DNA of 64,000 nt from Echinicola arenosa (GTDB lineage Bacteria > Bacteroidota > Bacteroidia > Cytophagales > Cyclobacteriaceae). Numbering within the stretch: the first letter of the stretch is position 1; each line of letters begins with the position of its first letter. The position numbers and the translations under genes were made by a program. The stretch spans positions 434,001 to 498,000 of the forward strand of contig NZ_JACYTQ010000002.1 in NCBI RefSeq assembly GCF_014841125.1. The letters are read 5' to 3'. A model generated the notes under the pieces. The model was given only the letters and a program-made list of their open reading frames with translations. It was not told the origin of the DNA and made no database searches. This document shows positions 1 to 64,000 of the stretch, in pieces.

Positions 1-94
1 TATATTTCTCATAAAGTGAAGCAACACTTTTACTTTGTGCCTGAGCAAAAAGACTCATCCCCATCAGGGCTACGATCATCAATAACTTTTTCAT
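1..94 (-). CDS. Small exported protein, probably DUF4252-like (C-terminal part outside window)
   Basis: Only the first 31 codons are inside the window; the gene runs off the left edge. Translation from the ATG at 92-94 gives a signal peptide (MKK, hydrophobic core, cleavage near AQA-Q) followed by a short stretch ending SLYEKY. That start resembles the beginning of the mature part of the DUF4252 protein encoded 40 bases upstream (FFSKY after its signal peptide). I infer a second DUF4252-type periplasmic protein and the last visible gene of the sigma-factor operon. The family has no known biochemical function. The signal peptide is clear, but the family call rests on very few residues. Confidence 0.6.
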   Translation of the reverse strand, partial: MKKLLMIVALMGMSLFAQAQSKSVASLYEKY

Positions 95-134
95 ATTTAT
101 TCCATTTTAATGTTAGGTATCTTATTCACTCAGT

Positions 135-674
135 CTATTTATTCTTCTTTTTTCCACTACTATACTCGTTCATTCCTGGCAGATCAGTTTTTTCTGCCAG
201 CATGTTGAGATCTTGATAGGTAAAACTTCCCAGCATGCTTAGCAAAGTAAATTCACCTTCAGAGCCAGAAAGCATCAGCAATTCTGCAACTTTTCCATTC
301 TCTTCTCTTACCATAAATTTGAGACTACTCCCCTTGTCCTGAACATCCATCAAATCCTCATATTTATTCCTGTTCAATGTTCCCATTGCTTCTTTGTACA
401 AGGCCATTCCATCCACATCTTCACCGCTCAGAATTCGAATACCCTTTACTTTAGAGATCAACTCTCCCATGTCTTTGGCATCCTGGTCATCGCCATCTGC
501 TGCTGCGGACTTCAAGAAACCACCAGCCATCTGCATCATTTTTGGGCTGATATAAACCCTGGAAAAATCATCGCTCTCCATATACTTGGAGAAGAACTTC
601 ACGATGGCATCATCTTGCGCCTGAACTGCAGTTGCCACTAACACCAGCACCAATAGACTAATTATTTTTTTCAT
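135..674 (-). CDS. DUF4252 domain-containing exported protein
   Basis: A protein of 179 residues with a Sec signal peptide (about residues 1-19, cleavage after VQA). There is no lipobox cysteine, so it is probably periplasmic. The mature part (DDAIVKFFSKYM..., the SPKMMQMAGG stretch and a C-terminal SGSEGEFTLLSML segment) fits the Bacteroidota family DUF4252, whose members are small secreted proteins of unknown function. Its ATG overlaps the stop of the upstream anti-sigma-like gene by four bases (ATGA), so the two are translationally coupled. The sigma/anti-sigma/DUF4252 order suggests a target or sensor of that regulatory pair; this is inference. The C-terminal tail is lysine-rich. Confidence 0.85.
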   Translation of the reverse strand: MKKIISLLVLVLVATAVQAQDDAIVKFFSKYMESDDFSRVYISPKMMQMAGGFLKSAAADGDDQDAKDMGELISKVKGIRILSGEDVDGMALYKEAMGTLNRNKYEDLMDVQDKGSSLKFMVREENGKVAELLMLSGSEGEFTLLSMLGSFTYQDLNMLAEKTDLPGMNEYSSGKKKNK

Positions 675-1108
675 TTCTCCTCCTCTTTTATTTCTTTGAT
701 ATTAAATAGGTCATTTGTCGTATTCAAATATTTCATATCATCCATCACCTGAAGTGACGACGTCCCTTTTTTCATGTTCTTTTGTATCATGGCTAGCGCT
801 TCCACTACCTTCTCATAAGCCTCTTCTTCTTCCATTCGTCTTTGTTGTTCAATAAAAAGCCAACCAAATACCAAAAAGACCAAAACAACAGCCGCTACCC
901 TTTGCCATAATCCCAAACTTCGTTCAGCTTTTGGTGCTGGTTTTTTTGTTGGCTCTTCCCTCTTAAACTCTGATAAACCTAGAAAAAACATTTTTTCACC
1001 CTCAAAACCTTCAACCTTTCTTAAAAGCTCCATGAGGAGTTTTTCTTCTTCAAGAGAAGTTTTACCTTCAAAATATTTATCCAATAATGCCCTAACCTGT
1101 TCTTCCAT
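671..1108 (-). CDS. Single-pass membrane protein, anti-sigma-factor-like
   Basis: A protein of 145 residues. The N-terminal 45 residues (EEQVRALLDKYFEGKTSLEE...) resemble the short cytoplasmic helical region that precedes the membrane helix in Bacteroidota anti-sigma proteins. One hydrophobic helix follows at about residues 70-86, then a highly charged segment rich in Glu and Lys. The gene overlaps the end of the ECF sigma gene by 17 bases and the start of the DUF4252 gene by four, as expected for a co-regulated cassette. I infer that it holds the sigma factor at the inner membrane until a signal arrives. No zinc-binding HxxxCxxC motif is present, so it is not a classical ZAS anti-sigma factor. 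Confidence 0.7.
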   Translation of the reverse strand: MEEQVRALLDKYFEGKTSLEEEKLLMELLRKVEGFEGEKMFFLGLSEFKREEPTKKPAPKAERSLGLWQRVAAVVLVFLVFGWLFIEQQRRMEEEEAYEKVVEALAMIQKNMKKGTSSLQVMDDMKYLNTTNDLFNIKEIKEEEK

Positions 1109-1595
1109 AATTTCCTTTTTCCTGTAAAAAAGATTTTAGCCTCTTTCTGGCCCTGAACAAATTTACTTTTACTTGCTCTGTACTGATTTCCAGATATTCA
1201 GCAATTTCTTCATAAGTCAAACCCTCCACTTCTCTTAATTGAAAGATTTCCTGTTGCTTTTCAGGCAAATCCTTCAAAAACTTAAAGACCATTTTCAAAG
1301 CCGGTGAAACATCCTCTGCGGCATCCATAGGCATTTCTGGCAAATCATCTTGAGTTTCTAAAACCATCCACCGCCTTTGTTCCCTTAACTTTTGAAGACT
1401 TTGGTTTCTTACTACCCGGACCATCCATCCTGTTGGGTTTTCCATTTTTTGAAGCTGGTCTCTCTGGGCCCAAGCTTTCTCCAACGCTTCTTGCACAGCA
1501 TCCTCTGCCTCATCCCGGCTTTTCAACCATAGATAAGCCATGCGATAAAGCTTGCTTCTCAACGACCAGATATATGCTTCAAAAAATGTCTTCAT
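1092..1595 (-). CDS. ECF-family RNA polymerase sigma factor
   Basis: 167 residues, the usual size for an ECF sigma factor. Region 2 lies at about residues 8-75 (LWLKSRDEAEDAVQEALEKA, then a PTGWMVRVVRN segment). Region 4 lies at about 108-160, starting LPEKQQEIFQLREVEG and containing a helix-turn-helix (YEEIAEYLEISTEQVKVNL). It would direct RNA polymerase to a small regulon, probably including its own operon. It is the first gene of a minus-strand operon with the anti-sigma-like gene (17-base overlap) and the DUF4252 genes. The upstream sequence is AT-rich without a clean TTTG/TAnnTTTG promoter, which fits autoregulation by an alternative sigma factor, although no target sequence could be identified. 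Confidence 0.95.
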   Translation of the reverse strand: MKTFFEAYIWSLRSKLYRMAYLWLKSRDEAEDAVQEALEKAWAQRDQLQKMENPTGWMVRVVRNQSLQKLREQRRWMVLETQDDLPEMPMDAAEDVSPALKMVFKFLKDLPEKQQEIFQLREVEGLTYEEIAEYLEISTEQVKVNLFRARKRLKSFLQEKGNYGRTG

Positions 1596-2578
1596 TCATG
1601 TAGATAATGAGGATGAATCTCCAATGTTACAGAATTAGCATAAAATATTTATAAATATTTACAAACAACTTACTTCCAGCAAAATACACTTACACACTTT
1701 GAATCCCCGTACCATCCATACAGATGATAACTGACCAAATCATAAAGCTGAGGGGACAACATTTACCAATACTTTATGGTAACCTCATATATTCCACGTG
1801 GTATCCTTTTTTGCCTTTCTGAAGAACGGGAAAGCCCCGGTTTTAATGCAGCCGACCTACAACTACCCTTCAACATCTTAACAATAACCCTCGGATAAAT
1901 CGGTTACTCAGTCTACTTTCCTTTGGATCAAACAGGCTTCTCACCCAAATTATCTTCGGATTTCACTCGGTAGTTTCCGAGGGTGATCCGAAGGAGATCC
2001 GAAAGAGATCCCTGAGTGATCCGAAGATTATTCTGTTTTCTCCCAAATAAAGGTCTAGACTAGGTAAGGGCTATGTAAGCCGAAATGGGAAGGAACACCT
2101 GAATTCCATCAAGGCAGCACTGCCATCAAACCTAAAAATTTGAGAGCTATTAGCTAAGGTTTTACGGAACCAAACAAGACACTGCATGAAGACCATCAAC
2201 ATGCCGATCTTCTTGGTCTGGAGCGGCAGGAGGTATAAAGGTCATTGATTAAAAAAACCGTTGCGTTAGTTGATTAATCCCAAAATGTACAATAGAAAAC
2301 CTATTACGGGGATTTCGGTCCATGGTAGCCGAACTTTATCCCGTTCCTCATTATCACAATAGTCCTAATGTTCTAAAAATTATATTTCCCCAAAGAGGGA
2401 ATATTTCAAATTCATTCACCCTCTATAGGCTTCATTCAAACAAAATAGATTAATTTTAAATTATATTTTAAAATAGTATGCATGCGCACTATTTGATTAC
2501 TTTGTATAAAATTCAAAGCAATAAACTCATGAAAAAGATCATCAAACCTTCCAAAGACAAGCTGAAAAATAAGGGCAT
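1596..2578. other. Long non-coding interval with repeats and hairpins
   Basis: About one kilobase between the sigma-factor operon and tRNA-Phe with no convincing coding sequence. The only open frame of note (2478-2693) runs through the tRNA gene. The interval holds a cluster of 11-base tandem repeats with an inverted copy (1952-2028), an imperfect nested hairpin (2306-2344) and a short direct repeat, TTGATTAA, twice near 2246 and 2272. The ends are AT-rich while the middle (about 1780-2340) looks less so. No transposase fragment is readable. It may be a degraded mobile or REP-like element, but that is a guess. Confidence 0.5.
1952..2028. repeat. Four tandem 11-base GATCC units plus inverted arm
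   Basis: Four consecutive 11-base units start with GATCC at 1985, 1996, 2007 and 2018 (GATCCGAAGGA, GATCCGAAAGA, GATCCCTGAGT, GATCCGAAGAT). The left flank carries an inverted copy: ATCTTCGGAT at 1952-1961 is the exact reverse complement of ATCCGAAGAT at 2019-2028. The segment can therefore fold into a long stem with the tandem units in it. A second short stem (CTCGG 1966-1970 with CCGAG 1978-1982) sits inside. This looks like a dispersed intergenic repeat, but copies elsewhere in the genome cannot be seen from here. Confidence 0.7.
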
Positions 2579-2607
2579 AAAAAAAGCCTTGAATTTCTTC
2601 AAGGCTT
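2579..2607 (-). terminator. Rho-independent terminator of tRNA-Phe
   Basis: A perfect 10-base stem (AAGCCTTGAA / TTCAAGGCTT) with a four-base loop, followed on the minus strand by a run of T. It begins two bases after the tRNA 3' end. Confidence 0.9.
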
Positions 2608-2608
2608 G

Positions 2609-2681
2609 TGGTGATGAGTGGGCTCGAACCACCGACTCACGGATTTTCAGTCCGATGCTCTACCAACTGAGCTACATCACC
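2609..2681 (-). tRNA. tRNA-Phe (anticodon GAA)
   Basis: On the minus strand a 73-base cloverleaf can be folded. The acceptor GGTGATG pairs fully with CATCACC; the D arm is GCTC/GAGC. The anticodon loop CTGAAAA gives anticodon GAA (Phe). The T arm is GGTGG TTCGAGC CCACT. The 3' CCA is not encoded after the discriminator A, so it must be added post-transcriptionally. The outermost anticodon-stem pair is a T-T mismatch. A strong promoter lies just upstream and a terminator just downstream, making this a single-gene transcription unit. Confidence 0.97.
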
Positions 2682-2695
2682 GTTGTAAAGTGATG

Positions 2696-2726
2696 CAAAG
2701 GTAGGCAAATGTTCTTTTCATGCAAA
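2696..2726 (-). promoter_or_regulatory. Bacteroidota sigma-A promoter of tRNA-Phe
   Basis: On the minus strand, TTTG (2723-2726) is followed after exactly 19 bases by TACCTTTG (2696-2703), a full match to the Bacteroidota -33/-7 consensus TTTG-N19-TAnnTTTG. The tRNA 5' end is 14 bases downstream. Confidence 0.85.
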
Positions 2727-2782
2727 CCTTATAGACAAAAAAATAACAATAAAACTACAGGGTCTATATTAAATAATTCACT

Positions 2783-4117
2783 ATGAGTATTTTACCTCAG
2801 ATAATATTTTTACTTTTTTTTGCAGCCACTGGCTATGTGCTTTACAAAAGGGTTTCTTTCCTTAAAAGAAATATACAGCTAGGCAAAGCCGAAAGTAGAA
2901 ACGATCGATCCACTGAGAGATGGCAAACCATGGCCTTGGTTGCCTTTGGCCAAAAGAAAATGTTCAAGCGTTGGATTCCTGCCCTACTTCACCTGTTGGT
3001 TTATCTTGGCTTTATTGTCATCAACCTTGAAGTAGCTGAATTTATCATTGACGGTATCACAGGACAACACCGGATTTTCGCTCCACTTCTAGGGGGAGCT
3101 TATACTTTTGCAATGAACTTCTTTGAGTTTTTGGCAGTAGGTGTTCTGATCTCTTGTATTATTTTCCTAATCAGAAGAAATATTACCAAAGTCCCAAGAC
3201 TTTCTATGAAAGAACTGAAAGGCTGGCCTGCTTTGGACGCCAATTTGATTTTGGTCATTGAAATTTGTTTGATGATGGCCATTCTTAAAATGAATGCCGC
3301 TGATCAAATCCTTGCATCTAGAGGAGTGGAACATTACACGCAGCTAGGCCCTCTCTTCTTTAGCAGTCTGCTCAAGCCAATGTTAGTTGGTTTTAGCGAT
3401 AGCTTTTTGATGTTTATTGAACGGGCAGCTTGGTGGTTTCATATTGTTGGCATATTGGGTTTTGCGATCTATGTTACCTATTCCAAACATTTGCACATCT
3501 TCTTGGCCTTTCCCAACACTTGGTACTCCAACCTTAAGCCTAAAGGAGAAATGGCCAATATGCCTGAAGTAACCAATGAAGTGAATATGATGCTGGGAAT
3601 TCCAACTGAAGGAAATACCGAACCACCCGCTGAAATTGGCCGCTTTGGAGCCAAGGACATCAATGACTTGAGCTGGGTCAATATCATGAATGCCTACTCT
3701 TGTACCGAATGTGGACGATGCACTTCAGAATGTCCAGCTAATATTACAGGCAAAAAACTTTCTCCCAGAAAGGTGATGATGGATGTCCGTGACAGGGCGG
3801 AGGAAGTAGGCAAAAGTATAGATACTGGAGGGAAAGGCCTAGAAGATGGAAAGTCGCTTTTAGGTGATTACATTTCCCAAGAAGAAATCAATGCTTGTAC
3901 CAGCTGTAATGCCTGCGTGGAAGCTTGCCCTGTTAACATTGACCCATTATCTATTATTCTTCAAATGCGCCGTTATATTGCCATGGAAGAAAGTGGTTCT
4001 CCGGCCCAATGGAATGCGATGTTTCAAAATATGGAAACCAGTTTTTCGCCTTGGAAATTTTCACCATCAGATCGTTTCAACTGGGCCGAAAAGGTGAAAG
4101 ATGAAGAAATGAAGTAG
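2783..4117 (+). CDS. Membrane-bound 4Fe-4S dicluster protein, heterodisulfide reductase/GlpC-like
   Basis: 444 residues. The N-terminal half has several membrane helices (about 3-20, 66-82, 105-130, 150-170, 215-235), like the NarI/HdrE membrane subunits. The C-terminal domain has two 4Fe-4S sites: CTECGRCTSECP (C307, C310, C313, C317) and CTSCNACVEACP (C372, C375, C378, C382). It probably passes electrons between quinones in the inner membrane and soluble partners. The next gene encodes a two-CCG-domain protein, the usual partner in HdrD/GlpC-type assemblies. Bacteroidota commonly carry this gene pair; its substrate is not established. There is no clear promoter; a 50-base gap separates it from its partner. 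Confidence 0.88.
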   Translation: MSILPQIIFLLFFAATGYVLYKRVSFLKRNIQLGKAESRNDRSTERWQTMALVAFGQKKMFKRWIPALLHLLVYLGFIVINLEVAEFIIDGITGQHRIFAPLLGGAYTFAMNFFEFLAVGVLISCIIFLIRRNITKVPRLSMKELKGWPALDANLILVIEICLMMAILKMNAADQILASRGVEHYTQLGPLFFSSLLKPMLVGFSDSFLMFIERAAWWFHIVGILGFAIYVTYSKHLHIFLAFPNTWYSNLKPKGEMANMPEVTNEVNMMLGIPTEGNTEPPAEIGRFGAKDINDLSWVNIMNAYSCTECGRCTSECPANITGKKLSPRKVMMDVRDRAEEVGKSIDTGGKGLEDGKSLLGDYISQEEINACTSCNACVEACPVNIDPLSIILQMRRYIAMEESGSPAQWNAMFQNMETSFSPWKFSPSDRFNWAEKVKDEEMK

Positions 4118-4167
4118 AGGTAAACAGCTATAGCCTTTTTAATTAAATGAATTTAAAGTAAAGCGAT

Positions 4168-4962
4168 ATGTCAAATTATAAAGTACCCACCATGGCCGAA
4201 ATGGCAGCCTCTGGAGATAATCCAGAAATCCTTTTTTGGGTAGGTTGTGCTGGGTCTTTTGATGAGAGATACAAGGCCGTAACCCAGGCTTTTGTCAAAA
4301 TCCTAAATAAAGTAGGGGTGAGTTTTGCTGTACTTGGGCCAGAAGAGGCCTGTACAGGAGACCCAGCAAGACGAGCAGGAAATGAATTCCTTTTCCAAAT
4401 GCAGGCCGTAGCCAACATCCAGGTCATGAATGGCTATGACGTCAAAAAAGTAGTCACTGCATGCCCCCATTGTTTCAACACTATTAAAAACGAATACCCT
4501 GCTTTGGGAGGAAATTACGAAGTCATCCACCACAGCCAGTTTCTCCAGACATTGATCAATGAGGGGAAAATTGTCATGAAAGGTGGCGGTGAATTTAAAG
4601 GTAAAAAAATCACCTTTCATGACTCTTGCTACCTTGGCCGAGCCAACAATGTTTACGAAGCCCCTAGGGAAATCATCAAAGCCTTGGACGTGGAATTGGT
4701 AGAAATGAAACGATGCCGTACCAAAGGCCTCTGCTGTGGCGCTGGCGGTGCCCAGATGTTCAAAGAACCTGAAGCAGGCAAAAAAGACATCAATATAGAG
4801 AGAACGGAAGAAGCCTTGCGAACCGGGGCATCCGCTATTGCCGTAGGTTGTCCTTTTTGTTTGACCATGATGTCCGATGGGGTGAAGAACAAAGAAAAAG
4901 AAAATGAAGTAAAGGTATTTGACCTTGCAGAATTAATAGCCAAAGATCAGGGACTTTCATAG
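4168..4962 (+). CDS. Cysteine-rich CCG-domain (Fe-S)-binding protein, HdrB/HdrD-like
   Basis: 264 residues made of two CCG domains of the heterodisulfide reductase HdrB/HdrD and glycolate oxidase GlcF type. The second domain is complete: C154, then C189-C190-G, then C228xxC231, the ligands of the special 4Fe-4S cluster. The first is partly degenerate: C27, then A61-C62 in place of CC, then C99xxC102. It is soluble by sequence and most likely docks on the membrane Fe-S protein encoded just upstream. The redox substrate is unknown; disulfide, quinone or hydroxyacid chemistry are all used in the wider family. Confidence 0.88.
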   Translation: MSNYKVPTMAEMAASGDNPEILFWVGCAGSFDERYKAVTQAFVKILNKVGVSFAVLGPEEACTGDPARRAGNEFLFQMQAVANIQVMNGYDVKKVVTACPHCFNTIKNEYPALGGNYEVIHHSQFLQTLINEGKIVMKGGGEFKGKKITFHDSCYLGRANNVYEAPREIIKALDVELVEMKRCRTKGLCCGAGGAQMFKEPEAGKKDINIERTEEALRTGASAIAVGCPFCLTMMSDGVKNKEKENEVKVFDLAELIAKDQGLS

Positions 4963-5018
4963 GTCTCTGATTTTTGTTAACTTTTAACATCTTCTTTCAC
5001 TTAACTTTTAATAAGTAT

Positions 5019-5237
5019 ATGAATCTTTTTATCATCAATTTTTCAGGAATTAGTATCGGCATAATCGCAACTCTTGCAATTCTGCTTCCAGTCTGGGCCA
5101 TTTTCGATTTGGTGTATTCCAAATTTGTTGGCAAAAACACCAAACTACTTTGGATAGTCCTGATTTTCGCCTTTCCATTTATAGGTCCATTAGCTTATTT
5201 TATTGTAGGTAGAAGGGATAAAATCATAAACTCTTAA
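5019..5237 (+). CDS. PLDc_N-domain mini membrane protein (copy 1 of 3)
   Basis: 72 residues from the ATG at 5019. The open frame extends upstream to 4974, but that part does not match the sister proteins. There are two hydrophobic helices (about 10-30 and 42-62) separated by a loop with SKFVGKNTKLLW, and the protein ends in IVGRRDK. This is the PLDc_N pattern: two helices, a TKLLW/TKLIW stretch and a final xxGRR/K. In larger proteins this module is the membrane anchor before phospholipase D-type domains; here it stands alone. It is followed after eight bases by a paralogue. Function unknown. Confidence 0.8.
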   Translation: MNLFIINFSGISIGIIATLAILLPVWAIFDLVYSKFVGKNTKLLWIVLIFAFPFIGPLAYFIVGRRDKIINS

Positions 5238-5245
5238 TAAATATT

Positions 5246-5458
5246 ATGGACACTTTCTTCTCTTTAGGCATTGCAGGAATGCTCTTTGGGCTAATTCCCC
5301 TTGCCATTTTTATTTGGGCCTTAGTAGATGTCATTCAAGCCAAATTTGCCTCCAGTGATACCAAACTAATCTGGGTGATCGTGATAATTTTGGTGCCTTT
5401 TATCGGGTCAATCCTCTATCTGGTAATTGGAAGGAAAAGCAAATTGAATCAATACTAA
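5246..5458 (+). CDS. PLDc_N-domain mini membrane protein (copy 2 of 3)
   Basis: 70 residues. Two predicted membrane helices flank the conserved loop SSDTKLIWVIVI, and the C-terminus is VIGRKSKLNQY. It is closely similar to copy 3 (shared TKLIWVIVI and GSILYL segments) and less so to copy 1, so copies 2 and 3 look like the more recent duplication. It lies in the same orientation, eight bases after copy 1 and twelve before copy 3, so the three are probably one transcript. Function unknown; an inner-membrane location is expected from the helices. Confidence 0.82.
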   Translation: MDTFFSLGIAGMLFGLIPLAIFIWALVDVIQAKFASSDTKLIWVIVIILVPFIGSILYLVIGRKSKLNQY

Positions 5459-5470
5459 ACTTCAACCAGC

Positions 5471-5665
5471 ATGATGAAAATTATCTTGTTATTCACCCTC
5501 ATTCCTCTTGCTTTAATGGTCTGGGCATTGGTGGATGTGCTTACCGCTGAATTTGCAGACAGCAACACTAAATTGATTTGGGTAATCGTCATTCTTCTCT
5601 TACCATTTTTAGGTTCAATCCTATACCTTTTGATTGGCCGTAAAGAAAAAACGCGGACATTTTGA
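5471..5665 (+). CDS. PLDc_N-domain mini membrane protein (copy 3 of 3)
   Basis: 64 residues with two hydrophobic helices around SNTKLIWVIVI and a final LIGRKEKTRTF. It is the shortest copy because the segment before the first helix is reduced. The start could be the first or second of two adjacent ATG codons. It ends the three-gene tandem array; about 110 bases of AT-rich sequence follow before the next gene, without a strong terminator. Function unknown, as for its sisters. Confidence 0.82.
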   Translation: MMKIILLFTLIPLALMVWALVDVLTAEFADSNTKLIWVIVILLLPFLGSILYLLIGRKEKTRTF

Positions 5666-5774
5666 ACAAAAAATCATTCTAAAAGAATCATTAGCACCTT
5701 TTTTAACGTTTGATTAAAAGGGGTTTTTCATGCCCAAATACTTAGATTTACATTTTAAAGAATAAAAAGACATT

Positions 5775-6263
5775 ATGTATTTGCCATTTGAAGAAATGCC
5801 TGATTCTGCCAGAGTCTGGGTTTATCAAGGAAACAGAAAATTCAACAAAGAAGAAATAGACCTTATTAGTTCCCGCCTTACAGCTTTCTGCAATCAGTGG
5901 AACACTCATGGCAACTTGATGCCAACTTCTTTTGACATCAAATATGATCAATTTATTATTCTTTCTGTCGATGAGTCTCAGCTAGGTGCCAGCGGCTGCT
6001 CTATTGACAGTTCCGTACAAACGCTTCGTGAACTGGACCAAGTATTACAAGCCAATTTATTAGACCAAGGGAAGGTATCTTTTGTTCATCAGGACGAAGT
6101 GACTATCAGCAGCTTGGGTGAAATCAAAGAATATATTCAATCCGGTGCACTAACTTCCACCACCAAAGTATTCAACCCTGTAATTCAGAAAAAAGAAGAC
6201 CTGAACAGCAAGTGGATCATCCCTGCAGGAGAGAGTTGGTTAAACCGATATTTTAACAACTAA
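5775..6263 (+). CDS. Conserved Bacteroidota protein of unknown function
   Basis: 162 residues, soluble, with no signal peptide or membrane helix. It starts MYLPFEEMPDSARVWVYQGNR and contains a conserved-looking SVDESQLGASGCSIDSSV segment in the middle, ending WIIPAGESWLNRYF. Such proteins are often labelled ABC transporter ATPase in Bacteroidota genomes. There is no Walker A, signature or Walker B motif here, so that label is not supported. It sits between the PLDc_N array and an OmpA-type lipoprotein gene, 53 bases upstream of the latter. The Ser/Cys-rich middle could be a catalytic or ligand site, but this is speculation. Confidence 0.8.
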   Translation: MYLPFEEMPDSARVWVYQGNRKFNKEEIDLISSRLTAFCNQWNTHGNLMPTSFDIKYDQFIILSVDESQLGASGCSIDSSVQTLRELDQVLQANLLDQGKVSFVHQDEVTISSLGEIKEYIQSGALTSTTKVFNPVIQKKEDLNSKWIIPAGESWLNRYFNN

Positions 6264-6316
6264 TTATTTTAAAAGTTATATATTAGAGGACGTACACTCG
6301 ATGAAAGCTTGACTTT

Positions 6317-8245
6317 ATGATGAAAAATTGTTTTCTGTGTTTCATTTTTATGGCTCTTTTGACGGTTGGCTGTACCAGTCTTCCACAAAAAGGGAAAAGC
6401 CAGTTTTCCGCTGGAGAATATCAAACTGCCATTGGAACTTTTTCAAAAATACTGGCTGACAATCCTGATGATGCTGACGCCAATTACTATGTAGCAGAAA
6501 GTTACCGCCTTTCGAACCGCATTGAAAAAGCGCTTCCTTACTATGATAAATTACTCGAGGAAGAAGGATCATTTGAAAACTACTTCAAAAAAGCAAAAAG
6601 CCTTCATGATCAAGGGGATTATGAAGCTGCCGCAGAGGCCTACAGACAGGCCAAAGAGTTTACCAATAGTGATTCCTTGTTGGCTTTGGCTGACCTTGGA
6701 GCAGAAAACATCTCAAAAATCAAAGAAATCACAGACTATTGGCCTTATCATGAACTTCAGAACTACGAACTGTTAAACAGTTCAGGGATTGACTACGCTC
6801 CTATCGTCAGTGAGAACTTCCTTTATTTCACTAGTTCAAGAAGAGCAAGTGGAGCTTATCCTGCAACCGGACAAGGTTATACCAAATTGTTTCGAGCGCG
6901 TGCCGATGGAATAAAAGTAGATGTTCAAAATGTACAGGCATTACCAGAATTCAGGAACGAAGAAGGCCTTAATCAAGGCGCAATTGCCATTAGCCCTGAT
7001 GGCAACACAATCATTTATGCAAGAGGAAATAGCACCAGTAAAAATGACCTTCCTGATGTAAGTCTCTTTATCTCCTATTTTAGGGGAACTGGTTTTACAG
7101 ATCCAATTTGGATGCCCGTTAATGAAGAAGAGAGCTATTGGAATTCAACTCCAGCATTTAGCACTGACGGTTCCGTACTTTACTTTGCTTCCAACAGGCC
7201 TGGAGGTTACGGAGGAATTGACCTTTATAAAGCCACCAAGCTCGCCAATGGCGATTTCGGCAACGCCGAAAACCTGGGACCGCAAATTAATACTCCAGGT
7301 AATGAAATGTTTCCTAGACCAATGGGAGATCAGTTTTTCTTTGCTTCTGATGGACATCCTGGCTTTGGTAAGCTTGACCTCTTCGTGGCTGAAACCAAAG
7401 ACGGCAAAAAAACAATTACCAATCTGGGCAAGAACATCAATTCAGTGGGAGACGATTTTGGAATATTCTTTACTGACTTTCCGAAAGAAGGCTTTCTTAC
7501 TTCTAATAGAGACGGAGGAGTAGGTGACGACGATATTTATTATTTCCAAGACAATACGCCAAAACCAAAAGTGGTTAATGTATTCTTGAATGTCACCACC
7601 CTTCAAAAAACGCCGGAAGGAACAGAAACCACTTTACCTAGTACCAGAGTAGCATTATATGACAGTACCAAAAAAGCTACTGGCGGGGATTTCTCCAACC
7701 AACAGGGCAAGCTGAGATTCCGCTTGGAACCCAATGCTGAGTTTACCATGATTGCCTCTAAAAACGGTTACTTTACCAAAAGTATTCCTTATTCTACTGT
7801 GGGTAAAACACCCAAGCAAGAGGAGTTGATACAAGATGTCACCAATATCACTTTGGATACCACCATTGTCTTGGATAAGCTTGAATTAGAAAAATCCATT
7901 GTTCTAGAAAACATCTATTACGACCTTGACAAGGCTGACATTAGACCTGATGCAGCCGTTGAATTGGACAAGTTGGTTAAAATACTCATGGACAACCCGG
8001 AGATCAAGATCGAGCTTAGTTCCCACACCGATGCCCGTTCAAGTGATGAGTACAATAAAGACCTTTCCCAACGTCGTGCAGAATCTGCAGTCAATTATAT
8101 TGTATCACAAGGAATTTCCAGAGACCGTTTAGTCGCCAAAGGCTATGGTGAGGAACAGTTGATCATAGAAAATGCACAGACTGAAGAAGAACACCAAACA
8201 AACAGAAGAACAGAGTTTAAGGTTATTGAAATCGAAGAAAAATAA
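6317..8245 (+). CDS. PorE-like lipoprotein: TPR, beta-propeller, regulatory-like domain and OmpA C-terminal domain
   Basis: 642 residues. The N-terminus is a lipoprotein signal with lipobox LTVGC (Cys19 if the first of two ATG codons is used). TPR-like helices follow (about 25-130), then a WD40/PD40-type propeller (about 155-410; FSTDGSVLYFASNRPGGYGG, DGHPGFGKLDLF and SNRDGG motifs). Next comes a carboxypeptidase-regulatory-like beta domain (about 418-495), then an OmpA_C peptidoglycan-binding domain (about 528-640; SSHTDARSS, LSQRRAESA, NRRTEFKV). This order matches PorE of the type IX secretion system, proposed to tie that machine to peptidoglycan. Similar paralogues exist, so the T9SS role is inference. 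A strong terminator follows the stop. Confidence 0.85.
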   Translation: MMKNCFLCFIFMALLTVGCTSLPQKGKSQFSAGEYQTAIGTFSKILADNPDDADANYYVAESYRLSNRIEKALPYYDKLLEEEGSFENYFKKAKSLHDQGDYEAAAEAYRQAKEFTNSDSLLALADLGAENISKIKEITDYWPYHELQNYELLNSSGIDYAPIVSENFLYFTSSRRASGAYPATGQGYTKLFRARADGIKVDVQNVQALPEFRNEEGLNQGAIAISPDGNTIIYARGNSTSKNDLPDVSLFISYFRGTGFTDPIWMPVNEEESYWNSTPAFSTDGSVLYFASNRPGGYGGIDLYKATKLANGDFGNAENLGPQINTPGNEMFPRPMGDQFFFASDGHPGFGKLDLFVAETKDGKKTITNLGKNINSVGDDFGIFFTDFPKEGFLTSNRDGGVGDDDIYYFQDNTPKPKVVNVFLNVTTLQKTPEGTETTLPSTRVALYDSTKKATGGDFSNQQGKLRFRLEPNAEFTMIASKNGYFTKSIPYSTVGKTPKQEELIQDVTNITLDTTIVLDKLELEKSIVLENIYYDLDKADIRPDAAVELDKLVKILMDNPEIKIELSSHTDARSSDEYNKDLSQRRAESAVNYIVSQGISRDRLVAKGYGEEQLIIENAQTEEEHQTNRRTEFKVIEIEEK

Positions 8246-8248
8246 ATC

Positions 8249-8280
8249 AAAAACCCGGGCAGCAACCCGGGTTTTTTCTT
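8249..8280 (+). terminator. Rho-independent terminator after the OmpA-type gene
   Basis: A nine-base GC-rich stem (AAACCCGGG / CCCGGGTTT) with a six-base loop, followed by a T-rich tail. It closes the plus-strand unit that begins at 2783 or later. Confidence 0.9.
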
Positions 8281-8396
8281 TGCCCCAATTTTATTCTGTT
8301 TATTTCCTTAATACTATACAACATTCAAACATATATTTTCTCAATCCTTCTTAAAATCCTTAACTTTACGGCAATATTAACCAAGTCATTATTCTA

Positions 8397-9560
8397 ATGG
8401 ACGAAAGATATATGCAAAGGGGCGTTTCTGCCTCAAAAGAGGATGTGCACCAAGCCATTTCAAAACTTGACAAAGGACTCTTCCCTAAGGCATTTTGTAA
8501 AATAGTAGAAGACACCTTGGGCAATGACCCCAACTACTGTAATGTCATGCATGCGGATGGTGCCGGCACAAAATCTTCCCTAGCCTACTTGTACTGGAAG
8601 GAAACAGGAGACCTAAGCGTATGGAAGGGAATTGCACAGGATGCCATCATCATGAATATCGATGACTTACTTTGTGTGGGAGCCATCAACAATATCTTGG
8701 TTTCCTCCACCATTGGAAGAAATAAAAACCTAATTCCAGGCGAAGTGATTTCAGCTATCATCAACGGCACTGAGGAAGTCCTACAAATGCTTCGGGAAAA
8801 CGGCGTAAATGCCGTGCTTACAGGAGGTGAAACTGCCGATGTAGGAGACTTGGTTAGGACCATCATCGTGGACAGTACAGTGACGGCCAGAATGCGCAGG
8901 GATGAAGTCATCTCCAATGACAATATCAAAGCTGGCGACGTAGTAGTCGGCATCGCCTCCCATGGACAAGCCAAGTATGAGACCGCTTATAATGGTGGCA
9001 TGGGCAGTAATGGCCTTACTTCTGCCAGACATGATGTCTTTAACAAGGTCTTAAAAACCAATTACCCGGAGAGCTTTGATCCATCAGTTCCTGACAATTT
9101 GGTCTATACTGGCAAATACAACCTTACCGATCCAGCTCCAGGTACTTCCGTTGATGTAGGTAAATTGGTACTTTCTCCAACAAGAACTTATGCCCCTATC
9201 ATGGTAGAAGCGTTGAAATACTTAAGACCTCAAATCCATGGTTTGGTGCATTGTAGCGGTGGCGCACAAACCAAAGTATTGCACTTCGTTGACAATGTAC
9301 ATGTCATCAAGGACAACCTCTTTGAAACTCCTCCTCTTTTCAAGATCATCCAAGAAGAGAGTGGTACTGACTGGAAAGAGATGTACAAAGTCTTCAATAT
9401 GGGACACCGAATGGAAGTGTATCTTGAAGAAAAATATGCTGAAGAGATCATCGACATTGCCGAGTATCATGGCGTGGACGCACAAATCATTGGACGAGTA
9501 GAACCTCATGATGGTAAAAAAGTAACCATTAAAAGTGAGCACGGAACTTTTGAATATTAA
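8397..9560 (+). CDS. purM: Phosphoribosylformylglycinamidine cyclo-ligase (AIR synthetase)
   Basis: 387 residues. PurM catalyses the ATP-dependent ring closure of FGAM to AIR, the fifth step of purine synthesis, in the cytosol. The N-terminal part shows the family landmarks: YMQRGVSASKED, an ADGAGTKSSLAY nucleotide/Mg segment, and DAIIMNIDDLLCVGA. The middle has LTGGETADVGDLVR, and the C-terminal half contains HCSGGAQTKVLHF and FNMGHRMEV. It is somewhat longer than enterobacterial PurM (about 345), as is usual in Bacteroidota. No other pur gene is adjacent. A ceramidase-like gene follows after 14 bases and may be co-transcribed. Confidence 0.95.
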   Translation: MDERYMQRGVSASKEDVHQAISKLDKGLFPKAFCKIVEDTLGNDPNYCNVMHADGAGTKSSLAYLYWKETGDLSVWKGIAQDAIIMNIDDLLCVGAINNILVSSTIGRNKNLIPGEVISAIINGTEEVLQMLRENGVNAVLTGGETADVGDLVRTIIVDSTVTARMRRDEVISNDNIKAGDVVVGIASHGQAKYETAYNGGMGSNGLTSARHDVFNKVLKTNYPESFDPSVPDNLVYTGKYNLTDPAPGTSVDVGKLVLSPTRTYAPIMVEALKYLRPQIHGLVHCSGGAQTKVLHFVDNVHVIKDNLFETPPLFKIIQEESGTDWKEMYKVFNMGHRMEVYLEEKYAEEIIDIAEYHGVDAQIIGRVEPHDGKKVTIKSEHGTFEY

Positions 9561-9574
9561 TCAAGAGAAATAAT

Positions 9575-10903
9575 ATGCTTCGTAAAATACTTAAAACATT
9601 GGCCTGGATAACAGGCCTTTTACTTTTACTGGCCTTTTTTCTCCTAGATGAGGTGGATTGGTCAGAACCTCGGGACAAAGCCTATTATCAGGAAACTTTA
9701 AAGGCCATTGATCAGCTTGAACCAAGCTCTTCCCAAGGGGATGCCTGGTTGGCAGGTTGGTCGCGTGTAAATGTAACTCCCCAATCACCCGTTGATCTGG
9801 TGGGCTATAAACCTAGGGGGAAATATGAGTTTGTGGAGGACAGTAGCTTTGTCAAGGCCTTGGTCTTGGGGAATGGGCATCAAAACATCGCCTACCTCAA
9901 TTATGAACTTTTGATTGTACATCCATTCCTTGCCTCTTCCATCCAGAAAAGTATCAAAGAATCCAAGCTTCCCATCAACCAAGTCTATTTTACAGCAACC
10001 CACACCCACAGTGGCATGGGTGGATACATCCCAGGGCTTATGGGCAAAATTGCTTTTGGAGGTTATGAGGAGGAAATTGTCCAGATGCTTGCAACCAAAA
10101 CTGTCCAAAGCATTCAAGAAGCCCTTTCCAATCAAGATCACGTACGAATCACTTATGAGCGATATGCCGCTCCTCAGTTTGTAGCCAATAGGTTTATTCC
10201 CGATGATCCTGTAGATCCTTTTATCAGGCAACTCATCTTTACTAAACCAAATGGCGCTAAAGGAACTTTATTCACTTATACCGCCCATGCCACCTGCTTG
10301 AGCAGCAAGTTCATGGGACTCTCTGGTGATTATCCTTTTTACCTCACAAAGGATATGATGGATGATTATGACTTTTCACTTTTCGCCGCAGGAACAGTCG
10401 GAAGTCACCGTCCTTTGGCACCAGGAAACACACCCAAGGATATAAGAACTTATGCCCATCAGTTGGATAGCTTGATGGAAGCCGGACCAATAAGTACTGA
10501 TACCATTCAATCTAACCTGATAAAACTAGCAACACTCAAGCCCACTTTACCAGAAGCTACTTATAGGGTTTCTAACAATATCAGATTACGGCCTTGGCTA
10601 TTCAATAGCCTATTTGGAGATACCAACAGCCATTTTGACTTGGTACAAATAGGAAACACCTTGATGATTTCCAGTAGTGGCGAAATATCCGGAGTATTTT
10701 ATAAAAAGTGGGAAAAATTGGCCAAAGAAAAAGGACTCAACCTAATGATTACTTCCTTCAACGGCGGCTATATGGGGTATATAGTTCCAGATGTTTATTA
10801 TAACAGAAATTACCACGAGGTTCGGGACATGAACTGGTATGGCCCTTATAGTGGCTCATTCTATGATGCCATCATCACTGCTATTATTTCTTCGGTGAAA
10901 TAA
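9575..10903 (+). CDS. Membrane-anchored neutral ceramidase-like hydrolase
   Basis: 442 residues. One N-terminal helix (about 9-25) would anchor it in the membrane with the catalytic part outside the cytosol. The rest resembles the N-terminal catalytic domain of neutral/alkaline non-lysosomal ceramidases: GWSRVNVTP near residue 62, then ATHTHSGMGGY (H143, H145 as Zn ligands), then a TAHATCLS histidine segment. Family members cleave the amide bond of ceramide. Bacteroidota make sphingolipids, so a lipid-amide substrate is plausible. It is shorter than full neutral ceramidases (over 600 residues) and seems to lack their C-terminal beta domain. It overlaps the convergent next gene by 20 bases. 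Confidence 0.78.
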   Translation: MLRKILKTLAWITGLLLLLAFFLLDEVDWSEPRDKAYYQETLKAIDQLEPSSSQGDAWLAGWSRVNVTPQSPVDLVGYKPRGKYEFVEDSSFVKALVLGNGHQNIAYLNYELLIVHPFLASSIQKSIKESKLPINQVYFTATHTHSGMGGYIPGLMGKIAFGGYEEEIVQMLATKTVQSIQEALSNQDHVRITYERYAAPQFVANRFIPDDPVDPFIRQLIFTKPNGAKGTLFTYTAHATCLSSKFMGLSGDYPFYLTKDMMDDYDFSLFAAGTVGSHRPLAPGNTPKDIRTYAHQLDSLMEAGPISTDTIQSNLIKLATLKPTLPEATYRVSNNIRLRPWLFNSLFGDTNSHFDLVQIGNTLMISSSGEISGVFYKKWEKLAKEKGLNLMITSFNGGYMGYIVPDVYYNRNYHEVRDMNWYGPYSGSFYDAIITAIISSVK

Positions 10904-11252
10904 TAGCAGCTTTATCATTACTTTCCTTCAGCTTTACTATCGGCATCCTAGAAAAATAATCAGCAGGGATCTCTACCACTTTGATTTTTCCGCTAAAACT
11001 TTTCGACATTTCTAGAATTTTCATATTTGGATCCACAAACACTACCTCATTGGTTCCTTTCATGCTATTTCGAGACAATAAGACTTCTCGAATAGCACCA
11101 GGAGACAGAGAAAAGCTAAGACTGTCACTTTTCAAAGGTTCCAAATTAAAAGTTTGAGGAACGGTATCATTGCCTATCAGGCTATCCACCTCTTGAGCAT
11201 ACAATCCCGCAGAAACGAGAAACAGCCCTATAAAAATCAACGGCTTTTTCAT
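10884..11252 (-). CDS. Small exported protein of unknown function
   Basis: 122 residues with a Sec signal peptide (MKKPLIFIGLFLVSAGLYA, cleavage before QEVDS). There are no further membrane helices, cysteines or recognised motifs, so a periplasmic location is expected. The mature part is acidic to neutral with a beta-rich look (NEVVFVDPNMKILEMS, KIKVVEIPADYF). Its 3' end overlaps the end of the ceramidase-like gene by 20 bases on the opposite strand; both reading frames look genuine there. I do not recognise the family. Confidence 0.7.
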   Translation of the reverse strand: MKKPLIFIGLFLVSAGLYAQEVDSLIGNDTVPQTFNLEPLKSDSLSFSLSPGAIREVLLSRNSMKGTNEVVFVDPNMKILEMSKSFSGKIKVVEIPADYFSRMPIVKLKESNDKAAIISPKK

Positions 11253-11322
11253 ATCAATAATTATGTGATCGAGTCATAATATAGCCTCTAAAAAAGGCTT
11301 TATCAAAAAAACAACGTTAAAG

Positions 11323-11952
11323 CTAGTTAATAGGTTTCACACACAGCCAACTCCTTATCCAATCTCCTTTATAGTTCTTTGAATCGCTAATATACCAGCC
11401 GTATTTATCAAAAAAGAATTTATAGTTGGGCAAATCATTTCGAGGGTTTTTGGTTATAATTCTAAAAAACTGAATCATCACAAATTGAATCCACCTTCTA
11501 TCAGATCTATTAAAAAAATCTGTAAAAATCCACTTGGCGCTCTGTGCTAAACGTTTTTGCAATTCACCAAAAAGATTATCCAACTCTTTCTCTGGCAGAA
11601 TGTCCAGCAGGTATTGTGTGATAATCACATCAAATTTTTTCAAAGGTAAATCTTGAAAATCACTTTGATGGATAAATTCAATATTCCCTTGCCCTACTGC
11701 TTTTGTGTTTTTCTTAGCTTTTTCGATCATCTTCTCAGAGGCCTCCACGAAGCATATTTCTCCATTTCCTCCCACCATTGATCGAATATATGAAAGGTTT
11801 GAACCTGTCCCTCCTCCAACTATTAGCACTTTGTCTCCATTATTTATATGATCTAAAAATGCCAGTTTGCTTTCTCGATACCCCTTTCCCAAAACCAAAA
11901 CCGCCAGTTGATCATAAAAAAACACCACTTTGTCATAAAGGTTCTTTTCCAT
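11323..11952 (-). CDS. Class I SAM-dependent methyltransferase (UbiE/Methyltransf_25-like)
   Basis: The chosen start gives 210 residues, beginning MEKNLYDKVVFFYD, a usual beginning for this family (YD...FYD). An in-frame ATG at 12034-12036 would add 28 residues that look unrelated and would leave only 38 bases for the divergent promoters. The SAM-binding glycine loop is VLIVGGGTGSNLSYI, the acidic end of strand 2 is CFVEASEKMIEKAK, and FDVIITQYLLDIL forms the strand-4 region. The methyl acceptor is unknown; quinone, lipid or small-molecule substrates are all possible. It is divergent from the acyl-CoA dehydrogenase gene. Confidence 0.78.
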   Translation of the reverse strand: MEKNLYDKVVFFYDQLAVLVLGKGYRESKLAFLDHINNGDKVLIVGGGTGSNLSYIRSMVGGNGEICFVEASEKMIEKAKKNTKAVGQGNIEFIHQSDFQDLPLKKFDVIITQYLLDILPEKELDNLFGELQKRLAQSAKWIFTDFFNRSDRRWIQFVMIQFFRIITKNPRNDLPNYKFFFDKYGWYISDSKNYKGDWIRSWLCVKPIN

Positions 11953-12074
11953 TTTATAAAGATAGTGTTTTGTAATCAGGCCACCTGCTTCAGCAAGAGC
12001 AGCCCAAGCAAAATTGGTGGCAATATTTTTGTACATTTAATTTCATCTTTAATTTTTAACAACCCAAAATTGAC

Positions 12075-13433
12075 ATGAAAAACCTATTGAAATCTTTTTC
12101 TGGCATAAAGTCCCTGATTAAGAATATAGACTTCGCCAAACTCAACGAGCTTTCCCAAAAAGTAGACCTCAACGAAATGGTCGGTGTGGTGTCCAAAATG
12201 AGTGAGGAAGACCTCGCCAAAATGATGAAGATGATGAAGGGAGGAGGAAAGAAAAAAGAAATTCCTGAAGTCAATGGAGATTTTTATACACTCGAAAAAA
12301 CATTGCCTCCTCATGAACAAGAGATCATCGCCCAAGTAAGGGATTTTATGGAGAAGGAAATTCGGCCTATTGCCAATGAATATTGGAATAAGGGGCATTT
12401 CCCGATGCATATTATCCCTAAGATGGCTAAGCTGAACATTGCTGGCTTAACTTATAAAGGCTATGGCTGCCCTGGACACTCTGCCTTATTAGAAGGCTTT
12501 TTGGCCATGGAAATGGCCCGGGTAGATACTTCTATATCTACCTTTTTCGGAGTTCAATCAGGCTTGGCCATGGGTTCCATATATGTCTGTGGTTCTGAAG
12601 AGCAAAAAACGGAATGGTTGCCTCAAATGCAGAAAATGGAGATCATTGGTGCTTTTGGGTTGACTGAACCAAAAGTTGGCTCAGGTGTGGCTGGGGGATT
12701 GACCACAACATGTAAACGCGAAGGAGATGAATGGGTGATCAACGGACAGAAAAAGTGGATCGGAAACGCAACTTTCTCCGACATTACCATCATATGGGCA
12801 AGGGATTTAGATGATCAGCAAGTAAAAGGTTTCATCGTCAAAAAAGACAATCCAGGCTTTCATCCAGAAAAGATTGAAAATAAAATGGCCTTAAGGACCG
12901 TCCAAAATGCACTGATAACCATGAAAGATTGTAGGGTACCGGAAAGTGACAGACTTCAAAATGCCAACTCATTTAAAGACACTTCTGAAATTCTTCGATT
13001 GACCAGAGCCGGTGTGGCCTGGCAAGCAGTCGGCTGTGGAAGGGGAGCTTATGAAGCGGCTTTGAGATACACCAATGAGCGAAAACAGTTTGGACGACCG
13101 ATAGCGGGTTTTCAGTTGGTACAAGACTTATTGGTCACGATGCTTGGAGACCTTACCGCCATGCAAACCATGGTCTATCGACTCTCCCAAATGCAGGATG
13201 CGGGAGAATTGAAAGACGAACATGCTTCCCTTGCCAAAGTTTTCTGTACACTGAGGATGCGAACGATAGTAGACCATTCTCGGGAATTGTTTGGCGGAAA
13301 TGGTATTCTACTGGAATATGATATAGCCCGGTTTGTAGCTGATGCAGAAGCCATTTATAGCTATGAAGGCACTAAGGAAATCAACTCCTTGATCGTAGGA
13401 AGGGCAATCACAGGTCAAAGCGCTTTTGTTTAG
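12075..13433 (+). CDS. Acyl-CoA dehydrogenase with N-terminal helical extension
   Basis: 452 residues. From about residue 70 it is a standard FAD acyl-CoA dehydrogenase: FGLTEPKVGSG (flavin/substrate loop), WVINGQKKWIGNA, RKQFGRPIAGFQLVQ and a C-terminal SYEGTKEIN in which E431 fits the catalytic base. The arrangement is closest to the glutaryl-CoA dehydrogenase-like branch, which would transfer electrons to ETF in the cytosol. About 65 extra residues precede the domain: amphipathic helices ending in a Met/Lys-rich MMKMMKGGGKKK stretch. Their role is unknown; membrane or partner binding is a guess. The gene converges on the UbiA-like gene with five bases between stops. Confidence 0.92.
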   Translation: MKNLLKSFSGIKSLIKNIDFAKLNELSQKVDLNEMVGVVSKMSEEDLAKMMKMMKGGGKKKEIPEVNGDFYTLEKTLPPHEQEIIAQVRDFMEKEIRPIANEYWNKGHFPMHIIPKMAKLNIAGLTYKGYGCPGHSALLEGFLAMEMARVDTSISTFFGVQSGLAMGSIYVCGSEEQKTEWLPQMQKMEIIGAFGLTEPKVGSGVAGGLTTTCKREGDEWVINGQKKWIGNATFSDITIIWARDLDDQQVKGFIVKKDNPGFHPEKIENKMALRTVQNALITMKDCRVPESDRLQNANSFKDTSEILRLTRAGVAWQAVGCGRGAYEAALRYTNERKQFGRPIAGFQLVQDLLVTMLGDLTAMQTMVYRLSQMQDAGELKDEHASLAKVFCTLRMRTIVDHSRELFGGNGILLEYDIARFVADAEAIYSYEGTKEINSLIVGRAITGQSAFV

Positions 13434-13438
13434 AATTC

Positions 13439-14302
13439 TCAAAAAACAAATATCAATAGAAAAGGAAGCATGTATGCAGCATCAATTTGTCTTCGTACAG
13501 CTTCCTTATTGTCTTTAGAACGGAGGAAAGCAAGGGCATGAATCAAAAACATGATCAGTAACACCAATGCATACAAATAATACATTGAGCTCAAAAAGAA
13601 AAATAAACTGAGGATATAAGCTAGACCAATATATAATAAGCCACTTAATAGATTTTTGGTAAGCCCTTCTCCCAAAACATTCACAATAGAATTCATATTA
13701 TCCTTCTTGTCACTGTCTTTGTCCATATAGGACAGCAATAGCAAATTAAACCAAGCCATCAGAAAGTAGCCAAATGCAAAAAACCAGAAAGCCTTAGGAA
13801 GTCCTCCTTCTGGAAAACGAATCAATGGTACTAGGGTTATTCCGGCAGTATAAAAAGCCGCTGTGGAAAGTTCCTTAAGGAATGTCATTTTCTTACCAAA
13901 AAACTTAAGAAACATGATATTCCCTACTATCATGGTTCCTAATAAGAGTCCAAATGTGATCAAACGAGAAAACTTGATGTAATTAAATGCCAAATAAAGT
14001 CCTGTAATCCCTACCAAAAAAAGCCAAACCAAAAGTTTATTAAAGTTTTCTTGATGAAAGAGATGCCTTGCAGAACTCGCCTGACCTTCAATATTTCTGG
14101 CATCCATCAGGTGGTCAAAAGTATAAATCCCCCAAACAGCTAGAGACATTAAAATATAGACAACCGGTGTCAGGCTAATACCTAATAAATGCTGAAAAAA
14201 AAACAATCCCGCACACGCTCCCAGTACCACATCTAAAGAGAGCCATTGAAAATAATTATAATATTTATTAAGTACATGTGCCATCCAATAGTAAATATAC
14301 AA
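13439..14302 (-). CDS. UbiA-like polytopic membrane protein
   Basis: 287 residues with about eight hydrophobic helices. An aspartate pair D63xxxD67 (TFDHLMDARN) after the second helix and a second Asp cluster (D195, D197, D199) resemble the two Asp-rich Mg-diphosphate motifs of UbiA prenyltransferases. The match is loose: the first motif lacks the usual NDxxD asparagine. It could prenylate a small acceptor in the membrane or be a family member with another role. The ATG seven codons downstream (giving MAHVLNKYYN) is an equally good start. It has no operon partner on its strand. Confidence 0.65.
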   Translation of the reverse strand: MYIYYWMAHVLNKYYNYFQWLSLDVVLGACAGLFFFQHLLGISLTPVVYILMSLAVWGIYTFDHLMDARNIEGQASSARHLFHQENFNKLLVWLFLVGITGLYLAFNYIKFSRLITFGLLLGTMIVGNIMFLKFFGKKMTFLKELSTAAFYTAGITLVPLIRFPEGGLPKAFWFFAFGYFLMAWFNLLLLSYMDKDSDKKDNMNSIVNVLGEGLTKNLLSGLLYIGLAYILSLFFFLSSMYYLYALVLLIMFLIHALAFLRSKDNKEAVRRQIDAAYMLPFLLIFVF

Positions 14303-14378
14303 TCCAACTAATAGTTTTGGAATGATATAGTTATATTTAACACAGTCAATTTTATTTCAAACCTAATAAACCATCTAA

Positions 14379-15014
14379 ATGAAAAGAATTCTTTTAAGCA
14401 ACTTATTTCTTTTTTTCTTAAGCATTGCCGCCATTGCCCAGTCTCCAGTGAAAGTAGCATGCGTAGGAAACAGCATCACTCAAGGACCGGGCAGAGACCA
14501 TCCGGACAGCTGGCCTTTATTAATGGAAGACATCTTAGGGGAAAGCTTTTTGGTTAAGAATTTTGGTGTTAGTGGAAGAACTTTGCTCAAAAATGGTGAC
14601 TACCCTTATTGGAATGAACCACAGTTTAAGGAAGTCCAAGATTTTGAAGCAGATATTTTAGTGATCAAACTGGGCACCAATGACTCCAAACCTCAGAACT
14701 GGAAATACAAGGATGAATTTGTCGCTAATTATATTGATCTCATCAATACCTTTAAAGCAAGCATGCCTGAAGATGGAGAAGTGTACATCTGTATTCCGGT
14801 TCCAGTTTTCAAAGATAACTTTGGTATCACTGAAAGTGTTATGGTAGATGAAATGAGGCCAATGCTAATGGAGGTTGCCAAAAAGACCCATTCAAAATTG
14901 ATCAACTTATACAAGCCGCTCCAAAAGCACGGAGATCTTTTTGCAGATGGAGTTCATCCCAACAAAGAAGGGAATTTGCTGATGGCTGAAGCAGTCGCCA
15001 AAAAAATCAAATAA
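14379..15014 (+). CDS. Exported SGNH/GDSL-family hydrolase
   Basis: 211 residues with a Sec signal peptide (cleavage near AIAQ). All SGNH blocks are visible: block I VACVGNSITQG with the catalytic Ser, a conserved Gly in NFGVSGRT, block III KLGTNDSK with Asn, and block V DGVHPN with the Asp/His pair. It is expected to act in the periplasm as an esterase or acetylesterase, for example on carbohydrate or lipid acyl groups; the substrate cannot be read from sequence. It is a single gene followed directly by a terminator. Confidence 0.88.
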   Translation: MKRILLSNLFLFFLSIAAIAQSPVKVACVGNSITQGPGRDHPDSWPLLMEDILGESFLVKNFGVSGRTLLKNGDYPYWNEPQFKEVQDFEADILVIKLGTNDSKPQNWKYKDEFVANYIDLINTFKASMPEDGEVYICIPVPVFKDNFGITESVMVDEMRPMLMEVAKKTHSKLINLYKPLQKHGDLFADGVHPNKEGNLLMAEAVAKKIK

Positions 15015-15046
15015 TAAAAAAGCTCCGCAAATTGCGGAGCTTTTCA
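15015..15046. terminator. Bidirectional terminator between SGNH hydrolase and gcvP
   Basis: A GC-rich stem GCTCCGCAA / TTGCGGAGC, flanked by A residues on the left and T residues on the right, so it can stop transcription from both convergent genes. Confidence 0.88.
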
Positions 15047-15069
15047 TTCTTATCCTGAAATCGCTCTAA

Positions 15070-17967
15070 TTAAGAAGCCACTTCTTCTTCGTAATCCTCA
15101 GTTGGGATACAGCTACAAACCAAATTTCTGTCGCCATAAGCAGAGTCAATTCTTCTCACTGTTGGCCAGAATTTGCTGTTCCTAACATATTCCAAAGGAT
15201 AAACAGCTTTCTCTCTTGAATAAGGCAAATCCCAATCATCACTCATCACCATCTTAGCAGTATGAGGTGCATTTTTTAGCACATTGTTTTCTGCATCCGC
15301 TTTTCCTTCTTCGATTTCTCTGATTTCCTCCCTGATAGAGATCAAGGCATCACAGAATCTATCCAATTCAGCTTTGGTTTCTGACTCTGTTGGTTCGATC
15401 ATCAAAGTACCTGCTACAGGGAAAGATACTGTCGGAGAGTGGAATCCATAATCGATCAATCTTTTGGCGATATCTTCCACTTCAATACCTACATTTTTGA
15501 ATTCCCTGAAATCCACAATCATCTCGTGAGCCGCTCGTCCCTGAGAACCTGTGTACAAAATAGGGAAATATTCACTCAACCTTTCTTTGATATAGTTTGC
15601 ATTCAAGATGGCAGTTTGAGTAGCATGTTTCAAGCCCTCTCTGCCCATCATCGCAATATAAGCATAAGAAATAGGCAAAATACTGGCGCTACCAAATGGA
15701 GCTGCAGAGATGGCTGTAATGGCTTCCTGTCCACCAGTCTTCACCAAAGGATTGCTTGGCAAGAATGGTTCAAGGTGCTTGGCCACACAAATAGGCCCCA
15801 TACCTGGTCCACCGCCACCGTGAGGAATACAGAAAGTCTTGTGCAAGTTCAAGTGACAAACATCAGCACCAATATTACCAGGGCTGGTCAATCCTACCTG
15901 CGCGTTCATATTGGCTCCGTCCATGTAAACTTGGCCTCCATTGTCATGGATGATTTGACACATTTCTCTGATGGCTTCTTCAAACACCCCATGAGTGGAA
16001 GGATAAGTCACCAAGAAAGAGGAAAGGTTATCCTTATGCTTTTCCGCTTTTTCTTTTAGGTCTTCAATATCAATGTTCCCTAGGTCATCACACTTCACAA
16101 TGACTACTTTCATACCGGCCATTACAGCGGAAGCAGGGTTAGTCCCGTGAGCAGATGAAGGAATCAAAGCAATATTTCTGTGTGCTTCGCCTCTGCTCTC
16201 ATGATAAGCCCTAATGACCATCAAACCAGCAAACTCCCCTTGTGCTCCAGAGTTGGGCTGCAAAGAAGTTTCGGTAAAGCCAGTGATTTCTGAAAGCCAG
16301 TTTCTCAAGTCTTGAAACAACTCATAGTAACCCGCTGCCTGATCCTGTGGCGCATATGGATGCAATTGGCCGAATTCAGGCCAAGTTACAGGAATCATCT
16401 CAGCAGTAGCGTTTAGTTTCATGGTACATGATCCCAAAGAAATCATGGAGTGCACCAATGAAAGGTCACGATTTTCCAATCGTTTGATATATCTCAACAT
16501 CTCATGCTCGGAATGGAAAGCATTGAAGATCATGTGCCCCATATAATCCGATGTCCTGTTGAGTCCATCAGAAACATTAAAATCAAGGTTTTCGATCAAA
16601 GGCTTAAGATCCACCACATCTGCACTCAAATGCGTAGTCCTGGCAAACACTTCAAGGATACCTTTTACATCTTCAATCGTCTTGCCCTCATCAAATGCCA
16701 AATACACATAACCTGGCTCATAACGGAAGTTCATCTCATGGGAAAGCGCAAAAGCTTTCACCTTAGATTGTTGAACATCATCTACTTTGATTTTGATGGT
16801 ATCGAAGAAATTCTTGTTCTCTTGTTTGAATCCAAGCTGCTCCAGTCCTTGCCCAGTCAATTTGGCCAAGCCATGAATCTTGGAAGCAATATCTTTTAGT
16901 CCATTTGGTCCATGGTACACACCATACATCCCTGCCATTACTGCCAACAATACCTGAGCAGTACAAATATTAGAGGTAGCTCTCTCTCTTTTGATATGTT
17001 GTTCTCTAGTTTGTAAGGCCATTCTATAAGCCTTATTACCATCTTTATCTACAGAGATACCAATTATTCTTCCTGGCACCTGTCTTTTGAAGGCATCTTT
17101 AGTGGCAAAATATGCAGCATGAGGTCCACCAAAGCCCATTGGCACGCCAAATCTTTGGGTAGTACCTACTACCACATCTGCGCCCATTTCACCTGGAGGG
17201 GTTAAAAGGGTCAAAGAAAGAAGATCAGCAGCAAAGGCTGTATAAACATTATTCGCTTTGGCAGTATCCACCAAGGCTTTATAGTTGATCGCTTCTCCGT
17301 CTGCATTAGGATATTGAAGCATTACACCATAAAGATCTGGATCAGTAAGATCCAAATCACTCAGCGCACCTTCAACCAACTCCACTCCTACAGGAATAGC
17401 ACGCGTCTTCAAGATTTCTTTGGTCTGCACGAAAACTTTTTCATCCACAAAGAACTTCGCAGCTTTTTTCTTATCTCTTGGCCTGGTTGCATAAAGCATG
17501 TTCATCGCTTCAGCTGCCGCAGTTCCCTCATCCAATAAAGAAGCATTTGCCATCTCCATTCCTGTCAGGTCCATGACCATGGTCTGGAAGTTTACCAAAG
17601 CCTCCAATCTTCCTTGGGCAATTTCCGCTTGATAAGGAGTATAAGCCGTATACCATCCTGGATTTTCCAATACATTCCTTAAAATTACTCCAGGAACGAT
17701 GGTGTCGTAATAGCCCAAACCAATAAATGATTTGTAGATTTTATTTTTAGATGCTAATTTTCTAAAGTCCTTCAAAAAGGTCGCTTCAGATTTGGCAGTG
17801 GGTAAATTCAGTGGCTTTTCCAGCTGAATCGCCTTCGGAATAGTTTGATCAATCAACTCTTCAATAGATGCAACTCCTATCTTTTCCAACATTTCCACCC
17901 TCTCCTGTAGAGAAGGCCCATTATGTCGATTTTCAAACTTTACTGAGGGGTTCAAATCAATTTTCAT
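15070..17967 (-). CDS. gcvP: Glycine dehydrogenase (decarboxylating), P-protein of the glycine cleavage system
   Basis: 965 residues, the length of single-chain homodimeric P-proteins. It decarboxylates glycine with PLP and passes the aminomethyl group to lipoylated H-protein. The N-terminal half includes [18 protein letters not shown] and [16 protein letters not shown]. The C-terminal half carries [17 protein letters not shown] with the PLP lysine K710, and the segments [12 protein letters not shown] and [11 protein letters not shown]. gcvT and gcvH are not in this window. The gene has a TACCTTTG promoter box upstream (18023-18030) and shares a terminator with the SGNH gene. The start is supported by the typical N-terminal ENRHNGPS segment. 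Confidence 0.97.
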
Positions 17968-18022
17968 AATCCAGATAATGCGTATTATACTTGGGGAATA
18001 TTCCTTGTTTTGTACAGATGTG

Positions 18023-18030
18023 CAAAGGTA
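18023..18030 (-). promoter_or_regulatory. -7 promoter box of gcvP
   Basis: TACCTTTG on the minus strand, a full match to TAnnTTTG, about 55 bases before the gcvP start. No good TTTG is seen 19 bases upstream, so the -33 element is weak. No glycine riboswitch fold was recognised in the leader. Confidence 0.5.
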
Positions 18031-18167
18031 TAAATTATTGACCGATAATGATTTTCTTTTTCAAGATTTCTACCAAATAAGCAGCCTAAATGATCAATGG
18101 TTTTACACATTTACAAAATATTGTCTAGCTTTAGGGGCAAAATTTACCGTTAACTCAAATATAGAGC

Positions 18168-19664
18168 ATGAAGAGAAATTATTTTGTGGCCGCCGCCATG
18201 GGTCTAATGGTATCCTGGCAAGCCACTGCACAGCAGCAATCTCTGGCTGACAAATACGCCAGTACAATCAAGGACACCGATCTAGAAGAATATCTTACTT
18301 ATCTTGCTTCTGATGAATTGGAAGGAAGAGATACCGGTAAAAAAGGACAAAAGTTAGCAGCAGAATACTTATCAAATTTCTACCAAGAAAACGGTCTTGA
18401 AGGTCCTGTAAACGGATCTTATACGCAACCATTTTCTCTGGCTAGTGTTTCGTGGGGTGATTTAGAATTAAAAGTAGGCAAGCAAAGTCTTGTAAACAAC
18501 GAGGATTTTGTATTCATAGGCGATGGAGATGCCAAAAGAACCAAAACCGACTTGGTTTTCTTGGGATTGGCCAATGAAGAGAATCTTGCCAAAGTAGATG
18601 TTGAAGGTAAATTTGTAGGTTTGTGGGCCATTGGACAAAGAGCCAATGACTTACTTGACAAGATTTGGGAGGCAGGTGCTACCGGAGTTATTGTCGTAAC
18701 CATGGAAGGACAGGCTAACTTTGACAGATTGGCCAACAGGTACAAGTCATTGAGTGGCAGAGGCCGTTTGGGCTTTGACAAACCCACCCAGCAAAAACCA
18801 GTGTACTTGGTAAGCTCTGAAAAAATGGCAAGTCTTTTTGGCAAGTCCGTTGACGAGCTAAAAGAAGCCGCCAAAAGCAATCCTGAAAGCATTCCTGCCC
18901 AGAAAGCTCGATACAAGATAGAAAAGGTTAAGGAAATGGTTTCTACGGAAAATGTTATGGGCTACCTTGAAGGAACTGATAAGAAAGAAGAAGTATTGGT
19001 TATTTCTTCTCATTATGACCACGTAGGCATCAACAGCAAAGGTGAAATCAACAACGGTGCTGACGATGATGGTTCTGGAACCGTTTCTGTTATGGAAATC
19101 GCTCAAGCTTTTGCTACTGCCGCCAAAGAAGGTAACCGCCCAAGAAGATCTGTCCTTTTCTTGAATGTTACTGGAGAGGAAAAAGGACTTTTAGGATCTG
19201 AATATTATACGGACAATCCTATTTTCCCACTTGAAAACACGGTAAACAACCTGAACATTGACATGGTGGGAAGAATTGATTATGAATACCAAGATGCCGA
19301 AAACCAGGATTATGTCTATGTAATTGGTTCAGAAATGTTGGCTTCACAATTGAAGACTATCATTGAGTACAACAACATTACTCATACTGACCTCATCTTG
19401 GACTATCGTTATGATGCAGAAGATGATCCCAACAGGTTCTACTACCGTTCTGACCATTACAACTTCGCTAAGCACAATATCCCTGTTGCTTTCTTCTTTA
19501 ATGGCGTGCATGATGATTATCACCAGCCTACAGATACTGTAGAAAAGATTGAGTTTGAGTTAATGCAAAAAAGAGCCCGATTGATTTTCTATACTGCTTG
19601 GGACCTCGCCAATAGAGAGCACAAAACTCCTGTAGATGGCAGCAATGACAGAGGTACAAGGTAA
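18168..19664 (+). CDS. Secreted M28-family zinc peptidase
   Basis: 498 residues with a Sec signal peptide (cleavage after ATA). A PA-like insert (about 100-250; VGLWAIGQRANDLLDKIWEAGATGVIVV) precedes the M28 catalytic domain. Zinc ligands and catalytic residues are visible: H282-Y-D284-H, the D299-D-D run in GADDDGSG, E337-E338 in TGEEKGLLGSEYY, D in NIDMVGRID and a late His in DDYHQPTD. Members are aminopeptidases or carboxypeptidases that trim peptides in the periplasm or outside the cell. The gene is divergent from gcvP; a TAGCTTTA box near 18127 may be its -7 element. A perfect palindrome follows the stop. Confidence 0.92.
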   Translation: MKRNYFVAAAMGLMVSWQATAQQQSLADKYASTIKDTDLEEYLTYLASDELEGRDTGKKGQKLAAEYLSNFYQENGLEGPVNGSYTQPFSLASVSWGDLELKVGKQSLVNNEDFVFIGDGDAKRTKTDLVFLGLANEENLAKVDVEGKFVGLWAIGQRANDLLDKIWEAGATGVIVVTMEGQANFDRLANRYKSLSGRGRLGFDKPTQQKPVYLVSSEKMASLFGKSVDELKEAAKSNPESIPAQKARYKIEKVKEMVSTENVMGYLEGTDKKEEVLVISSHYDHVGINSKGEINNGADDDGSGTVSVMEIAQAFATAAKEGNRPRRSVLFLNVTGEEKGLLGSEYYTDNPIFPLENTVNNLNIDMVGRIDYEYQDAENQDYVYVIGSEMLASQLKTIIEYNNITHTDLILDYRYDAEDDPNRFYYRSDHYNFAKHNIPVAFFFNGVHDDYHQPTDTVEKIEFELMQKRARLIFYTAWDLANREHKTPVDGSNDRGTR

Positions 19665-19692
19665 AAGAAATAAAGGCGAATAGCTGAACACC

Positions 19693-19740
19693 AAAATTAT
19701 AAAGCCGGAAAATCGATCGATTTTCCGGCTTTATAATTTT
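19693..19740. terminator. Perfect 48-base palindrome, bidirectional terminator
   Basis: Bases 19693-19716 are the exact reverse complement of 19717-19740, with no spacer. The core GCCGG/CCGGC is flanked by A/T arms that give a T-rich 3' end on either strand. It lies between the convergent M28 peptidase gene and the 99-residue unknown gene, whose stop codon overlaps its right end. Confidence 0.88.
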
Positions 19741-20038
19741 ATTGACTTAATGTAAATATGGAATTAATGCACTTTTGCTTATCTCCATCTGAGGAATAAT
19801 GATAACCAATTCTCTCTCCTTCTATTTCATAAATGAGCTTTGAGAGTTTCACTTTGTCAGACATTACTTTTCTTATTTCAGGAATATACCTTGCATATTC
19901 TATCACCACGTTTTCCTGATAGCCTTGCATTTCTTTTAGGCCGATTGGATCCCAAGCTATTAGTATTTCGTTGATTTTAATGTCTACAGCATCCAGCTTT
20001 CTGTAAAATTCTCTAATTCGTTTTCTTGCAGGTATCAT
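19739..20038 (-). CDS. Small conserved-looking protein with DPIGL motif, unknown function
   Basis: 99 residues, soluble, no signal peptide. The segment INEILIAWDPIGL followed by a tyrosine-containing region (IEYARYIPEI) resembles small bacterial proteins, including DUF1871-like ones, with a WDPIGV/L core then a Y-x3-I stretch. A broad role is not known. The C-terminal part (IYEIEGERIGYHYSSDG) is less typical. It lies downstream of the RhlE-type helicase gene on the same strand, 52 bases away, and its stop codon sits in the palindromic terminator, so it is probably the last gene of that transcript. Confidence 0.65.
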   Translation of the reverse strand: MIPARKRIREFYRKLDAVDIKINEILIAWDPIGLKEMQGYQENVVIEYARYIPEIRKVMSDKVKLSKLIYEIEGERIGYHYSSDGDKQKCINSIFTLSQ

Positions 20039-20090
20039 GCTTTAAGATTTCCCTATTAAATAAAACCCGCTTTTGACTCAAAGTGCATTT

Positions 20091-21452
20091 TTACCTTTTA
20101 CCGCCTTTCTTTTTCATCTGGTTCCTATTCCTTTTGGCCTTACTGTTTTTATTGCCGCGTACTTTTTTCTTTTCTGGATTATAATGAGGGTTTTTATTGG
20201 CCCTAGGCTTTTTTTCATGAAAGGCCCCTTTAAAGTCTGGATTTTCCTTCCTCTTTTGGCTATCAATCTCCCGATCATAAATTTGCTTCTCCGCAAAAGG
20301 AGTATCTGTAACTTTCACCTCTGCTGGAATTGCGGATTCCTCCACCTCCATACGGATGATCTCTTCTATTTTTTCAAAATGGTATTCTTCTGCTGGGTTG
20401 ATAAAAGTAAAAGCTGCTCCCTCCTGCTCTGCTCTTCCCGTACGACCAACCCGATGCACATAATCCTCATAAATCAATGGCACATCAAAGTTCACCACAT
20501 GACTCACCATGCTGATATCCAAACCTCTGGAGGCCACATCTGTCGCCACCAAAATCCGCACATCTCCTGCCTTAAAATCGTCCACCGAGTTGATCCGGGT
20601 ATTTTGGCCTTTATTGGCATGAATCACCCTGATTTCTCCATGCTTTCTCCTTTCCAAATATTGAAAAACCGCTTCTGCATTTTTTCTGGACTTGGTAAAT
20701 ACAATCACCCTTTTAATTTCCTCATTTTTCAGTAAATGATCCAAAAGGTTAATCTTGGTTTTGAGATTGGGCACAAAATACTTTGTTTGGGCCACTGTAT
20801 CTGCTGTAGTTGCCTGAAGCGCGATCTCTATTCGCTCTGGAAATTCCAAAAATTCTTGGGAGATTCGCTCCACCCTATCTGAGAAAGTGGCAGAAAAAAG
20901 TAAATTCTGGCGCTTAACCGGAATTACTTCCAAAATCGAACGGATCTGCGGCATAAACCCCATATCCATCATTTTGTCCGCCTCATCCAGCACCATGGTC
21001 TTGATCTCTCTCACAAAGATGTTACCCTTGCCATAAATATCCATAAATCTTCCGGGCGTAGCGATCACAATATCCACTCCCGCCTGAATTTTCTCTATCT
21101 GCGGCGTTGGACCTATTCCGCCATACAAACAGACATATCTCAGGTCTGTATATTTGCCCAGCTCAATAATCGACTGCTCAATCTGCATCACCAACTCACG
21201 GGTCGGTGCCAAAATCAAAGCTCTTGGATGCATTCCCTGAGCATATTTGACCTTCATCAAAATGGGCAATACATAAGCCGCAGTTTTTCCTGTACCCGTT
21301 TGGGCTATTCCCAAAATATCCTGTCCAGCCAATGCCAAAGGAATGGCCTGCTCTTGAATCGGTGTTGGCTTGGTATACCCCGCCTCCTTTACAGCTTCCA
21401 AAAGCTGCTTGTTTATTTTAAAATTCTCAAAAGACTGCGGCCTATCAGACAT
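20091..21452 (-). CDS. DEAD-box RNA helicase, RhlE-like
   Basis: 453 residues. All core motifs are present: Q-motif (PTPIQEQAIPLAL), Walker A (AQTGTGKTAAY), PTREL, TPGR, DEAD (VLDEADKMMDMGF), SAT and, in the second lobe, the ARGLD-like ASRGLD and HRVGRTGR. A basic tail of about 70 residues rich in Lys, Arg and Asn follows; in RhlE/CsdA-type proteins such tails bind RNA. It is expected to remodel RNA, for example in ribosome assembly or cold adaptation. The start used begins with the usual MSDRPQSFENFKIN. It is divergent from pyrC. Confidence 0.93.
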   Translation of the reverse strand: MSDRPQSFENFKINKQLLEAVKEAGYTKPTPIQEQAIPLALAGQDILGIAQTGTGKTAAYVLPILMKVKYAQGMHPRALILAPTRELVMQIEQSIIELGKYTDLRYVCLYGGIGPTPQIEKIQAGVDIVIATPGRFMDIYGKGNIFVREIKTMVLDEADKMMDMGFMPQIRSILEVIPVKRQNLLFSATFSDRVERISQEFLEFPERIEIALQATTADTVAQTKYFVPNLKTKINLLDHLLKNEEIKRVIVFTKSRKNAEAVFQYLERRKHGEIRVIHANKGQNTRINSVDDFKAGDVRILVATDVASRGLDISMVSHVVNFDVPLIYEDYVHRVGRTGRAEQEGAAFTFINPAEEYHFEKIEEIIRMEVEESAIPAEVKVTDTPFAEKQIYDREIDSQKRKENPDFKGAFHEKKPRANKNPHYNPEKKKVRGNKNSKAKRNRNQMKKKGGKR

Positions 21453-21523
21453 GATTTATTAATTTTATCTTCAAATTAGATTTAGGGAATATTTGACTCC
21501 TATAAACTCCAATCAAAACAAAA

Positions 21524-22867
21524 ATGATGAAGCGCATATTGATCACTGATGCAAATATAGTAAATGAAGGTAAGATTACCCGTGGAGATGTTTTCATCCA
21601 AGACGGTTTGATCTTTTCTACAGGTGGTAACCTTAAGGATTTTGAAGCCGACATTACCATTGAAGCTAATGGAAAATACCTACTCCCAGGTCTAATTGAT
21701 GATCAAGTACACTTCAGAGAACCCGGCCTAACCCATAAGGCAGAAATCTACACGGAAGCCAAGGCTGCCGTAGCCGGGGGGATAACCTCATTCATGGAAA
21801 TGCCCAATACAGTGCCCCAATCTACCACTTTAGAACTGTTGGAGGAAAAATATAAAATTGCTTCTGAAAAATCATTGGCCAATTATTCCTTCTATCTAGG
21901 CGCTACCAATGACAACTTAGATGAGCTTTTGAAGGCAGATCCTGAAAACATCTGTGGCATCAAAGTTTTTCAAGGTTCTTCCACTGGCAATATGCTCGTC
22001 GACAATCAAGAAACATTGGAAAATATTTTTGAAAAATGTAAAATGCTTATCGCTACACACAGCGAAAATGATGATATCATCAAAGCCAACCTGGATAAAT
22101 ACTTAGCAGAGTACGGGGAAGATATCCCTATAAAGTATCACCCAAAAATCCGTTCGGCAGAAGCTTGCTATGATGCGTCCAAAAGAGTAGTGGACTTAGC
22201 AAGGAAACACGGCACCAAACTACACATCCTGCACATCAGTACAGCCAAAGAAGTCCTGCTTTTTGACAATACTTTACCACTGGAAGAAAAAAGAATCACC
22301 GCAGAAGCTTGTGTACACCACTTGTGGTTCTCAGAGGAAGATTATGATGAGAAAGGGACTTTGATCAAATGGAATCCAGCTGTTAAATCCAGTGAAGATA
22401 GAGAGGAAATATTAAAGGGTGTGCTTGATGACCATATCGATGTTATTGCCACTGACCATGCTCCCCACACCTTGGAAGAAAAGGATAATGTCTACACCAA
22501 AGCTCCTTCTGGTGGGCCTTTGGTACAACATAACCTAGTTGCCTTATTGGAAATGTACCATCAAGGAAAAATAAGCTTAGAAGAAATCGTTCAAAAGACC
22601 AGTCATAATGTAGCTATCCTTTTTGAAATTGAGAAAAGAGGCTATATCAGACCCGGATATTTTGCTGACCTGGTGTTGGTTGACCTCGATTCTCCTTGGG
22701 AGGTGAATAAAGAAAACATTCTTTCTAAGTGTGGGTGGTCTCCTTTTGAGGGGCAAACTTTCCAGTCAAAAGTCACGCACACAATTGTTTCCGGACACTT
22801 AGCGTACGAAAACGAGACATTTCATGAAGAACAAAAAGGACAACGTTTGAAATTTTCCAGAAAATAA
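21524..22867 (+). CDS. pyrC: Dihydroorotase
   Basis: 447 residues of the amidohydrolase type, class I (long) dihydroorotase, the third step of pyrimidine synthesis. Motifs: LLPGLIDDQVHFREPGLTHKAE with H63 and R65, a GVKVFQGSSTGNM-like segment near 145 containing the likely carbamylated Lys, ILHISTAKE, and IATDHAPHTLEEK with the catalytic Asp. In most dihydroorotases the first motif reads HxH; here the first His is Gln61. The same DDQVH form is, as I recall, usual in Bacteroidota. Two adjacent ATG codons can start it. It is monocistronic as far as visible, followed by the tRNA-His promoter. Confidence 0.93.
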   Translation: MMKRILITDANIVNEGKITRGDVFIQDGLIFSTGGNLKDFEADITIEANGKYLLPGLIDDQVHFREPGLTHKAEIYTEAKAAVAGGITSFMEMPNTVPQSTTLELLEEKYKIASEKSLANYSFYLGATNDNLDELLKADPENICGIKVFQGSSTGNMLVDNQETLENIFEKCKMLIATHSENDDIIKANLDKYLAEYGEDIPIKYHPKIRSAEACYDASKRVVDLARKHGTKLHILHISTAKEVLLFDNTLPLEEKRITAEACVHHLWFSEEDYDEKGTLIKWNPAVKSSEDREEILKGVLDDHIDVIATDHAPHTLEEKDNVYTKAPSGGPLVQHNLVALLEMYHQGKISLEEIVQKTSHNVAILFEIEKRGYIRPGYFADLVLVDLDSPWEVNKENILSKCGWSPFEGQTFQSKVTHTIVSGHLAYENETFHEEQKGQRLKFSRK

Positions 22868-22880
22868 TCTGATTTAACTA

Positions 22881-22911
22881 TTGTTTGGAAAAAAACCGTG
22901 TATTACCTTTG
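22881..22911 (+). promoter_or_regulatory. Promoter of tRNA-His
   Basis: TTG at 22881-22883 followed after 20 bases by TACCTTTG at 22904-22911, the same -7 sequence used by tRNA-Phe, rlmN and gcvP here. The tRNA starts 40 bases downstream. Confidence 0.75.
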
Positions 22912-22951
22912 CAATCCAATCAGGAGAAAGACCTGATAAAAGATAAAAAAT

Positions 22952-23026
22952 GGTGGTTGTAGCTCAGCTGGTTAGAGCGCTGGTTTGTGGCACCAGAGGT
23001 CGTCGGTTCGAACCCGATCTTCCACC
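22952..23026 (+). tRNA. tRNA-His (anticodon GTG) with two acceptor-stem mismatches
   Basis: The cloverleaf has the His-specific extra G at -1 (22952) facing discriminator C (23026). The D arm is GCTC/GAGC, the anticodon stem CTGGT/ACCAG with loop TTGTGGC (anticodon GTG), and the T loop is TTCGAAC. The acceptor strand GTGGTTG faces CTTCCAC: pairs 5-68 and 6-67 are T-T rather than Watson-Crick. All other arms pair well, and the gene has a good promoter and a terminator, so it appears expressed. CCA is not encoded. Confidence 0.93.
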
Positions 23027-23027
23027 C

Positions 23028-23060
23028 AAAACCCCTCAAAATTTTGAGGGGTTTTATTTT
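23028..23060 (+). terminator. Terminator of tRNA-His
   Basis: A perfect 28-base palindrome (14 + 14, core CCCCTC/GAGGGG) at 23028-23055 followed by a T-rich tail, beginning two bases after the tRNA. Confidence 0.9.
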
Positions 23061-23133
23061 TATAGAAGCAGCAAGGAACTAAAATGGCATGTATTTTGTC
23101 TGTCAGATTAAATAATCAAAAATTATTCTAGTA

Positions 23134-23283
23134 ATGTTTACATTATTCAAATCAACTCCGGTCATCCCAAAGGTAAAACCAGTCAATTTGAAAGATATTC
23201 AGTTGTACATGGCAAAATTCGAGGAATCCCTCAGAAACTTTGATGAGATACAAAAAGAGAATGTTAACACAATAATAAGATAA
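23134..23283 (+). CDS. Small ORF, 49 residues, unknown function
   Basis: ATG at 23134 to TAA at 23281-23283. The protein starts MFTLFKSTPVIPKVKPVNLK and continues with a helical-looking segment, IQLYMAKFEESLRNFDEIQK, ending NVNTIIR. It has no signal peptide or membrane helix; the N-terminus is basic and proline-rich and the C-terminal half probably forms an amphipathic helix. It stands alone between the tRNA-His terminator and the debranching-enzyme gene, and a good terminator starts six bases after its stop, which supports a separate transcribed unit. No Shine-Dalgarno is visible, as for other genes here. The family is not recognised. Confidence 0.6.
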   Translation: MFTLFKSTPVIPKVKPVNLKDIQLYMAKFEESLRNFDEIQKENVNTIIR

Positions 23284-23288
23284 CACAC

Positions 23289-23320
23289 AAAAGGTCATGT
23301 TTCCATGACCTTTATTTTTT
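23289..23320 (+). terminator. Terminator after the 49-residue ORF
   Basis: A perfect 10-base stem (AAAGGTCATG / CATGACCTTT), four-base loop TTTC, then TTTATTTTTT-like tail. It lies upstream of the chosen start of the debranching-enzyme gene, which argues against the longer frame for that gene. Confidence 0.9.
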
Positions 23321-23391
23321 GCCTTTATATTTTTCTTTTCCGACTATTGGAGTATTTTTATATACCACTCAAAATCACTAAATCATACTCC

Positions 23392-25308
23392 ATGAGCTAC
23401 ATCCATTTTGATAAGACGGAATTAATCAATCTTAATTATTCCCTCGAAAAAGAAATTATTCGATCTAACCGATCAGGCTGCTATACCAGCACCACCATAA
23501 TTGGATGTAATACACGGAAATATCACGGACTGCTTGTTGCTCCCCAACCACAAATTGATTCGCAACTACATGTCCTTCTGTCCACCATCCATGAGACCGT
23601 CATCCAACGCGGCGCCAGCTTCAACCTTGGTATCAGCAAATACCCAGGCAACTACTCTCCCAGAGGTCACAAATACCTGGAAGACTATAGCTCAGAACCG
23701 ATCCCAAATCTGATCTATAGAGTAGGCGGTGTTGTATTACAAAAAGAAATCATCCTTGACACCACCGCTGACAGAATGATGATCAAATACACCTTGTTGG
23801 ACGCCCACTCCCCTACAACTTTAAGACTTAGTCCCTATTTAGCTTTCAGAGGATACCATGCACTTTCCAAAGCCAATACTTATGTCAACAAGAAATATTT
23901 GAAAGTACCTAATGGTGTTCAATTTAAACTTTACGATGCTTACTCTCCACTTTCTTTACAGATCTCCAAAGAAAACGAGTTTGTACCAGCGCCAGATTGG
24001 TATTATAATATTGAATACATCCAAGAAAAAGAAAGAGGCTATGACTATCAGGAAGACCTATATGTCCCAGGATTTTTTGAATTTGATATTGAAAAAGGAG
24101 AATCGGTTATTTTCTCAGCGGGCCTAGAGGACGCTGACCCTTCGAGTTTGAAAGGTGCATTTAACAGGGAATTGAAGAGAAGAACACCTCGGGATAATTT
24201 TGAAAACTGCCTTCGCAATTCTGCAGGCCAATTTATCAGCCGAAGAGGAGATGAAACCAGAGTCATCGCCGGTTATCCATGGTTTGGCTGGTGGGGAAGG
24301 GATACTTTTATCTCTCTACCAGGACTAACACTTACACTTGGTGATAAGGATACTTTTTTGGAAGTAATGAAAACCATGTCCAGAGATATCAATGGAGCCA
24401 TGTTTCCTAATGTCGGCAGTGGTGTTGAGACCAACCAAAAAACAATAGATGCCCAGCTTTGGTATTTCTGGGCATGGCAACAGTATGAAAAATTCACTGG
24501 CGATAAAGCCACTATCATCAATGATTATCTCCCCAAATTAAAAGGCATTATTGAGGGTTTCTTAGCCGGTACCGACTTTAATATAAAGGTACTGGACAAC
24601 GGGCTTCTATACGGAGGCCAAAAAGGTGCTGCCCTCACCTGGATGGATGCTGTCACTTCAGATGGGCCTGTAACCCCAAGGATTGGTTGCCCAGTTGAAA
24701 TCAATGTTTTGTGGTATAATGCTCTTTGCTTCTATCATGAGCTTACTGGAGAAGATTTTGCAAAAGAACTTGCTGACAAGGTAAAAACATCCTTTTTGGA
24801 AACTTTCTGGAGCAGTGAAAAAGGCTACTTAGCTGATGTCGTTAATGATGGCAAAAAAGATTGGTCAATCAGGCCCAATATGGTTTTCGCCACCTCACTT
24901 CCTTACAGCCCCCTTGAGGACACACAGAAAGCAGCAATTTTAGAGGTCGTAAAACTTAATCTCCTTACCCCTCGAGGACTAAGAACTCTCGCACCAAGCG
25001 ACCCTGATTACAAAGGCTACTATCAGGGCAATCAGTATCAAAGAGACAACGCTTACCATCAAGGAACGGTTTGGCCATGGCTGCTTGGACACTTTGTGGA
25101 AGGCTATCTTAAAATACATGGTAAATCAGGTAAAAACATGATTGAAAAGCTTATTTTAGGCTTTGATGACACCATGTCCCAATATGGCGTTGGAACCATT
25201 GCTGAAATTTATGACGGCGATCCCCCTCACAGACCAAAAGGAGCTATCTCCCAAGCTTGGAGTGTAGCCGAGTTACTTAGAATCATGCATTTAGTTAGTC
25301 AACTTTAA
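23392..25308 (+). CDS. Amylo-alpha-1,6-glucosidase / glycogen debranching enzyme
   Basis: 639 codons including stop from the ATG at 23392 (protein MSYIHFDKTE...). An in-frame ATG at 23305 lies inside the preceding terminator and adds an unrelated hydrophobic stretch. The N-terminal GDE_N domain (about 20-250) includes GCYTSTTIIGCNTRKYHGLLVA. The C-terminal six-hairpin glycosidase domain (about 270-635) includes GYPWFGWWGRDTFISLPGL, WMDA and NAYHQGTVWPWLLG. The enzyme removes alpha-1,6 branches of glycogen-like glucans in the cytosol. A GT4 and a GH57 gene follow with 11-base spacing and a four-base overlap, forming an alpha-glucan operon. Confidence 0.93.
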   Translation: MSYIHFDKTELINLNYSLEKEIIRSNRSGCYTSTTIIGCNTRKYHGLLVAPQPQIDSQLHVLLSTIHETVIQRGASFNLGISKYPGNYSPRGHKYLEDYSSEPIPNLIYRVGGVVLQKEIILDTTADRMMIKYTLLDAHSPTTLRLSPYLAFRGYHALSKANTYVNKKYLKVPNGVQFKLYDAYSPLSLQISKENEFVPAPDWYYNIEYIQEKERGYDYQEDLYVPGFFEFDIEKGESVIFSAGLEDADPSSLKGAFNRELKRRTPRDNFENCLRNSAGQFISRRGDETRVIAGYPWFGWWGRDTFISLPGLTLTLGDKDTFLEVMKTMSRDINGAMFPNVGSGVETNQKTIDAQLWYFWAWQQYEKFTGDKATIINDYLPKLKGIIEGFLAGTDFNIKVLDNGLLYGGQKGAALTWMDAVTSDGPVTPRIGCPVEINVLWYNALCFYHELTGEDFAKELADKVKTSFLETFWSSEKGYLADVVNDGKKDWSIRPNMVFATSLPYSPLEDTQKAAILEVVKLNLLTPRGLRTLAPSDPDYKGYYQGNQYQRDNAYHQGTVWPWLLGHFVEGYLKIHGKSGKNMIEKLILGFDDTMSQYGVGTIAEIYDGDPPHRPKGAISQAWSVAELLRIMHLVSQL

Positions 25309-25319
25309 ATATATTTTTT

Positions 25320-26609
25320 ATGAAGGTATTAATGTTTGGATGGGAATTTCCGCCACATATTTCCGGCGGGTTGGGGACAGCTTGTTATGGACTACTAAAA
25401 GGAATGGCCCAATATAACCATGAAGTTATATTTGTTGTCCCCAAGTTATGGGGAGATGAAGACCCTTTGGCTGACTTTGTCAGCGCGAGTGATGTAGAGA
25501 TTGATTATCGTGAAAAGAGGTTTAAGGAAATCTGGAAAAACCTAACTTATTTGGAAGTCAGTTCTTTTCTCATCCCGTATTTGGGACCAGAAGAATATGC
25601 TCGCTTTACAGACAAATCCCTACATGACAGGACTGACGTCGATGAAAGTATCTTTTCCAATAAGTTTTCCTTTAGTGGAAAATATGGCAAAGACTTAATC
25701 ATGGAAGTATCAAGGTATGCCTTAGTTGCCGCTCAAATTGCAAAAAGCAAAGAGCACGATATCATCCATGCGCATGACTGGCTTTCTTTTCCTGCCGGGA
25801 TAGCTGCAAAAAAAATAAGCGGCAAACCCTTGGTTGTCCATGTGCATGCGACAGAATTTGACCGTTCTGGAGAAAATGTTAATGATCGTGTTTTTGAAAT
25901 TGAAAAATCTGGAATGGAAGCGGCAGATAAAATCATTGCCGTAAGCCATTTGACAAAGAGAACCATCATTACCAAATATGGCATTCCAGAAGAAAAAGTC
26001 ACTGTCATCCACAATGCCGTGCTTGATATCAGCATTATAAAAAGTAATGCCCGAAAAAAAGTACCTGAAAAAATAGTCACCTTCCTTGGGAGAATTACCT
26101 TCCAAAAAGGACCTGAATACTTTATCGAAGCCGCCAACAAAGTTTTGAAGAAAGACGACAACGTTCGTTTTGTAATGGCAGGTTCTGGAGATTTGCTTAA
26201 CCGTATGATTGACAGGGTGGCTGAGTTGCGAATTGCCACCAAATTTCATTTTACAGGATTCCTCAAAGGCAATGATGTAGATCAGATGTTTGCTATCAGT
26301 GATGTCTACGTGATGCCTTCCGTATCGGAGCCTTTTGGAATTTCTCCTTTGGAAGCCGTCAGACACAACACACCGGTTATCATCTCCAAACAATCTGGCG
26401 TGGCAGAAGTACTGACCAATGCCATCAAAATAGATTTCTGGGATATTGACGCCATGGCAGATGCTATTTTTGCTTTGCTTCATTACCAAGGCATCTCCAA
26501 CATGTTCCGCAGTTGCGGGAGTGAAGAACTCAAGAAAATGAAATGGGAACATGTCGCTGAAAAAATCTTCTCTCTTTATGCTCAAACCTTAACTGTAAAT
26601 AATCCATGA
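25320..26609 (+). CDS. GT4-family glycosyltransferase, glycogen/maltooligosaccharide-synthase-like
   Basis: 429 residues with a GT-B fold. The N-terminal nucleotide/acceptor side starts KVLMFGWEFPPHISGGLGTACYGL, close to the opening of starch/glycogen synthase-like enzymes. HDWLSFPAG follows near 150, then a donor-binding C-terminal lobe with LGRITFQKGPEYFIEA and SEPFGISPLEAVRH (the E-x7-E motif). Lying between a debranching enzyme and a GH57 amylase, it most likely extends alpha-1,4-glucan or maltodextrin from a nucleotide sugar; the donor is not determinable here. Its stop overlaps the GH57 start by four bases. Confidence 0.88.
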   Translation: MKVLMFGWEFPPHISGGLGTACYGLLKGMAQYNHEVIFVVPKLWGDEDPLADFVSASDVEIDYREKRFKEIWKNLTYLEVSSFLIPYLGPEEYARFTDKSLHDRTDVDESIFSNKFSFSGKYGKDLIMEVSRYALVAAQIAKSKEHDIIHAHDWLSFPAGIAAKKISGKPLVVHVHATEFDRSGENVNDRVFEIEKSGMEAADKIIAVSHLTKRTIITKYGIPEEKVTVIHNAVLDISIIKSNARKKVPEKIVTFLGRITFQKGPEYFIEAANKVLKKDDNVRFVMAGSGDLLNRMIDRVAELRIATKFHFTGFLKGNDVDQMFAISDVYVMPSVSEPFGISPLEAVRHNTPVIISKQSGVAEVLTNAIKIDFWDIDAMADAIFALLHYQGISNMFRSCGSEELKKMKWEHVAEKIFSLYAQTLTVNNP

Positions 26610-27814
26610 GAACCATTTGCTTTTACTTCCAGGTTCATCAGCCCTACCGTCTGAAACCTTATCGCTTCTTCGACATTGGGGAAGATCACTATTATTGGGA
26701 CGATTTTGCCAACAAAAGCATTATGCGAAAAGTAGCTGAAAAATGCTACTTACCAATGAATCAACTCCTTTTGGAATTAATCCAAAAGTATGATGGAAAA
26801 TTCAAGGTCAGCTTTTCGCTTTCTGGTGTATTTATGGACCAAATGGAAGAGTACGCTCCTGATGTTTTGGAAAGTTTCCAAAAACTGGTTGCGACTGGAC
26901 ATGCTGAATTATTGAACGAAACCTATGCGCACGCCCTAGCAGCCTTAAAAAGCAAAGAGGAATTCCATGATATGGTGCGGAAGCAACAAGATAAAATAAA
27001 AAAACTATTCAATGGCTACACCCCAAAAGTTTTCAGAAACACTGAGCTAATTTACTCAGATGTGATTGGGGAAATGGTAGCTGAGTTGGGTTATGAAGCC
27101 ATTCTTACAGAGGGTGCCAAGCACATTTTGGGCTGGAAAAGCCCTAATTATGTCTATTGCAATGCCATTGAACCCAAACTCAAAGTGTTGCTCAAAAACT
27201 TCCGTCTAAGTGATGACATCGCCTTTAGGTTTGGTGAAAAAGCTTGGGCAGACTGGCCTTTGACCACTGACAAGTTTGTCAATTGGATCAACCAAATCCC
27301 ACAAGAAGAAGAGGTCATCAATCTATTTATGGACTATGAAACTTTTGGGGAACACCAATGGGCAGAAAGTGGCATTTTTGATTTTATGAGTCACCTCCCG
27401 GAAGCAGTTTTTTCCAATTCCAATTTTACTTTCTCCACCCCATCAGAGGTAGTCAAAGAAGTACCACCTGTTGGCAAAATACATGTTCCCGTGCCAATCT
27501 CTTGGGCTGATGAAGAACGTGATTTGACGGCTTGGCTTGGAAATGATTTACAGGATGAAGCCTTTGATAGGTTATATGAATTGGAGCATTTGGTCAAGCA
27601 GTCCAAAGATCCAGAGATTCAAAAAGACTGGAAATACCTTCAGACCAGCGATCATTTCTATTATATGTGTACCAAATTCTTCTCCGATGGTGACATCCAT
27701 GCTTATTTCAGCCCTTATGAAAGTCCATATGAAGCTTTTATCAATTATATGAATGTACTTAGCGACTTTATGTTAAGACTGAAGAAAGAACAAGAAACCC
27801 CTGTAGTTGAGTAG
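26606..27814 (+). CDS. Glycoside hydrolase family 57 alpha-amylase-type enzyme
   Basis: 402 residues. GH57 motifs are in order: HQPYR (residues 11-15), GHAELLNETYAHAL near 98-111, the catalytic nucleophile E147 in RNTELIYS, and the acid D243 in MDYETFGEH. It acts on alpha-1,4-glucans, either hydrolysing or transferring; size and opening resemble the short alpha-amylase-like group. There is no signal peptide, so it works in the cytosol together with the debranching enzyme and GT4 of the same operon. A terminator follows immediately. Confidence 0.92.
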   Translation: MRTICFYFQVHQPYRLKPYRFFDIGEDHYYWDDFANKSIMRKVAEKCYLPMNQLLLELIQKYDGKFKVSFSLSGVFMDQMEEYAPDVLESFQKLVATGHAELLNETYAHALAALKSKEEFHDMVRKQQDKIKKLFNGYTPKVFRNTELIYSDVIGEMVAELGYEAILTEGAKHILGWKSPNYVYCNAIEPKLKVLLKNFRLSDDIAFRFGEKAWADWPLTTDKFVNWINQIPQEEEVINLFMDYETFGEHQWAESGIFDFMSHLPEAVFSNSNFTFSTPSEVVKEVPPVGKIHVPVPISWADEERDLTAWLGNDLQDEAFDRLYELEHLVKQSKDPEIQKDWKYLQTSDHFYYMCTKFFSDGDIHAYFSPYESPYEAFINYMNVLSDFMLRLKKEQETPVVE

Positions 27815-27821
27815 TAAATAT

Positions 27822-27856
27822 AAAAATAGCCCGGATTTCTCCGGGCTATTCCTTTT
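27822..27856. terminator. Bidirectional terminator between GH57 gene and clpB
   Basis: An 11-base stem AATAGCCCGGA / TCCGGGCTATT with a four-base loop; A-rich on the left and T-rich on the right, directly between two convergent stops. Confidence 0.88.
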
Positions 27857-30469
27857 CTAGACCTCTACGTCTTCCACATTTTTGAAATAAACTTGTTTAT
27901 CCGCATCCAAATCGACTAGTACTGCCGCATCATTTTTAATGTAACCACTGAGAATCTGCTTAGACAATTCATTCAATATCAGTCTCTGCATCGTTCGTTT
28001 CAACGGCCTAGCACCAAATTGTGGGTCAAAACCTACTTCACCTAAGTAATCCAAGACTTCTCTGGTAGCGTCTATCTCAATGCCTGAATCTGCCAATCTA
28101 TGTTGGATCTCTTTCCATTGAATATCCACAATCTTACGGGTAATCTCTCTGTTCAATGGCTCAAACATGATTGTCTCATCTATCCGGTTAAGAAATTCCG
28201 GCCTTACGGATTTTTTCAACAACTCAAATACTTCTGCTTTGGTTTGATCTAGCACCTGCTCCTTGTTCCACTCTTCCATACTCGCAAATCGCTCCTGAAT
28301 AAGTGAGGAACCTATATTGGTAGTCAGAATAATAATCGTATTCTTAAAGTTGGCCAACCTACCTTTATTATCCGTCAACCTTCCATCATCCAAAACCTGG
28401 AGCAATATATTGAATACATCAGGGTGAGCCTTCTCTAATTCATCCAAGAGAATCACAGAAAAAGGTTTTCTCCTGACCGCCTCAGTCAATTGACCTCCTT
28501 CATCATAGCCTACATAACCAGGAGGCGCTCCTACCAACCTACTCACCGCATGCCTCTCTTGGTACTCAGACATATCGATACGAACCATGGCATTTTCGTC
28601 ATTGAAAAGATATTCTGCCAAAGCCTTTGCCAACTCAGTTTTACCCACACCAGTGGTACCCATAAAGATAAAGCTTCCAATCGGACGTTTCGGATCCTGA
28701 AGTCCTGCACGGCTTCTCCTTACAGCGTCCGATAAGGCCGCTATAGCCTCTTTTTGTCCGGCCACTCTTTTACTTAAATGATCCTCCAAGTGTAATAGCT
28801 TCTCCCTTTCGCTTTCCAACATCCTTGACAGTGGTATCCCTGTCCACTTAGCCACAACTGACGCTACATCTTCTGCATCTACTTCCTCTTTCAGCAATGG
28901 AGACCCTTTTTGCATATCATTTAACTGCCGTTTGAAGGACTCCAGTTTGTTTTCGCTTTCCGTGATCTTTCCATAACGGATCTCTGCTACCTTTCCAAAA
29001 TCACCAGCACGCTCTGCTTGATCAGCTTCCAGCTTGTATTTATCTATATTCTCCTTTTCCCTTCGGATCCCCATGATCACCGCCTTTTCACTTTCCCACT
29101 TGGCTTTCACAGATTGCCTTTTTTCAGAAAGCTCTGCAATCTCCTTGCTCAAGACAGTTTCCTTATCCTTATTTTTTTCCCTTCTGATGGCCTCACGTTC
29201 AATTTCTAACTGCATTATCCTACGGTTGAGCTCATCAAGCTCTTGAGGCAAGGAATCAATTTCCATCCTTAGTTTTGCCGCGGCCTCATCCATCAAGTCA
29301 ATGGCCTTATCTGGTAGAAAACGATCTGAAATGTAACGCTGTGACAGCTCAACAGCCGAAATCACCGCATCGTCTTTTATTCGCACTCCATGGTGCAACT
29401 CGTATTTATCCTTGATTCCTCGGAGAATCGAAATCGCATCAGCAGTATCAGGTTCGTCCACCATTACAGCCTGAAACCTTCTTTCCAATGCTTTGTCTTT
29501 CTCCACATATTTCTGATACTCCTTTAAGGTAGTTGCCCCGATCGCATGCAATTCACCTCGTGCCAAAGCTGGCTTCAATAAATTGGCCGCATCCATGGCG
29601 CCTTCTCCACCACCGCCAGCACCAATCAAGGTGTGAATCTCATCTATGAACAAGATGATTTGACCATCTGAATCTGTTACTTCCTTAATAACCGCTTTGA
29701 GCCTTTCTTCAAACTCTCCCTTATATTTGGCTCCAGCCACTAGCAAGCCCATATCCAGAGAAATCAAGGTTTTTGACTTCAAATTCTCAGGGACGTCACC
29801 ACTAACAATCCTTTGGGCCAAACCTTCCACAATAGCAGTCTTACCTACTCCAGGTTCTCCCAAAAGAATAGGGTTGTTTTTGGTCCTTCTTGCCAAAATC
29901 TGAAGTACCCTCCTGATCTCTTCATCTCGGCCAATTACCGGATCTATTTTACCTTTTTTGGCCAATTCATTAAGGTTTTTGGAATACTTCTCCAATGACC
30001 TATATTTTGCTTCCGCATTTTGGTCGGTCACTTTATTTCCTTGTCTCAATTCTTTAATAGCTTCAATCAAAGCCTTTTCTGTAACGCCTTGATCCTTAAG
30101 CAACTGACTAGTCTTATCCCCAGCTGACAATACCCCCAAAAGCAAATGTTCGATTGCGACAAACTCATCTCCAAAAGTTTTCAAATACCCTTTGGCTTTG
30201 GTCAATACCTGATTACCCGAGTTGGAAAGATAGGGTTGTTGTCCACTAACTTTTGGGTAAGAGTTGATGATTTCTTCCAATTTTTGAGTCACCATTTTTT
30301 GGTTTACACCCAATTTTTTGAAAACGAAATCCACCACACTCTCATCCTCAGATAAAATACCCTTTAGCAAGTGAGCTGGTTCTATGGCTTGCTGCTGCTC
30401 AGCCATGCACAACTCCGCTGCCTTCTGAACAGCCTCTTGTGATTTGATGGTAAATTGTTTGAAATCCAT
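27857..30469 (-). CDS. clpB: ATP-dependent protein disaggregase ClpB
   Basis: 870 residues from the ATG at 30467-30469 ([14 protein letters not shown], the usual ClpB opening). An upstream in-frame ATG adds only a lysine-rich octapeptide. Layout: N domain (1-145), AAA1 with [13 protein letters not shown] and [12 protein letters not shown], the long ClpB middle coiled-coil (about 400-525), and AAA2 with [26 protein letters not shown] near the end. The middle domain separates it from ClpC/ClpA. With DnaK it dissolves protein aggregates after heat stress. No CIRCE or HAIR element was seen; a palindrome at 30589-30609 is the only candidate operator. Confidence 0.96.
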
Positions 30470-30588
30470 TTTATATCTATCTTTTTTTTTCAAATTTTTA
30501 TCTGAGCAAACTGCTCGAGAATACTTTAATCAAAAGAAGCACCAAAAGCTAATCCGATCCATTTTCGGAAAAAATGACCGAACTAAAA

Positions 30589-30609
30589 CCTGAAAAATTA
30601 ATTTTCAGG
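30589..30609. promoter_or_regulatory. Palindrome in the clpB/rlmN divergent promoter region
   Basis: CCTGAAAA (30589-30596) and TTTTCAGG (30602-30609) form a perfect eight-base inverted repeat around ATTAA. It sits 120 bases from the clpB start and 99 from rlmN. It could be an operator for the stress gene clpB, or a simple hairpin; there is no direct evidence for either. Confidence 0.3.
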
Positions 30610-30672
30610 ACTTTTTGACAGTAAAATTGCAAGATTCAAAGAAACTTAAGCCGCTTTGTCCATTCACATACT

Positions 30673-30703
30673 GTTTATAACTCAATACATTTTCCTACCT
30701 TTG
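30673..30703 (+). promoter_or_regulatory. Promoter of rlmN, apparently leaderless
   Basis: TACCTTTG at 30696-30703 is a full -7 box and ends only four bases before the ATG at 30708. GTTT at 30673-30676 sits at the -33 position, 19 bases upstream. A start point a few bases after the -7 box would fall on or next to the ATG. Confidence 0.6.
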
Positions 30704-30707
30704 CATC

Positions 30708-31766
30708 ATGAGCAAGGGTGAGAAAAAGGATATTAGAAAATTCAGTCTTGAAGAGCTTCAGGATTTCTTTCTTTCTGTAGGAGATAAAAAATTCAGGGCC
30801 AAACAAGTTTATGACTGGCTATGGAGCAAGTCATTGAAGAACTTTGATGACATGACCAATATCTCCCTTCCCACCCGTGAAATGCTGAAGGAGAACTTCA
30901 CCATCAACCATGTAAAGGTTGACCTGATGCAGCATTCCACCGATGGCACCATTAAGAATGCGGTCAAGTTATTTGATGACAAGATCGTCGAATCAGTTTT
31001 GATCCCTACGAGCAAAAGGATTACCGCTTGCGTTTCCTCCCAAGTAGGCTGTAGCCTCGACTGCAACTTCTGCGCAACAGCAAGGCTAAAACGTATGAGA
31101 AACCTTAACCCTGATGAAATTTATGATCAGGTAGTTGCGATCAAAGAAGAAGCTGACACCTATTTTCAGCGCCCACTTACCAATATTGTTTTTATGGGCA
31201 TGGGAGAACCATTGCTTAACTACGCTAATGTAATTGAAGCCATAGATAAAATCACTTCACCAGAGGGACTAGGCATGGCACCAAGGAGAATCACACTATC
31301 CACCGTAGGCATCCCTAAGATGATCAAAAAAATGGCTGATGATGAAGTAAAATTTAACCTCGCTATTTCTCTACATTCTGCCATCAATGAGACAAGAAGC
31401 AGACTGATGCCTATCAATGACAAAAGCCCCTTGGAAGAACTAGCAGAGGCTTTAAAATATTGGTATTATAAAACGAAAAGTAAGGTCACTTACGAATATG
31501 TGATCTGGGATGGTGTCAATGATGACGAGGCACACGCAAAGGCCTTGGCAAAATTTTGCAAACACATCCCTTCAAAAGTAAATATCATTCAATACAACCC
31601 CATTGACGAAGGCGAATTCCGTCAAGCCTCTCAGGAAGCTGTTGACATGTATGTCCGTATTCTTGAATCCCAAGGCATCATCGCCAAAGTAAGAAAATCC
31701 AGGGGGCAGGACATAGATGCAGCTTGTGGGCAGTTGGCCAATAAAAATGAAGTCGCCAGCATCTAA
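30708..31766 (+). CDS. rlmN: Dual-specificity 23S rRNA (A2503)/tRNA (A37) C2-methyltransferase
   Basis: 352 residues, a radical-SAM enzyme. CxxxCxxC at C115, C119 and C122 (VGCSLDCNFCATA) binds the 4Fe-4S cluster. The methyl-transfer cysteine C340 lies in DIDAACGQLA near the end. GMGEPLLNY and ITLSTVGIPKMI are typical. The N-terminal RNA-binding segment starts DIRKFSLEELQDFF, so the ATG at 30708 is well supported and no later Met is available. It adds a methyl group to C2 of A2503 in 23S rRNA and A37 of some tRNAs. It is monocistronic; the promoter is almost on top of the start codon. Confidence 0.96.
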   Translation: MSKGEKKDIRKFSLEELQDFFLSVGDKKFRAKQVYDWLWSKSLKNFDDMTNISLPTREMLKENFTINHVKVDLMQHSTDGTIKNAVKLFDDKIVESVLIPTSKRITACVSSQVGCSLDCNFCATARLKRMRNLNPDEIYDQVVAIKEEADTYFQRPLTNIVFMGMGEPLLNYANVIEAIDKITSPEGLGMAPRRITLSTVGIPKMIKKMADDEVKFNLAISLHSAINETRSRLMPINDKSPLEELAEALKYWYYKTKSKVTYEYVIWDGVNDDEAHAKALAKFCKHIPSKVNIIQYNPIDEGEFRQASQEAVDMYVRILESQGIIAKVRKSRGQDIDAACGQLANKNEVASI

Positions 31767-31899
31767 ACTAATTTTGAGTCATTAACCTTTTATTTTTTTC
31801 ATCCTTTTATGGAAAAAGAATAAAGCCCAAGCTATTTAACAAAAACCTTGGTTCAGTTTTTGTGTTTTCTTAAATCAAAACTTTTAAACTTTTATTACC

Positions 31900-32370
31900 A
31901 TGAAAAAACTATTATTACTTGGCCTATTTGCATTGACCGTATCTTTTGCACAGGCCCAATCCGTAGGAGATGTTAGATTACAATTTGGAGGCGATTTTGG
32001 TTTTGATACAGAAGCTTTTGGATTAAATTTTGGTGGAGAATATTTAATCACCGATCAGATTTCTGCCGCACCAAACTTTACCATCTATTTTCCAGAAAGG
32101 GGAAATGCCAGCACGCTCAACATCGACGCAAGATATTACTTTACCCGTGACTTACTTCAGTGGTATGGCCTAGTAGGATTTACAAACAACTGGTGGTCAG
32201 TAGATTTTATGGGCGTTACCGCCAAAGAAAGTAGAGCAGGCGCAAATATTGGTGCCGGCGGTGTTCTTAAATTTGCAGATAATTTAGCGTTTAACCCAGA
32301 ATTGAAATACCAAGCACAAAGTGGTGGTCAAGCTGTATTTAGATTGGCACTGGTCTATTTTTTACCTTAA
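31900..32370 (+). CDS. Small outer-membrane beta-barrel protein (tandem copy 1)
   Basis: 156 residues with a Sec signal peptide (cleavage AQA-Q). The mature part has alternating beta strands, GGEYLITDQISAAPNFTIYF and NIDARYYFTRDLLQWYGLVG, and a final strand ending in an aromatic (ALVYFLP). This is the pattern of eight-stranded OMP_b-brl barrels of unknown substrate. The next gene is a close paralogue; even the bases before the ATG match (AAATCAAAACTTTTA at 31872 and 32381). The first 30 coding bases of the two genes are identical. Confidence 0.85.
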   Translation: MKKLLLLGLFALTVSFAQAQSVGDVRLQFGGDFGFDTEAFGLNFGGEYLITDQISAAPNFTIYFPERGNASTLNIDARYYFTRDLLQWYGLVGFTNNWWSVDFMGVTAKESRAGANIGAGGVLKFADNLAFNPELKYQAQSGGQAVFRLALVYFLP

Positions 32371-32400
32371 TATCATTCTGAAATCAAAACTTTTACCAGC

Positions 32401-32880
32401 ATGAAAAAACTATTATTACTTGGCCTATTTTCATTGTCTGTATCATTTTTACAGGCCCAATCCGCACGGGATGTAAGATTACAGTTAGGAGCTGATTATA
32501 ACTTCTATGTTGAAGCGTTTGGTTTGAACTTTGGTGGTGAATATTTGATTACGGATCAGGTTTCAGTGGCCCCTAATTATAGCATCTATTTCCCTGAAAG
32601 AGGAAATGCAAGTAATTTAAACATTGACGCTCGCTATTATTTCACAAAGGACATATTACAATGGTATGGCCTAGTGGGGTTTTCCAATAATTGGATATCT
32701 TTTTCAGATGATATTTTTGGCGATGTGAAATCAAGTAATGCTGGCGCAAACATTGGAGTTGGCGGAGTCTTAAAGTTTACAGACAGCTTCGCATTTAATC
32801 CAGAGTTTAAATACCAAGCCCAGAAACATGGACAGACTGTTTTTAGATTTGCTTTAGTCTATTTTATAAATCATAAATGA
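32401..32880 (+). CDS. Small outer-membrane beta-barrel protein (tandem copy 2)
   Basis: 159 residues, paralogue of the preceding gene with the same signal peptide start and strand pattern (YLITDQVSVAPNYSIYFPER, NIDARYYFTKDILQWYGLVG). The main differences are a short insert (SFSDDIFGDVKSS) in one loop and a different C-terminus (FALVYFINHK). The lower similarity in the loop and the high one in the strands fit divergence of surface loops. The two genes, 30 bases apart, likely share a transcript; a strong terminator follows this copy. Function unknown. Confidence 0.85.
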   Translation: MKKLLLLGLFSLSVSFLQAQSARDVRLQLGADYNFYVEAFGLNFGGEYLITDQVSVAPNYSIYFPERGNASNLNIDARYYFTKDILQWYGLVGFSNNWISFSDDIFGDVKSSNAGANIGVGGVLKFTDSFAFNPEFKYQAQKHGQTVFRFALVYFINHK

Positions 32881-32890
32881 CCTCTCTAAA

Positions 32891-32930
32891 TTAAATCAAA
32901 AAGGCTCCAGTAGGAGCCTTTTTGATTTAA
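32891..32930. terminator. Bidirectional terminator between barrel copy 2 and murQ
   Basis: An 18-base perfect stem (core AAAAAGGCTCC / GGAGCCTTTTT) with a four-base loop AGTA, ending right at the murQ stop. It serves both convergent units. Confidence 0.92.
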
Positions 32931-33740
32931 TTATATACTACTTTCCCAATCATCCAAAGCTGCTCTTACCGAACCAAACTTCAACAGCCTTTCTTTAGCT
33001 GGATTCTCTTCCAGACCAGTTGCCTCCATGATCATTCGAGTACCTCTTTCCACCAATTTTTTATTGGAAAGCTGCATATTGACCATTTTGTTACCTTTAA
33101 CCTTTCCCAACTTGATCATCACAGCAGTAGAAATCATATTTAGCACCAACTTCTGGGCTGTCCCTGCTTTCATCCTGGTACTTCCGGTCACAAACTCAGG
33201 CCCCACCACTACCTCTATGGGATATTCCACTGACGCTGCCAATGGAGAACCAGCATTACAGGTAATACAGCCTGTAAGCAAACCATTTTCCTTGGCTGTC
33301 TTTACTCCACCTATCACGTAAGGAGTGGTTCCTGAAGCCGCAATTCCAATGACCGTATCCAACTTATTGATACCATTAGCCTTCAAATCAAGCCAAGCTT
33401 GCTTTGGATCATCCTCCGCATTTTCAACAGCCATACGTATTGCAGAATCTCCCCCAGCAATTAAACCAATAACCATATCATGGGAAACCCCATATGTCGG
33501 AGGACACTCGGATGCATCCAAGATCCCTAATCTTCCACTAGTTCCCGCTCCTATATAAAACAATCTCCCACCTTGTTTCATCTTAGCCAAGATCTGCTCT
33601 ATTAGCCTTTCAATTTCAGGTAAGACTTTATTGACAGCTTGGGGTACTGTCTGGTCTTCCCTATTAATATTGGCAATCAATTCCTCAACACTCATTGCCT
33701 CCAAATTATCGTAATTAGAGCTACTTTCGGTCGTTCTCAT
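32931..33740 (-). CDS. murQ: N-acetylmuramic acid 6-phosphate etherase
   Basis: 269 residues with a SIS fold. MurQ splits the lactyl ether of MurNAc-6-phosphate to GlcNAc-6-phosphate and D-lactate during cell-wall recycling. Landmarks: MRTTESSSNYDNLEAMS near the start, YIGAGTSGRLGILDASECPPTYG, GLIAGGDSAI, GIAASGTTPYVIGG and the signature FVTGSTRMKAGTAQKLVLNMIST. It is about 30 residues shorter than E. coli MurQ (298), the difference being the C-terminal helical extension. Its start overlaps the upstream kinase by four bases; that kinase could make its phosphorylated substrate. Last gene of a four-gene operon. Confidence 0.95.
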   Translation of the reverse strand: MRTTESSSNYDNLEAMSVEELIANINREDQTVPQAVNKVLPEIERLIEQILAKMKQGGRLFYIGAGTSGRLGILDASECPPTYGVSHDMVIGLIAGGDSAIRMAVENAEDDPKQAWLDLKANGINKLDTVIGIAASGTTPYVIGGVKTAKENGLLTGCITCNAGSPLAASVEYPIEVVVGPEFVTGSTRMKAGTAQKLVLNMISTAVMIKLGKVKGNKMVNMQLSNKKLVERGTRMIMEATGLEENPAKERLLKFGSVRAALDDWESSI

Positions 33741-34579
33741 TTTTCGTTTTTGTGGTATAATGTCAATCCCGCTATGGGGCTTTCTAGAATTAAATTAACG
33801 GATATCCCAAAATCATTGGCTGCCTTTCTTAGGATATCACTATTATAATAAGCTACTGAGCCAACAAAGCTTACTTTCTTTTTTTCAAAATGAGGATACT
33901 TCATCACATGCTTTTTAAAAAAATCCCTAAAAGCATTATAATATAGCATATAACAGTATGGATCTGATACATGTTCTGTGATGAATCTGCAAAAGCTTGC
34001 AAGATATCTTCCCGGAAAAGGCTTCTTGTAAACATTTTCCTGAATAGACTGAATATCCAGGTTGAAATAGCTCATGGTTTCCTGCCTAATATTACTAGGC
34101 ATTTCATCATGGATAAAGTCTTGCAAAAACTTCTTTCCTACATAAGATCCTCCTCCCTCATCACCTAATACAAAACCCGGAGAGGGTCGGCTGTTGATAA
34201 TATCATAACCGTCATAATCGCAGCTATTAGACCCTGTACCTAAAATACAAGCTATCCCTGCTTCATGCCCACAGGTAGCCCTAGCTGCCGCCAATAGATC
34301 ATGGTCTACCATAATGTTCGCCTTTCTAAAAATATGTTGTAGCGCCTGGCTTACACTCCTTTTATTAATATCAGAGGAACATCCAGCGCCATAGTAATAA
34401 ATAGAGAGCACCTCTTCTTTGAGATTGAGCAAAAATTCATCACTTAACTCTGTAGCCATCTCTTCAGGAGATTGATAGTAAGGGTTAAATCCAACCCCTC
34501 TAAATTGAGTGACATTCCCTTTCTGGTCAATGCCTCTCCAATCCGTTTTGCTCGATCCGCTATCTGCTATTAATATCAT
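33737..34579 (-). CDS. BadF/BadG/BcrA-type ATPase, probable amino-sugar kinase
   Basis: 280 residues with the ASKHA fold of the BadF/BadG family that includes N-acetylglucosamine kinase and clostridial MurK. Phosphate-binding loops: ADSGSSKTDWRGI at the start, GTGSNSCDYDG near 115, and GDEGGGSYVGKKFLQD near 140. It most likely phosphorylates GlcNAc and/or MurNAc in the cytosol. The four-base overlap with murQ strongly suggests that its product feeds MurQ, as in Gram-positive MurK-MurQ pathways. Which sugar it prefers cannot be read from sequence. Confidence 0.88.
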   Translation of the reverse strand: MILIADSGSSKTDWRGIDQKGNVTQFRGVGFNPYYQSPEEMATELSDEFLLNLKEEVLSIYYYGAGCSSDINKRSVSQALQHIFRKANIMVDHDLLAAARATCGHEAGIACILGTGSNSCDYDGYDIINSRPSPGFVLGDEGGGSYVGKKFLQDFIHDEMPSNIRQETMSYFNLDIQSIQENVYKKPFPGRYLASFCRFITEHVSDPYCYMLYYNAFRDFFKKHVMKYPHFEKKKVSFVGSVAYYNSDILRKAANDFGISVNLILESPIAGLTLYHKNEK

Positions 34580-34583
34580 CGTG

Positions 34584-34811
34584 TTACAACAATTGACCTA
34601 TGGGTTCAAATTTGTCAAAAACATTTTCATTATGTGGGGCATCTGGCAATTCATCGGTTAAATCCTGCCCTGCCCAGTGCTCATAATGTTTACCATTCTT
34701 CCAAAGTCTGGACTGGCTTACATCATATATCTTTCCCTTATATGCCACCCAAATCTCTGGTCTGTCCTGCCCATTTCGCAACGCCAATTGTTGCTTGGTA
34801 TATGTCTTCAT
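34584..34811 (-). CDS. Cytochrome b5-like heme/steroid-binding domain protein
   Basis: 75 residues, a single domain of the Cyt-b5 family: YTKQQLALRNGQDRPEIWVAY, KGKIYDVSQSRLWKNGKHYEHWAGQDL and a C-terminal IGQLL. H45 in HWAGQD aligns with one heme-ligand region and H60 with the second, but spacing is that of the steroid/heme-binding (MAPR-like and bacterial small) branch, so heme binding is likely but not certain. No signal peptide, so cytosolic. It lies two bases after the arginase-like gene and four bases before the kinase gene, clearly inside the operon. Link to amino-sugar recycling is unknown. Confidence 0.85.
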   Translation of the reverse strand: MKTYTKQQLALRNGQDRPEIWVAYKGKIYDVSQSRLWKNGKHYEHWAGQDLTDELPDAPHNENVFDKFEPIGQLL

Positions 34812-34813
34812 GC

Positions 34814-36052
34814 TCAGTACAATTTAAGCTGGGCATTGATCCATCTTTCAGGTATTTCACCACGTTGGGCAGTTTGGTAATCCTGATAACTACAAGGAAT
34901 TATCGTATCCCTTTCAAATTTCTCCCTGCTACCTTGCGGAACTTCCATCCACCACTTCCCGCTCAGTTTACTTTTATAGAAAATGATAGTGGACGGTTTA
35001 GAATCCAAAGACACAGTATACTTTGTATAATCATTGCTCTTAAACGAAAGACTGTCCTTCCTATGATAAAATCCTTCAATAAAATACCAAACCATGGTAG
35101 CCATGACAGATGCGGTTTTAAACCTTTGGTCATCAAAAAAAGGTTGATAACCATACAGCCCCACTGAACTGAGCTTCTCGTTCATTCCAGCAAACCAGCA
35201 TATCTGGCAAGCTTCTTCAGCTGTCAAACCGAAGGGTTGCGCATCTGCAGCACCAGGAGCGTCAGCAGACTGAATGGAACATACATCAAAACTCAATAAG
35301 TCTGCATTTCTGATCAAAGGCTCAATCTCTTTAAAATTGTCCCTTAACTGGCCCAGCCTTACATGATCAAAATACAATTTTTCCATGACATTAACCAGAT
35401 CATGATCAGTCAAAAAACTCTGATAAGCTAACTGGGTATAGTTGAAAAGAAAATTGGGCTGGTGCAATATGATATCTTGAGAATGAACCTCATAAGGAGT
35501 TCCTTCATCTTCCATATCAACTTTGGCATCCACAGTCAACATACTTACTAACTTCTTCATTCCCTCATAAGAAAGGTATTGACCAAAATCGAGATCGTGA
35601 GAGCCACCAATATAAATAGGCAAAATCTGTTGCCTCATCAACTCTTCTCCTACCATTTGGATGCGCAAATAGGTCTCTTTAAGATCCATTCCGTTTCTCA
35701 AATTCCCTAAGTCAACTATTTTATAATGGGATTGTCCTTTCTTTAATTTATACAGCTTCCTACGAACTTCATGCGCTGCTTGGTCTACCGTCTCATTCTC
35801 TTCCATACCCCTGGATTCCTCTAAGCCAATGATCGCAATCTGAACCCCCTGTAAATCAGGAAACAGTTCACCATGGTAATTAATGTGCTTAAAGAAAGTA
35901 TTATGAGCATAATTTTTTTGGGTGATGCTCTCAGGTACAGGATCAAAGAATATATTAAAGTCCATATAAGGTTGTTTTGGAAGACTGAACCCTATTCCAT
36001 CATAATTGGGTGTCCAATCTCCCCTTGGAAATCTAAGGTGAATAATGTGCAA
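34814..36052 (-). CDS. Arginase/formimidoylglutamase-family protein with incomplete metal site
   Basis: 412 residues. The C-terminal two thirds follow the ureohydrolase fold, with GGSHDLDFG (149-157), VDAKVDM (around 175-180) and LSFDVCSIQSADAPG (253-267). In active enzymes these are GGxHS, DAHxD and SxDxDxxDP. Here H152, D175, D179 and D256 remain, but the His of DAHxD is K177 and the second Asp of DxD is C258. A two-metal site is therefore unlikely to be normal, and enzymatic activity is in doubt. An N-terminal extension of about 70 residues is present. First gene of the operon with cytochrome b5-like protein, kinase and murQ; a TATTTTTG box (36063-36070) lies 11 bases upstream. Confidence 0.85.
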   Translation of the reverse strand: MHIIHLRFPRGDWTPNYDGIGFSLPKQPYMDFNIFFDPVPESITQKNYAHNTFFKHINYHGELFPDLQGVQIAIIGLEESRGMEENETVDQAAHEVRRKLYKLKKGQSHYKIVDLGNLRNGMDLKETYLRIQMVGEELMRQQILPIYIGGSHDLDFGQYLSYEGMKKLVSMLTVDAKVDMEDEGTPYEVHSQDIILHQPNFLFNYTQLAYQSFLTDHDLVNVMEKLYFDHVRLGQLRDNFKEIEPLIRNADLLSFDVCSIQSADAPGAADAQPFGLTAEEACQICWFAGMNEKLSSVGLYGYQPFFDDQRFKTASVMATMVWYFIEGFYHRKDSLSFKSNDYTKYTVSLDSKPSTIIFYKSKLSGKWWMEVPQGSREKFERDTIIPCSYQDYQTAQRGEIPERWINAQLKLY

Positions 36053-36090
36053 ACTCAGTATTCAAAAATAAGCAAAAAAAATGAGGGTAA

Positions 36091-36118
36091 TAAAAAAGTC
36101 CTGCTTTTGCAGGACCCT
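36091..36118 (-). terminator. Terminator of nqrF
   Basis: A seven-base GC-rich stem GTCCTGC / GCAGGAC with loop TTTT, followed on the minus strand by a T run. It sits six bases after the nqrF stop and also separates it from the arginase-like operon. Confidence 0.9.
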
Positions 36119-36124
36119 TTTCAT

Positions 36125-37429
36125 TTAACCACCGAAGTCGTCAAATCTGATATTTTCTTTTGGAACACCCATGTCATCCAACAGCTTCAAAACAGCTGAG
36201 TTCATCAATGGAGGCCCACAAAGATAGTATTCTACTTCATCTGGCTCAGGATGATCTTTCAAGTAGTTATCATAAAGTACTTGGTGGATAAATCCAACAT
36301 ATCCGTCACCTTCTTTGTCGTCCAATGACTTTTTGATCTTCCAATTATCTTCAGGAAGTGGCTCAGAGAGACCAATATTGAAGTTGAAGTTAGGGAAATC
36401 TTTTTCGATATCTCTAAAATGAGGAACATAGAATAGCTCCTTTTTAGAACGTCCACCGTACCAGTAAGAAACTTTTCTATCCGTTTTTTCCGTGTGGAAC
36501 AAGTGGAAGATGTGAGATCTCAACGGAGCCATACCTGCACCACCACCAATGTAGATCATTTCTCTTTGGGTAGGGTTGATATGGAACTCACCATAAGGAC
36601 CTGAAATAGTTACTTTATCTCCTTTCTTACGAGAGAACACATAAGATGAACAAACACCAGGATTAACATCCATCCATTTATTATTGGCCCTATCCCAAGG
36701 CGGAGTAGCAATACGGATGGTCAACATCACAATATTACCTTCAGCTGGGTGGTTGGCCATAGAGTAGGCTCTGAAAAGCTCTTCGTCATTTTTCATCACC
36801 AATGACCAAAGACCAAATTTGTCCCAGTCACTTTGGTACACATCCGCTGGGTGACCCAATTCTGGATGTGGAGTGATGTCTATATCTTTAAAGTTTACAG
36901 TAATCGCAGGAACATCGATTTGTATATATCCACCAGATTCAAAATCCAAGGTCTCTCCTTCTGGAAGCTTCACCACAAATTCTTTGATGAATGTGGATAC
37001 GTTATAGTTAGAGACTACTTCGCATTCCCACTTCTTGATACCGAAGATTTCTTCTGGAATACGGATTCTCATATCCTGTTTTACTTTTACCTGGCATGAA
37101 AGTCTAACATTGCTTTGCTGCTCAGAACGGCTAAGGTGGCCAACTTCAGTTGGAAGGACCTCTCCTCCACCATCTTCTACCGTACATTTGCACATGGCAC
37201 AAGTACCACCACCACCGCAAGCGGAAGGAAGGAAGATTTTCTTTGCACCAAGGGTAGAGAGTAAGGTGGAGCCTGCAGAAGCAGTAAGCGGATTAGCTTC
37301 ATCTCCATTAATAATGATTTTCACATCTCCTGAAGCCACAAGCTTAGACTGGGCAAACAGCAGAATGAAAACAAGTAGCAAAATAATCAAAGTAAATGCT
37401 ACAATTGAAGTAATGATTACTGAACTCAT
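36125..37429 (-). CDS. nqrF: Na+-translocating NADH:quinone reductase subunit F
   Basis: 434 residues. One N-terminal membrane helix (about 5-26), a plant-type 2Fe-2S domain with C71, C77, C80 and C112 ([13 protein letters not shown]...SCQV), a FAD domain with [10 protein letters not shown], and an NADH domain with [11 protein letters not shown] and [13 protein letters not shown] near the end. NqrF takes electrons from NADH into the Na+-pumping Nqr complex of the inner membrane. nqrA-E, usually adjacent, are not in this window: the upstream gene is accD and the downstream one is an arginase-like gene. A TATATTTG box at 37487-37494 (minus strand) probably provides its own promoter. Confidence 0.95.
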
Positions 37430-37559
37430 TTAATAATGCTTTTTCTAGTTCTCTTTCAGTATATAAAGCGCCTCATTTGAGGAGTACAAATATATTTATT
37501 ATTCCCTAAAATCGACGACCGTTCGGGTAATTTTTAAACTTAATTACCGCTATAACTCA

Positions 37560-38402
37560 TTAGTTATTCAATAGGTTTAACAATGTAGTCAGCCTATTCT
37601 TTAATTGACGTCTATCTACGATAAAGTCCAAAAAGCCATGCTCCTGAACAAATTCCGCACTTTGGAAACCTTTAGGAAGATCCTTACCAATGGTCTCACG
37701 AATAACCCTTGGCCCCGCGAACCCAATTAGTGCTCCAGGTTCAGATATATTAAAATCTCCCAACATCGCATAAGAAGCAGTCACCCCGCCTGTTGTTGGA
37801 TCAGTCAATAGTGAAATATAAGGGATTTTTGCTTCGTCCAACAAGGCCAATTTTGCAGAAGTCTTGGCCATTTGCATCAAGCTAAAACCTGCTTCCATCA
37901 TGCGGGCACCTCCTGATTTGGATATCATAAGGAAAGGCATCTTGTTCTTCAATGAATAATCAATCGCCCTTGCAATTTTCTCGCCAACAACAGACCCCAT
38001 AGAACCACCAATAAAGCCAAAATCCATACAAGCCACTACGATGTCCAATCCGTTCATTTTACCATGAGCTGAGCGAACGGCATCCTTGAGGCCAGTTTTA
38101 CTGATTGTTGCTTCTATTCTGGAAGTATAAGGTTTGCTATCAACAAAGTTCAAGGGATCACCTGAAGTCATTTCAGCATCCAATTCCTCAAACTCATTGT
38201 TATCAAACAAAATCTCAAAGTACTCCTTTGAGCCAATTTTTACATGAAAGTCATCATCTGGACAAACAAAAGCGTTGTTCTTTAACTCTCTTGTATGAAT
38301 GATATTTCCTTTTGGAGTTTTGAACCAAAGACCGTCTGGCGCGTCTTTTTTCTCCTTTGTTGAGGTTTTGATTCCTGCGTCTTTTCTCTTAAACCAAGCC
38401 AT
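37560..38402 (-). CDS. accD: Acetyl-CoA carboxylase carboxyltransferase subunit beta, zinc ribbon degenerate
   Basis: 280 residues. The carboxyltransferase part is complete: [70 protein letters not shown] and GFAGPRVI. It transfers carboxyl from biotin to acetyl-CoA, the first step of fatty-acid synthesis, together with AccA. The N-terminal zinc ribbon, normally four Cys in two CPxC knuckles, keeps only C47; the other places read T29, G32 and D50 (FKTPKG and VCPDDDFH). Zinc binding is therefore unlikely. The gene has its own -7 box TAAATTTG upstream and a 130-base gap to nqrF. Confidence 0.95.
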
Positions 38403-38443
38403 ATATAGTAGTTTTAAGGCTGAAAATTTCTTTTCAGGGACTA

Positions 38444-38474
38444 CAAATTTATATGGAATATCCGTTAAATAAAA
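38444..38474 (-). promoter_or_regulatory. Promoter of accD
   Basis: TAAATTTG (38444-38451, minus strand) fits the -7 consensus; TTTT sits 19 bases upstream (38471-38474) as a weak -33. It is 41 bases before the accD start. Confidence 0.45.
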
Positions 38475-38507
38475 TGAATTGTCGCTTTCTCGTATTTACC
38501 TATACAT

Positions 38508-39557
38508 TTAATCGCTCGATTCATCCTTCTCTTTGTCCATCAAAACCCTTGTTTTAGGCAATGAACTTGGATATTTCTCTTGGATATAGATAATCATTTG
38601 TTCCCGGATAAAACACCTTAAGTCAAAAGCAGAGGGGCTATCACGGGCACTCATTAGACACCTTAGTTCTATTGTTGTTTCCTTTATGTCCGTCACCTGA
38701 AGTACCTGCACTTTGCCATCCCACAAATCTGTACTCTCCAATAGCTCCTTCAGTTTGTCCTTGAGATCAGAAATAGGGATGGTATGGTCAACATAAATAA
38801 ATACCGTTCCCCAAATGTCAGCAGTTGTTCTGGTCCAATTTTGAAAAGGATTCTCCAAAAAATAATAAATAGGAAGTACCAATCGACGTTGATCCCAAAT
38901 ACACACCACCACATAAGTTAAATTTATCTCCTCAATCTTGCCCCACTCTCCTTCCACCACCACTACATCATCAATACGGATAGGCTGGGTAAATGCTATC
39001 TGGAACCCCGCCAACAAATTGGCTATGGACTTTTGGGCAGCTAAACCAATGATGATACCAGCCACTCCTGCTGATGCCAACAGGCCTTGCCCTATTTCTC
39101 TTGCCTGATCAAAACTCATTAAAATTGCTGCAGCGGCTATAATAATAATCACCACGGCCACTAGCTTTTGAACAAAACTAATTTGAGTGATCATCCTTCT
39201 CTCCTTTAGGTTATCCTGCTTGTCGAAGGACAAGTGTTCCACAAAGTAATACTTCAAGACATTGACAAACTCCAACAATATCCACGAAAGGTTGATGATA
39301 AAGAGAATTTTAAAAATTCTCATCTCACTTAAAAACCTCCATTCTTCTGGAGAAACCCTAGGTTCAACAAAGGGGAAAAGCACAAAAAAAAGCCCCCACT
39401 TTACAGCTTGGGAAAATTTTTGAATGGCTTTCTTTCCAGAATGGGAATGAGGTTTAAACAAAAATTTCCTCAAAATTTTAAACACAAGCCATACTAACAC
39501 ATGGCTAATTACAAGTGCTGCAATCGTAATCAGGACAAATAATATCTTGTCATTCAT
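38508..39557 (-). CDS. MscS-family mechanosensitive channel protein
   Basis: 349 residues. Four N-terminal hydrophobic helices (about 5-25, 50-68, 82-104, 130-155) precede the pore helix and MscS beta domain. Key stretch: LLASAGVAGIIIGLAAQKSIANLLAGFQIAFTQPIRIDD, the Gly/Ala-rich TM3 and start of the beta domain, followed by VVVEGEWGKIEEINLTYVVV. It would open under membrane tension to release solutes in osmotic downshock. The C-terminal part is cytoplasmic and hydrophilic. It follows nothing in operon; accD lies 105 bases downstream on the same strand. Confidence 0.92.
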   Translation of the reverse strand: MNDKILFVLITIAALVISHVLVWLVFKILRKFLFKPHSHSGKKAIQKFSQAVKWGLFFVLFPFVEPRVSPEEWRFLSEMRIFKILFIINLSWILLEFVNVLKYYFVEHLSFDKQDNLKERRMITQISFVQKLVAVVIIIIAAAAILMSFDQAREIGQGLLASAGVAGIIIGLAAQKSIANLLAGFQIAFTQPIRIDDVVVVEGEWGKIEEINLTYVVVCIWDQRRLVLPIYYFLENPFQNWTRTTADIWGTVFIYVDHTIPISDLKDKLKELLESTDLWDGKVQVLQVTDIKETTIELRCLMSARDSPSAFDLRCFIREQMIIYIQEKYPSSLPKTRVLMDKEKDESSD

Positions 39558-39765
39558 TTGAATGGAGTTTAAGTGACCAATGAATAAGCAAGGTTTTTTT
39601 GAGTTTATTACTCTAAGAGATACTCGAAAAACTCTCCTGTCAAGAAATATATGGAGAGGTCATAGAGAATAATTACATTTGTCAATTAATACCTAAAGCA
39701 AAAGTTTAAGTATAAAGTAACACTAGGTACGTTATAATATACAGACAAGTAATCTTAAATCCAAA

Positions 39766-41400
39766 ATGACACTTAGCCCACTACTCTTAATTGCTGGAGC
39801 CATATTGATAGCTGCCTATTTTCTTTACGGTAAGTTTGTATTCAAAAAATTTGGAATAAATAATCAAAGGAAAACTCCTGCGCACAAGTTTAAGGATGGA
39901 GTAGACTACGTTCCCAGCAGACCAATTGTAGTACTCGGCCATCACTTTGCTTCCATCGCCGGGGCTGGCCCAATTGTAGGACCAATCATAGCAGTAACCT
40001 TCGGATGGATTCCGGCAGTGATCTGGATATTGGTTGGTGGGATTTTCTTTGGGGCTGTCCATGACTTGGGGAGTATGGTCGCCTCCATAAGAAACGAAGG
40101 AAAGTCAATTGGAACCATCATCAAAAACACCATTGGGCAAAAAGGAAAGCAACTATTCATGATCTTTAGCTTTTCAACACTGATCCTTGTCATAGCCGTT
40201 TTTGCAGACATTATCGCCAAAACCTTTATTAATAATCCCGGCGTCGCTTCCGCTTCTATACTGTTTATTTTACTCGCTGTAGTTTTTGGGTTTCTAAATA
40301 AAAGGATCGCCCACAAAAAAAGTTTGTTTACAATAGTATCCATTATTGGAATCATTCTGATGTATTATTTCGTCTATTTAGGCACACAAATCCCCTTTGA
40401 ACTTGATTACCAAATTTGGCTCTATCTATTATTGGCTTACGCCTTTATTGCCTCTGTCACACCTGTTTCATTGCTCTTACAACCTCGGGATTACCTAAAT
40501 AGCTTTTTGCTATATGGGCTGATTATTTTAGCGGTAGTAGGAGTCTTGTATGCTAACCCGACCATTGAGATGGACACGCATGTTCACTTATCTTCAGAAA
40601 ATCTAGGGTATTTATTCCCTGTTCTTTTTGTCACTATTGCTTGTGGTGCCATTAGTGGATTTCACTCCCTTGTAGCATCCGGCACTACTTCAAAGCAAAT
40701 TGACAAAGAAGAAGATGTAAAAATTGTAGGCTTTGGAGGAATGCTGATTGAATCATTTCTCGCCATAATTTCAGTTGGGGCTGTAATTATCTTAAGCCGT
40801 GAAGACTATACCAGTAGCCTTTCCGCTTTAGGGCCAGTCACATTGTTTTCAAATGGTTTGGGAAGTATGATGGCAAGCCTCGGAATACCCGAAAGTCTTG
40901 CCATTAGCTTTGTGGCATTGACCGTTTCAGCTTTTGCATTGACCACACTTGACACTTGCACCAGATTAGCCCGATTTACCCTTCAAGAATTTTTTGAAGG
41001 GATAGAGCACCCAGTCGGAAAATCACTTTCCCAGAATAGGTTTATTAGCACTGGTATTGTGGTCATTCTATCAATTTTATTAATTCGCTCTGGAGGCTTT
41101 ACTACGTTATGGCCTATTTTTGGCTCAGCCAATCAGCTTTTGGCCGCACTTGCATTATTGGCTGTTGCGGTTTGGTTAATCAAGACCAATGTCAACGCCA
41201 CGTTTGTGATCATCCCTATGTTCTTTATGTTTACAGTTACATTGACTTCCTTAGGTATATTTGCATGGAAAAATTTCGAAGACCAAGCCTATGTTCTTGC
41301 TATCATCGCCGCGGTGTTATTTATACTATCATTGGTATTGATCATCCTCGCTAAGAAAAGCCTTGAACAACAATCCCCTATAACACAACCTGGCAACTAA
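39766..41400 (+). CDS. cstA: Carbon starvation protein A family transporter
   Basis: 544 residues with some 14-16 hydrophobic helices. N-terminal signatures FKDGVDYVPSRPIVVLGHHFASIAGAGPIVGP and VGGIFFGAVHDLGSM are diagnostic of CstA; further on are SGFHSLVASGTTSKQI and TLDTCTRLARFTLQE. It is shorter than E. coli CstA (701), as usual in this phylum. Family members import pyruvate or peptides in starved cells. A TACATTTG box at 39674-39681 could be its -7 element, giving a leader of about 80 bases. No operon partner is visible. Confidence 0.95.
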   Translation: MTLSPLLLIAGAILIAAYFLYGKFVFKKFGINNQRKTPAHKFKDGVDYVPSRPIVVLGHHFASIAGAGPIVGPIIAVTFGWIPAVIWILVGGIFFGAVHDLGSMVASIRNEGKSIGTIIKNTIGQKGKQLFMIFSFSTLILVIAVFADIIAKTFINNPGVASASILFILLAVVFGFLNKRIAHKKSLFTIVSIIGIILMYYFVYLGTQIPFELDYQIWLYLLLAYAFIASVTPVSLLLQPRDYLNSFLLYGLIILAVVGVLYANPTIEMDTHVHLSSENLGYLFPVLFVTIACGAISGFHSLVASGTTSKQIDKEEDVKIVGFGGMLIESFLAIISVGAVIILSREDYTSSLSALGPVTLFSNGLGSMMASLGIPESLAISFVALTVSAFALTTLDTCTRLARFTLQEFFEGIEHPVGKSLSQNRFISTGIVVILSILLIRSGGFTTLWPIFGSANQLLAALALLAVAVWLIKTNVNATFVIIPMFFMFTVTLTSLGIFAWKNFEDQAYVLAIIAAVLFILSLVLIILAKKSLEQQSPITQPGN

Positions 41401-41484
41401 ACTTATTGGCAAAATCGTTTTTTGGCTGGTGTTTTGCTTTTAACCAGATTATATTTATTTTAAATGAATTAATTTAGATTCAAA

Positions 41485-42279
41485 ATGCAAAATAAATTAT
41501 TTGAAAAATATTACATCCATTTTATCCGTTCAATATTTCTACTGGGTCTAATATTCTTTGCCACCTCTTGTTTCAAAGACTCTGAAGTAGATGAGCGCTT
41601 AGAAAGTATAAAAGCAGCCAAAAGATCCCCAGGTGTTTCTGCAAATGAAATATTATCTTCCTCAAAGTTCCAAAGCCTTGAATTGGAAATCCAATATATG
41701 GAAGGGTATCCATTAAGTGAAACCACCATTACTAAAATTACAGACTGGATTACCCCATTAATAAATAAACCACTTGGAATCACCCTCAAAATATCATCCA
41801 TACCTACAGTGGGGCAAGATGATTATAGCCTTACTGAAATCCGTGAAATAGAAGATAATAACCGAACAGCTTATAATACTGGAGATAAACTGGGGATGTA
41901 TATCTTGGTCTTAGATGGCTATTTTGACCAAGACAGTGACACAGAAGCAAGTCTCGGATTTGCTCATAGAAACACCTCTATCGCTCTGTTGGGAAAAAGA
42001 TTAAAAGAAAACTCTGGGAGTTTTGGAAGACCCAGCAAATCGAATTTAGAAACTACTGTCCTTGAGCATGAATTGGGTCATTTAATGGGTTTAGTAAATT
42101 TAGGGTCGGGAATGGTCTCCGACCATGAAGACGGAGAAAACCTTAAACATTGCGATAATGAAGACTGCTTGATGTACTGGGAAGTCGAAACGAGAAGTAT
42201 ATTTTCTTCAGTGGATAATGGCATTCCTACCTTAGATGAAAATTGCCTCAATGACCTCAAAGCCAATGGTGGCAAATAA
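41485..42279 (+). CDS. Putative metzincin-like membrane-bound lipoprotein protease
   Basis: 264 residues. The N-terminus has a long positive start and hydrophobic core ending in lipobox FATSC (Cys29), so the mature protein should be lipid-anchored. The core has HELGHLMGL (H195, E196, H199) with downstream SDHEDGENLKHCDNEDCLMYW: an HExxHxxG zinc motif followed by possible third His and a Met-turn, similar to metzincin and archaemetzincin-type proteases. There is no known family match I can name. Substrate unknown. It is monocistronic between cstA and a shared terminator. Confidence 0.75.
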   Translation: MQNKLFEKYYIHFIRSIFLLGLIFFATSCFKDSEVDERLESIKAAKRSPGVSANEILSSSKFQSLELEIQYMEGYPLSETTITKITDWITPLINKPLGITLKISSIPTVGQDDYSLTEIREIEDNNRTAYNTGDKLGMYILVLDGYFDQDSDTEASLGFAHRNTSIALLGKRLKENSGSFGRPSKSNLETTVLEHELGHLMGLVNLGSGMVSDHEDGENLKHCDNEDCLMYWEVETRSIFSSVDNGIPTLDENCLNDLKANGGK

Positions 42280-42290
42280 TTGATTGATAA

Positions 42291-42328
42291 TAGAAAAGGG
42301 AGCTAAATTGAAGCTCCCTTTTCTATCT
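42291..42328. terminator. Bidirectional terminator after the metzincin-like gene
   Basis: A perfect 14-base stem (TAGAAAAGGGAGCT / AGCTCCCTTTTCTA) with a seven-base loop, between two convergent stop codons. Confidence 0.9.
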
Positions 42329-43450
42329 CTACATAGTATGAAACGGTTCTGAAACCTTTTTCGATATCTTCCAGGCAAAGCCGATATTAATCAGGTAATC
42401 TGCAAAAGCTGCATCCCCATGCCTGTAATTATCCGGAGTAGAACCCTCTATATCCAAATAACTTCTTGTCCTATTTCTTTTTAAAGCAACGGGCACATTA
42501 ACATTTACAGCAAATGCCCCTTTACCGTAATTGACACCTGGCTCAATAGATGTAACATAGCCTGGCCTTCTAAATCCATCACTTCCGCCAATCAGATCAT
42601 ACACGGGAATACACTCATGACGGCCGCCTAAATAAAAACTCAAGCCTGGCACAGAAGACACATATGTTGCCCCAGCTCTAATGGCATACTGGTCTGGAAC
42701 AGAAAATTCAGTACCTCTGTTTCTTGCAGATTCCCCATTTGTTTCTCTTGGATTGGCTAAGTAAAAGAAATTTCCATTAAGCATAAAATGATGAGACAGC
42801 ATTCTATAAGCCTGCAATTCCAATGTGGCTCCAAAACCACCATCTCCTGGCTGTATAGACTGGTCCACGGTAAGCTCTAAAGTCTCATCTCTATTTTCTC
42901 CCTGATTGTAAAATGAGTCTGTGGCACCATAATCACCTGTTGGAAATTTCATTCCCAAACCTACAGATAAGTTCCCCTTAGGATTTTTAACTGGATTCAT
43001 CACCCAATAGGAAGCGCTCATTCTGACATCTCCCAAACCACTTGAAAACGTCTTGTGCCTATCTCCCAAACCATTTGGAGGATTACCTCCATGCTCGTAC
43101 ATGGAAGAGCGCTCATGGTACACCAATGGCAAAACCAAGGTTCCATACCACCGATCGCTAATTCCATATGATACAGAAACATCAAAGAAATATGAATCAT
43201 TGATTACTTCCGTGCCTTCTTCTACCCGATTGGTTTCCTCTTCTTCTCCCCTAAAGTGCCTAAATGAATGAAAATACCTAAAATTTCCATTTACTAGCCA
43301 TTCTCCCTTGGGCAAGAACGAATCAGAACCTACTTGGCCATTACACCCTGCAAAGCCCCGAATAGCGACACATCCCTGTGCATAAACTGAAGCAAGGCCT
43401 ATTACAGAAAAAATAAGTGTAAAAATCAGTGCGTAAATTTTTCTAATCAT
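42329..43450 (-). CDS. Outer-membrane beta-barrel protein of MetA/transporter-like type
   Basis: 373 residues with a signal peptide (cleavage near VYA-Q). The mature part starts QGCVAIRGFAGCNG with two Cys, then alternates beta strands (WLVNGNFRYFHSFRHF, SVSYGISDRWYGTLVLPLVY, NLSVGLGMKFPTG). It ends in a strand of hydrophobic/aromatic pattern (YLINIGFAWKI). It resembles the barrel proteins often labelled putative MetA-pathway phenol degradation or transporter in Bacteroidota; the substrate is unknown and phenol is not implied. It lies alone on the minus strand. Confidence 0.75.
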   Translation of the reverse strand: MIRKIYALIFTLIFSVIGLASVYAQGCVAIRGFAGCNGQVGSDSFLPKGEWLVNGNFRYFHSFRHFRGEEEETNRVEEGTEVINDSYFFDVSVSYGISDRWYGTLVLPLVYHERSSMYEHGGNPPNGLGDRHKTFSSGLGDVRMSASYWVMNPVKNPKGNLSVGLGMKFPTGDYGATDSFYNQGENRDETLELTVDQSIQPGDGGFGATLELQAYRMLSHHFMLNGNFFYLANPRETNGESARNRGTEFSVPDQYAIRAGATYVSSVPGLSFYLGGRHECIPVYDLIGGSDGFRRPGYVTSIEPGVNYGKGAFAVNVNVPVALKRNRTRSYLDIEGSTPDNYRHGDAAFADYLINIGFAWKISKKVSEPFHTM

Positions 43451-43532
43451 ATCATGGGGTTTATTGTAAATATTAGTTCGTAATAATTACGCATTATAAT
43501 ATTTTTTAGCCCAAAATCCACCAATTACAAAA

Positions 43533-43564
43533 TAAAAAAAGAGCTCCAAAAATGGAGCTCTTTA
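43533..43564 (-). terminator. Terminator downstream of the DUF4834 gene
   Basis: A 10-base stem AAAGAGCTCC / GGAGCTCTTT with a six-base loop, followed on the minus strand by a run of T. It lies about 23 bases after the DUF4834 stop. Confidence 0.88.
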
Positions 43565-43586
43565 AATAATTGGCTGAATACGAGAA

Positions 43587-43838
43587 TCAGTCTTTTACTT
43601 CTTCATAATCCACATATTCTCCGCCTCGAATATCCTTATTGCTTCTTTCTTGGTAATGCTTGGGCACATAGTCTACATGAATTTCTCCTTCATCTTTTGA
43701 CCTACGTTGTGCCCTTTCCTCTTCACGAGCGGCAGCTTTTACCTGCTGGGCAAATTGTCCCAACTTGGAACGAAGAAAATACCTAACAAGCTGGCCAAAT
43801 AGCCACCCAATACAAAGAATTAATATTATATACTTCAA
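43587..43838 (-). CDS. DUF4834 family small membrane protein
   Basis: 83 residues. One hydrophobic N-terminal helix (about 3-20; KYIILILCIGWLFGQLVRYFL) followed by a charged tail with the family-typical ending DIRGGEYVDYEEVKD. DUF4834 is a Bacteroidota family of unknown function, usually encoded beside housekeeping genes. Here it follows carB by 23 bases on the same strand and is probably co-transcribed with it; this link to pyrimidine or arginine synthesis may be only positional. Confidence 0.85.
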   Translation of the reverse strand: MKYIILILCIGWLFGQLVRYFLRSKLGQFAQQVKAAAREEERAQRRSKDEGEIHVDYVPKHYQERSNKDIRGGEYVDYEEVKD

Positions 43839-43861
43839 AGCGAATTTTATTTTTATTCAAA

Positions 43862-46681
43862 TTATCTACTTAGATAAAGGTTTCTCTCTGAGTAAATCTT
43901 CAGGAAGTAATCATCCATCAAATCATCTATGAAATAAATGGCCTCACCAGTTGATTTCATCTCAGGTCCCAACTCTTTATTTACATTAGGGAACTTATGG
44001 AAAGAGAACACCGGCTCTTTGATAGCATAACCTTTTTTCACTGGATTAAATTCAAAGTCCGTCACTTTGTTGGCTCCCAACATCACTTTTACGGCATAAT
44101 TCACATAAGGTTCTTGATATGCCTTGCAAATAAATGGAACAGTCCTGGATGCTCTAGGGTTTGCTTCAATCACATAAACCTTATCATCCTTGATCGCAAA
44201 CTGAATATTGATCAAACCAACAGTTTTCAATGCCAGTGCAATTTTCTCAGTATAGGTCTCTATCTGACGAACCACCAAATCTCCTAAATTGTATGGAGGT
44301 AATACAGCATAAGAATCACCAGAGTGAATTCCTGCTGGTTCAATGTGCTGCATGATCCCAATGATATAAACATTTTCTCCATCACAAATGGCATCTGCTT
44401 CCGCTTCAATAGCTCCTTCCAAGAAGTGATCCAACAAAATCTCATTGTCAGGAATGTCCTTCAATACTTCAACGACATGCTGTTCCAATTCTTTTTCGTT
44501 GATCACAATTTTCATCCCTTGACCACCCAGTACGTAAGAGGGTCTTACCAGTAATGGGAAGCCGATGGTTTTGCAAAGTTCAAGCGCTTCATCAGTATTA
44601 TGAATGGTTCCAAACTCTGGATAAGGAACGTCATTGGCTTTTAGCAAACTAGAAAATTCTCCTCTATCCTCTGCCAAATCAAGTGCTTCGAAACTCGTTC
44701 CAAGAATCTTTACACCATATTTCTCCAGCTTCTCAGCCAACTTCAATGCTGTCTGACCACCAAGTTGAACGATAACGCCTTCAGGTTTCTCGTGAAGGAT
44801 AATCTCATAAATATGCTCCCAGAAAACAGGCTCAAAATACAGCTTATCTGCAATATCAAAGTCTGTGGAGACTGTTTCAGGATTACAGTTAATCATGATG
44901 GTTTCGTAGCCACACTCTTTGGCAGCCAAAACTCCATGCACACATGAGTAATCAAATTCAATACCTTGACCTACGCGGTTAGGCCCAGAGCCCAGTACAA
45001 TTACCTTTTTATTATTGGAAGCAGTTGATTCGTTTTCTTCACCAAAAGTAGAATAATAATATGGAGTTTGCGCCTCAAATTCTGCCGCACAGGTATCTAC
45101 TAGTTTGTAGACACGCTTGATGCCCATTTCATCCCTTCTCTTATTGAATACCTCGCTTTCCAAGCAACCTAAAAGGTGAGCAATCTGACGGTCTGCATAG
45201 CCTTTATGCTTGGCCAACATCATCAAATCCTTAGGAATGGTATCCAAAGTGTACTTTCCTAGAGTAATATCCAAGTGCACCAACTCTTCGATTTGTTTCA
45301 GGAACCATTTGTCTATTTTTGTCAAATCTGAAATAGTCCTGAAAGAAATACCCAATTTGAAGGCATCATAAATATGGAAAAGTCGATTCCAACTTGGATG
45401 CTCCAAACTATAAAGAATCTGTTCTTGGTTTTTCAACTCTTTGCCATCTGCACCAAGACCATTTCTCTTGATCTCCAGTGATTGACATGCTTTCTGCAAG
45501 GCTTCCTGAAAGTTACGTCCAATTCCCATCACTTCACCCACAGCTTTCATAGAAAGACCTAGACGACGGTCAGAACCTTTGAATTTATCAAAGTTCCAAC
45601 GAGGGATCTTTACGATCACATAGTCAATGGCTGGCTCAAAGAATGCAGAAGTTGTTCCCGTAATGGAGTTCTCCAACTCATCCAAGTTATATCCAATGGC
45701 CAGTTTAGAAGCCACTTTAGCAATTGGGTAACCAGTGGCTTTAGATGCCAAAGCTGATGAACGGGATACCCTTGGGTTAATTTCAATACCAATGATGGTT
45801 TGGTTATCGGGACTTACAGAGAACTGAACATTACAGCCTCCAGCAAAATTACCGATACCATTCATCATCTTAATGGCCAAATTTCTCATTTCCTGATATA
45901 CCGTATCAGGAAGGGTCATTGCAGGAGCTACAGTAATAGAGTCTCCGGTATGAACGCCCATTGGGTCAAAGTTCTCAATGGAACAAATCACGACCATATT
46001 CCCAATAGAGTCTCTGAGTACCTCCAACTCATATTCTTTCCAACCTAGAATACTCTGCTCTACCAATACTTCGTGAGTAGGAGAGGCTTTCAAGCCACTC
46101 ATCAGGGCTTTTTCGAAGTCTTCTTCCTTTTCCACAAATCCACCACCAGTACCGCCAAGGGTATAGGATGGACGAATTACCAATGGGAAACCAATTTCCT
46201 GTGCTATTTCCTTACCTTGAAGAAATGATGTAGCAGTTCTACCGATACAAACCCCTACATTTAATTCCTCCATCAAGGCCTTAAATTTCTCGCGGTTTTC
46301 GGCAGTTTCAATGGCGTCAATATCAACACCAATCATCCTTACATCAAATTTCTTCCAAATACCAGCCTGATCAGCTTCTATAGCCAAGTTCAAGGCAGTC
46401 TGTCCCCCCATGGTAGGTAGAACACAGTCAATATCCGGATGCTCAGTCAGGATTTTTACGATGGATTTTTTCTCCAACGGAAGCAGGTAAACATTGTCTG
46501 CCGTAACCGGATCCGTCATAATTGTTGCCGGGTTGGAGTTGATAAGGGTAACGGTAATACCCTCTTCCCTTAGGGACCTGGCCGCTTGAGAACCAGAATA
46601 ATCAAACTCACAGGCTTGGCCAATTACGATCGGGCCACTTCCAATGATCAGTACATGTTTAATGCTATTATCTTTAGGCAT
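43862..46681 (-). CDS. carB: Carbamoyl-phosphate synthase large subunit
   Basis: 939 residues. Two homologous ATP-grasp halves are present: LIIGSGPIVIGQACEFDYSG ... SYTLGGTGGGF in the first half and VLGSGPNRVGQGIEFDYSC ... SYVLGGQGM in the second. It joins ammonia from the CarA glutaminase with bicarbonate and two ATP to carbamoyl phosphate for arginine and pyrimidines. The usual C-terminal MGS-like allosteric domain is missing: the protein ends about 130 residues short of E. coli CarB (1073), just after the second ATP-grasp (FIDDLMDDYF...). A TAATTTTG box lies upstream. carA is not in this window. Confidence 0.97.
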   Translation of the reverse strand: MPKDNSIKHVLIIGSGPIVIGQACEFDYSGSQAARSLREEGITVTLINSNPATIMTDPVTADNVYLLPLEKKSIVKILTEHPDIDCVLPTMGGQTALNLAIEADQAGIWKKFDVRMIGVDIDAIETAENREKFKALMEELNVGVCIGRTATSFLQGKEIAQEIGFPLVIRPSYTLGGTGGGFVEKEEDFEKALMSGLKASPTHEVLVEQSILGWKEYELEVLRDSIGNMVVICSIENFDPMGVHTGDSITVAPAMTLPDTVYQEMRNLAIKMMNGIGNFAGGCNVQFSVSPDNQTIIGIEINPRVSRSSALASKATGYPIAKVASKLAIGYNLDELENSITGTTSAFFEPAIDYVIVKIPRWNFDKFKGSDRRLGLSMKAVGEVMGIGRNFQEALQKACQSLEIKRNGLGADGKELKNQEQILYSLEHPSWNRLFHIYDAFKLGISFRTISDLTKIDKWFLKQIEELVHLDITLGKYTLDTIPKDLMMLAKHKGYADRQIAHLLGCLESEVFNKRRDEMGIKRVYKLVDTCAAEFEAQTPYYYSTFGEENESTASNNKKVIVLGSGPNRVGQGIEFDYSCVHGVLAAKECGYETIMINCNPETVSTDFDIADKLYFEPVFWEHIYEIILHEKPEGVIVQLGGQTALKLAEKLEKYGVKILGTSFEALDLAEDRGEFSSLLKANDVPYPEFGTIHNTDEALELCKTIGFPLLVRPSYVLGGQGMKIVINEKELEQHVVEVLKDIPDNEILLDHFLEGAIEAEADAICDGENVYIIGIMQHIEPAGIHSGDSYAVLPPYNLGDLVVRQIETYTEKIALALKTVGLINIQFAIKDDKVYVIEANPRASRTVPFICKAYQEPYVNYAVKVMLGANKVTDFEFNPVKKGYAIKEPVFSFHKFPNVNKELGPEMKSTGEAIYFIDDLMDDYFLKIYSERNLYLSR

Positions 46682-46892
46682 GCTTTAGAGAGGTTTGGAT
46701 AAGATTTTTACTTATGGCTAAATTGGTGCAAAATTAAGTAAATTATTGGAAGTAGCAGGAAGAAAAGGAAAAAACATTCCATCGACCTATATTAATCGAA
46801 GTATATAACCATTAGTTATCATGGGATAATGCAATTATCCCATGAATACAGGCTGATCTCACAATTTAAATAATTGCTTTAGCAAGGGCAAT

Positions 46893-46940
46893 TGTTCCAA
46901 AAAACAAAAGCGGCTATCGAAAAACTCCAATAGCCGCTAA
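46893..46940 (-). terminator. Terminator after the LVIVD lipoprotein
   Basis: A nine-base stem AGCGGCTAT / ATAGCCGCT (46909-46917 and 46930-46938) followed on the minus strand by a T-rich run (TTTTGTTTTTT). Confidence 0.85.
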
Positions 46941-46960
46941 CACTTAAAAGTCAGTTATAT

Positions 46961-48616
46961 TTAAAGCTTTCCTTCTGTATCATTATAGTCTCCAGTAATG
47001 GTCGCTCCGTTATTCCAAACATTTCCATATACGGTAACTGATGAGCCTGATCCCAAGAATTCAAGCTTCGCACCACTGTTCAACGTAAGGTTACCATAGA
47101 TCACCAAACTACCTTCGATTATCATAGTGTCATTGATCTGTAAACCAGTATCTTGACCATATTGCCCAATGACCAATGAACCTCTCATATTGAAAGTACC
47201 ATTACTATTGACATTGGCCCATCCTTTAACAGAAAGGGATCCACAGAAAGTAAAATCATCATTTACATTCAAGCCATCCACAACCAATGAACCAGCATAA
47301 CCTTGAGGCTCACCGGAATTGATATTCACCCAACTATTACCTGTATAAGCTGGCAAATCAGTACAAACATTGTCATTGATTTCCTCAGCAAGATTTATTT
47401 TCAAGATCTGCAAGCCTTGTAAGCCAGAAGCAACAAAGATGTACTCGTCATTGGCTTTCACAAAGTTGGAAGAACCGAAAAGGTCTAACACACCTAATGT
47501 CTCCACGCCATCTTCTTCAAATGCCGCAGCACTCACCCCTGCTGCACCATTGGCCATAAACAAATGTTTTTCATTGGTGGTTACAGCGTTGGTTACTATC
47601 TCTTCAGTAAGAAGACCTTCAGAAACAACAGGAATTTCCACCCTCTGCAGCTCAGCTCCATTACTTGTACTGTAAAGACCAGCTCCATTTGCTCCTTCTG
47701 ACACAACCAATGCTTCATCATGAACATCCATGGTACGCTTAGCGCCTGAATAATCAGGAGATAAAGGAATAGTAATTTCAGTTTCCAAAGAAACTGGATT
47801 TAAAATATTAATTCCCTTTTCACCACAAAGAACAAACAACTTGTTCTGATCAATACCGAAAACGGCACTTTGCCCAAAGGTCACCGATCTCAAGTCAGGA
47901 AAATCCACTTGGCTAACAATGGTTGAATTAGATTTATCAAATAAGGTAACTTTACCATCAGTACCTGACACCATCACAACATTATTGTTGGTATGATTGA
48001 TATCTGTTGCCACATAACCATCCACAGTCGAAAACTCAAAGTCTGAAGTAAATTGACCATTAGAAGCAGAAACTGTAATCAAGTTAGCAGGACCATCTAC
48101 TCCATAACTTCCATATTGGTCAACAGCTGCTGCGATGTATAACTTCCCTTCCACATAATCAACAGCATTTAAATCAGCTTCTTCAAAAATCGCTTGGCTT
48201 ACAATTACAGGCTTCAATACATTGCTAATGTCAAAAATATCAATAGCACCCAAGTACTTTGCTCCTTGTGTATTATAAGTTACATACGCATAATCTCCAT
48301 TAATGGTCACATGAGTAGCTTGTAAAGTATTTCCTTCAAAGGTTGGCGCTTCTACCTGAGCGATCAATTCCAAAGGAAGATTACCTATCTCTCCTTCTTC
48401 TTCCACTCCAATTCTAGCTCTTTTAGCATTCGCTGCAGACTCAGAAGTAATTCCCACAACACCTGTATTGGTTTGGCTTAATCGAGCGCTTAAAACCGCT
48501 TTATCTGTATTAATCAATATTTTGTCATTCCCAGCTTGAGGAGTATTATCTTCTGGGTTACAAGAAAACAATAGAGCCATAGAAGCCAAAACTGCTCCAA
48601 ATAATTTATTTTTCAT
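46961..48616 (-). CDS. Exported lipoprotein with LVIVD propeller and C-terminal beta-repeat region
   Basis: 551 residues with lipobox ALLFSC (Cys19). An N-terminal linker precedes a propeller of LVIVD-type repeats at about 95-410 (IDIFDISNVLKPVI, GLQILKINLAEE and similar strands). The last 120 residues (about 430-551) repeat short turns of Gly-rich beta structure (GSLVVDGLN, GSLSVKGWANV, GSLVIGQYG, GSLVIYGNLTL), like a small beta-solenoid or bactofilin-type stack. It is probably surface- or periplasm-facing; LVIVD proteins are often linked to adhesion or cell-surface sugars, but no function is proven. A TATATTTG box (48666-48673) is a likely promoter element. Confidence 0.75.
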   Translation of the reverse strand: MKNKLFGAVLASMALLFSCNPEDNTPQAGNDKILINTDKAVLSARLSQTNTGVVGITSESAANAKRARIGVEEEGEIGNLPLELIAQVEAPTFEGNTLQATHVTINGDYAYVTYNTQGAKYLGAIDIFDISNVLKPVIVSQAIFEEADLNAVDYVEGKLYIAAAVDQYGSYGVDGPANLITVSASNGQFTSDFEFSTVDGYVATDINHTNNNVVMVSGTDGKVTLFDKSNSTIVSQVDFPDLRSVTFGQSAVFGIDQNKLFVLCGEKGINILNPVSLETEITIPLSPDYSGAKRTMDVHDEALVVSEGANGAGLYSTSNGAELQRVEIPVVSEGLLTEEIVTNAVTTNEKHLFMANGAAGVSAAAFEEDGVETLGVLDLFGSSNFVKANDEYIFVASGLQGLQILKINLAEEINDNVCTDLPAYTGNSWVNINSGEPQGYAGSLVVDGLNVNDDFTFCGSLSVKGWANVNSNGTFNMRGSLVIGQYGQDTGLQINDTMIIEGSLVIYGNLTLNSGAKLEFLGSGSSVTVYGNVWNNGATITGDYNDTEGKL

Positions 48617-48916
48617 TTTAACTGCTTTTTTTCGTGTACGAATAGTTTATTTCAGTTTATGAGTGCAAATATAATACTAAAAATAATTTCTATACTTTTA
48701 AACTAAAAAACTTTAACCAACTGATGAGCAGTAAATTATTCAAATGGATTTGATGATAAAAAAAACCTTCTAAATTACGTTTTAAACAAGTTTTTTGAAA
48801 AATAACGATATAAAAATTTTCCAACTTTTATTTATTAAGAAAAAGCTAAGCTCAAGTTATAATCTGATATTTTAGTCCAAAAAATAGAAAAAATTCCAAT
48901 ATTTGGAATTCTATCA
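48617..48916. other. AT-rich non-coding interval upstream of the LVIVD lipoprotein gene
   Basis: About 300 bases, very rich in A and T, without an open frame worth calling. It holds the -7-like box TATATTTG of the lipoprotein gene (48666-48673, minus strand). No clear -33 box, repeat or other feature is seen. Confidence 0.6.
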
Positions 48917-48962
48917 TTAAATAAAACAGCAACCTTAACATTAGGGTTGCTGTTTTATTTAA
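48917..48962 (-). terminator. Terminator of lpdA
   Basis: An 18-base stem (core ACAGCAACC / GGTTGCTGT with A/T arms) with a ten-base loop, just after the lpdA stop on the minus strand. The tail beyond the stem is not T-rich, but the stem arms themselves are. Confidence 0.75.
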
Positions 48963-48976
48963 TATTGTTTCTAGGC

Positions 48977-50377
48977 TTAAACGTGCAATGCTCTATTTTC
49001 AGTAGCTGCTAAGCAAGCCTCTTTGAAAGCTTCTGTATAAGTAGGATGAGCATGAGACATTCTAGCTATATCTTCGGCAGAAGCCCTATATTCCATGGCC
49101 ACAACCGCTTCTGCAATCATATCTGCCGTTCTTGGACCGATCATATGAACACCTAATATTTCATCTGTACTGGCATCAGCAAGTACTTTGACCAAACCAT
49201 CAGTATCCATAGAGGCCCTTGCTCGACCAGATGCCATGAAAGGGAATTTACCTGTTTTGTATTTAATGCCTTTTTCCTTCAACTGCTCCTCAGTAAGGCC
49301 AACGGCAGCCACTTCAGGCCAAGTGTAAACTACACCCGGAATCAGGTTATAATTGATGTGAGGCTTTTGCCCTGCCAATTGCTCCACAACCAAAACACCT
49401 TCTTCTTCAGCTTTGTGGGCCAACATGGCTCCTTTGACCACATCACCAATGGCATAAATATTATCCACACTGGTTTTCAAATGCTCATCAACTTCCACTT
49501 GACCTCGATCGTTGATCTTCACTCCAGCTGCTTCAGCATTAAGTCCTTCCGTATAAGGTCTTCTACCAATAGAAACCAAAACATAATCACCTTTCACTTC
49601 AACCACCTCACCTTTGCTGTTTTCTGCTGTAACAGTCACTTCTTTTCCACTGTTTTTAACAGCAGTAACCTTATGTTTTAAGTAAAATTCAAAACCTAAT
49701 TTTTTGAGAGACTTTTGCAATTCCTTGCCCATGGTCTTATCCATGGAAGGGATTAAAGAATCCATAAATTCCACTACAGAAACTTTTGCTCCCATACGGG
49801 CATATACAGAACCCAACTCCATTCCAATAACACCACCACCAATCACAATCATGTGCTTGGGAACCTCTTTCATCTTCAAGGCTTCAGTAGAAGTGATGAT
49901 GCGTTTCTTATCTATTTCAATAAAAGGAAGGGAAGACGGCTTTGACCCCGTAGCTATAATGATATTCTTACCGGTAATTTCTTCAGATTTCCCATCATCC
50001 TTGGTCACTTTGATGGTATTTTTATCTACAAATGAACCAAGCCCTTGATGAACATCAATTTTATTTTTTTTCATCAAGTACTGAATCCCATCCACATTCT
50101 GTTTGACCACATCATCCTTGCGGGCAATCATCTGCTTAAGGTTCACTTTCAAATCTTTCAAGTCAATCCCATGAGTTTTAAAAGTATGGGCAGCATTGTG
50201 GTAATGCTCCGTGGAATCCAACAATGCTTTGGAAGGAATACAGCCTACATTTAAGCAAGTACCGCCCAAAGTCGGATATTTCTCCACAATGGCAGTTTTC
50301 ATTCCGAGCTGCGCGCCTCTTATGGCAGCAACATATCCCCCTGGCCCAGATCCGATTACGATTAAGTCGTATTTCAT
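48977..50377 (-). CDS. lpdA: Dihydrolipoyl dehydrogenase (E3)
   Basis: 466 residues from the ATG at 50375-50377 (MKYDLIVIGSGPGGY); the longer frame adds nine unrelated residues. FAD-binding GxGxxG, the redox pair C41/C46 in GGTCLNVGCIPSK, the NAD-binding IGGGVIGMELGSVYA and the C-terminal HAHPTYTEAFKEA with the catalytic His are all visible. It reoxidises dihydrolipoamide of 2-oxo acid dehydrogenases and of the glycine cleavage H-protein. It lies after odhB, separated by a terminator, so it probably has its own promoter; gcvP elsewhere in the window would also need it. Confidence 0.95.
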   Translation of the reverse strand: MKYDLIVIGSGPGGYVAAIRGAQLGMKTAIVEKYPTLGGTCLNVGCIPSKALLDSTEHYHNAAHTFKTHGIDLKDLKVNLKQMIARKDDVVKQNVDGIQYLMKKNKIDVHQGLGSFVDKNTIKVTKDDGKSEEITGKNIIIATGSKPSSLPFIEIDKKRIITSTEALKMKEVPKHMIVIGGGVIGMELGSVYARMGAKVSVVEFMDSLIPSMDKTMGKELQKSLKKLGFEFYLKHKVTAVKNSGKEVTVTAENSKGEVVEVKGDYVLVSIGRRPYTEGLNAEAAGVKINDRGQVEVDEHLKTSVDNIYAIGDVVKGAMLAHKAEEEGVLVVEQLAGQKPHINYNLIPGVVYTWPEVAAVGLTEEQLKEKGIKYKTGKFPFMASGRARASMDTDGLVKVLADASTDEILGVHMIGPRTADMIAEAVVAMEYRASAEDIARMSHAHPTYTEAFKEACLAATENRALHV

Positions 50378-50496
50378 GATTGTTTTTTTTGTCCCAGAAG
50401 CCATTCGTTTGTATGGTCCATCCGGTCTGTGAATATCTTGTATTTATTTGGGAGCAGTCCGCTAAGCTCTTGCCCCATGGTTATTGCTCCATTGAA

Positions 50497-50543
50497 TTAA
50501 AAAAGTACCAAGTCTAAATATCTGAGTTTTCAAACTTGGTACT
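50497..50543 (-). terminator. Terminator of odhB
   Basis: A ten-base stem AGTACCAAGT / ACTTGGTACT with a 20-base loop, followed on the minus strand by a run of T. Confidence 0.85.
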
Positions 50544-50551
50544 GATTATTT

Positions 50552-52093
50552 TTATACTCCTAGTAACAACCTGGCTGGATCTTCAAGCAATTGCTTCACC
50601 CTAACCAAGAAGCTTACGGATTCTCTACCATCAATAATCCTGTGATCATAAGACAAAGCCACATACATCATTGGAAGGATTTTAACCTCACCATTCACTG
50701 CCATTGGTCTTTCCACTATATTGTGCATTCCTAAAATAGCGGACTGTGGCTGATTGATGATCGGTGTGGACATCATGGATCCAAAAATACCTCCATTGGT
50801 AATCGTAAAAGTACCTCCGGTCATCTCTTCAATAGTCAACTTTCCATCCCTGGCTTTGGTAGCCAATCTCACCACTTCTTTCTCTATTTGGTCAAAAGAA
50901 AGGGCTTCTGCATTTCTTATTACCGGAACTACTAATCCTTTAGGGGCTGAAACAGCAATGGATACATCACAGAAGTCATGGTATACCAATTCATTTCCAT
51001 CAATTTGCGCATTAACTGCTGGCCACTCCTGAAGCGCCACACAAACAGCCTTGGTAAAGAAAGACATAAAGCCAAGGTTCACATTGTGCTTTTCCTTAAA
51101 CATCTCCTTATACTGCTTTCTTAGATCCATAATCGGCTTCATGTTTACCTCATTGAAAGTGGTCAACATGGCTGTTTCATTCTTGGCAGCTACTAGTCGC
51201 TTTGAAATGGTCTTTCTAAGGGAAGTCATTTTTTCCCTCTTCGTATTTCTCTCACCTGCTACTTTAGGTGCTTCAGGTGCAGTTTCCTTAGCTGGTGCTT
51301 TTGATGCTTGAGGTGCAGCTGGTTGAGGAGCAGATTTTTGAGCCTTTTCAGCATCCTCTTTGGTAATTCTACCATCCTTACCAGTTCCTTTCACATTTTT
51401 GGCATCAATACCCTTTTCTGCCAATATTTTTGCTGCTGCTGGAGAAGCGTGTCCTGCTGCATAACTGTCTCCATTTGAAGAAGGAGTTGTCTCCGCGGTG
51501 CTTTCACTACCAGATTCTGAAGGAGCTTCACCTTCTACAACCTCTATCTTACAAATCATTCCTCCAATCTCCAACGTATCCCCCTCAGCAGCTACATGTC
51601 TTAAAATTCCCTGAGCCTCAGCTGGCAATTCGAAAGTAGCCTTATCCGAATCTACTTCCGCTATAATTTCATCCAATTCCACAAAATCGCCATCTTCCTT
51701 CAACCAAGTCGCCAAAGTAACTTCAGTGATTGATTCCCCAACGGTAGGGACAACCATATCTTTTACTTCTCCTGTTTTTCCTCCACCAGTGGAAGCTTTC
51801 TCTGCAGACTTAGACTCCTCTTTCCTTTCTTCAGCTGGAGCTGCATCTCCTTCTGATGCATTGGTGTCTATTTCACAGATCACTGCCCCGATTTCCAATG
51901 TATCACCAGCTTCAGCCTTGGTGGTCAAAACACCAGCAGCCTCCGCTGTCAATTCAAAAGTAGCTTTGTCTGATTCCAATTCGCAGATCACTTCGTCCAT
52001 TTCGACATAGTCTCCGCTATTTTTAAACCATTGGCCTATGGTTACTTCAGTAATGGATTCGCCCACAGCAGGGACTTTGATTTCTAAACTCAT
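50552..52093 (-). CDS. odhB: 2-Oxoglutarate dehydrogenase E2 with two lipoyl domains
   Basis: 513 residues. Two lipoyl domains come first, with lysines K43 (ESDKATFEL) and K151 ([10 protein letters not shown]), joined by an Ala/Glu-rich linker. An E3/E1-binding domain follows (about 212-248; [15 protein letters not shown]...[11 protein letters not shown]), then the catalytic acyltransferase core ending [11 protein letters not shown], with H484 and D488 as active-site residues. Most proteobacterial SucB have one lipoyl domain; two are present here. The gene lies 123 bases after odhA. It transfers succinyl groups to CoA. Confidence 0.95.
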
Positions 52094-52177
52094 GGCTATT
52101 TTTTTTACCCCCCAAACCGTTATGGTCCAAGGCTAATTTCTGATTATTAAACTAAAATAATAAAATTAAACCCAAAT

Positions 52178-52209
52178 CTAGCCCCAGCACATATACATGA
52201 CTGGGGCTT
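52178..52209 (-). terminator. Hairpin after odhA
   Basis: An eight-base GC-rich stem AGCCCCAG / CTGGGGCT with a 13-base loop just after the odhA stop. The tail on the minus strand is only moderately T-rich, so termination may be partial and read-through to odhB possible. Confidence 0.55.
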
Positions 52210-52216
52210 GGGGGAT

Positions 52217-55015
52217 TTACTTGATTTTTATTGCTTTATTGATAATATTTTGTTGCTCTTCAACATGCACCTTATGGTAGCCTGTTGCTGGAGAAGCACT
52301 TGCCTTTCGAGCAATAACCTCCATTGGGAAATCCCTGAACAAAGCCCTCATCATATAGGTCCAGTAGCCCATGTTTTCTGGTTCTTCTTGTACCCAAACC
52401 ACTTCTTTCTGCTTGCTGAATGATTTAACTACGTCAACAATCTGATTTTTAGGAAGCGGATGTAACTGCTCTACCCTAACGATCGCGACATCTTTCACTT
52501 TTTCCTTTTCCCTTGCCTCTATCAGATCATAATAGATTTTACCTGAACAAAGTACTACTCGGGTCACATCCTTTTCGCTTACGGTAGTATCCGTCAAAAC
52601 TTCTTTAAATCCACCTTTGGTAAACTCCTCAACAGGAGACATCACTTTAGGGTGTCTTAACAAGGATTTAGGAGACATTACAATACAAGGTTTTCTAAAC
52701 TCCCAAGCCAATTGTCTTCTCAATAAATGAAAGAAGTTGGAGGGTTCAGTGATATTGGCTACCACCATATTATACTCAGCAGAAAGCTGCAAGAACCTTT
52801 CTGGCCTAGCATTAGAGTGCTCTGGACCTTGTCCCTCATACCCATGAGGCAACAACATCACAAGCCCATTCATTTTCTGCCACTTGGACTCACCAGAGCT
52901 GATAAACTGGTCAATCATCGTCTGAGCACCATTGGCAAAATCACCAAACTGCGCCTCCCAGATGGTCAATGAATCCGGGTTGGCCATAGCATACCCATAT
53001 TCAAAGCCCAGTACTGCATATTCAGAAAGTAAGGAGTTGTAAATATGGAATTGGCCTTTATTATCCTTTAATTCTTTTAAAGAATTATAAGACTTACTGG
53101 TATTGGCATCATGAAGCACAGCATGTCTGTGAGAGAAAGTACCTCTTCTACAGTCCTGTCCGGTCAACCTTACTGTCTTGCCTTCCAGTAGCAAAGAGCC
53201 ATAAGCCAATAATTCAGCAGCTGCCCAGTTTAGGGACTTGGAATTAAAGAACATGTCTTTACGCTGCTTCATTTGCACCTCAATCTGCTTAATTGGCTTA
53301 AAGCCTTTTGGCAAAGTGGTCAATGCTTCGGCTACTTTATTTACTGCTTCTTCCGAAATAAAGGTATCCGGAGACTTTTCAAAATCCTCAGGAGTGGACT
53401 TTCTAAGTTCTTTCCAGGCCTGCTCAAAAGGTGAGAAATTATAAGGAAGTGGCTTTTCTTTCACCATATTCAATCTGTCCTGAAGCAATTGACGGAACTC
53501 TTTGTCCATTTGCTTAGCCAGCTTGGCATCTACATCTCCTCTTTCCATGAGTCTTTTATTATAGATCTCTCTTGGATTAGGATGTTTCGATATAATGTTA
53601 TAAAGCTCAGGCTGGGTAAACTTAGGCTCATCAGACTCATTGTGGCCATGTCTTCTATAACAAACCATATCAATGAAAATATCCTGATTATATTTCTGCC
53701 TGAATTCCGCAGCCAGTTTTGCCGCAAACACCACTTCTTCCGGATCATCTCCATTGACGTGAATTACAGGAGCATCTATGATTTTAGCTACATCGGTGCA
53801 GTAGATTGAGCTTCTTGCATCATCAAAGTCTGTTGTAAAACCGACTTGGTTATTGATCACAAAGTGAATGGTTCCTCCGGTGTTATAACCTTTTAGGTTA
53901 GCCATTTGCGTCACCTCATAAACAATGCCTTGCCCAGCCACTGCTGCATCACCATGAATCAGGATTGGAATCACCTTATCCTTGTTTCCCTCATACTGAT
54001 GGTCGATTTTTGCTCTTACAAACCCTTCCACTACTGGATTTACCGCTTCCAAGTGAGACGGGTTAGGAGCTAATTTCAGGTTGATCTTCTTGCTGGTAGG
54101 TGTGGTAATTTCACTGGAAAATCCCATGTGGTACTTCACATCACCATCACCCATGGTAAGGTCAGGCTTGGCAGTTCCTTCAAATTCAGAGAAAATCTGC
54201 TCATAGGTTTTACCCATAATATTGGCCAAAACATTCAATCGACCTCTATGGGCCATACCAATCATCACTTCCTCGGCACCTAATTCCGCTCCTTTATTGA
54301 TAACTGCATCCAAAAATGGGATGGTACTTTCACCACCTTCAAGGGAAAATCGCTTTTGTCCTAAATATTTGGTATGCAAGAAGTTTTCGAAGACAACCGC
54401 TTCATTCAACTTGGACAATATTCTCTTCTTCTCCTCAGCTGGAGGATTAAAGGCCAAAGCTTCCTTTTCAATTTTTTGCCTCAACCAATCCAACATTTCC
54501 GGATCTCGAATATATAAGTATTCGAATCCCATCGAACCTTCATATATCTTTTTGAGGGCTTCTACGATTTTACTCAACTTGGCATCTCCAATACCAATTT
54601 CGTTCCCCGCCTGAAAAACCGTACTTAGATCCGCCTCGCTCAACCCAAAATCCTCTAGGTCGATCAATGCTTTTCTATCCCTTCTTTCTCTTACTGGATT
54701 GGTCTTAGACCTTAAGTGTGCTCTGGAACGATACGCATGGATCAAAGCCCTTACCTTAATTTCCTTTGGCAATTGCTCCATGTCCATCATGGTTCCTCTG
54801 GTCGCTAGATTGCCATTTGGTGCTGCACTCACTTGCGATGTTGAAGAAACAGCGCCTCCGTTTTCGTCTTCTCCAAACTTGGTAATGGCAAAGTCAAAGC
54901 CATCAAAAAATGTTTTCCAACTTGGTTCGATTGATTCTGGGTCCTTTTTGTAATCCTCATATAGCTCATCAATATAAGCTACATGGGCATTGGAAATGTA
55001 TGAATATTTGTCCAT
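52217..55015 (-). CDS. odhA: 2-Oxoglutarate dehydrogenase E1 component
   Basis: 932 residues, a thiamine-diphosphate enzyme. Starts MDKYSYISNAHVAYIDELYEDY, the conserved N-terminal helix for E2 binding. Catalytic and ThDP features: HRGRLNVLANIMGK, GDVKYHMGFS, HGDAAVAGQG, NNQVGFTT and, in the C-terminal half, DCRRGTFSHRHAVLHD and LMLLPHGYEGQGPEHSNARPER-like segments (in parts). It decarboxylates 2-oxoglutarate in the TCA cycle. A TATATTTG box (55036-55043) lies 20 bases upstream. Shorter N-terminus than actinobacterial fused KGD. Confidence 0.96.
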   Translation of the reverse strand: MDKYSYISNAHVAYIDELYEDYKKDPESIEPSWKTFFDGFDFAITKFGEDENGGAVSSTSQVSAAPNGNLATRGTMMDMEQLPKEIKVRALIHAYRSRAHLRSKTNPVRERRDRKALIDLEDFGLSEADLSTVFQAGNEIGIGDAKLSKIVEALKKIYEGSMGFEYLYIRDPEMLDWLRQKIEKEALAFNPPAEEKKRILSKLNEAVVFENFLHTKYLGQKRFSLEGGESTIPFLDAVINKGAELGAEEVMIGMAHRGRLNVLANIMGKTYEQIFSEFEGTAKPDLTMGDGDVKYHMGFSSEITTPTSKKINLKLAPNPSHLEAVNPVVEGFVRAKIDHQYEGNKDKVIPILIHGDAAVAGQGIVYEVTQMANLKGYNTGGTIHFVINNQVGFTTDFDDARSSIYCTDVAKIIDAPVIHVNGDDPEEVVFAAKLAAEFRQKYNQDIFIDMVCYRRHGHNESDEPKFTQPELYNIISKHPNPREIYNKRLMERGDVDAKLAKQMDKEFRQLLQDRLNMVKEKPLPYNFSPFEQAWKELRKSTPEDFEKSPDTFISEEAVNKVAEALTTLPKGFKPIKQIEVQMKQRKDMFFNSKSLNWAAAELLAYGSLLLEGKTVRLTGQDCRRGTFSHRHAVLHDANTSKSYNSLKELKDNKGQFHIYNSLLSEYAVLGFEYGYAMANPDSLTIWEAQFGDFANGAQTMIDQFISSGESKWQKMNGLVMLLPHGYEGQGPEHSNARPERFLQLSAEYNMVVANITEPSNFFHLLRRQLAWEFRKPCIVMSPKSLLRHPKVMSPVEEFTKGGFKEVLTDTTVSEKDVTRVVLCSGKIYYDLIEAREKEKVKDVAIVRVEQLHPLPKNQIVDVVKSFSKQKEVVWVQEEPENMGYWTYMMRALFRDFPMEVIARKASASPATGYHKVHVEEQQNIINKAIKIK

Positions 55016-55035
55016 GTTTTGATTATTTCGATATG

Positions 55036-55067
55036 CAAATATAGATACTTATGAATTTTTAATAAAA
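55036..55067 (-). promoter_or_regulatory. Promoter of odhA
   Basis: TATATTTG (55036-55043, minus strand) is a full -7 match; TTTT/TTTA stands 19-20 bases upstream as a weak -33 box. Confidence 0.45.
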
Positions 55068-55266
55068 CTGCTTATTCGCTTAAACAAATAGATCTGATTT
55101 TCAACTATATTTATTTTCATTCACAAAACTATACTTGCATTTTTGTTGATTCTTATTGAAATAAATTTGGTTTTTGTATGATTTCAAAATGTGGTTTGGT
55201 AGATACGTTATCTAATGGATCAATTATAAGATTAAATCATCTATTTTTCCTAAAGAAAATGTCTTA

Positions 55267-56082
55267 TCAAGGCGTATAACTGAATGAAAGCGGATCTTCA
55301 TATTTAAACACAAAGCCCTGATCTTGGATTTTTTGAGAAGAAATTTGTTTCCAATCAGCACGCTCGCTTTGATCATAACTCGCAGGTGGATCAAAACCCA
55401 GTTCTTTAGCGTTCATTTCATAGACGTCTTTCTTTTTAGGATGCAAAGGACTTACACCATTGAAAATCTCATCCCATAAATTATTGGCAACTACAAACTC
55501 TATAAGCCTTACGGCATCCTCTTGGTGGATATAATTGACTGGAGGATGTCCCGTTACATTATTCTTTCCTGAAAAATATTTTCCAGGAATTCTGTCCAAC
55601 CCTAGTAATCCCCCTAAGCGAATGATGGTAAGTGAGTAACTTTTATCTTTGATCAAGATACTCTCAGCTTCTAACAATGTCATGTTTACTGTCTCTTTCC
55701 CGATTAATTTTTCTCTTTCATCCACCTCTCGATTAACATCTGGATAAACAGAAGTAGCACTGGTATAAATGACACATTTTACATTTGATTGTTGTATGAG
55801 GGCTTTTAGGAATTTGATTTGCTCCGGATGAAATGTATCGGGTAAAGTTCTTCTTTTTGGAGGGATATTGATAATGACTAGGTCAGCATCAAAAAGTTTT
55901 TGAAACCCACTTCCAACAGGATGAGGCTCCAATTTTAAGCATACTGCGTTAACTCCTTCTTTCTCTAACAGCTTTTGCTTCTCTACTGAAGTAGTACTAC
56001 CAATTACCTGATGCCCCTTTTCAATAAGGAATTTCGCTAGGGGAAGGCCGAGCCATCCTAGACCAATTATACTGATCTTCAT
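55267..56082 (-). CDS. SDR-family NAD(P)-binding protein, YeeZ-like
   Basis: 271 residues. An N-terminal Rossmann motif GLGWLGLPLAKFL, a strand with ADLVIINIPPKR, YTSATSVYP with the family Ser/Tyr, and YIHQEDAVRLIEF near 195 show an extended SDR, closest to the YeeZ-like atypical group. These proteins are thought to act as sugar-nucleotide or other small-molecule epimerases/reductases, but no substrate is known. Atypical SDRs often lack a proper YxxxK; the motif here is not clear, so activity is unsure. The next gene upstream is a hydroxylase on the same strand. Confidence 0.78.
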   Translation of the reverse strand: MKISIIGLGWLGLPLAKFLIEKGHQVIGSTTSVEKQKLLEKEGVNAVCLKLEPHPVGSGFQKLFDADLVIINIPPKRRTLPDTFHPEQIKFLKALIQQSNVKCVIYTSATSVYPDVNREVDEREKLIGKETVNMTLLEAESILIKDKSYSLTIIRLGGLLGLDRIPGKYFSGKNNVTGHPPVNYIHQEDAVRLIEFVVANNLWDEIFNGVSPLHPKKKDVYEMNAKELGFDPPASYDQSERADWKQISSQKIQDQGFVFKYEDPLSFSYTP

Positions 56083-56140
56083 CTATTTAGGTACTTTAGG
56101 TTGATCAACTTCACAGCTCAAAAATATCTATTTTTGTCCA

Positions 56141-56180
56141 TAAAAAAGCCTTCCTCCAAAAGGAAGAAGGCTTTAATTTT
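56141..56180 (-). terminator. Terminator after the hydroxylase gene
   Basis: A 13-base stem with one mismatch (AAAGCCTTCCTCC / GGAAGAAGGCTTT) and loop AAAA, followed on the minus strand by T residues; it overlaps the stop of the hydroxylase gene by two bases. Confidence 0.88.
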
Positions 56181-56808
56181 ATTTATCTTTCTTAGGCATT
56201 GTACCTAAAATAACATCCCAAAGAGGTGAACTTACCCCAAATGCAACATCAGGATTCTTATAGTGATGAATGGCATGGTTGACCCAAAGGATTTTCAAGA
56301 AATTCTTGGGTGGCTGAAATGCGTGAACCACATAATGCACCCCAAGGTACAGAGCATAGCCAATCAAAAAACCTGGCAAGAAATAGAAAGCATAATCTCC
56401 CATAATAAAGGTAAACACAAAATAAAAGATACAGGCATATAAGCCACTGATAAAAGGCGGCATAGCCAAACGATCTTTGTCCTTGGGATAATCATGATGT
56501 ACACCATGCACAGAATACTGTAATTTATCTTTCAATTTTGTATTGGGTACCATATGGAAGAAATACTTGTGCATCAAGTACTCCACAAGGGTAAAAGCCA
56601 ATAGGCCAATCAACACTACTATTAATCCAATCAAAACTGGAATCGTAGTAGTAGTCAAGCCATAGTAAAACGAAACGGAACCTATTACCAAAAACATGAT
56701 AATAGGAATACTTATATGTGTTCTGGACAACCTTTCCAAAACAGGATTTTGGAACATTTGTGCCGACCCATTGTTATCAGGCCTCTCCAGTCTTCCAATT
56801 TTCTTCAT
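56179..56808 (-). CDS. Fatty acid hydroxylase/sterol desaturase-superfamily membrane protein
   Basis: 209 residues with four hydrophobic helices (about 33-50, 55-75, 120-137, 140-160). The eight-His di-iron pattern is there: H80-x4-H85, H101-x2-HH (104, 105), H158-x3-H162, H178-x2-HH (181, 182). This is the membrane-bound oxygenase superfamily that hydroxylates fatty acids, sterols or carotenoids using O2. The substrate is not known; in Bacteroidota, candidate substrates include fatty-acyl chains of sphingolipids and carotenoids. It lies alone with a terminator. Confidence 0.87.
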   Translation of the reverse strand: MKKIGRLERPDNNGSAQMFQNPVLERLSRTHISIPIIMFLVIGSVSFYYGLTTTTIPVLIGLIVVLIGLLAFTLVEYLMHKYFFHMVPNTKLKDKLQYSVHGVHHDYPKDKDRLAMPPFISGLYACIFYFVFTFIMGDYAFYFLPGFLIGYALYLGVHYVVHAFQPPKNFLKILWVNHAIHHYKNPDVAFGVSSPLWDVILGTMPKKDK

Positions 56809-56966
56809 CCTATTCTTATTTTCTAATTAATTCTTACTTCAATTAAACAACTGAAAAGCAACAGCTTAATTCGCAAACTACGCTGAAACTTTTAAAATTC
56901 CCCACAAATCTAACGGAATGATTTCAAAAGGAGATATTCTTTTCAGGAAATAATGATTAAAATCTC

Positions 56967-58106
56967 CTATTTGGAAAGAGAAAGGGTTTTCTCTATGGTC
57001 TTTTTATAAAATGCCTCATACCTCGGCAATATGTTTGAAACATCAAATTCTTTTGCCCTGGCCAAAGCTCTTTTTTTGAACCCTGGTAAGTTCTTATCGG
57101 AAAGAATATGTAAGGCCTTTTCAGTTAAACCTTTGATATCCCCAACATCACACGCAAACCCCGTCACTCCATCAATGTTCAATTCAGGGATTCCTCCCGC
57201 ATTTGAAGACAATACAGGGACCTCACAGGCCATCGCCTCCAGTGCAGCCAAGCCAAAACTCTCTTTCTCAGAAGGAATCAAAAACAAATCAGCCACCGAA
57301 AGCACTTCCTCCACGGCCTCCAATTTCCCCAAGAATCGAGTATCTTCACAAGTCCCCAGCTCTCGACAAAGGCGCTCCATCTTATCTCTTTCAGGTCCAT
57401 CCCCTACCAATAACAGCTTTGAGGGAACAACTTTCCGCACTTCATAAAACACTTGAATAACATCCTCTACCCGCTTTACTTTCCTAAAGTTGGAGGTGTG
57501 AACTAGTAGCTTTTCGTCATTTGGACATATTGCCCTCTTGAAATGCTCCTTTTTCTGCTTCTTGAAGCGATCCAAATCAATAAAGTTTGGAATCACCTCT
57601 ATCCCATTCTTTATATCAAAATGCTCATAGGTAGCTTTCTTCAAATCTTCTGATACCGCAGTGACACCATCTGACTCGTTGATACTAAACGTAACCACTG
57701 GTTCATAGCTGGGGTCTTTCCCCACCAAAGTGATGTCAGTACCATGTAAGGTTGTCACCACAGGAATTTCAATTCCATGACTTTTCAAGATCTGCTTGGC
57801 CATGTAAGCTGCAGAAGCATGAGGAATCGCGTAATGGACATGCAGCAAATCCAACCCCTCATATTTGACCACATTCACCATTTTACTGGCCAAGGCCAAT
57901 TCATAAGGTGCATGTTCAAATAATGGATAACTCTTTATATCTACTTCGTGATAGAATAAATTCTCGCTAAAAAAGTCCAACCTGGTAGGCTGTCTGTATG
58001 TTACAAAATGAACCTGATGTCCTTCTTTTGCAAGGGCTTTCCCCAATTCTGTGGCCACTACGCCACTCCCACCAAAAGTGGGATAACAGACAATTCCGAT
58101 TTTCAT
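56967..58106 (-). CDS. bshA: N-acetyl-alpha-D-glucosaminyl L-malate synthase
   Basis: 379 residues of a GT4 glycosyltransferase with the BshA signature start MKIGIVCYPTFGGSGVVATELGKALA, HVHYAIPHASAAY, TLHGTDITLVGKDPSY and TAVSEDLKK. The C-terminal lobe has LVGDGPERDKMERLC and SEKESFGLAALEAMAC. It joins UDP-GlcNAc and L-malate, the first step of bacillithiol synthesis. Finding it implies that this organism makes bacillithiol, a thiol reported for Firmicutes, Deinococcus and several Bacteroidota. bshB and bshC are not in this window. Confidence 0.95.
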   Translation of the reverse strand: MKIGIVCYPTFGGSGVVATELGKALAKEGHQVHFVTYRQPTRLDFFSENLFYHEVDIKSYPLFEHAPYELALASKMVNVVKYEGLDLLHVHYAIPHASAAYMAKQILKSHGIEIPVVTTLHGTDITLVGKDPSYEPVVTFSINESDGVTAVSEDLKKATYEHFDIKNGIEVIPNFIDLDRFKKQKKEHFKRAICPNDEKLLVHTSNFRKVKRVEDVIQVFYEVRKVVPSKLLLVGDGPERDKMERLCRELGTCEDTRFLGKLEAVEEVLSVADLFLIPSEKESFGLAALEAMACEVPVLSSNAGGIPELNIDGVTGFACDVGDIKGLTEKALHILSDKNLPGFKKRALARAKEFDVSNILPRYEAFYKKTIEKTLSLSK

Positions 58107-58201
58107 GTTTTCTTTACTTAAAAAAAGCTACTTTTTTAAATTTAGAAGCTATAACCGTTAAGGTTTCATTTTTGTTCAATATGCGCATAATTTTTCTAAA
58201 C

Positions 58202-61153
58202 CTACCGAATGGATTGATAAATTACATCGTGAATATCAGTTCTGATATTATCCCTCAACAAAGAATTATTGCTTGCATTGGGATAAACTCTATTGGATAA
58301 GAACACATAGATCAAATCATTATCAGGGTCTGCCCATACAGCAGTCCCAGTGAATCCAGTATGCCCAAAACTGTTTTTAGAGGCCAATTTTCCAGCAGAT
58401 CCTCCTCTATCAATTTCTGGCTCAGGCTTGTCCCATCCCCAGGCCCTCCTACTTTCCTTTGACTGTCGTTTCGTAAACTGTTTTACGGTTTTTGGGTCAA
58501 TTAGGTTCACACCTCCGTAATGCCCATTCTGCAGCATCATCTGCATCATCACAGCCAGATCATGCGCTGTCCCAAACAATCCAGCATGACCAGCAACCCC
58601 CCCATACATGGCTGCTCCAGGATCATGCACCGTACCACGAATCACTTCATGCCTGAAAATCAAATCATTCTCTGTAGGGGCAATTCTTTCTATTGGAAAC
58701 TTTTCCAATGGTAAATAAGTCAATGTGTATAAGCCCAGTGGCTGATAAAAGTTCTGCTCCAAAAACTCATTCATCGGTTGATTCACCATCTTTTCTACCA
58801 AACGATGAAGCATGTACATGCCCAAATCCGAATATTTATAATCGTATTTTTTTTTGCCATAGGGAAGTTTTCGCAATTCAGAGTCAACCGTCCACTTCCA
58901 AACACTATCAGGCAAAGCATCCATAGCATACATTCCATTGGCAACTTTCACATTAAATCCAGGGCCTGGCTGACTCCTATAATAGGCCTGATCCCATTCC
59001 TTTCCATTTATGGTTTTAGTATAGTGGGGAATCCATGGAAGCAGCCCTGCTTCATGTGTCATAATATCCTTGATCACCAGCTTGGCCTTGTTTGAGCCAT
59101 TAAGCTCTAACAAATAATCTCCTATTGGCCTGTTGATATCAATCAAGTTCCTACTGTTCAAAAACATGATCGCTTGTGTTGTGGCCATTACTTTTGTAAT
59201 GGAGGCTAAATCATAAATGGTTTCGGTAGTAACAACTTTGGAGCGGTCATAATCCAAGTAACCATACGCCTTTTCAAACACAACTTTTCCATTTTTAGCC
59301 ACCAAAACACATGCTCCAGGGGTGGATTTATTCCTGATGGCCCCATTAATTATATCATCTATTTTGTTGAGCTGTCGACTATCCATCCCTACTGTTTCAG
59401 GGCTGCTATAACCTAAGCGATCTTTAGCTTCATAGGAAAGGTCAGTTCCTGCCTTCAATGAACTGCTAACCGTAGCAGGAAGGCTTCCATTAACCCCTCT
59501 TGCTCCAAAAATCACCTGAGGAACCAATTTTTCAGTATATTCATTTTCCTCATAAGCCACAAGGACATGGGGCATGTCATCCAAGTATTTTGCGGCATAT
59601 GCATTTCCAAAAAGCACAGTGATCACGTTGTACTTTTCACTGAGGTTTTTGATAAAGAACATATCGCTTTCTTTAATCCCAAAATTTCTTCTGGGACTGT
59701 TGCTTACGTTCATCACACCTACTACGATAGTATTGTAATCTTTCAGATTTTCTTCTAATGCTCTGTAATTAGCGTTATTGCTATTTCTGGCTAACCTGAA
59801 ATGATGAAATTCACCATATTTATCCAAATATTTCTGAAAGGTATCTCCTCCATCCCCAAGGGTAATAGATGCCATCTTTAACAAATCCTGATTTCGGATA
59901 GGCAGAAATCCCTCCTCATTGGCCGTAAGGGTCATGGATCCGGCATATAACTTTTCAATCAATGCTTGAGTATCATAAGTGCTTATCCTCTCTACCAATT
60001 TCTCAGTATTGATTTTTTGAGGCTTACTAAGCCCAGCCCAATATTTAGCTCTCAAAATCTTCCTGATCCTTCCATCAATCTCCTCCTTGCTGATCCTACC
60101 TTCTTCGACTGCCTGAAGAATAAGCTGTTTGGATTTGGGTACATCCTCGGCATACAATAAAATATCATTCCCAGCCAAAAGTGCCAGCAAATCTACTTCC
60201 CCAGGTTTGTGGAGATTGCTGACGCCTTTCATATTCAATGCATCTGTAAAAACAAGTCCCTTAAACCCAAGGTCTTTTTTCAGCAAATCAGTTACCACAC
60301 CTTTTGTAAGGGTAGTTGGCATAGAAGCGGTAGTGCCCAAACTTGGTGTGTGCAAGTGAGCTACCATTACACTCATGAGGTCTTCTTTGATCAGCTGCCG
60401 GTAAGGATAAAGGTCGACTTCCTGAATACGATCTTTCGTTTTAATGATTACCGGGGTAGTATAATGAGAGTCCGAATTCGTATCTCCGTGTCCTGGGAAA
60501 TGTTTGGCGTTAGCAATTACTCCATGCTCCTGTAAGCCTTTCATGTAGGCCACAGACTTCCTGGCCACTCTTTCCTTTTGCTCTCCGAAAGCCCGATACC
60601 CAATCACTGGATTATCAGGGTTCGAGTTGATATCCACTACTGGAGCAAAGTTGATGTGCATTCCCAGCTCCTTAAACTGATGAGCTATCTCTGTACCCAT
60701 CTGATATATCAGCTCGTCATCCTCAATGGCTCCCAGCGTCATCTGTTTTGGAAACTGCAAAACACTATCAAGTCGCATACTCACCCCCCATTCTGCATCC
60801 ATGGCTATAAAAAGTGGGGTTTTAGAAATTGATTGATAGTAATTGGTCAGGTTGGCCTGCCTGACCGGTCCCCCCTGAAAAAATATCAATCCACCCAATT
60901 GTTCTTCTTTAATAAGCTCGCTGATTGCTCGCTTGTGCTCTTCCCCTCTATTGGAGTAAGCTGCTACCATAAAAAGTTGACCTAATCGCTCCTCAAATGA
61001 TAAGCTATTGAAAACACTGTCTACCCACCTGTTTTGGGCCTGAATATCTCGAGTGCTAAAAGGATCATTTGGGATATCAAATTTAGGAAAGCCATTGCTA
61101 ACAGTTACTTCCAGGATGATCAATATAATGGCCATCCAAACTTTTTGAATCAT
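58202..61153 (-). CDS. NagZ-like GH3 glycosidase fused to a serine hydrolase (class C beta-lactamase-like)
   Basis: 983 residues with a probable signal or anchor helix (6-20). Domain 1 (about 45-375) is GH3: AKHFPGHGDTNSDSH (217-230) has the His/Asp dyad specific for NagZ-type beta-N-acetylglucosaminidases, and D304 in FTDALNMKG fits the nucleophile. A GH3 C-terminal-like domain follows (about 400-565). Domain 3 (about 590-980) is a penicillin-binding-protein/beta-lactamase fold with SITK (S651, K654), YSD (774-776) and HTG (931-933). It may both cut muropeptide sugar bonds and hydrolyse peptide or ester bonds of the wall fragments in the periplasm. The reaction of domain 3 is inference. Confidence 0.92.
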   Translation of the reverse strand: MIQKVWMAIILIILEVTVSNGFPKFDIPNDPFSTRDIQAQNRWVDSVFNSLSFEERLGQLFMVAAYSNRGEEHKRAISELIKEEQLGGLIFFQGGPVRQANLTNYYQSISKTPLFIAMDAEWGVSMRLDSVLQFPKQMTLGAIEDDELIYQMGTEIAHQFKELGMHINFAPVVDINSNPDNPVIGYRAFGEQKERVARKSVAYMKGLQEHGVIANAKHFPGHGDTNSDSHYTTPVIIKTKDRIQEVDLYPYRQLIKEDLMSVMVAHLHTPSLGTTASMPTTLTKGVVTDLLKKDLGFKGLVFTDALNMKGVSNLHKPGEVDLLALLAGNDILLYAEDVPKSKQLILQAVEEGRISKEEIDGRIRKILRAKYWAGLSKPQKINTEKLVERISTYDTQALIEKLYAGSMTLTANEEGFLPIRNQDLLKMASITLGDGGDTFQKYLDKYGEFHHFRLARNSNNANYRALEENLKDYNTIVVGVMNVSNSPRRNFGIKESDMFFIKNLSEKYNVITVLFGNAYAAKYLDDMPHVLVAYEENEYTEKLVPQVIFGARGVNGSLPATVSSSLKAGTDLSYEAKDRLGYSSPETVGMDSRQLNKIDDIINGAIRNKSTPGACVLVAKNGKVVFEKAYGYLDYDRSKVVTTETIYDLASITKVMATTQAIMFLNSRNLIDINRPIGDYLLELNGSNKAKLVIKDIMTHEAGLLPWIPHYTKTINGKEWDQAYYRSQPGPGFNVKVANGMYAMDALPDSVWKWTVDSELRKLPYGKKKYDYKYSDLGMYMLHRLVEKMVNQPMNEFLEQNFYQPLGLYTLTYLPLEKFPIERIAPTENDLIFRHEVIRGTVHDPGAAMYGGVAGHAGLFGTAHDLAVMMQMMLQNGHYGGVNLIDPKTVKQFTKRQSKESRRAWGWDKPEPEIDRGGSAGKLASKNSFGHTGFTGTAVWADPDNDLIYVFLSNRVYPNASNNSLLRDNIRTDIHDVIYQSIR

Positions 61154-61165
61154 GCGAATGTTTAA

Positions 61166-61196
61166 TTTTTATTGCTTAAAATTTAAAATAACTTTG
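61166..61196 (+). promoter_or_regulatory. Candidate promoter of the 61342-64000 unit
   Basis: TTTT (61166-61169), 19 bases, TAACTTTG (61189-61196), a full -7 match. It would give a leader of about 140 bases before the ATG at 61342. A seven-base inverted repeat (TACGTTA / TAACGTA, 61292-61312) lies within that leader. Confidence 0.4.
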
Positions 61197-61341
61197 TAAG
61201 TGTAGTATAGTATACCGCCATTCTTCAGAGTAATTGCGAAACTTACATAAAATTAAAGCTTCTGTCTATCAAAATAGTGATGAGCAGAACCTACGTTATA
61301 TTTACTAACGTATTAATGGTATAATCGAATCTAAATTCATC

Positions 61342-61752
61342 ATGAAATTTCCCTCTATATTCAGAACCGCCAGGCCTATGCGCTTTGACATAAAGCCAAG
61401 GCACTACGATCCGGTCAAAGAAGAAATTGAGCAAAGAACCTCCAGGATTAAAAGACAACTGGAAGCTGATGGGCTTATTTCTTCTGATGAGGAAATCAGT
61501 GAAGCTTTTAAAAGCCAAAAATCTTCTTCTATCAGAGGTGCATTTACACAGGGCAGCCCTATTAAAAACAAACCATCCGACTTATTCAGTAGCGCTGGGA
61601 TGTTACGTTTGATCATTTTACTTTTTCTTGTTGGAAGTATCACTGGATATTTATATTGGGGAGCAAATGTGCTTTATATTTTATTATATGTGGGTATTGG
61701 AATAGCAGCTGTGCTATTTTTTCTAAGATTGAAAGGCAGGGGAAATGAGTGA
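61342..61752 (+). CDS. Small membrane protein of unknown function upstream of mutL
   Basis: 136 residues. The N-terminal 85 residues are hydrophilic and basic (FDIKPRHYDPVKEEIEQRTSRIKRQ), followed by two hydrophobic helices (about 87-105 and 108-126) and a short basic tail. The KPRHYDPVKEEIEQR stretch resembles a conserved motif in small Bacteroidota proteins encoded beside mutL. The gene overlaps mutL by eight bases, so the two are translated from one message. Its role, if related to mutL or the rhomboid gene that follows, is unknown. Confidence 0.75.
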   Translation: MKFPSIFRTARPMRFDIKPRHYDPVKEEIEQRTSRIKRQLEADGLISSDEEISEAFKSQKSSSIRGAFTQGSPIKNKPSDLFSSAGMLRLIILLFLVGSITGYLYWGANVLYILLYVGIGIAAVLFFLRLKGRGNE

Positions 61753-63622
61753 TATTATTCAACTTCTTCCTGATGCTATTGCAAATCAAATAGCTGCGGG
61801 AGAGGTCGTTCAGCGTCCAGCATCCGCATTAAAAGAATTATTGGAAAACTCCATAGATGCAGGCGCTTCAGACGTTCATGTTTTGGTGAAGGAAGCTGGG
61901 AAAATGCTTATACAGGTCATTGACAATGGCAAAGGAATGAGTCTTACAGACGCCCGAATGAGCTTTGAACGCCATGCCACTTCTAAAATCAGGAATTCAG
62001 AAGATTTATTTGCCATTAAGACTTTTGGGTTTAGGGGAGAAGCCATGGCATCTATTGCTGCTGTGGCCCAAGTGGAAATGAAAACCAGGCCGCAAGGAGA
62101 AGAACTTGGCACACAAATCTGTATAGAGGGTTCTGAAATCAAAAAACAGGAACCAGTTGTCTGCCCCCAAGGCACTTCCATTGCAGTTAAAAACCTCTTT
62201 TTCAATGTTCCAGCCAGGAGGAATTTCCTCAAATCCAATCCTGTGGAGATGAAGCACATTGTCGAGGAATTTCAACGGGTAGCCCTGTCCTATCCTGGAA
62301 TCAGCTTTAGTTTGACGCACAACGACATGGAACTGTTCAGACTCAGCCCTGGAAAACTAAGTCAAAGAATAGTAGGGATATTTGGGAAGAACTATCAGGG
62401 ACAATTGGTGGCTTGTGAGGAAGACACGCCCCATGTGACGATCAAAGGCTATGTTGGCAAGCCTGAAAATGCCAAAAAGTCGCGGGGAGAGCAATACTTC
62501 TTTGTAAACAACAGGTTCATCAAAAGCAATTACCTGAACCATGCTGTTTCCAATGCTTATGAAGGGTTAATGGCTTCAGACCAACACCCATTTTATGTGC
62601 TTTTCCTTGAAATCGATCCTTCCCACATAGACATCAACGTCCACCCCACCAAAACCGAAATCAAGTTTGATGATGAAAGGACGATCTATTCTGTGGTGCG
62701 GGCTGGGGTAAAGCAGGCTTTGGGTGCTCATAATGTCGTGCCCACCTTGGATTTTAGCCTAGATGTGAATTTTACAGAAACCTGGAAAAACGACGAAGTA
62801 AGGAAAGAAGAAGTAAGCCGAGAAAACAGCTATAAGACCTACAGTTCTCCATCCTTTAAGAAACAGGATACTTCAGGTTGGGAAAAACTTTTTGAGGGAG
62901 GAAAGAACAGTGCTTCTGACCTCAGTCAAGACGCATTCAAAGAAGGAGCCTCCTCTCCTTCCATTGAGACACTTACTTTCTCCAGCAAGGCCAATGATGA
63001 AGAAAAAGAAGCTTTACAACCTGAACAAGCACTTCATTTTCCTCAAGAGGAAACCAATACAGGAACAACTTTTCAAGTAGAAATGAGTTATATTGTTGCT
63101 CAGCTCGGCAATGGCATGTTATTGCTTGACCAGCAAGCCAGTCATGAGCGCATCTTGTATGAAAGGTACCTGAAACAATTGAAAAATTCGGGAGGCGCCT
63201 CCCAGCAATGTCTTTTTCCACAAAGCATCAATGTAAGTCCAGCAGACTTTGCTCTCGTCATGGATCTTCATGATGAACTGACCAACCTTGGCTTTGTGGT
63301 CGAAGAGTTTGGAAAAAACACCTTGTTGATAAAAGGTGTCCCTGCAGACATTCAAATTAATAATGAAAAAGCCCTTTTTGAAGGCCTTTTGGAACAGTTC
63401 AAACATTTTAAATCTGAACTTTCCTTGGACAACAAAGAAAATCTGGCGCGATCTTTGGCCAAAAAATCTTCCATTAAGAAAGGGGCAAAACTTAACAGCC
63501 AGGAAATGGAAACCATCGTAGGGCAACTATTTGCCTGTCAAAATCCAAATTATGGCTTGTCAGGGAACAAAACCTTTATCAAACTTGATTTAACTAGAAT
63601 AAGAAGTTTTTTTGAAAAATAA
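61745..63622 (+). CDS. mutL: DNA mismatch repair protein MutL
   Basis: 625 residues. The GHKL ATPase domain is complete: IAAGEVVQRPASALKELLENSIDAG, DNGKGM, FGFRGEAMASIA and NVPARRNFLK near 155. The C-terminal dimerisation/endonuclease domain (about 440-620) has D462-Q-Q-A-S-H-E468-R-I-L-Y-E473, the DQHAxxExxxxE motif with His464 changed to Gln. The later motifs are also altered: SLAKKSS replaces ACR/K and CQNPNYGLSGNKT replaces CPHGRP. Nicking activity is therefore uncertain. Overlaps the upstream gene by eight bases; a rhomboid gene follows three bases after the stop. Confidence 0.95.
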   Translation: MSDIIQLLPDAIANQIAAGEVVQRPASALKELLENSIDAGASDVHVLVKEAGKMLIQVIDNGKGMSLTDARMSFERHATSKIRNSEDLFAIKTFGFRGEAMASIAAVAQVEMKTRPQGEELGTQICIEGSEIKKQEPVVCPQGTSIAVKNLFFNVPARRNFLKSNPVEMKHIVEEFQRVALSYPGISFSLTHNDMELFRLSPGKLSQRIVGIFGKNYQGQLVACEEDTPHVTIKGYVGKPENAKKSRGEQYFFVNNRFIKSNYLNHAVSNAYEGLMASDQHPFYVLFLEIDPSHIDINVHPTKTEIKFDDERTIYSVVRAGVKQALGAHNVVPTLDFSLDVNFTETWKNDEVRKEEVSRENSYKTYSSPSFKKQDTSGWEKLFEGGKNSASDLSQDAFKEGASSPSIETLTFSSKANDEEKEALQPEQALHFPQEETNTGTTFQVEMSYIVAQLGNGMLLLDQQASHERILYERYLKQLKNSGGASQQCLFPQSINVSPADFALVMDLHDELTNLGFVVEEFGKNTLLIKGVPADIQINNEKALFEGLLEQFKHFKSELSLDNKENLARSLAKKSSIKKGAKLNSQEMETIVGQLFACQNPNYGLSGNKTFIKLDLTRIRSFFEK

Positions 63623-63625
63623 TCT

Positions 63626-64000
63626 ATGTTTAGAAACCTAACACCCGTTGTCAAAAACCTGCTCTTGATAAACGTGGGCATTTTCTTTATAGCAACCTAC
63701 TTCATTCCGCAGTTGCAGGCCATGTTTGCGCTTTACTATATAGAAAGTAGGTTGTTTATGCCTTTTCAGTTTTTGACCTATATGTTTATGCATGCCGGAA
63801 TCTGGCATTTGTTCAGCAACATGTTCGGTTTGTTTATATTTGGCCCATTATTGGAACAGTTTTTAGGCCCAAAAAAAATCCTAACACTATGGATGATTTG
63901 TGGTATCGGCTCCGGTGTGCTTTATTCAGGCTACACGGCCTTCCAAATGCATCAACTGGACAACAAAATTGAATCTTTTTACAATAATCCAGATCCAGAA
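63626..64000 (+). CDS. Rhomboid-family intramembrane serine protease (5' part)
   Basis: The first 125 codons are in the window; the gene runs past the right edge. After a short N-terminus (MFRNLTPVVKNLLLINVGIF) come membrane helices, with the rhomboid signature FQFLTYMFMHAGIWHLFSNMFGLFIFG (in part), containing the conserved His and Asn, and WMICGIGSGVLYSGY. The GxSG catalytic Ser and the later His lie beyond the end, so activity cannot be judged. It starts three bases after the mutL stop; in Bacteroidota mutL is often followed by one or two rhomboid genes. Confidence 0.9.
   Translation, partial: MFRNLTPVVKNLLLINVGIFFIATYFIPQLQAMFALYYIESRLFMPFQFLTYMFMHAGIWHLFSNMFGLFIFGPLLEQFLGPKKILTLWMICGIGSGVLYSGYTAFQMHQLDNKIESFYNNPDPE

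Follow-up and report, generated by a model that had tools for sequence, protein, structure and literature searches.

A conserved 49-residue protein gene of the Cyclobacteriaceae with its own terminator and a sigma-54-type promoter-like element

Introduction

Downstream of the tRNA-His gene of Echinicola arenosa, and upstream of a gene for a glycogen debranching enzyme, an ATG-to-TAA frame of 49 codons lies by itself. Is this frame a gene, and if so, how might it be transcribed and what might its product do? We analyzed it within a window of 64,000 nucleotides (positions 434,001 to 498,000 of contig NZ_JACYTQ010000002.1, assembly GCF_014841125.1); all positions given here are those of the window. 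An earlier note made from the window's letters had read the frame as a 49-residue protein-coding gene with its own terminator, and the comparative data support that reading. Our analysis adds to it a conserved promoter-like element of the sigma-54 type, which is common to the dnaK and lon genes of relatives.

Results

Layout of the locus

The features of the locus, all on the + strand, are as follows.

21524 to 22867, + strand: dihydroorotase-like amidohydrolase gene, upstream neighbour (Pfam amidohydrolase; "dihydroorotase" is our reading)
22953 to 23027, + strand: tRNA-His(GTG), upstream neighbour
23028 to 23055, + strand: terminator-like hairpin of tRNA-His, between the tRNA and the small gene
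23085 to 23100, + strand: sigma-54-type -24/-12 element TGGCATGTATTTTGTC (GGCA 23086-23089, six bases, TTG 23096-23098)
23112, + strand: predicted transcription start, assuming that +1 lies 27 nt past the element's first base
23134 (ATG) to 23283 (TAA), + strand: small protein gene, 49 codons plus TAA (ORF listing, homologues, dN/dS, codon-position entropy)
23290 to 23320, + strand: intrinsic terminator of the small gene (stem 23290-23313 plus T-run)
23330 to 23360, + strand: promoter-like block TTTTTCTTTT...TATTTTTA of the downstream gene
23392 to 25308, + strand: glycogen debranching enzyme gene (GDE_N, GDE_C), downstream neighbour

The frame and the hairpin terminator that the earlier note placed six bases past its stop were confirmed in coordinates and stem (10 pairs, 4 of them G-C, a loop of 4, then ATTTTTT), as was the position of the frame between the tRNA terminator and its own, with hairpins at 23028-23055 and 23290-23313. 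A scan of 1.6 kb on both strands revealed 4 terminator-like sites compared with 1.5 +/- 1.3 in shuffled sequence; two of the four are the named hairpins on the + strand and one other is the same hairpin read backwards. The layout is shared by relatives. We extracted 119 homologous loci, of which L029 and L082 are one record, leaving 118 distinct. The tRNA-His gene lies upstream on the same strand in 118 of the 119, the remaining locus (L134) being cut by a contig end, and the debranching enzyme gene lies downstream on the same strand in 116, starting 89-183 nt past the small-gene stop. The dihydroorotase-like gene was present in 107 of the 119 fetched stretches, many of which are only about 1.1 kb long.

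The frame is under coding selection

The surroundings contain many other frames of 30-50 codons, and a 49-codon frame is by itself no more than chance would give. It stands above chance because it is conserved, as examined by codon-position entropy and an open-frame test. Across 66 loci under 90% identical, entropy was 0.71, 0.49 and 1.42 bits at codon positions 1, 2 and 3, respectively, and only this one of the six frames was open in all 66 (next best, 7/66). Codon-level conservation had been proposed in the earlier note as a check. The median dN/dS was 0.10 (NG86), calculated from the 36 of 276 pairs that were usable (0 < dS < 1.5) in a set of 24 sequences (L023 of 25 was left out); the other 240 pairs were saturated or unsolved. 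Together with the position entropy, this value indicates coding-type substitution. An ATG occupies the consensus position in 117/119 loci; L023 has its ATG one codon upstream and L197 is frame-broken. The broken frame of L197 (genome G309) is disrupted near its start with the promoter-like element kept, and may represent a pseudogene or an assembly error. Judged from its conservation, the 49-residue frame is a real gene for a small protein.

The gene family is restricted to the Cyclobacteriaceae in the genomes searched

A single-sequence search identified the small gene in 24 of 98 relatives, comprising all 11 genomes of the genus (our own included) and 13 other members of the family. A profile search extended this to 121 of 390 Cyclobacteriaceae genomes, each with one strong match (E <= 4.1e-17), after exclusion of 25 of the 146 genomes reported, whose matches (E >= 7.9e-4) were counted as chance. 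By our count of the profile table, the gene is present in 21 of the 84 genera of the family. The named relatives recovered by sequence are Echinicola, Pararhodonellum and Cyclobacterium, in keeping with a genome of the Echinicola group (Cyclobacteriaceae, Cytophagales). In a search of 390 genomes of the order, all 44 strong matches fell in the Cyclobacteriaceae; 4 weak matches elsewhere in the order (E 0.0058-0.0098) were taken as chance and not as relatives. The single-sequence search of 38 genomes from other families gave no match. We also examined 14 outgroup loci around tRNA-His: the dihydroorotase gene was found in 8/14 and a tblastn match to the small protein in none, and a scan of these loci for the tRNA and a downstream element recovered the tRNA in only 6/14. 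A 15-residue match in the Bacteroides locus L030 lies inside a long frame and was rejected as a homologue.

No Pfam domain was found in the window protein, and family members scanned singly gave stray matches only (best E 0.035 for Pfam and 0.0048 for NCBIfam). Two candidate relatives were discarded. The toxin TscT (NCBIfam NF047366) matched 14/66 members with a best E of 0.0088, the window protein not being among them, and XPR1 (SLC53A1) appeared among solved structures with a profile E of 8.7e-4 for the sequence and 0.044 for the stretch; the latter match covers a short helical stretch, has no other link to the family and was ascribed to chance. The portions of the literature on small proteins of this group and on sigma-54 and heat shock in Bacteroidota that we drew on hold no description of the gene. 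By sequence comparison, this is a small protein family with no known domain, restricted to the Cyclobacteriaceae within the genomes searched.

A basic head and a predicted helix

The window protein reads MFTLFKSTPVIPKVKPVNLKDIQLYMAKFEESLRNFDEIQKENVNTIIR, and length across the family is 43-49 residues. Nine residues are invariant in 66 members (M1, F2, L4, P12, Y25, K28, F29, E31 and Q40), within a head motif MFTLFK..P.FP.VKPV and a helix with an almost invariant KFEES core and a QKE end. The earlier note described a basic, proline-containing head and an amphipathic helix. The head is well borne out: positions 1-17 carry no acidic residue in 66/66 members, the median net charge over residues 1-20 is +4, and P12 is invariant. 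The helix is plausible. AlphaFold2, run with six aligned sequences, modelled residues 1-18 as extended and 19-48 as one helix (mean pLDDT 78.9, pTM 0.42), and the hydrophobic moment exceeded that of 95% of shuffles in 47/66 members; for the window protein itself, 5.1% of shuffles reach its value. The 18-residue hydrophobicity means of the window protein, sampled at every third starting position, lie between -0.38 and 0.19, low values that make a membrane-spanning toxin unlikely. The polar residues K28, E31 and Q40 are conserved beside the hydrophobic Y25 and F29, a pattern that suggests contact with a conserved partner.

Small bacterial proteins of comparable dimensions are known. YobF of Escherichia coli, a stress-induced protein of under 50 residues, resembles the present protein in size and in the presumed stress promoter, but the family described here was found only in the Cyclobacteriaceae. 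The small ribosome-associated proteins SRA of E. coli and bL38 of Flavobacterium are alike in having about 45 residues and a basic head; our profile search of the Protein Data Bank gave no ribosomal protein among 31 matches up to E = 10.

A -24/-12 element precedes the small gene

Upstream of the ATG lies an element of the form TGGCAY-N5-TTG[A/T], the first base of which is 49 nt before the ATG in the window. The pattern [TC]GGCA-N6-TTG was found in 117 of the 118 distinct loci (118 of the 119 extracted), where it begins 40-57 nt upstream of the ATG; since the loci share ancestry, these counts are not independent events. The sole miss, L067, keeps GG-N8-TTG (by eye). As a spacing control, every other spacing from 2 to 10 was seen in 0 or 1 locus, and the element arose in 0.45% of mono-shuffled upstream regions. 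Over 67 loci the seven fixed bases of the element carry 1.8-2.0 bits, and no position outside it exceeds 1.1. GGCA-N6-TTG has the spacing of the sigma-54 -24/-12 element. If transcription starts at the assumed offset of 27 nt, the 5' UTR would be 22 nt here and 13-30 nt (median 18) over 118 loci. At -12, 111 of the 117 loci have A or T, 4 have C and 2 have G, in departure from the canonical C; in passages of a 2025 survey the consensus is given as TGGCACN5-7TTGCT (PMC12316311). Because -12 is mostly A/T and not C, we call the element sigma-54-type and do not treat it as a proven member of the class.

The element also stands before dnaK and lon of relatives

GGCA-N6-TTG was found before dnaK in 27 of 30 loci and before lon in 27 of 29 (L353 for dnaK and L382 for lon, with orthologues in L352-L411), in the form TGGCAY-N5-TTG[A/T/C]. 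Each set was made up of the 30 loci that matched best, drawn from 59 genomes with a dnaK match and 57 with a lon match; one lon locus gave no start, and the genus of the window contributes 11 of the 30 in each set. Other spacings from 2 to 10 occurred in at most 2 loci of any set (dnaK, lon or small gene), and the antisense count was 0. In the three dnaK misses (L372, L374 and L377) a single base of the element differs (by eye). Loci from beyond the family carry it in 4/5 cases for dnaK and 2/4 for lon. The -12 base was A/T in 27/27 dnaK and 23/27 lon elements, and it seems from these counts that the order tolerates A/T at this position.

A published precedent exists in Flavobacterium psychrophilum, where, according to passages of the study, a -24/-12 motif stands at mapped starts before groES-groEL, lon, dnaK, grpE-dnaJ, htpG, skp and clpB, and mutagenesis at the remF operon bore out that the motif contributes (PMC9723704). 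The sigma-54 regulon of strain SM4 is like the present case in its -24/-12 element and in including dnaK and lon, whose relatives here carry the element; it differs in that its starts were mapped, whereas the element here is known from sequence, in that the -12 base is mostly A/T here, and in that the passages of that study used here name no such small gene (PMC9723704). Passages of the 2025 survey also describe chaperones as enriched among the sigma-54 regulons predicted for Bacteroidota, including Cytophagia (PMC12316311).

A TGNCA-N3..5-TGNCA repeat, a candidate activator site, was observed in 25/30 dnaK regions (250 nt) and 12/29 lon regions (310 nt). It was found in 0/118 small-gene upstream regions (130 nt), and the wider region of 67 small-gene loci gave no TGNCA-type repeat either; the small gene therefore need not respond together with dnaK. 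An rpoN domain (Sigma54_DBD) was found in 97/98 genomes, our own included, and Sigma54_activat gave 11 matches in our genome, of which 7 were strong; weak activator matches mean little, a control having matched in 14/14 genomes.

Genome-wide counts of the element pattern

Searching the 11 genus genomes with the strict pattern TGGCAYNNNWTTTGWC yielded 13 matches in 10 genomes (5 of the matches at the small gene itself), compared with 17 for the reversed control; since the pattern does not exceed that control, the full form does not serve widely as a promoter. Two other forms in our own genome were more frequent than their reversals (YGGCAY-N5-TTGW, 62 sites vs 37; TGGCAY-N5-TTGCW, 8 vs 1). However, a pattern with one extra base between the halves also exceeded its reversed control (53 vs 14), so little can be read from the reversed control. 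The own-genome stretches fetched contain 72 distinct right-spaced sites. Among the non-coding ones, 13 are followed by a gene on the same strand and 4 by a gene on the opposite strand; with the other 55 of 72 inside coding frames, a lone match means little. Over 1.19 Mb of the genome, 6/28 right-spaced sites were non-coding and upstream of a same-strand gene, compared with 2/30, 1/44, 2/41 and 3/42 at four wrong spacings. The whole-genome enrichment of the pattern is thus modest, and the case for the element is made by its conservation across species.

The 13 non-coding same-strand sites include one before a DnaK gene and one before a Lon gene. Ten others (L088, L090, L093, L256, L284, L292, L303, L317, L331 and L334) precede exported or lipoprotein-like frames, a DJ-1/PfpI-like protein, an RlpA-like protein and others (names by eye). 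A 15-mer, TGGCATCCTTTTTTG, occurs four times in the genome (C12:345837, C15:479955, C16:126026 and C19:166296) and is perhaps part of a dispersed repeat.

From the sequence comparisons above, sigma-54 is the likely promoter class of the small gene. The best-surviving alternative, itself improbable, accepts a real small protein gene and has the element read by the primary sigma factor (TAnnTTTG) or by an ECF sigma factor. A/T at -12 instead of C would suit such a factor, and TTTG ends the primary -7 box TAnnTTTG of Bacteroidota as given in passages of one study (PMC7366714). However, a primary promoter has no counterpart to the invariant GGCA, the distance from TA to TTTG exceeds that of the box by one base, and there is no conspicuous TTG at -33. 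In addition, dnaK and lon, which share the element, are listed among sigma-54-type promoters in F. psychrophilum (PMC9723704).

The terminator, the downstream gene and possible RNA functions

A terminator-like hairpin was detected by script within 90 nt of the small gene in 112/119 loci. Of the seven misses, L079 and L201 have a hairpin that is visible by eye, and L078 and L083 have a stem that starts just where the 90 nt end. In L183, L193 and L199 the script found no hairpin, and no debranching enzyme gene lies within the 500 nt fetched; frame and element are kept in all three. These loci belong to small-genome relatives in which an aspartokinase-like frame (by eye) follows the small gene. 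The earlier note took a terminator kept without the frame as the sign of a small RNA; the opposite was found in these three loci, which argues against both an attenuator and a terminator-dependent RNA. The note had also reasoned that a terminator implies transcription. The gene does have a terminator, but that argument is weak alone, and the upstream sigma-54-type element is the stronger one.

The downstream gene has a promoter-like block of its own, TTTTTCTTT...TATTTTTA, the first part of which was found in 36/66 loci; the second part, which the search did not specify, hardly varies among the 30 of those 36 loci that are long enough to compare. Within the predicted transcript a stem-loop, GGTTATGGAAACATAACC, recurs exactly in 48/119 loci, and synonymous conservation is raised at several of codons 2-10. 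Both would fit a dual-function transcript, an mRNA that encodes the protein and whose 3' part also pairs with targets, but A/T bias at start regions can account for the raised conservation too. Rfam gave no family there at the gathering score, and RNAalifold on 23 of 37 transcripts (<80% protein identity) returned -0.76 kcal/mol with 7 pairs and 0 compensatory changes, a weak negative as it missed the terminator hairpin too. With no other RNA feature from these two sources and no hairpin found in three loci, we regard dual function as quite unlikely.

The conserved debranching enzyme gene downstream also raises the case of a leader peptide, in which translation of the 49 codons would set read-through of the hairpin into that gene. 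This is very unlikely: three loci keep the frame and the element with neither the enzyme gene within 500 nt nor a hairpin, the downstream gene often has its own promoter-like block, and most of the peptide is conserved, without any stretch of one repeated amino acid (by eye). Least credible is a small regulatory RNA of about 210 nt with an incidental frame, which would account for the promoter-like element, the terminator and the recurring stem-loop but is opposed by the coding selection on the frame and, weakly, by the Rfam and RNAalifold results.

Discussion

The small gene has a frame under coding selection, a promoter-like element, a terminator and conserved synteny, and it is restricted to one clade in the genomes searched. 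The reading that we prefer, with a probability of about 70%, is a monocistronic gene that depends on sigma-54, is probably induced by stress and encodes a small helical protein with a conserved binding partner. RNA polymerase with sigma-54 would transcribe the gene from the -24/-12 element just past the tRNA-His terminator, and the transcript would end at the gene's own hairpin, making the gene monocistronic with a predicted soluble product of 43-49 residues. Its element recurs before dnaK and lon of relatives, and the gene is therefore most likely part of a sigma-54 stress programme (protein quality or envelope). A different activator may control it there, given that the small gene lacks the TGNCA repeat found near dnaK. 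Both the sigma-54 dependence and the stress induction are what we infer from the element and its company. The protein, with its basic head and amphipathic helix, would then dock on one conserved cellular partner, which might conceivably come from protein quality control or the ribosome.

A more specific proposal, which we offer as speculation and consider doubtful, is that the protein acts as a lineage-specific sigma-54 stress effector: a 49-residue adaptor or inhibitor, co-induced with Lon and DnaK or by a parallel activator, that would redirect a conserved machine, be it a protease, a chaperone, RNA polymerase or the ribosome, by means of its nearly invariant KFEES helix.

In passages of a study of Bacteroides thetaiotaomicron, 7 of 409 predicted small-protein candidates had ribosome-profiling support (PMC7366714). 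The gene described here adds a well-supported small protein family, complete with promoter-like element and terminator, to a phylum that is poorly catalogued for such genes, and it comes with a testable regulatory prediction, that of control by sigma-54. More broadly, the finding that dnaK and lon of relatives are preceded by a -24/-12 element in which position -12 is mostly A/T suggests that sigma-54 control of chaperones and proteases may reach from Flavobacterium to the Cytophagales.
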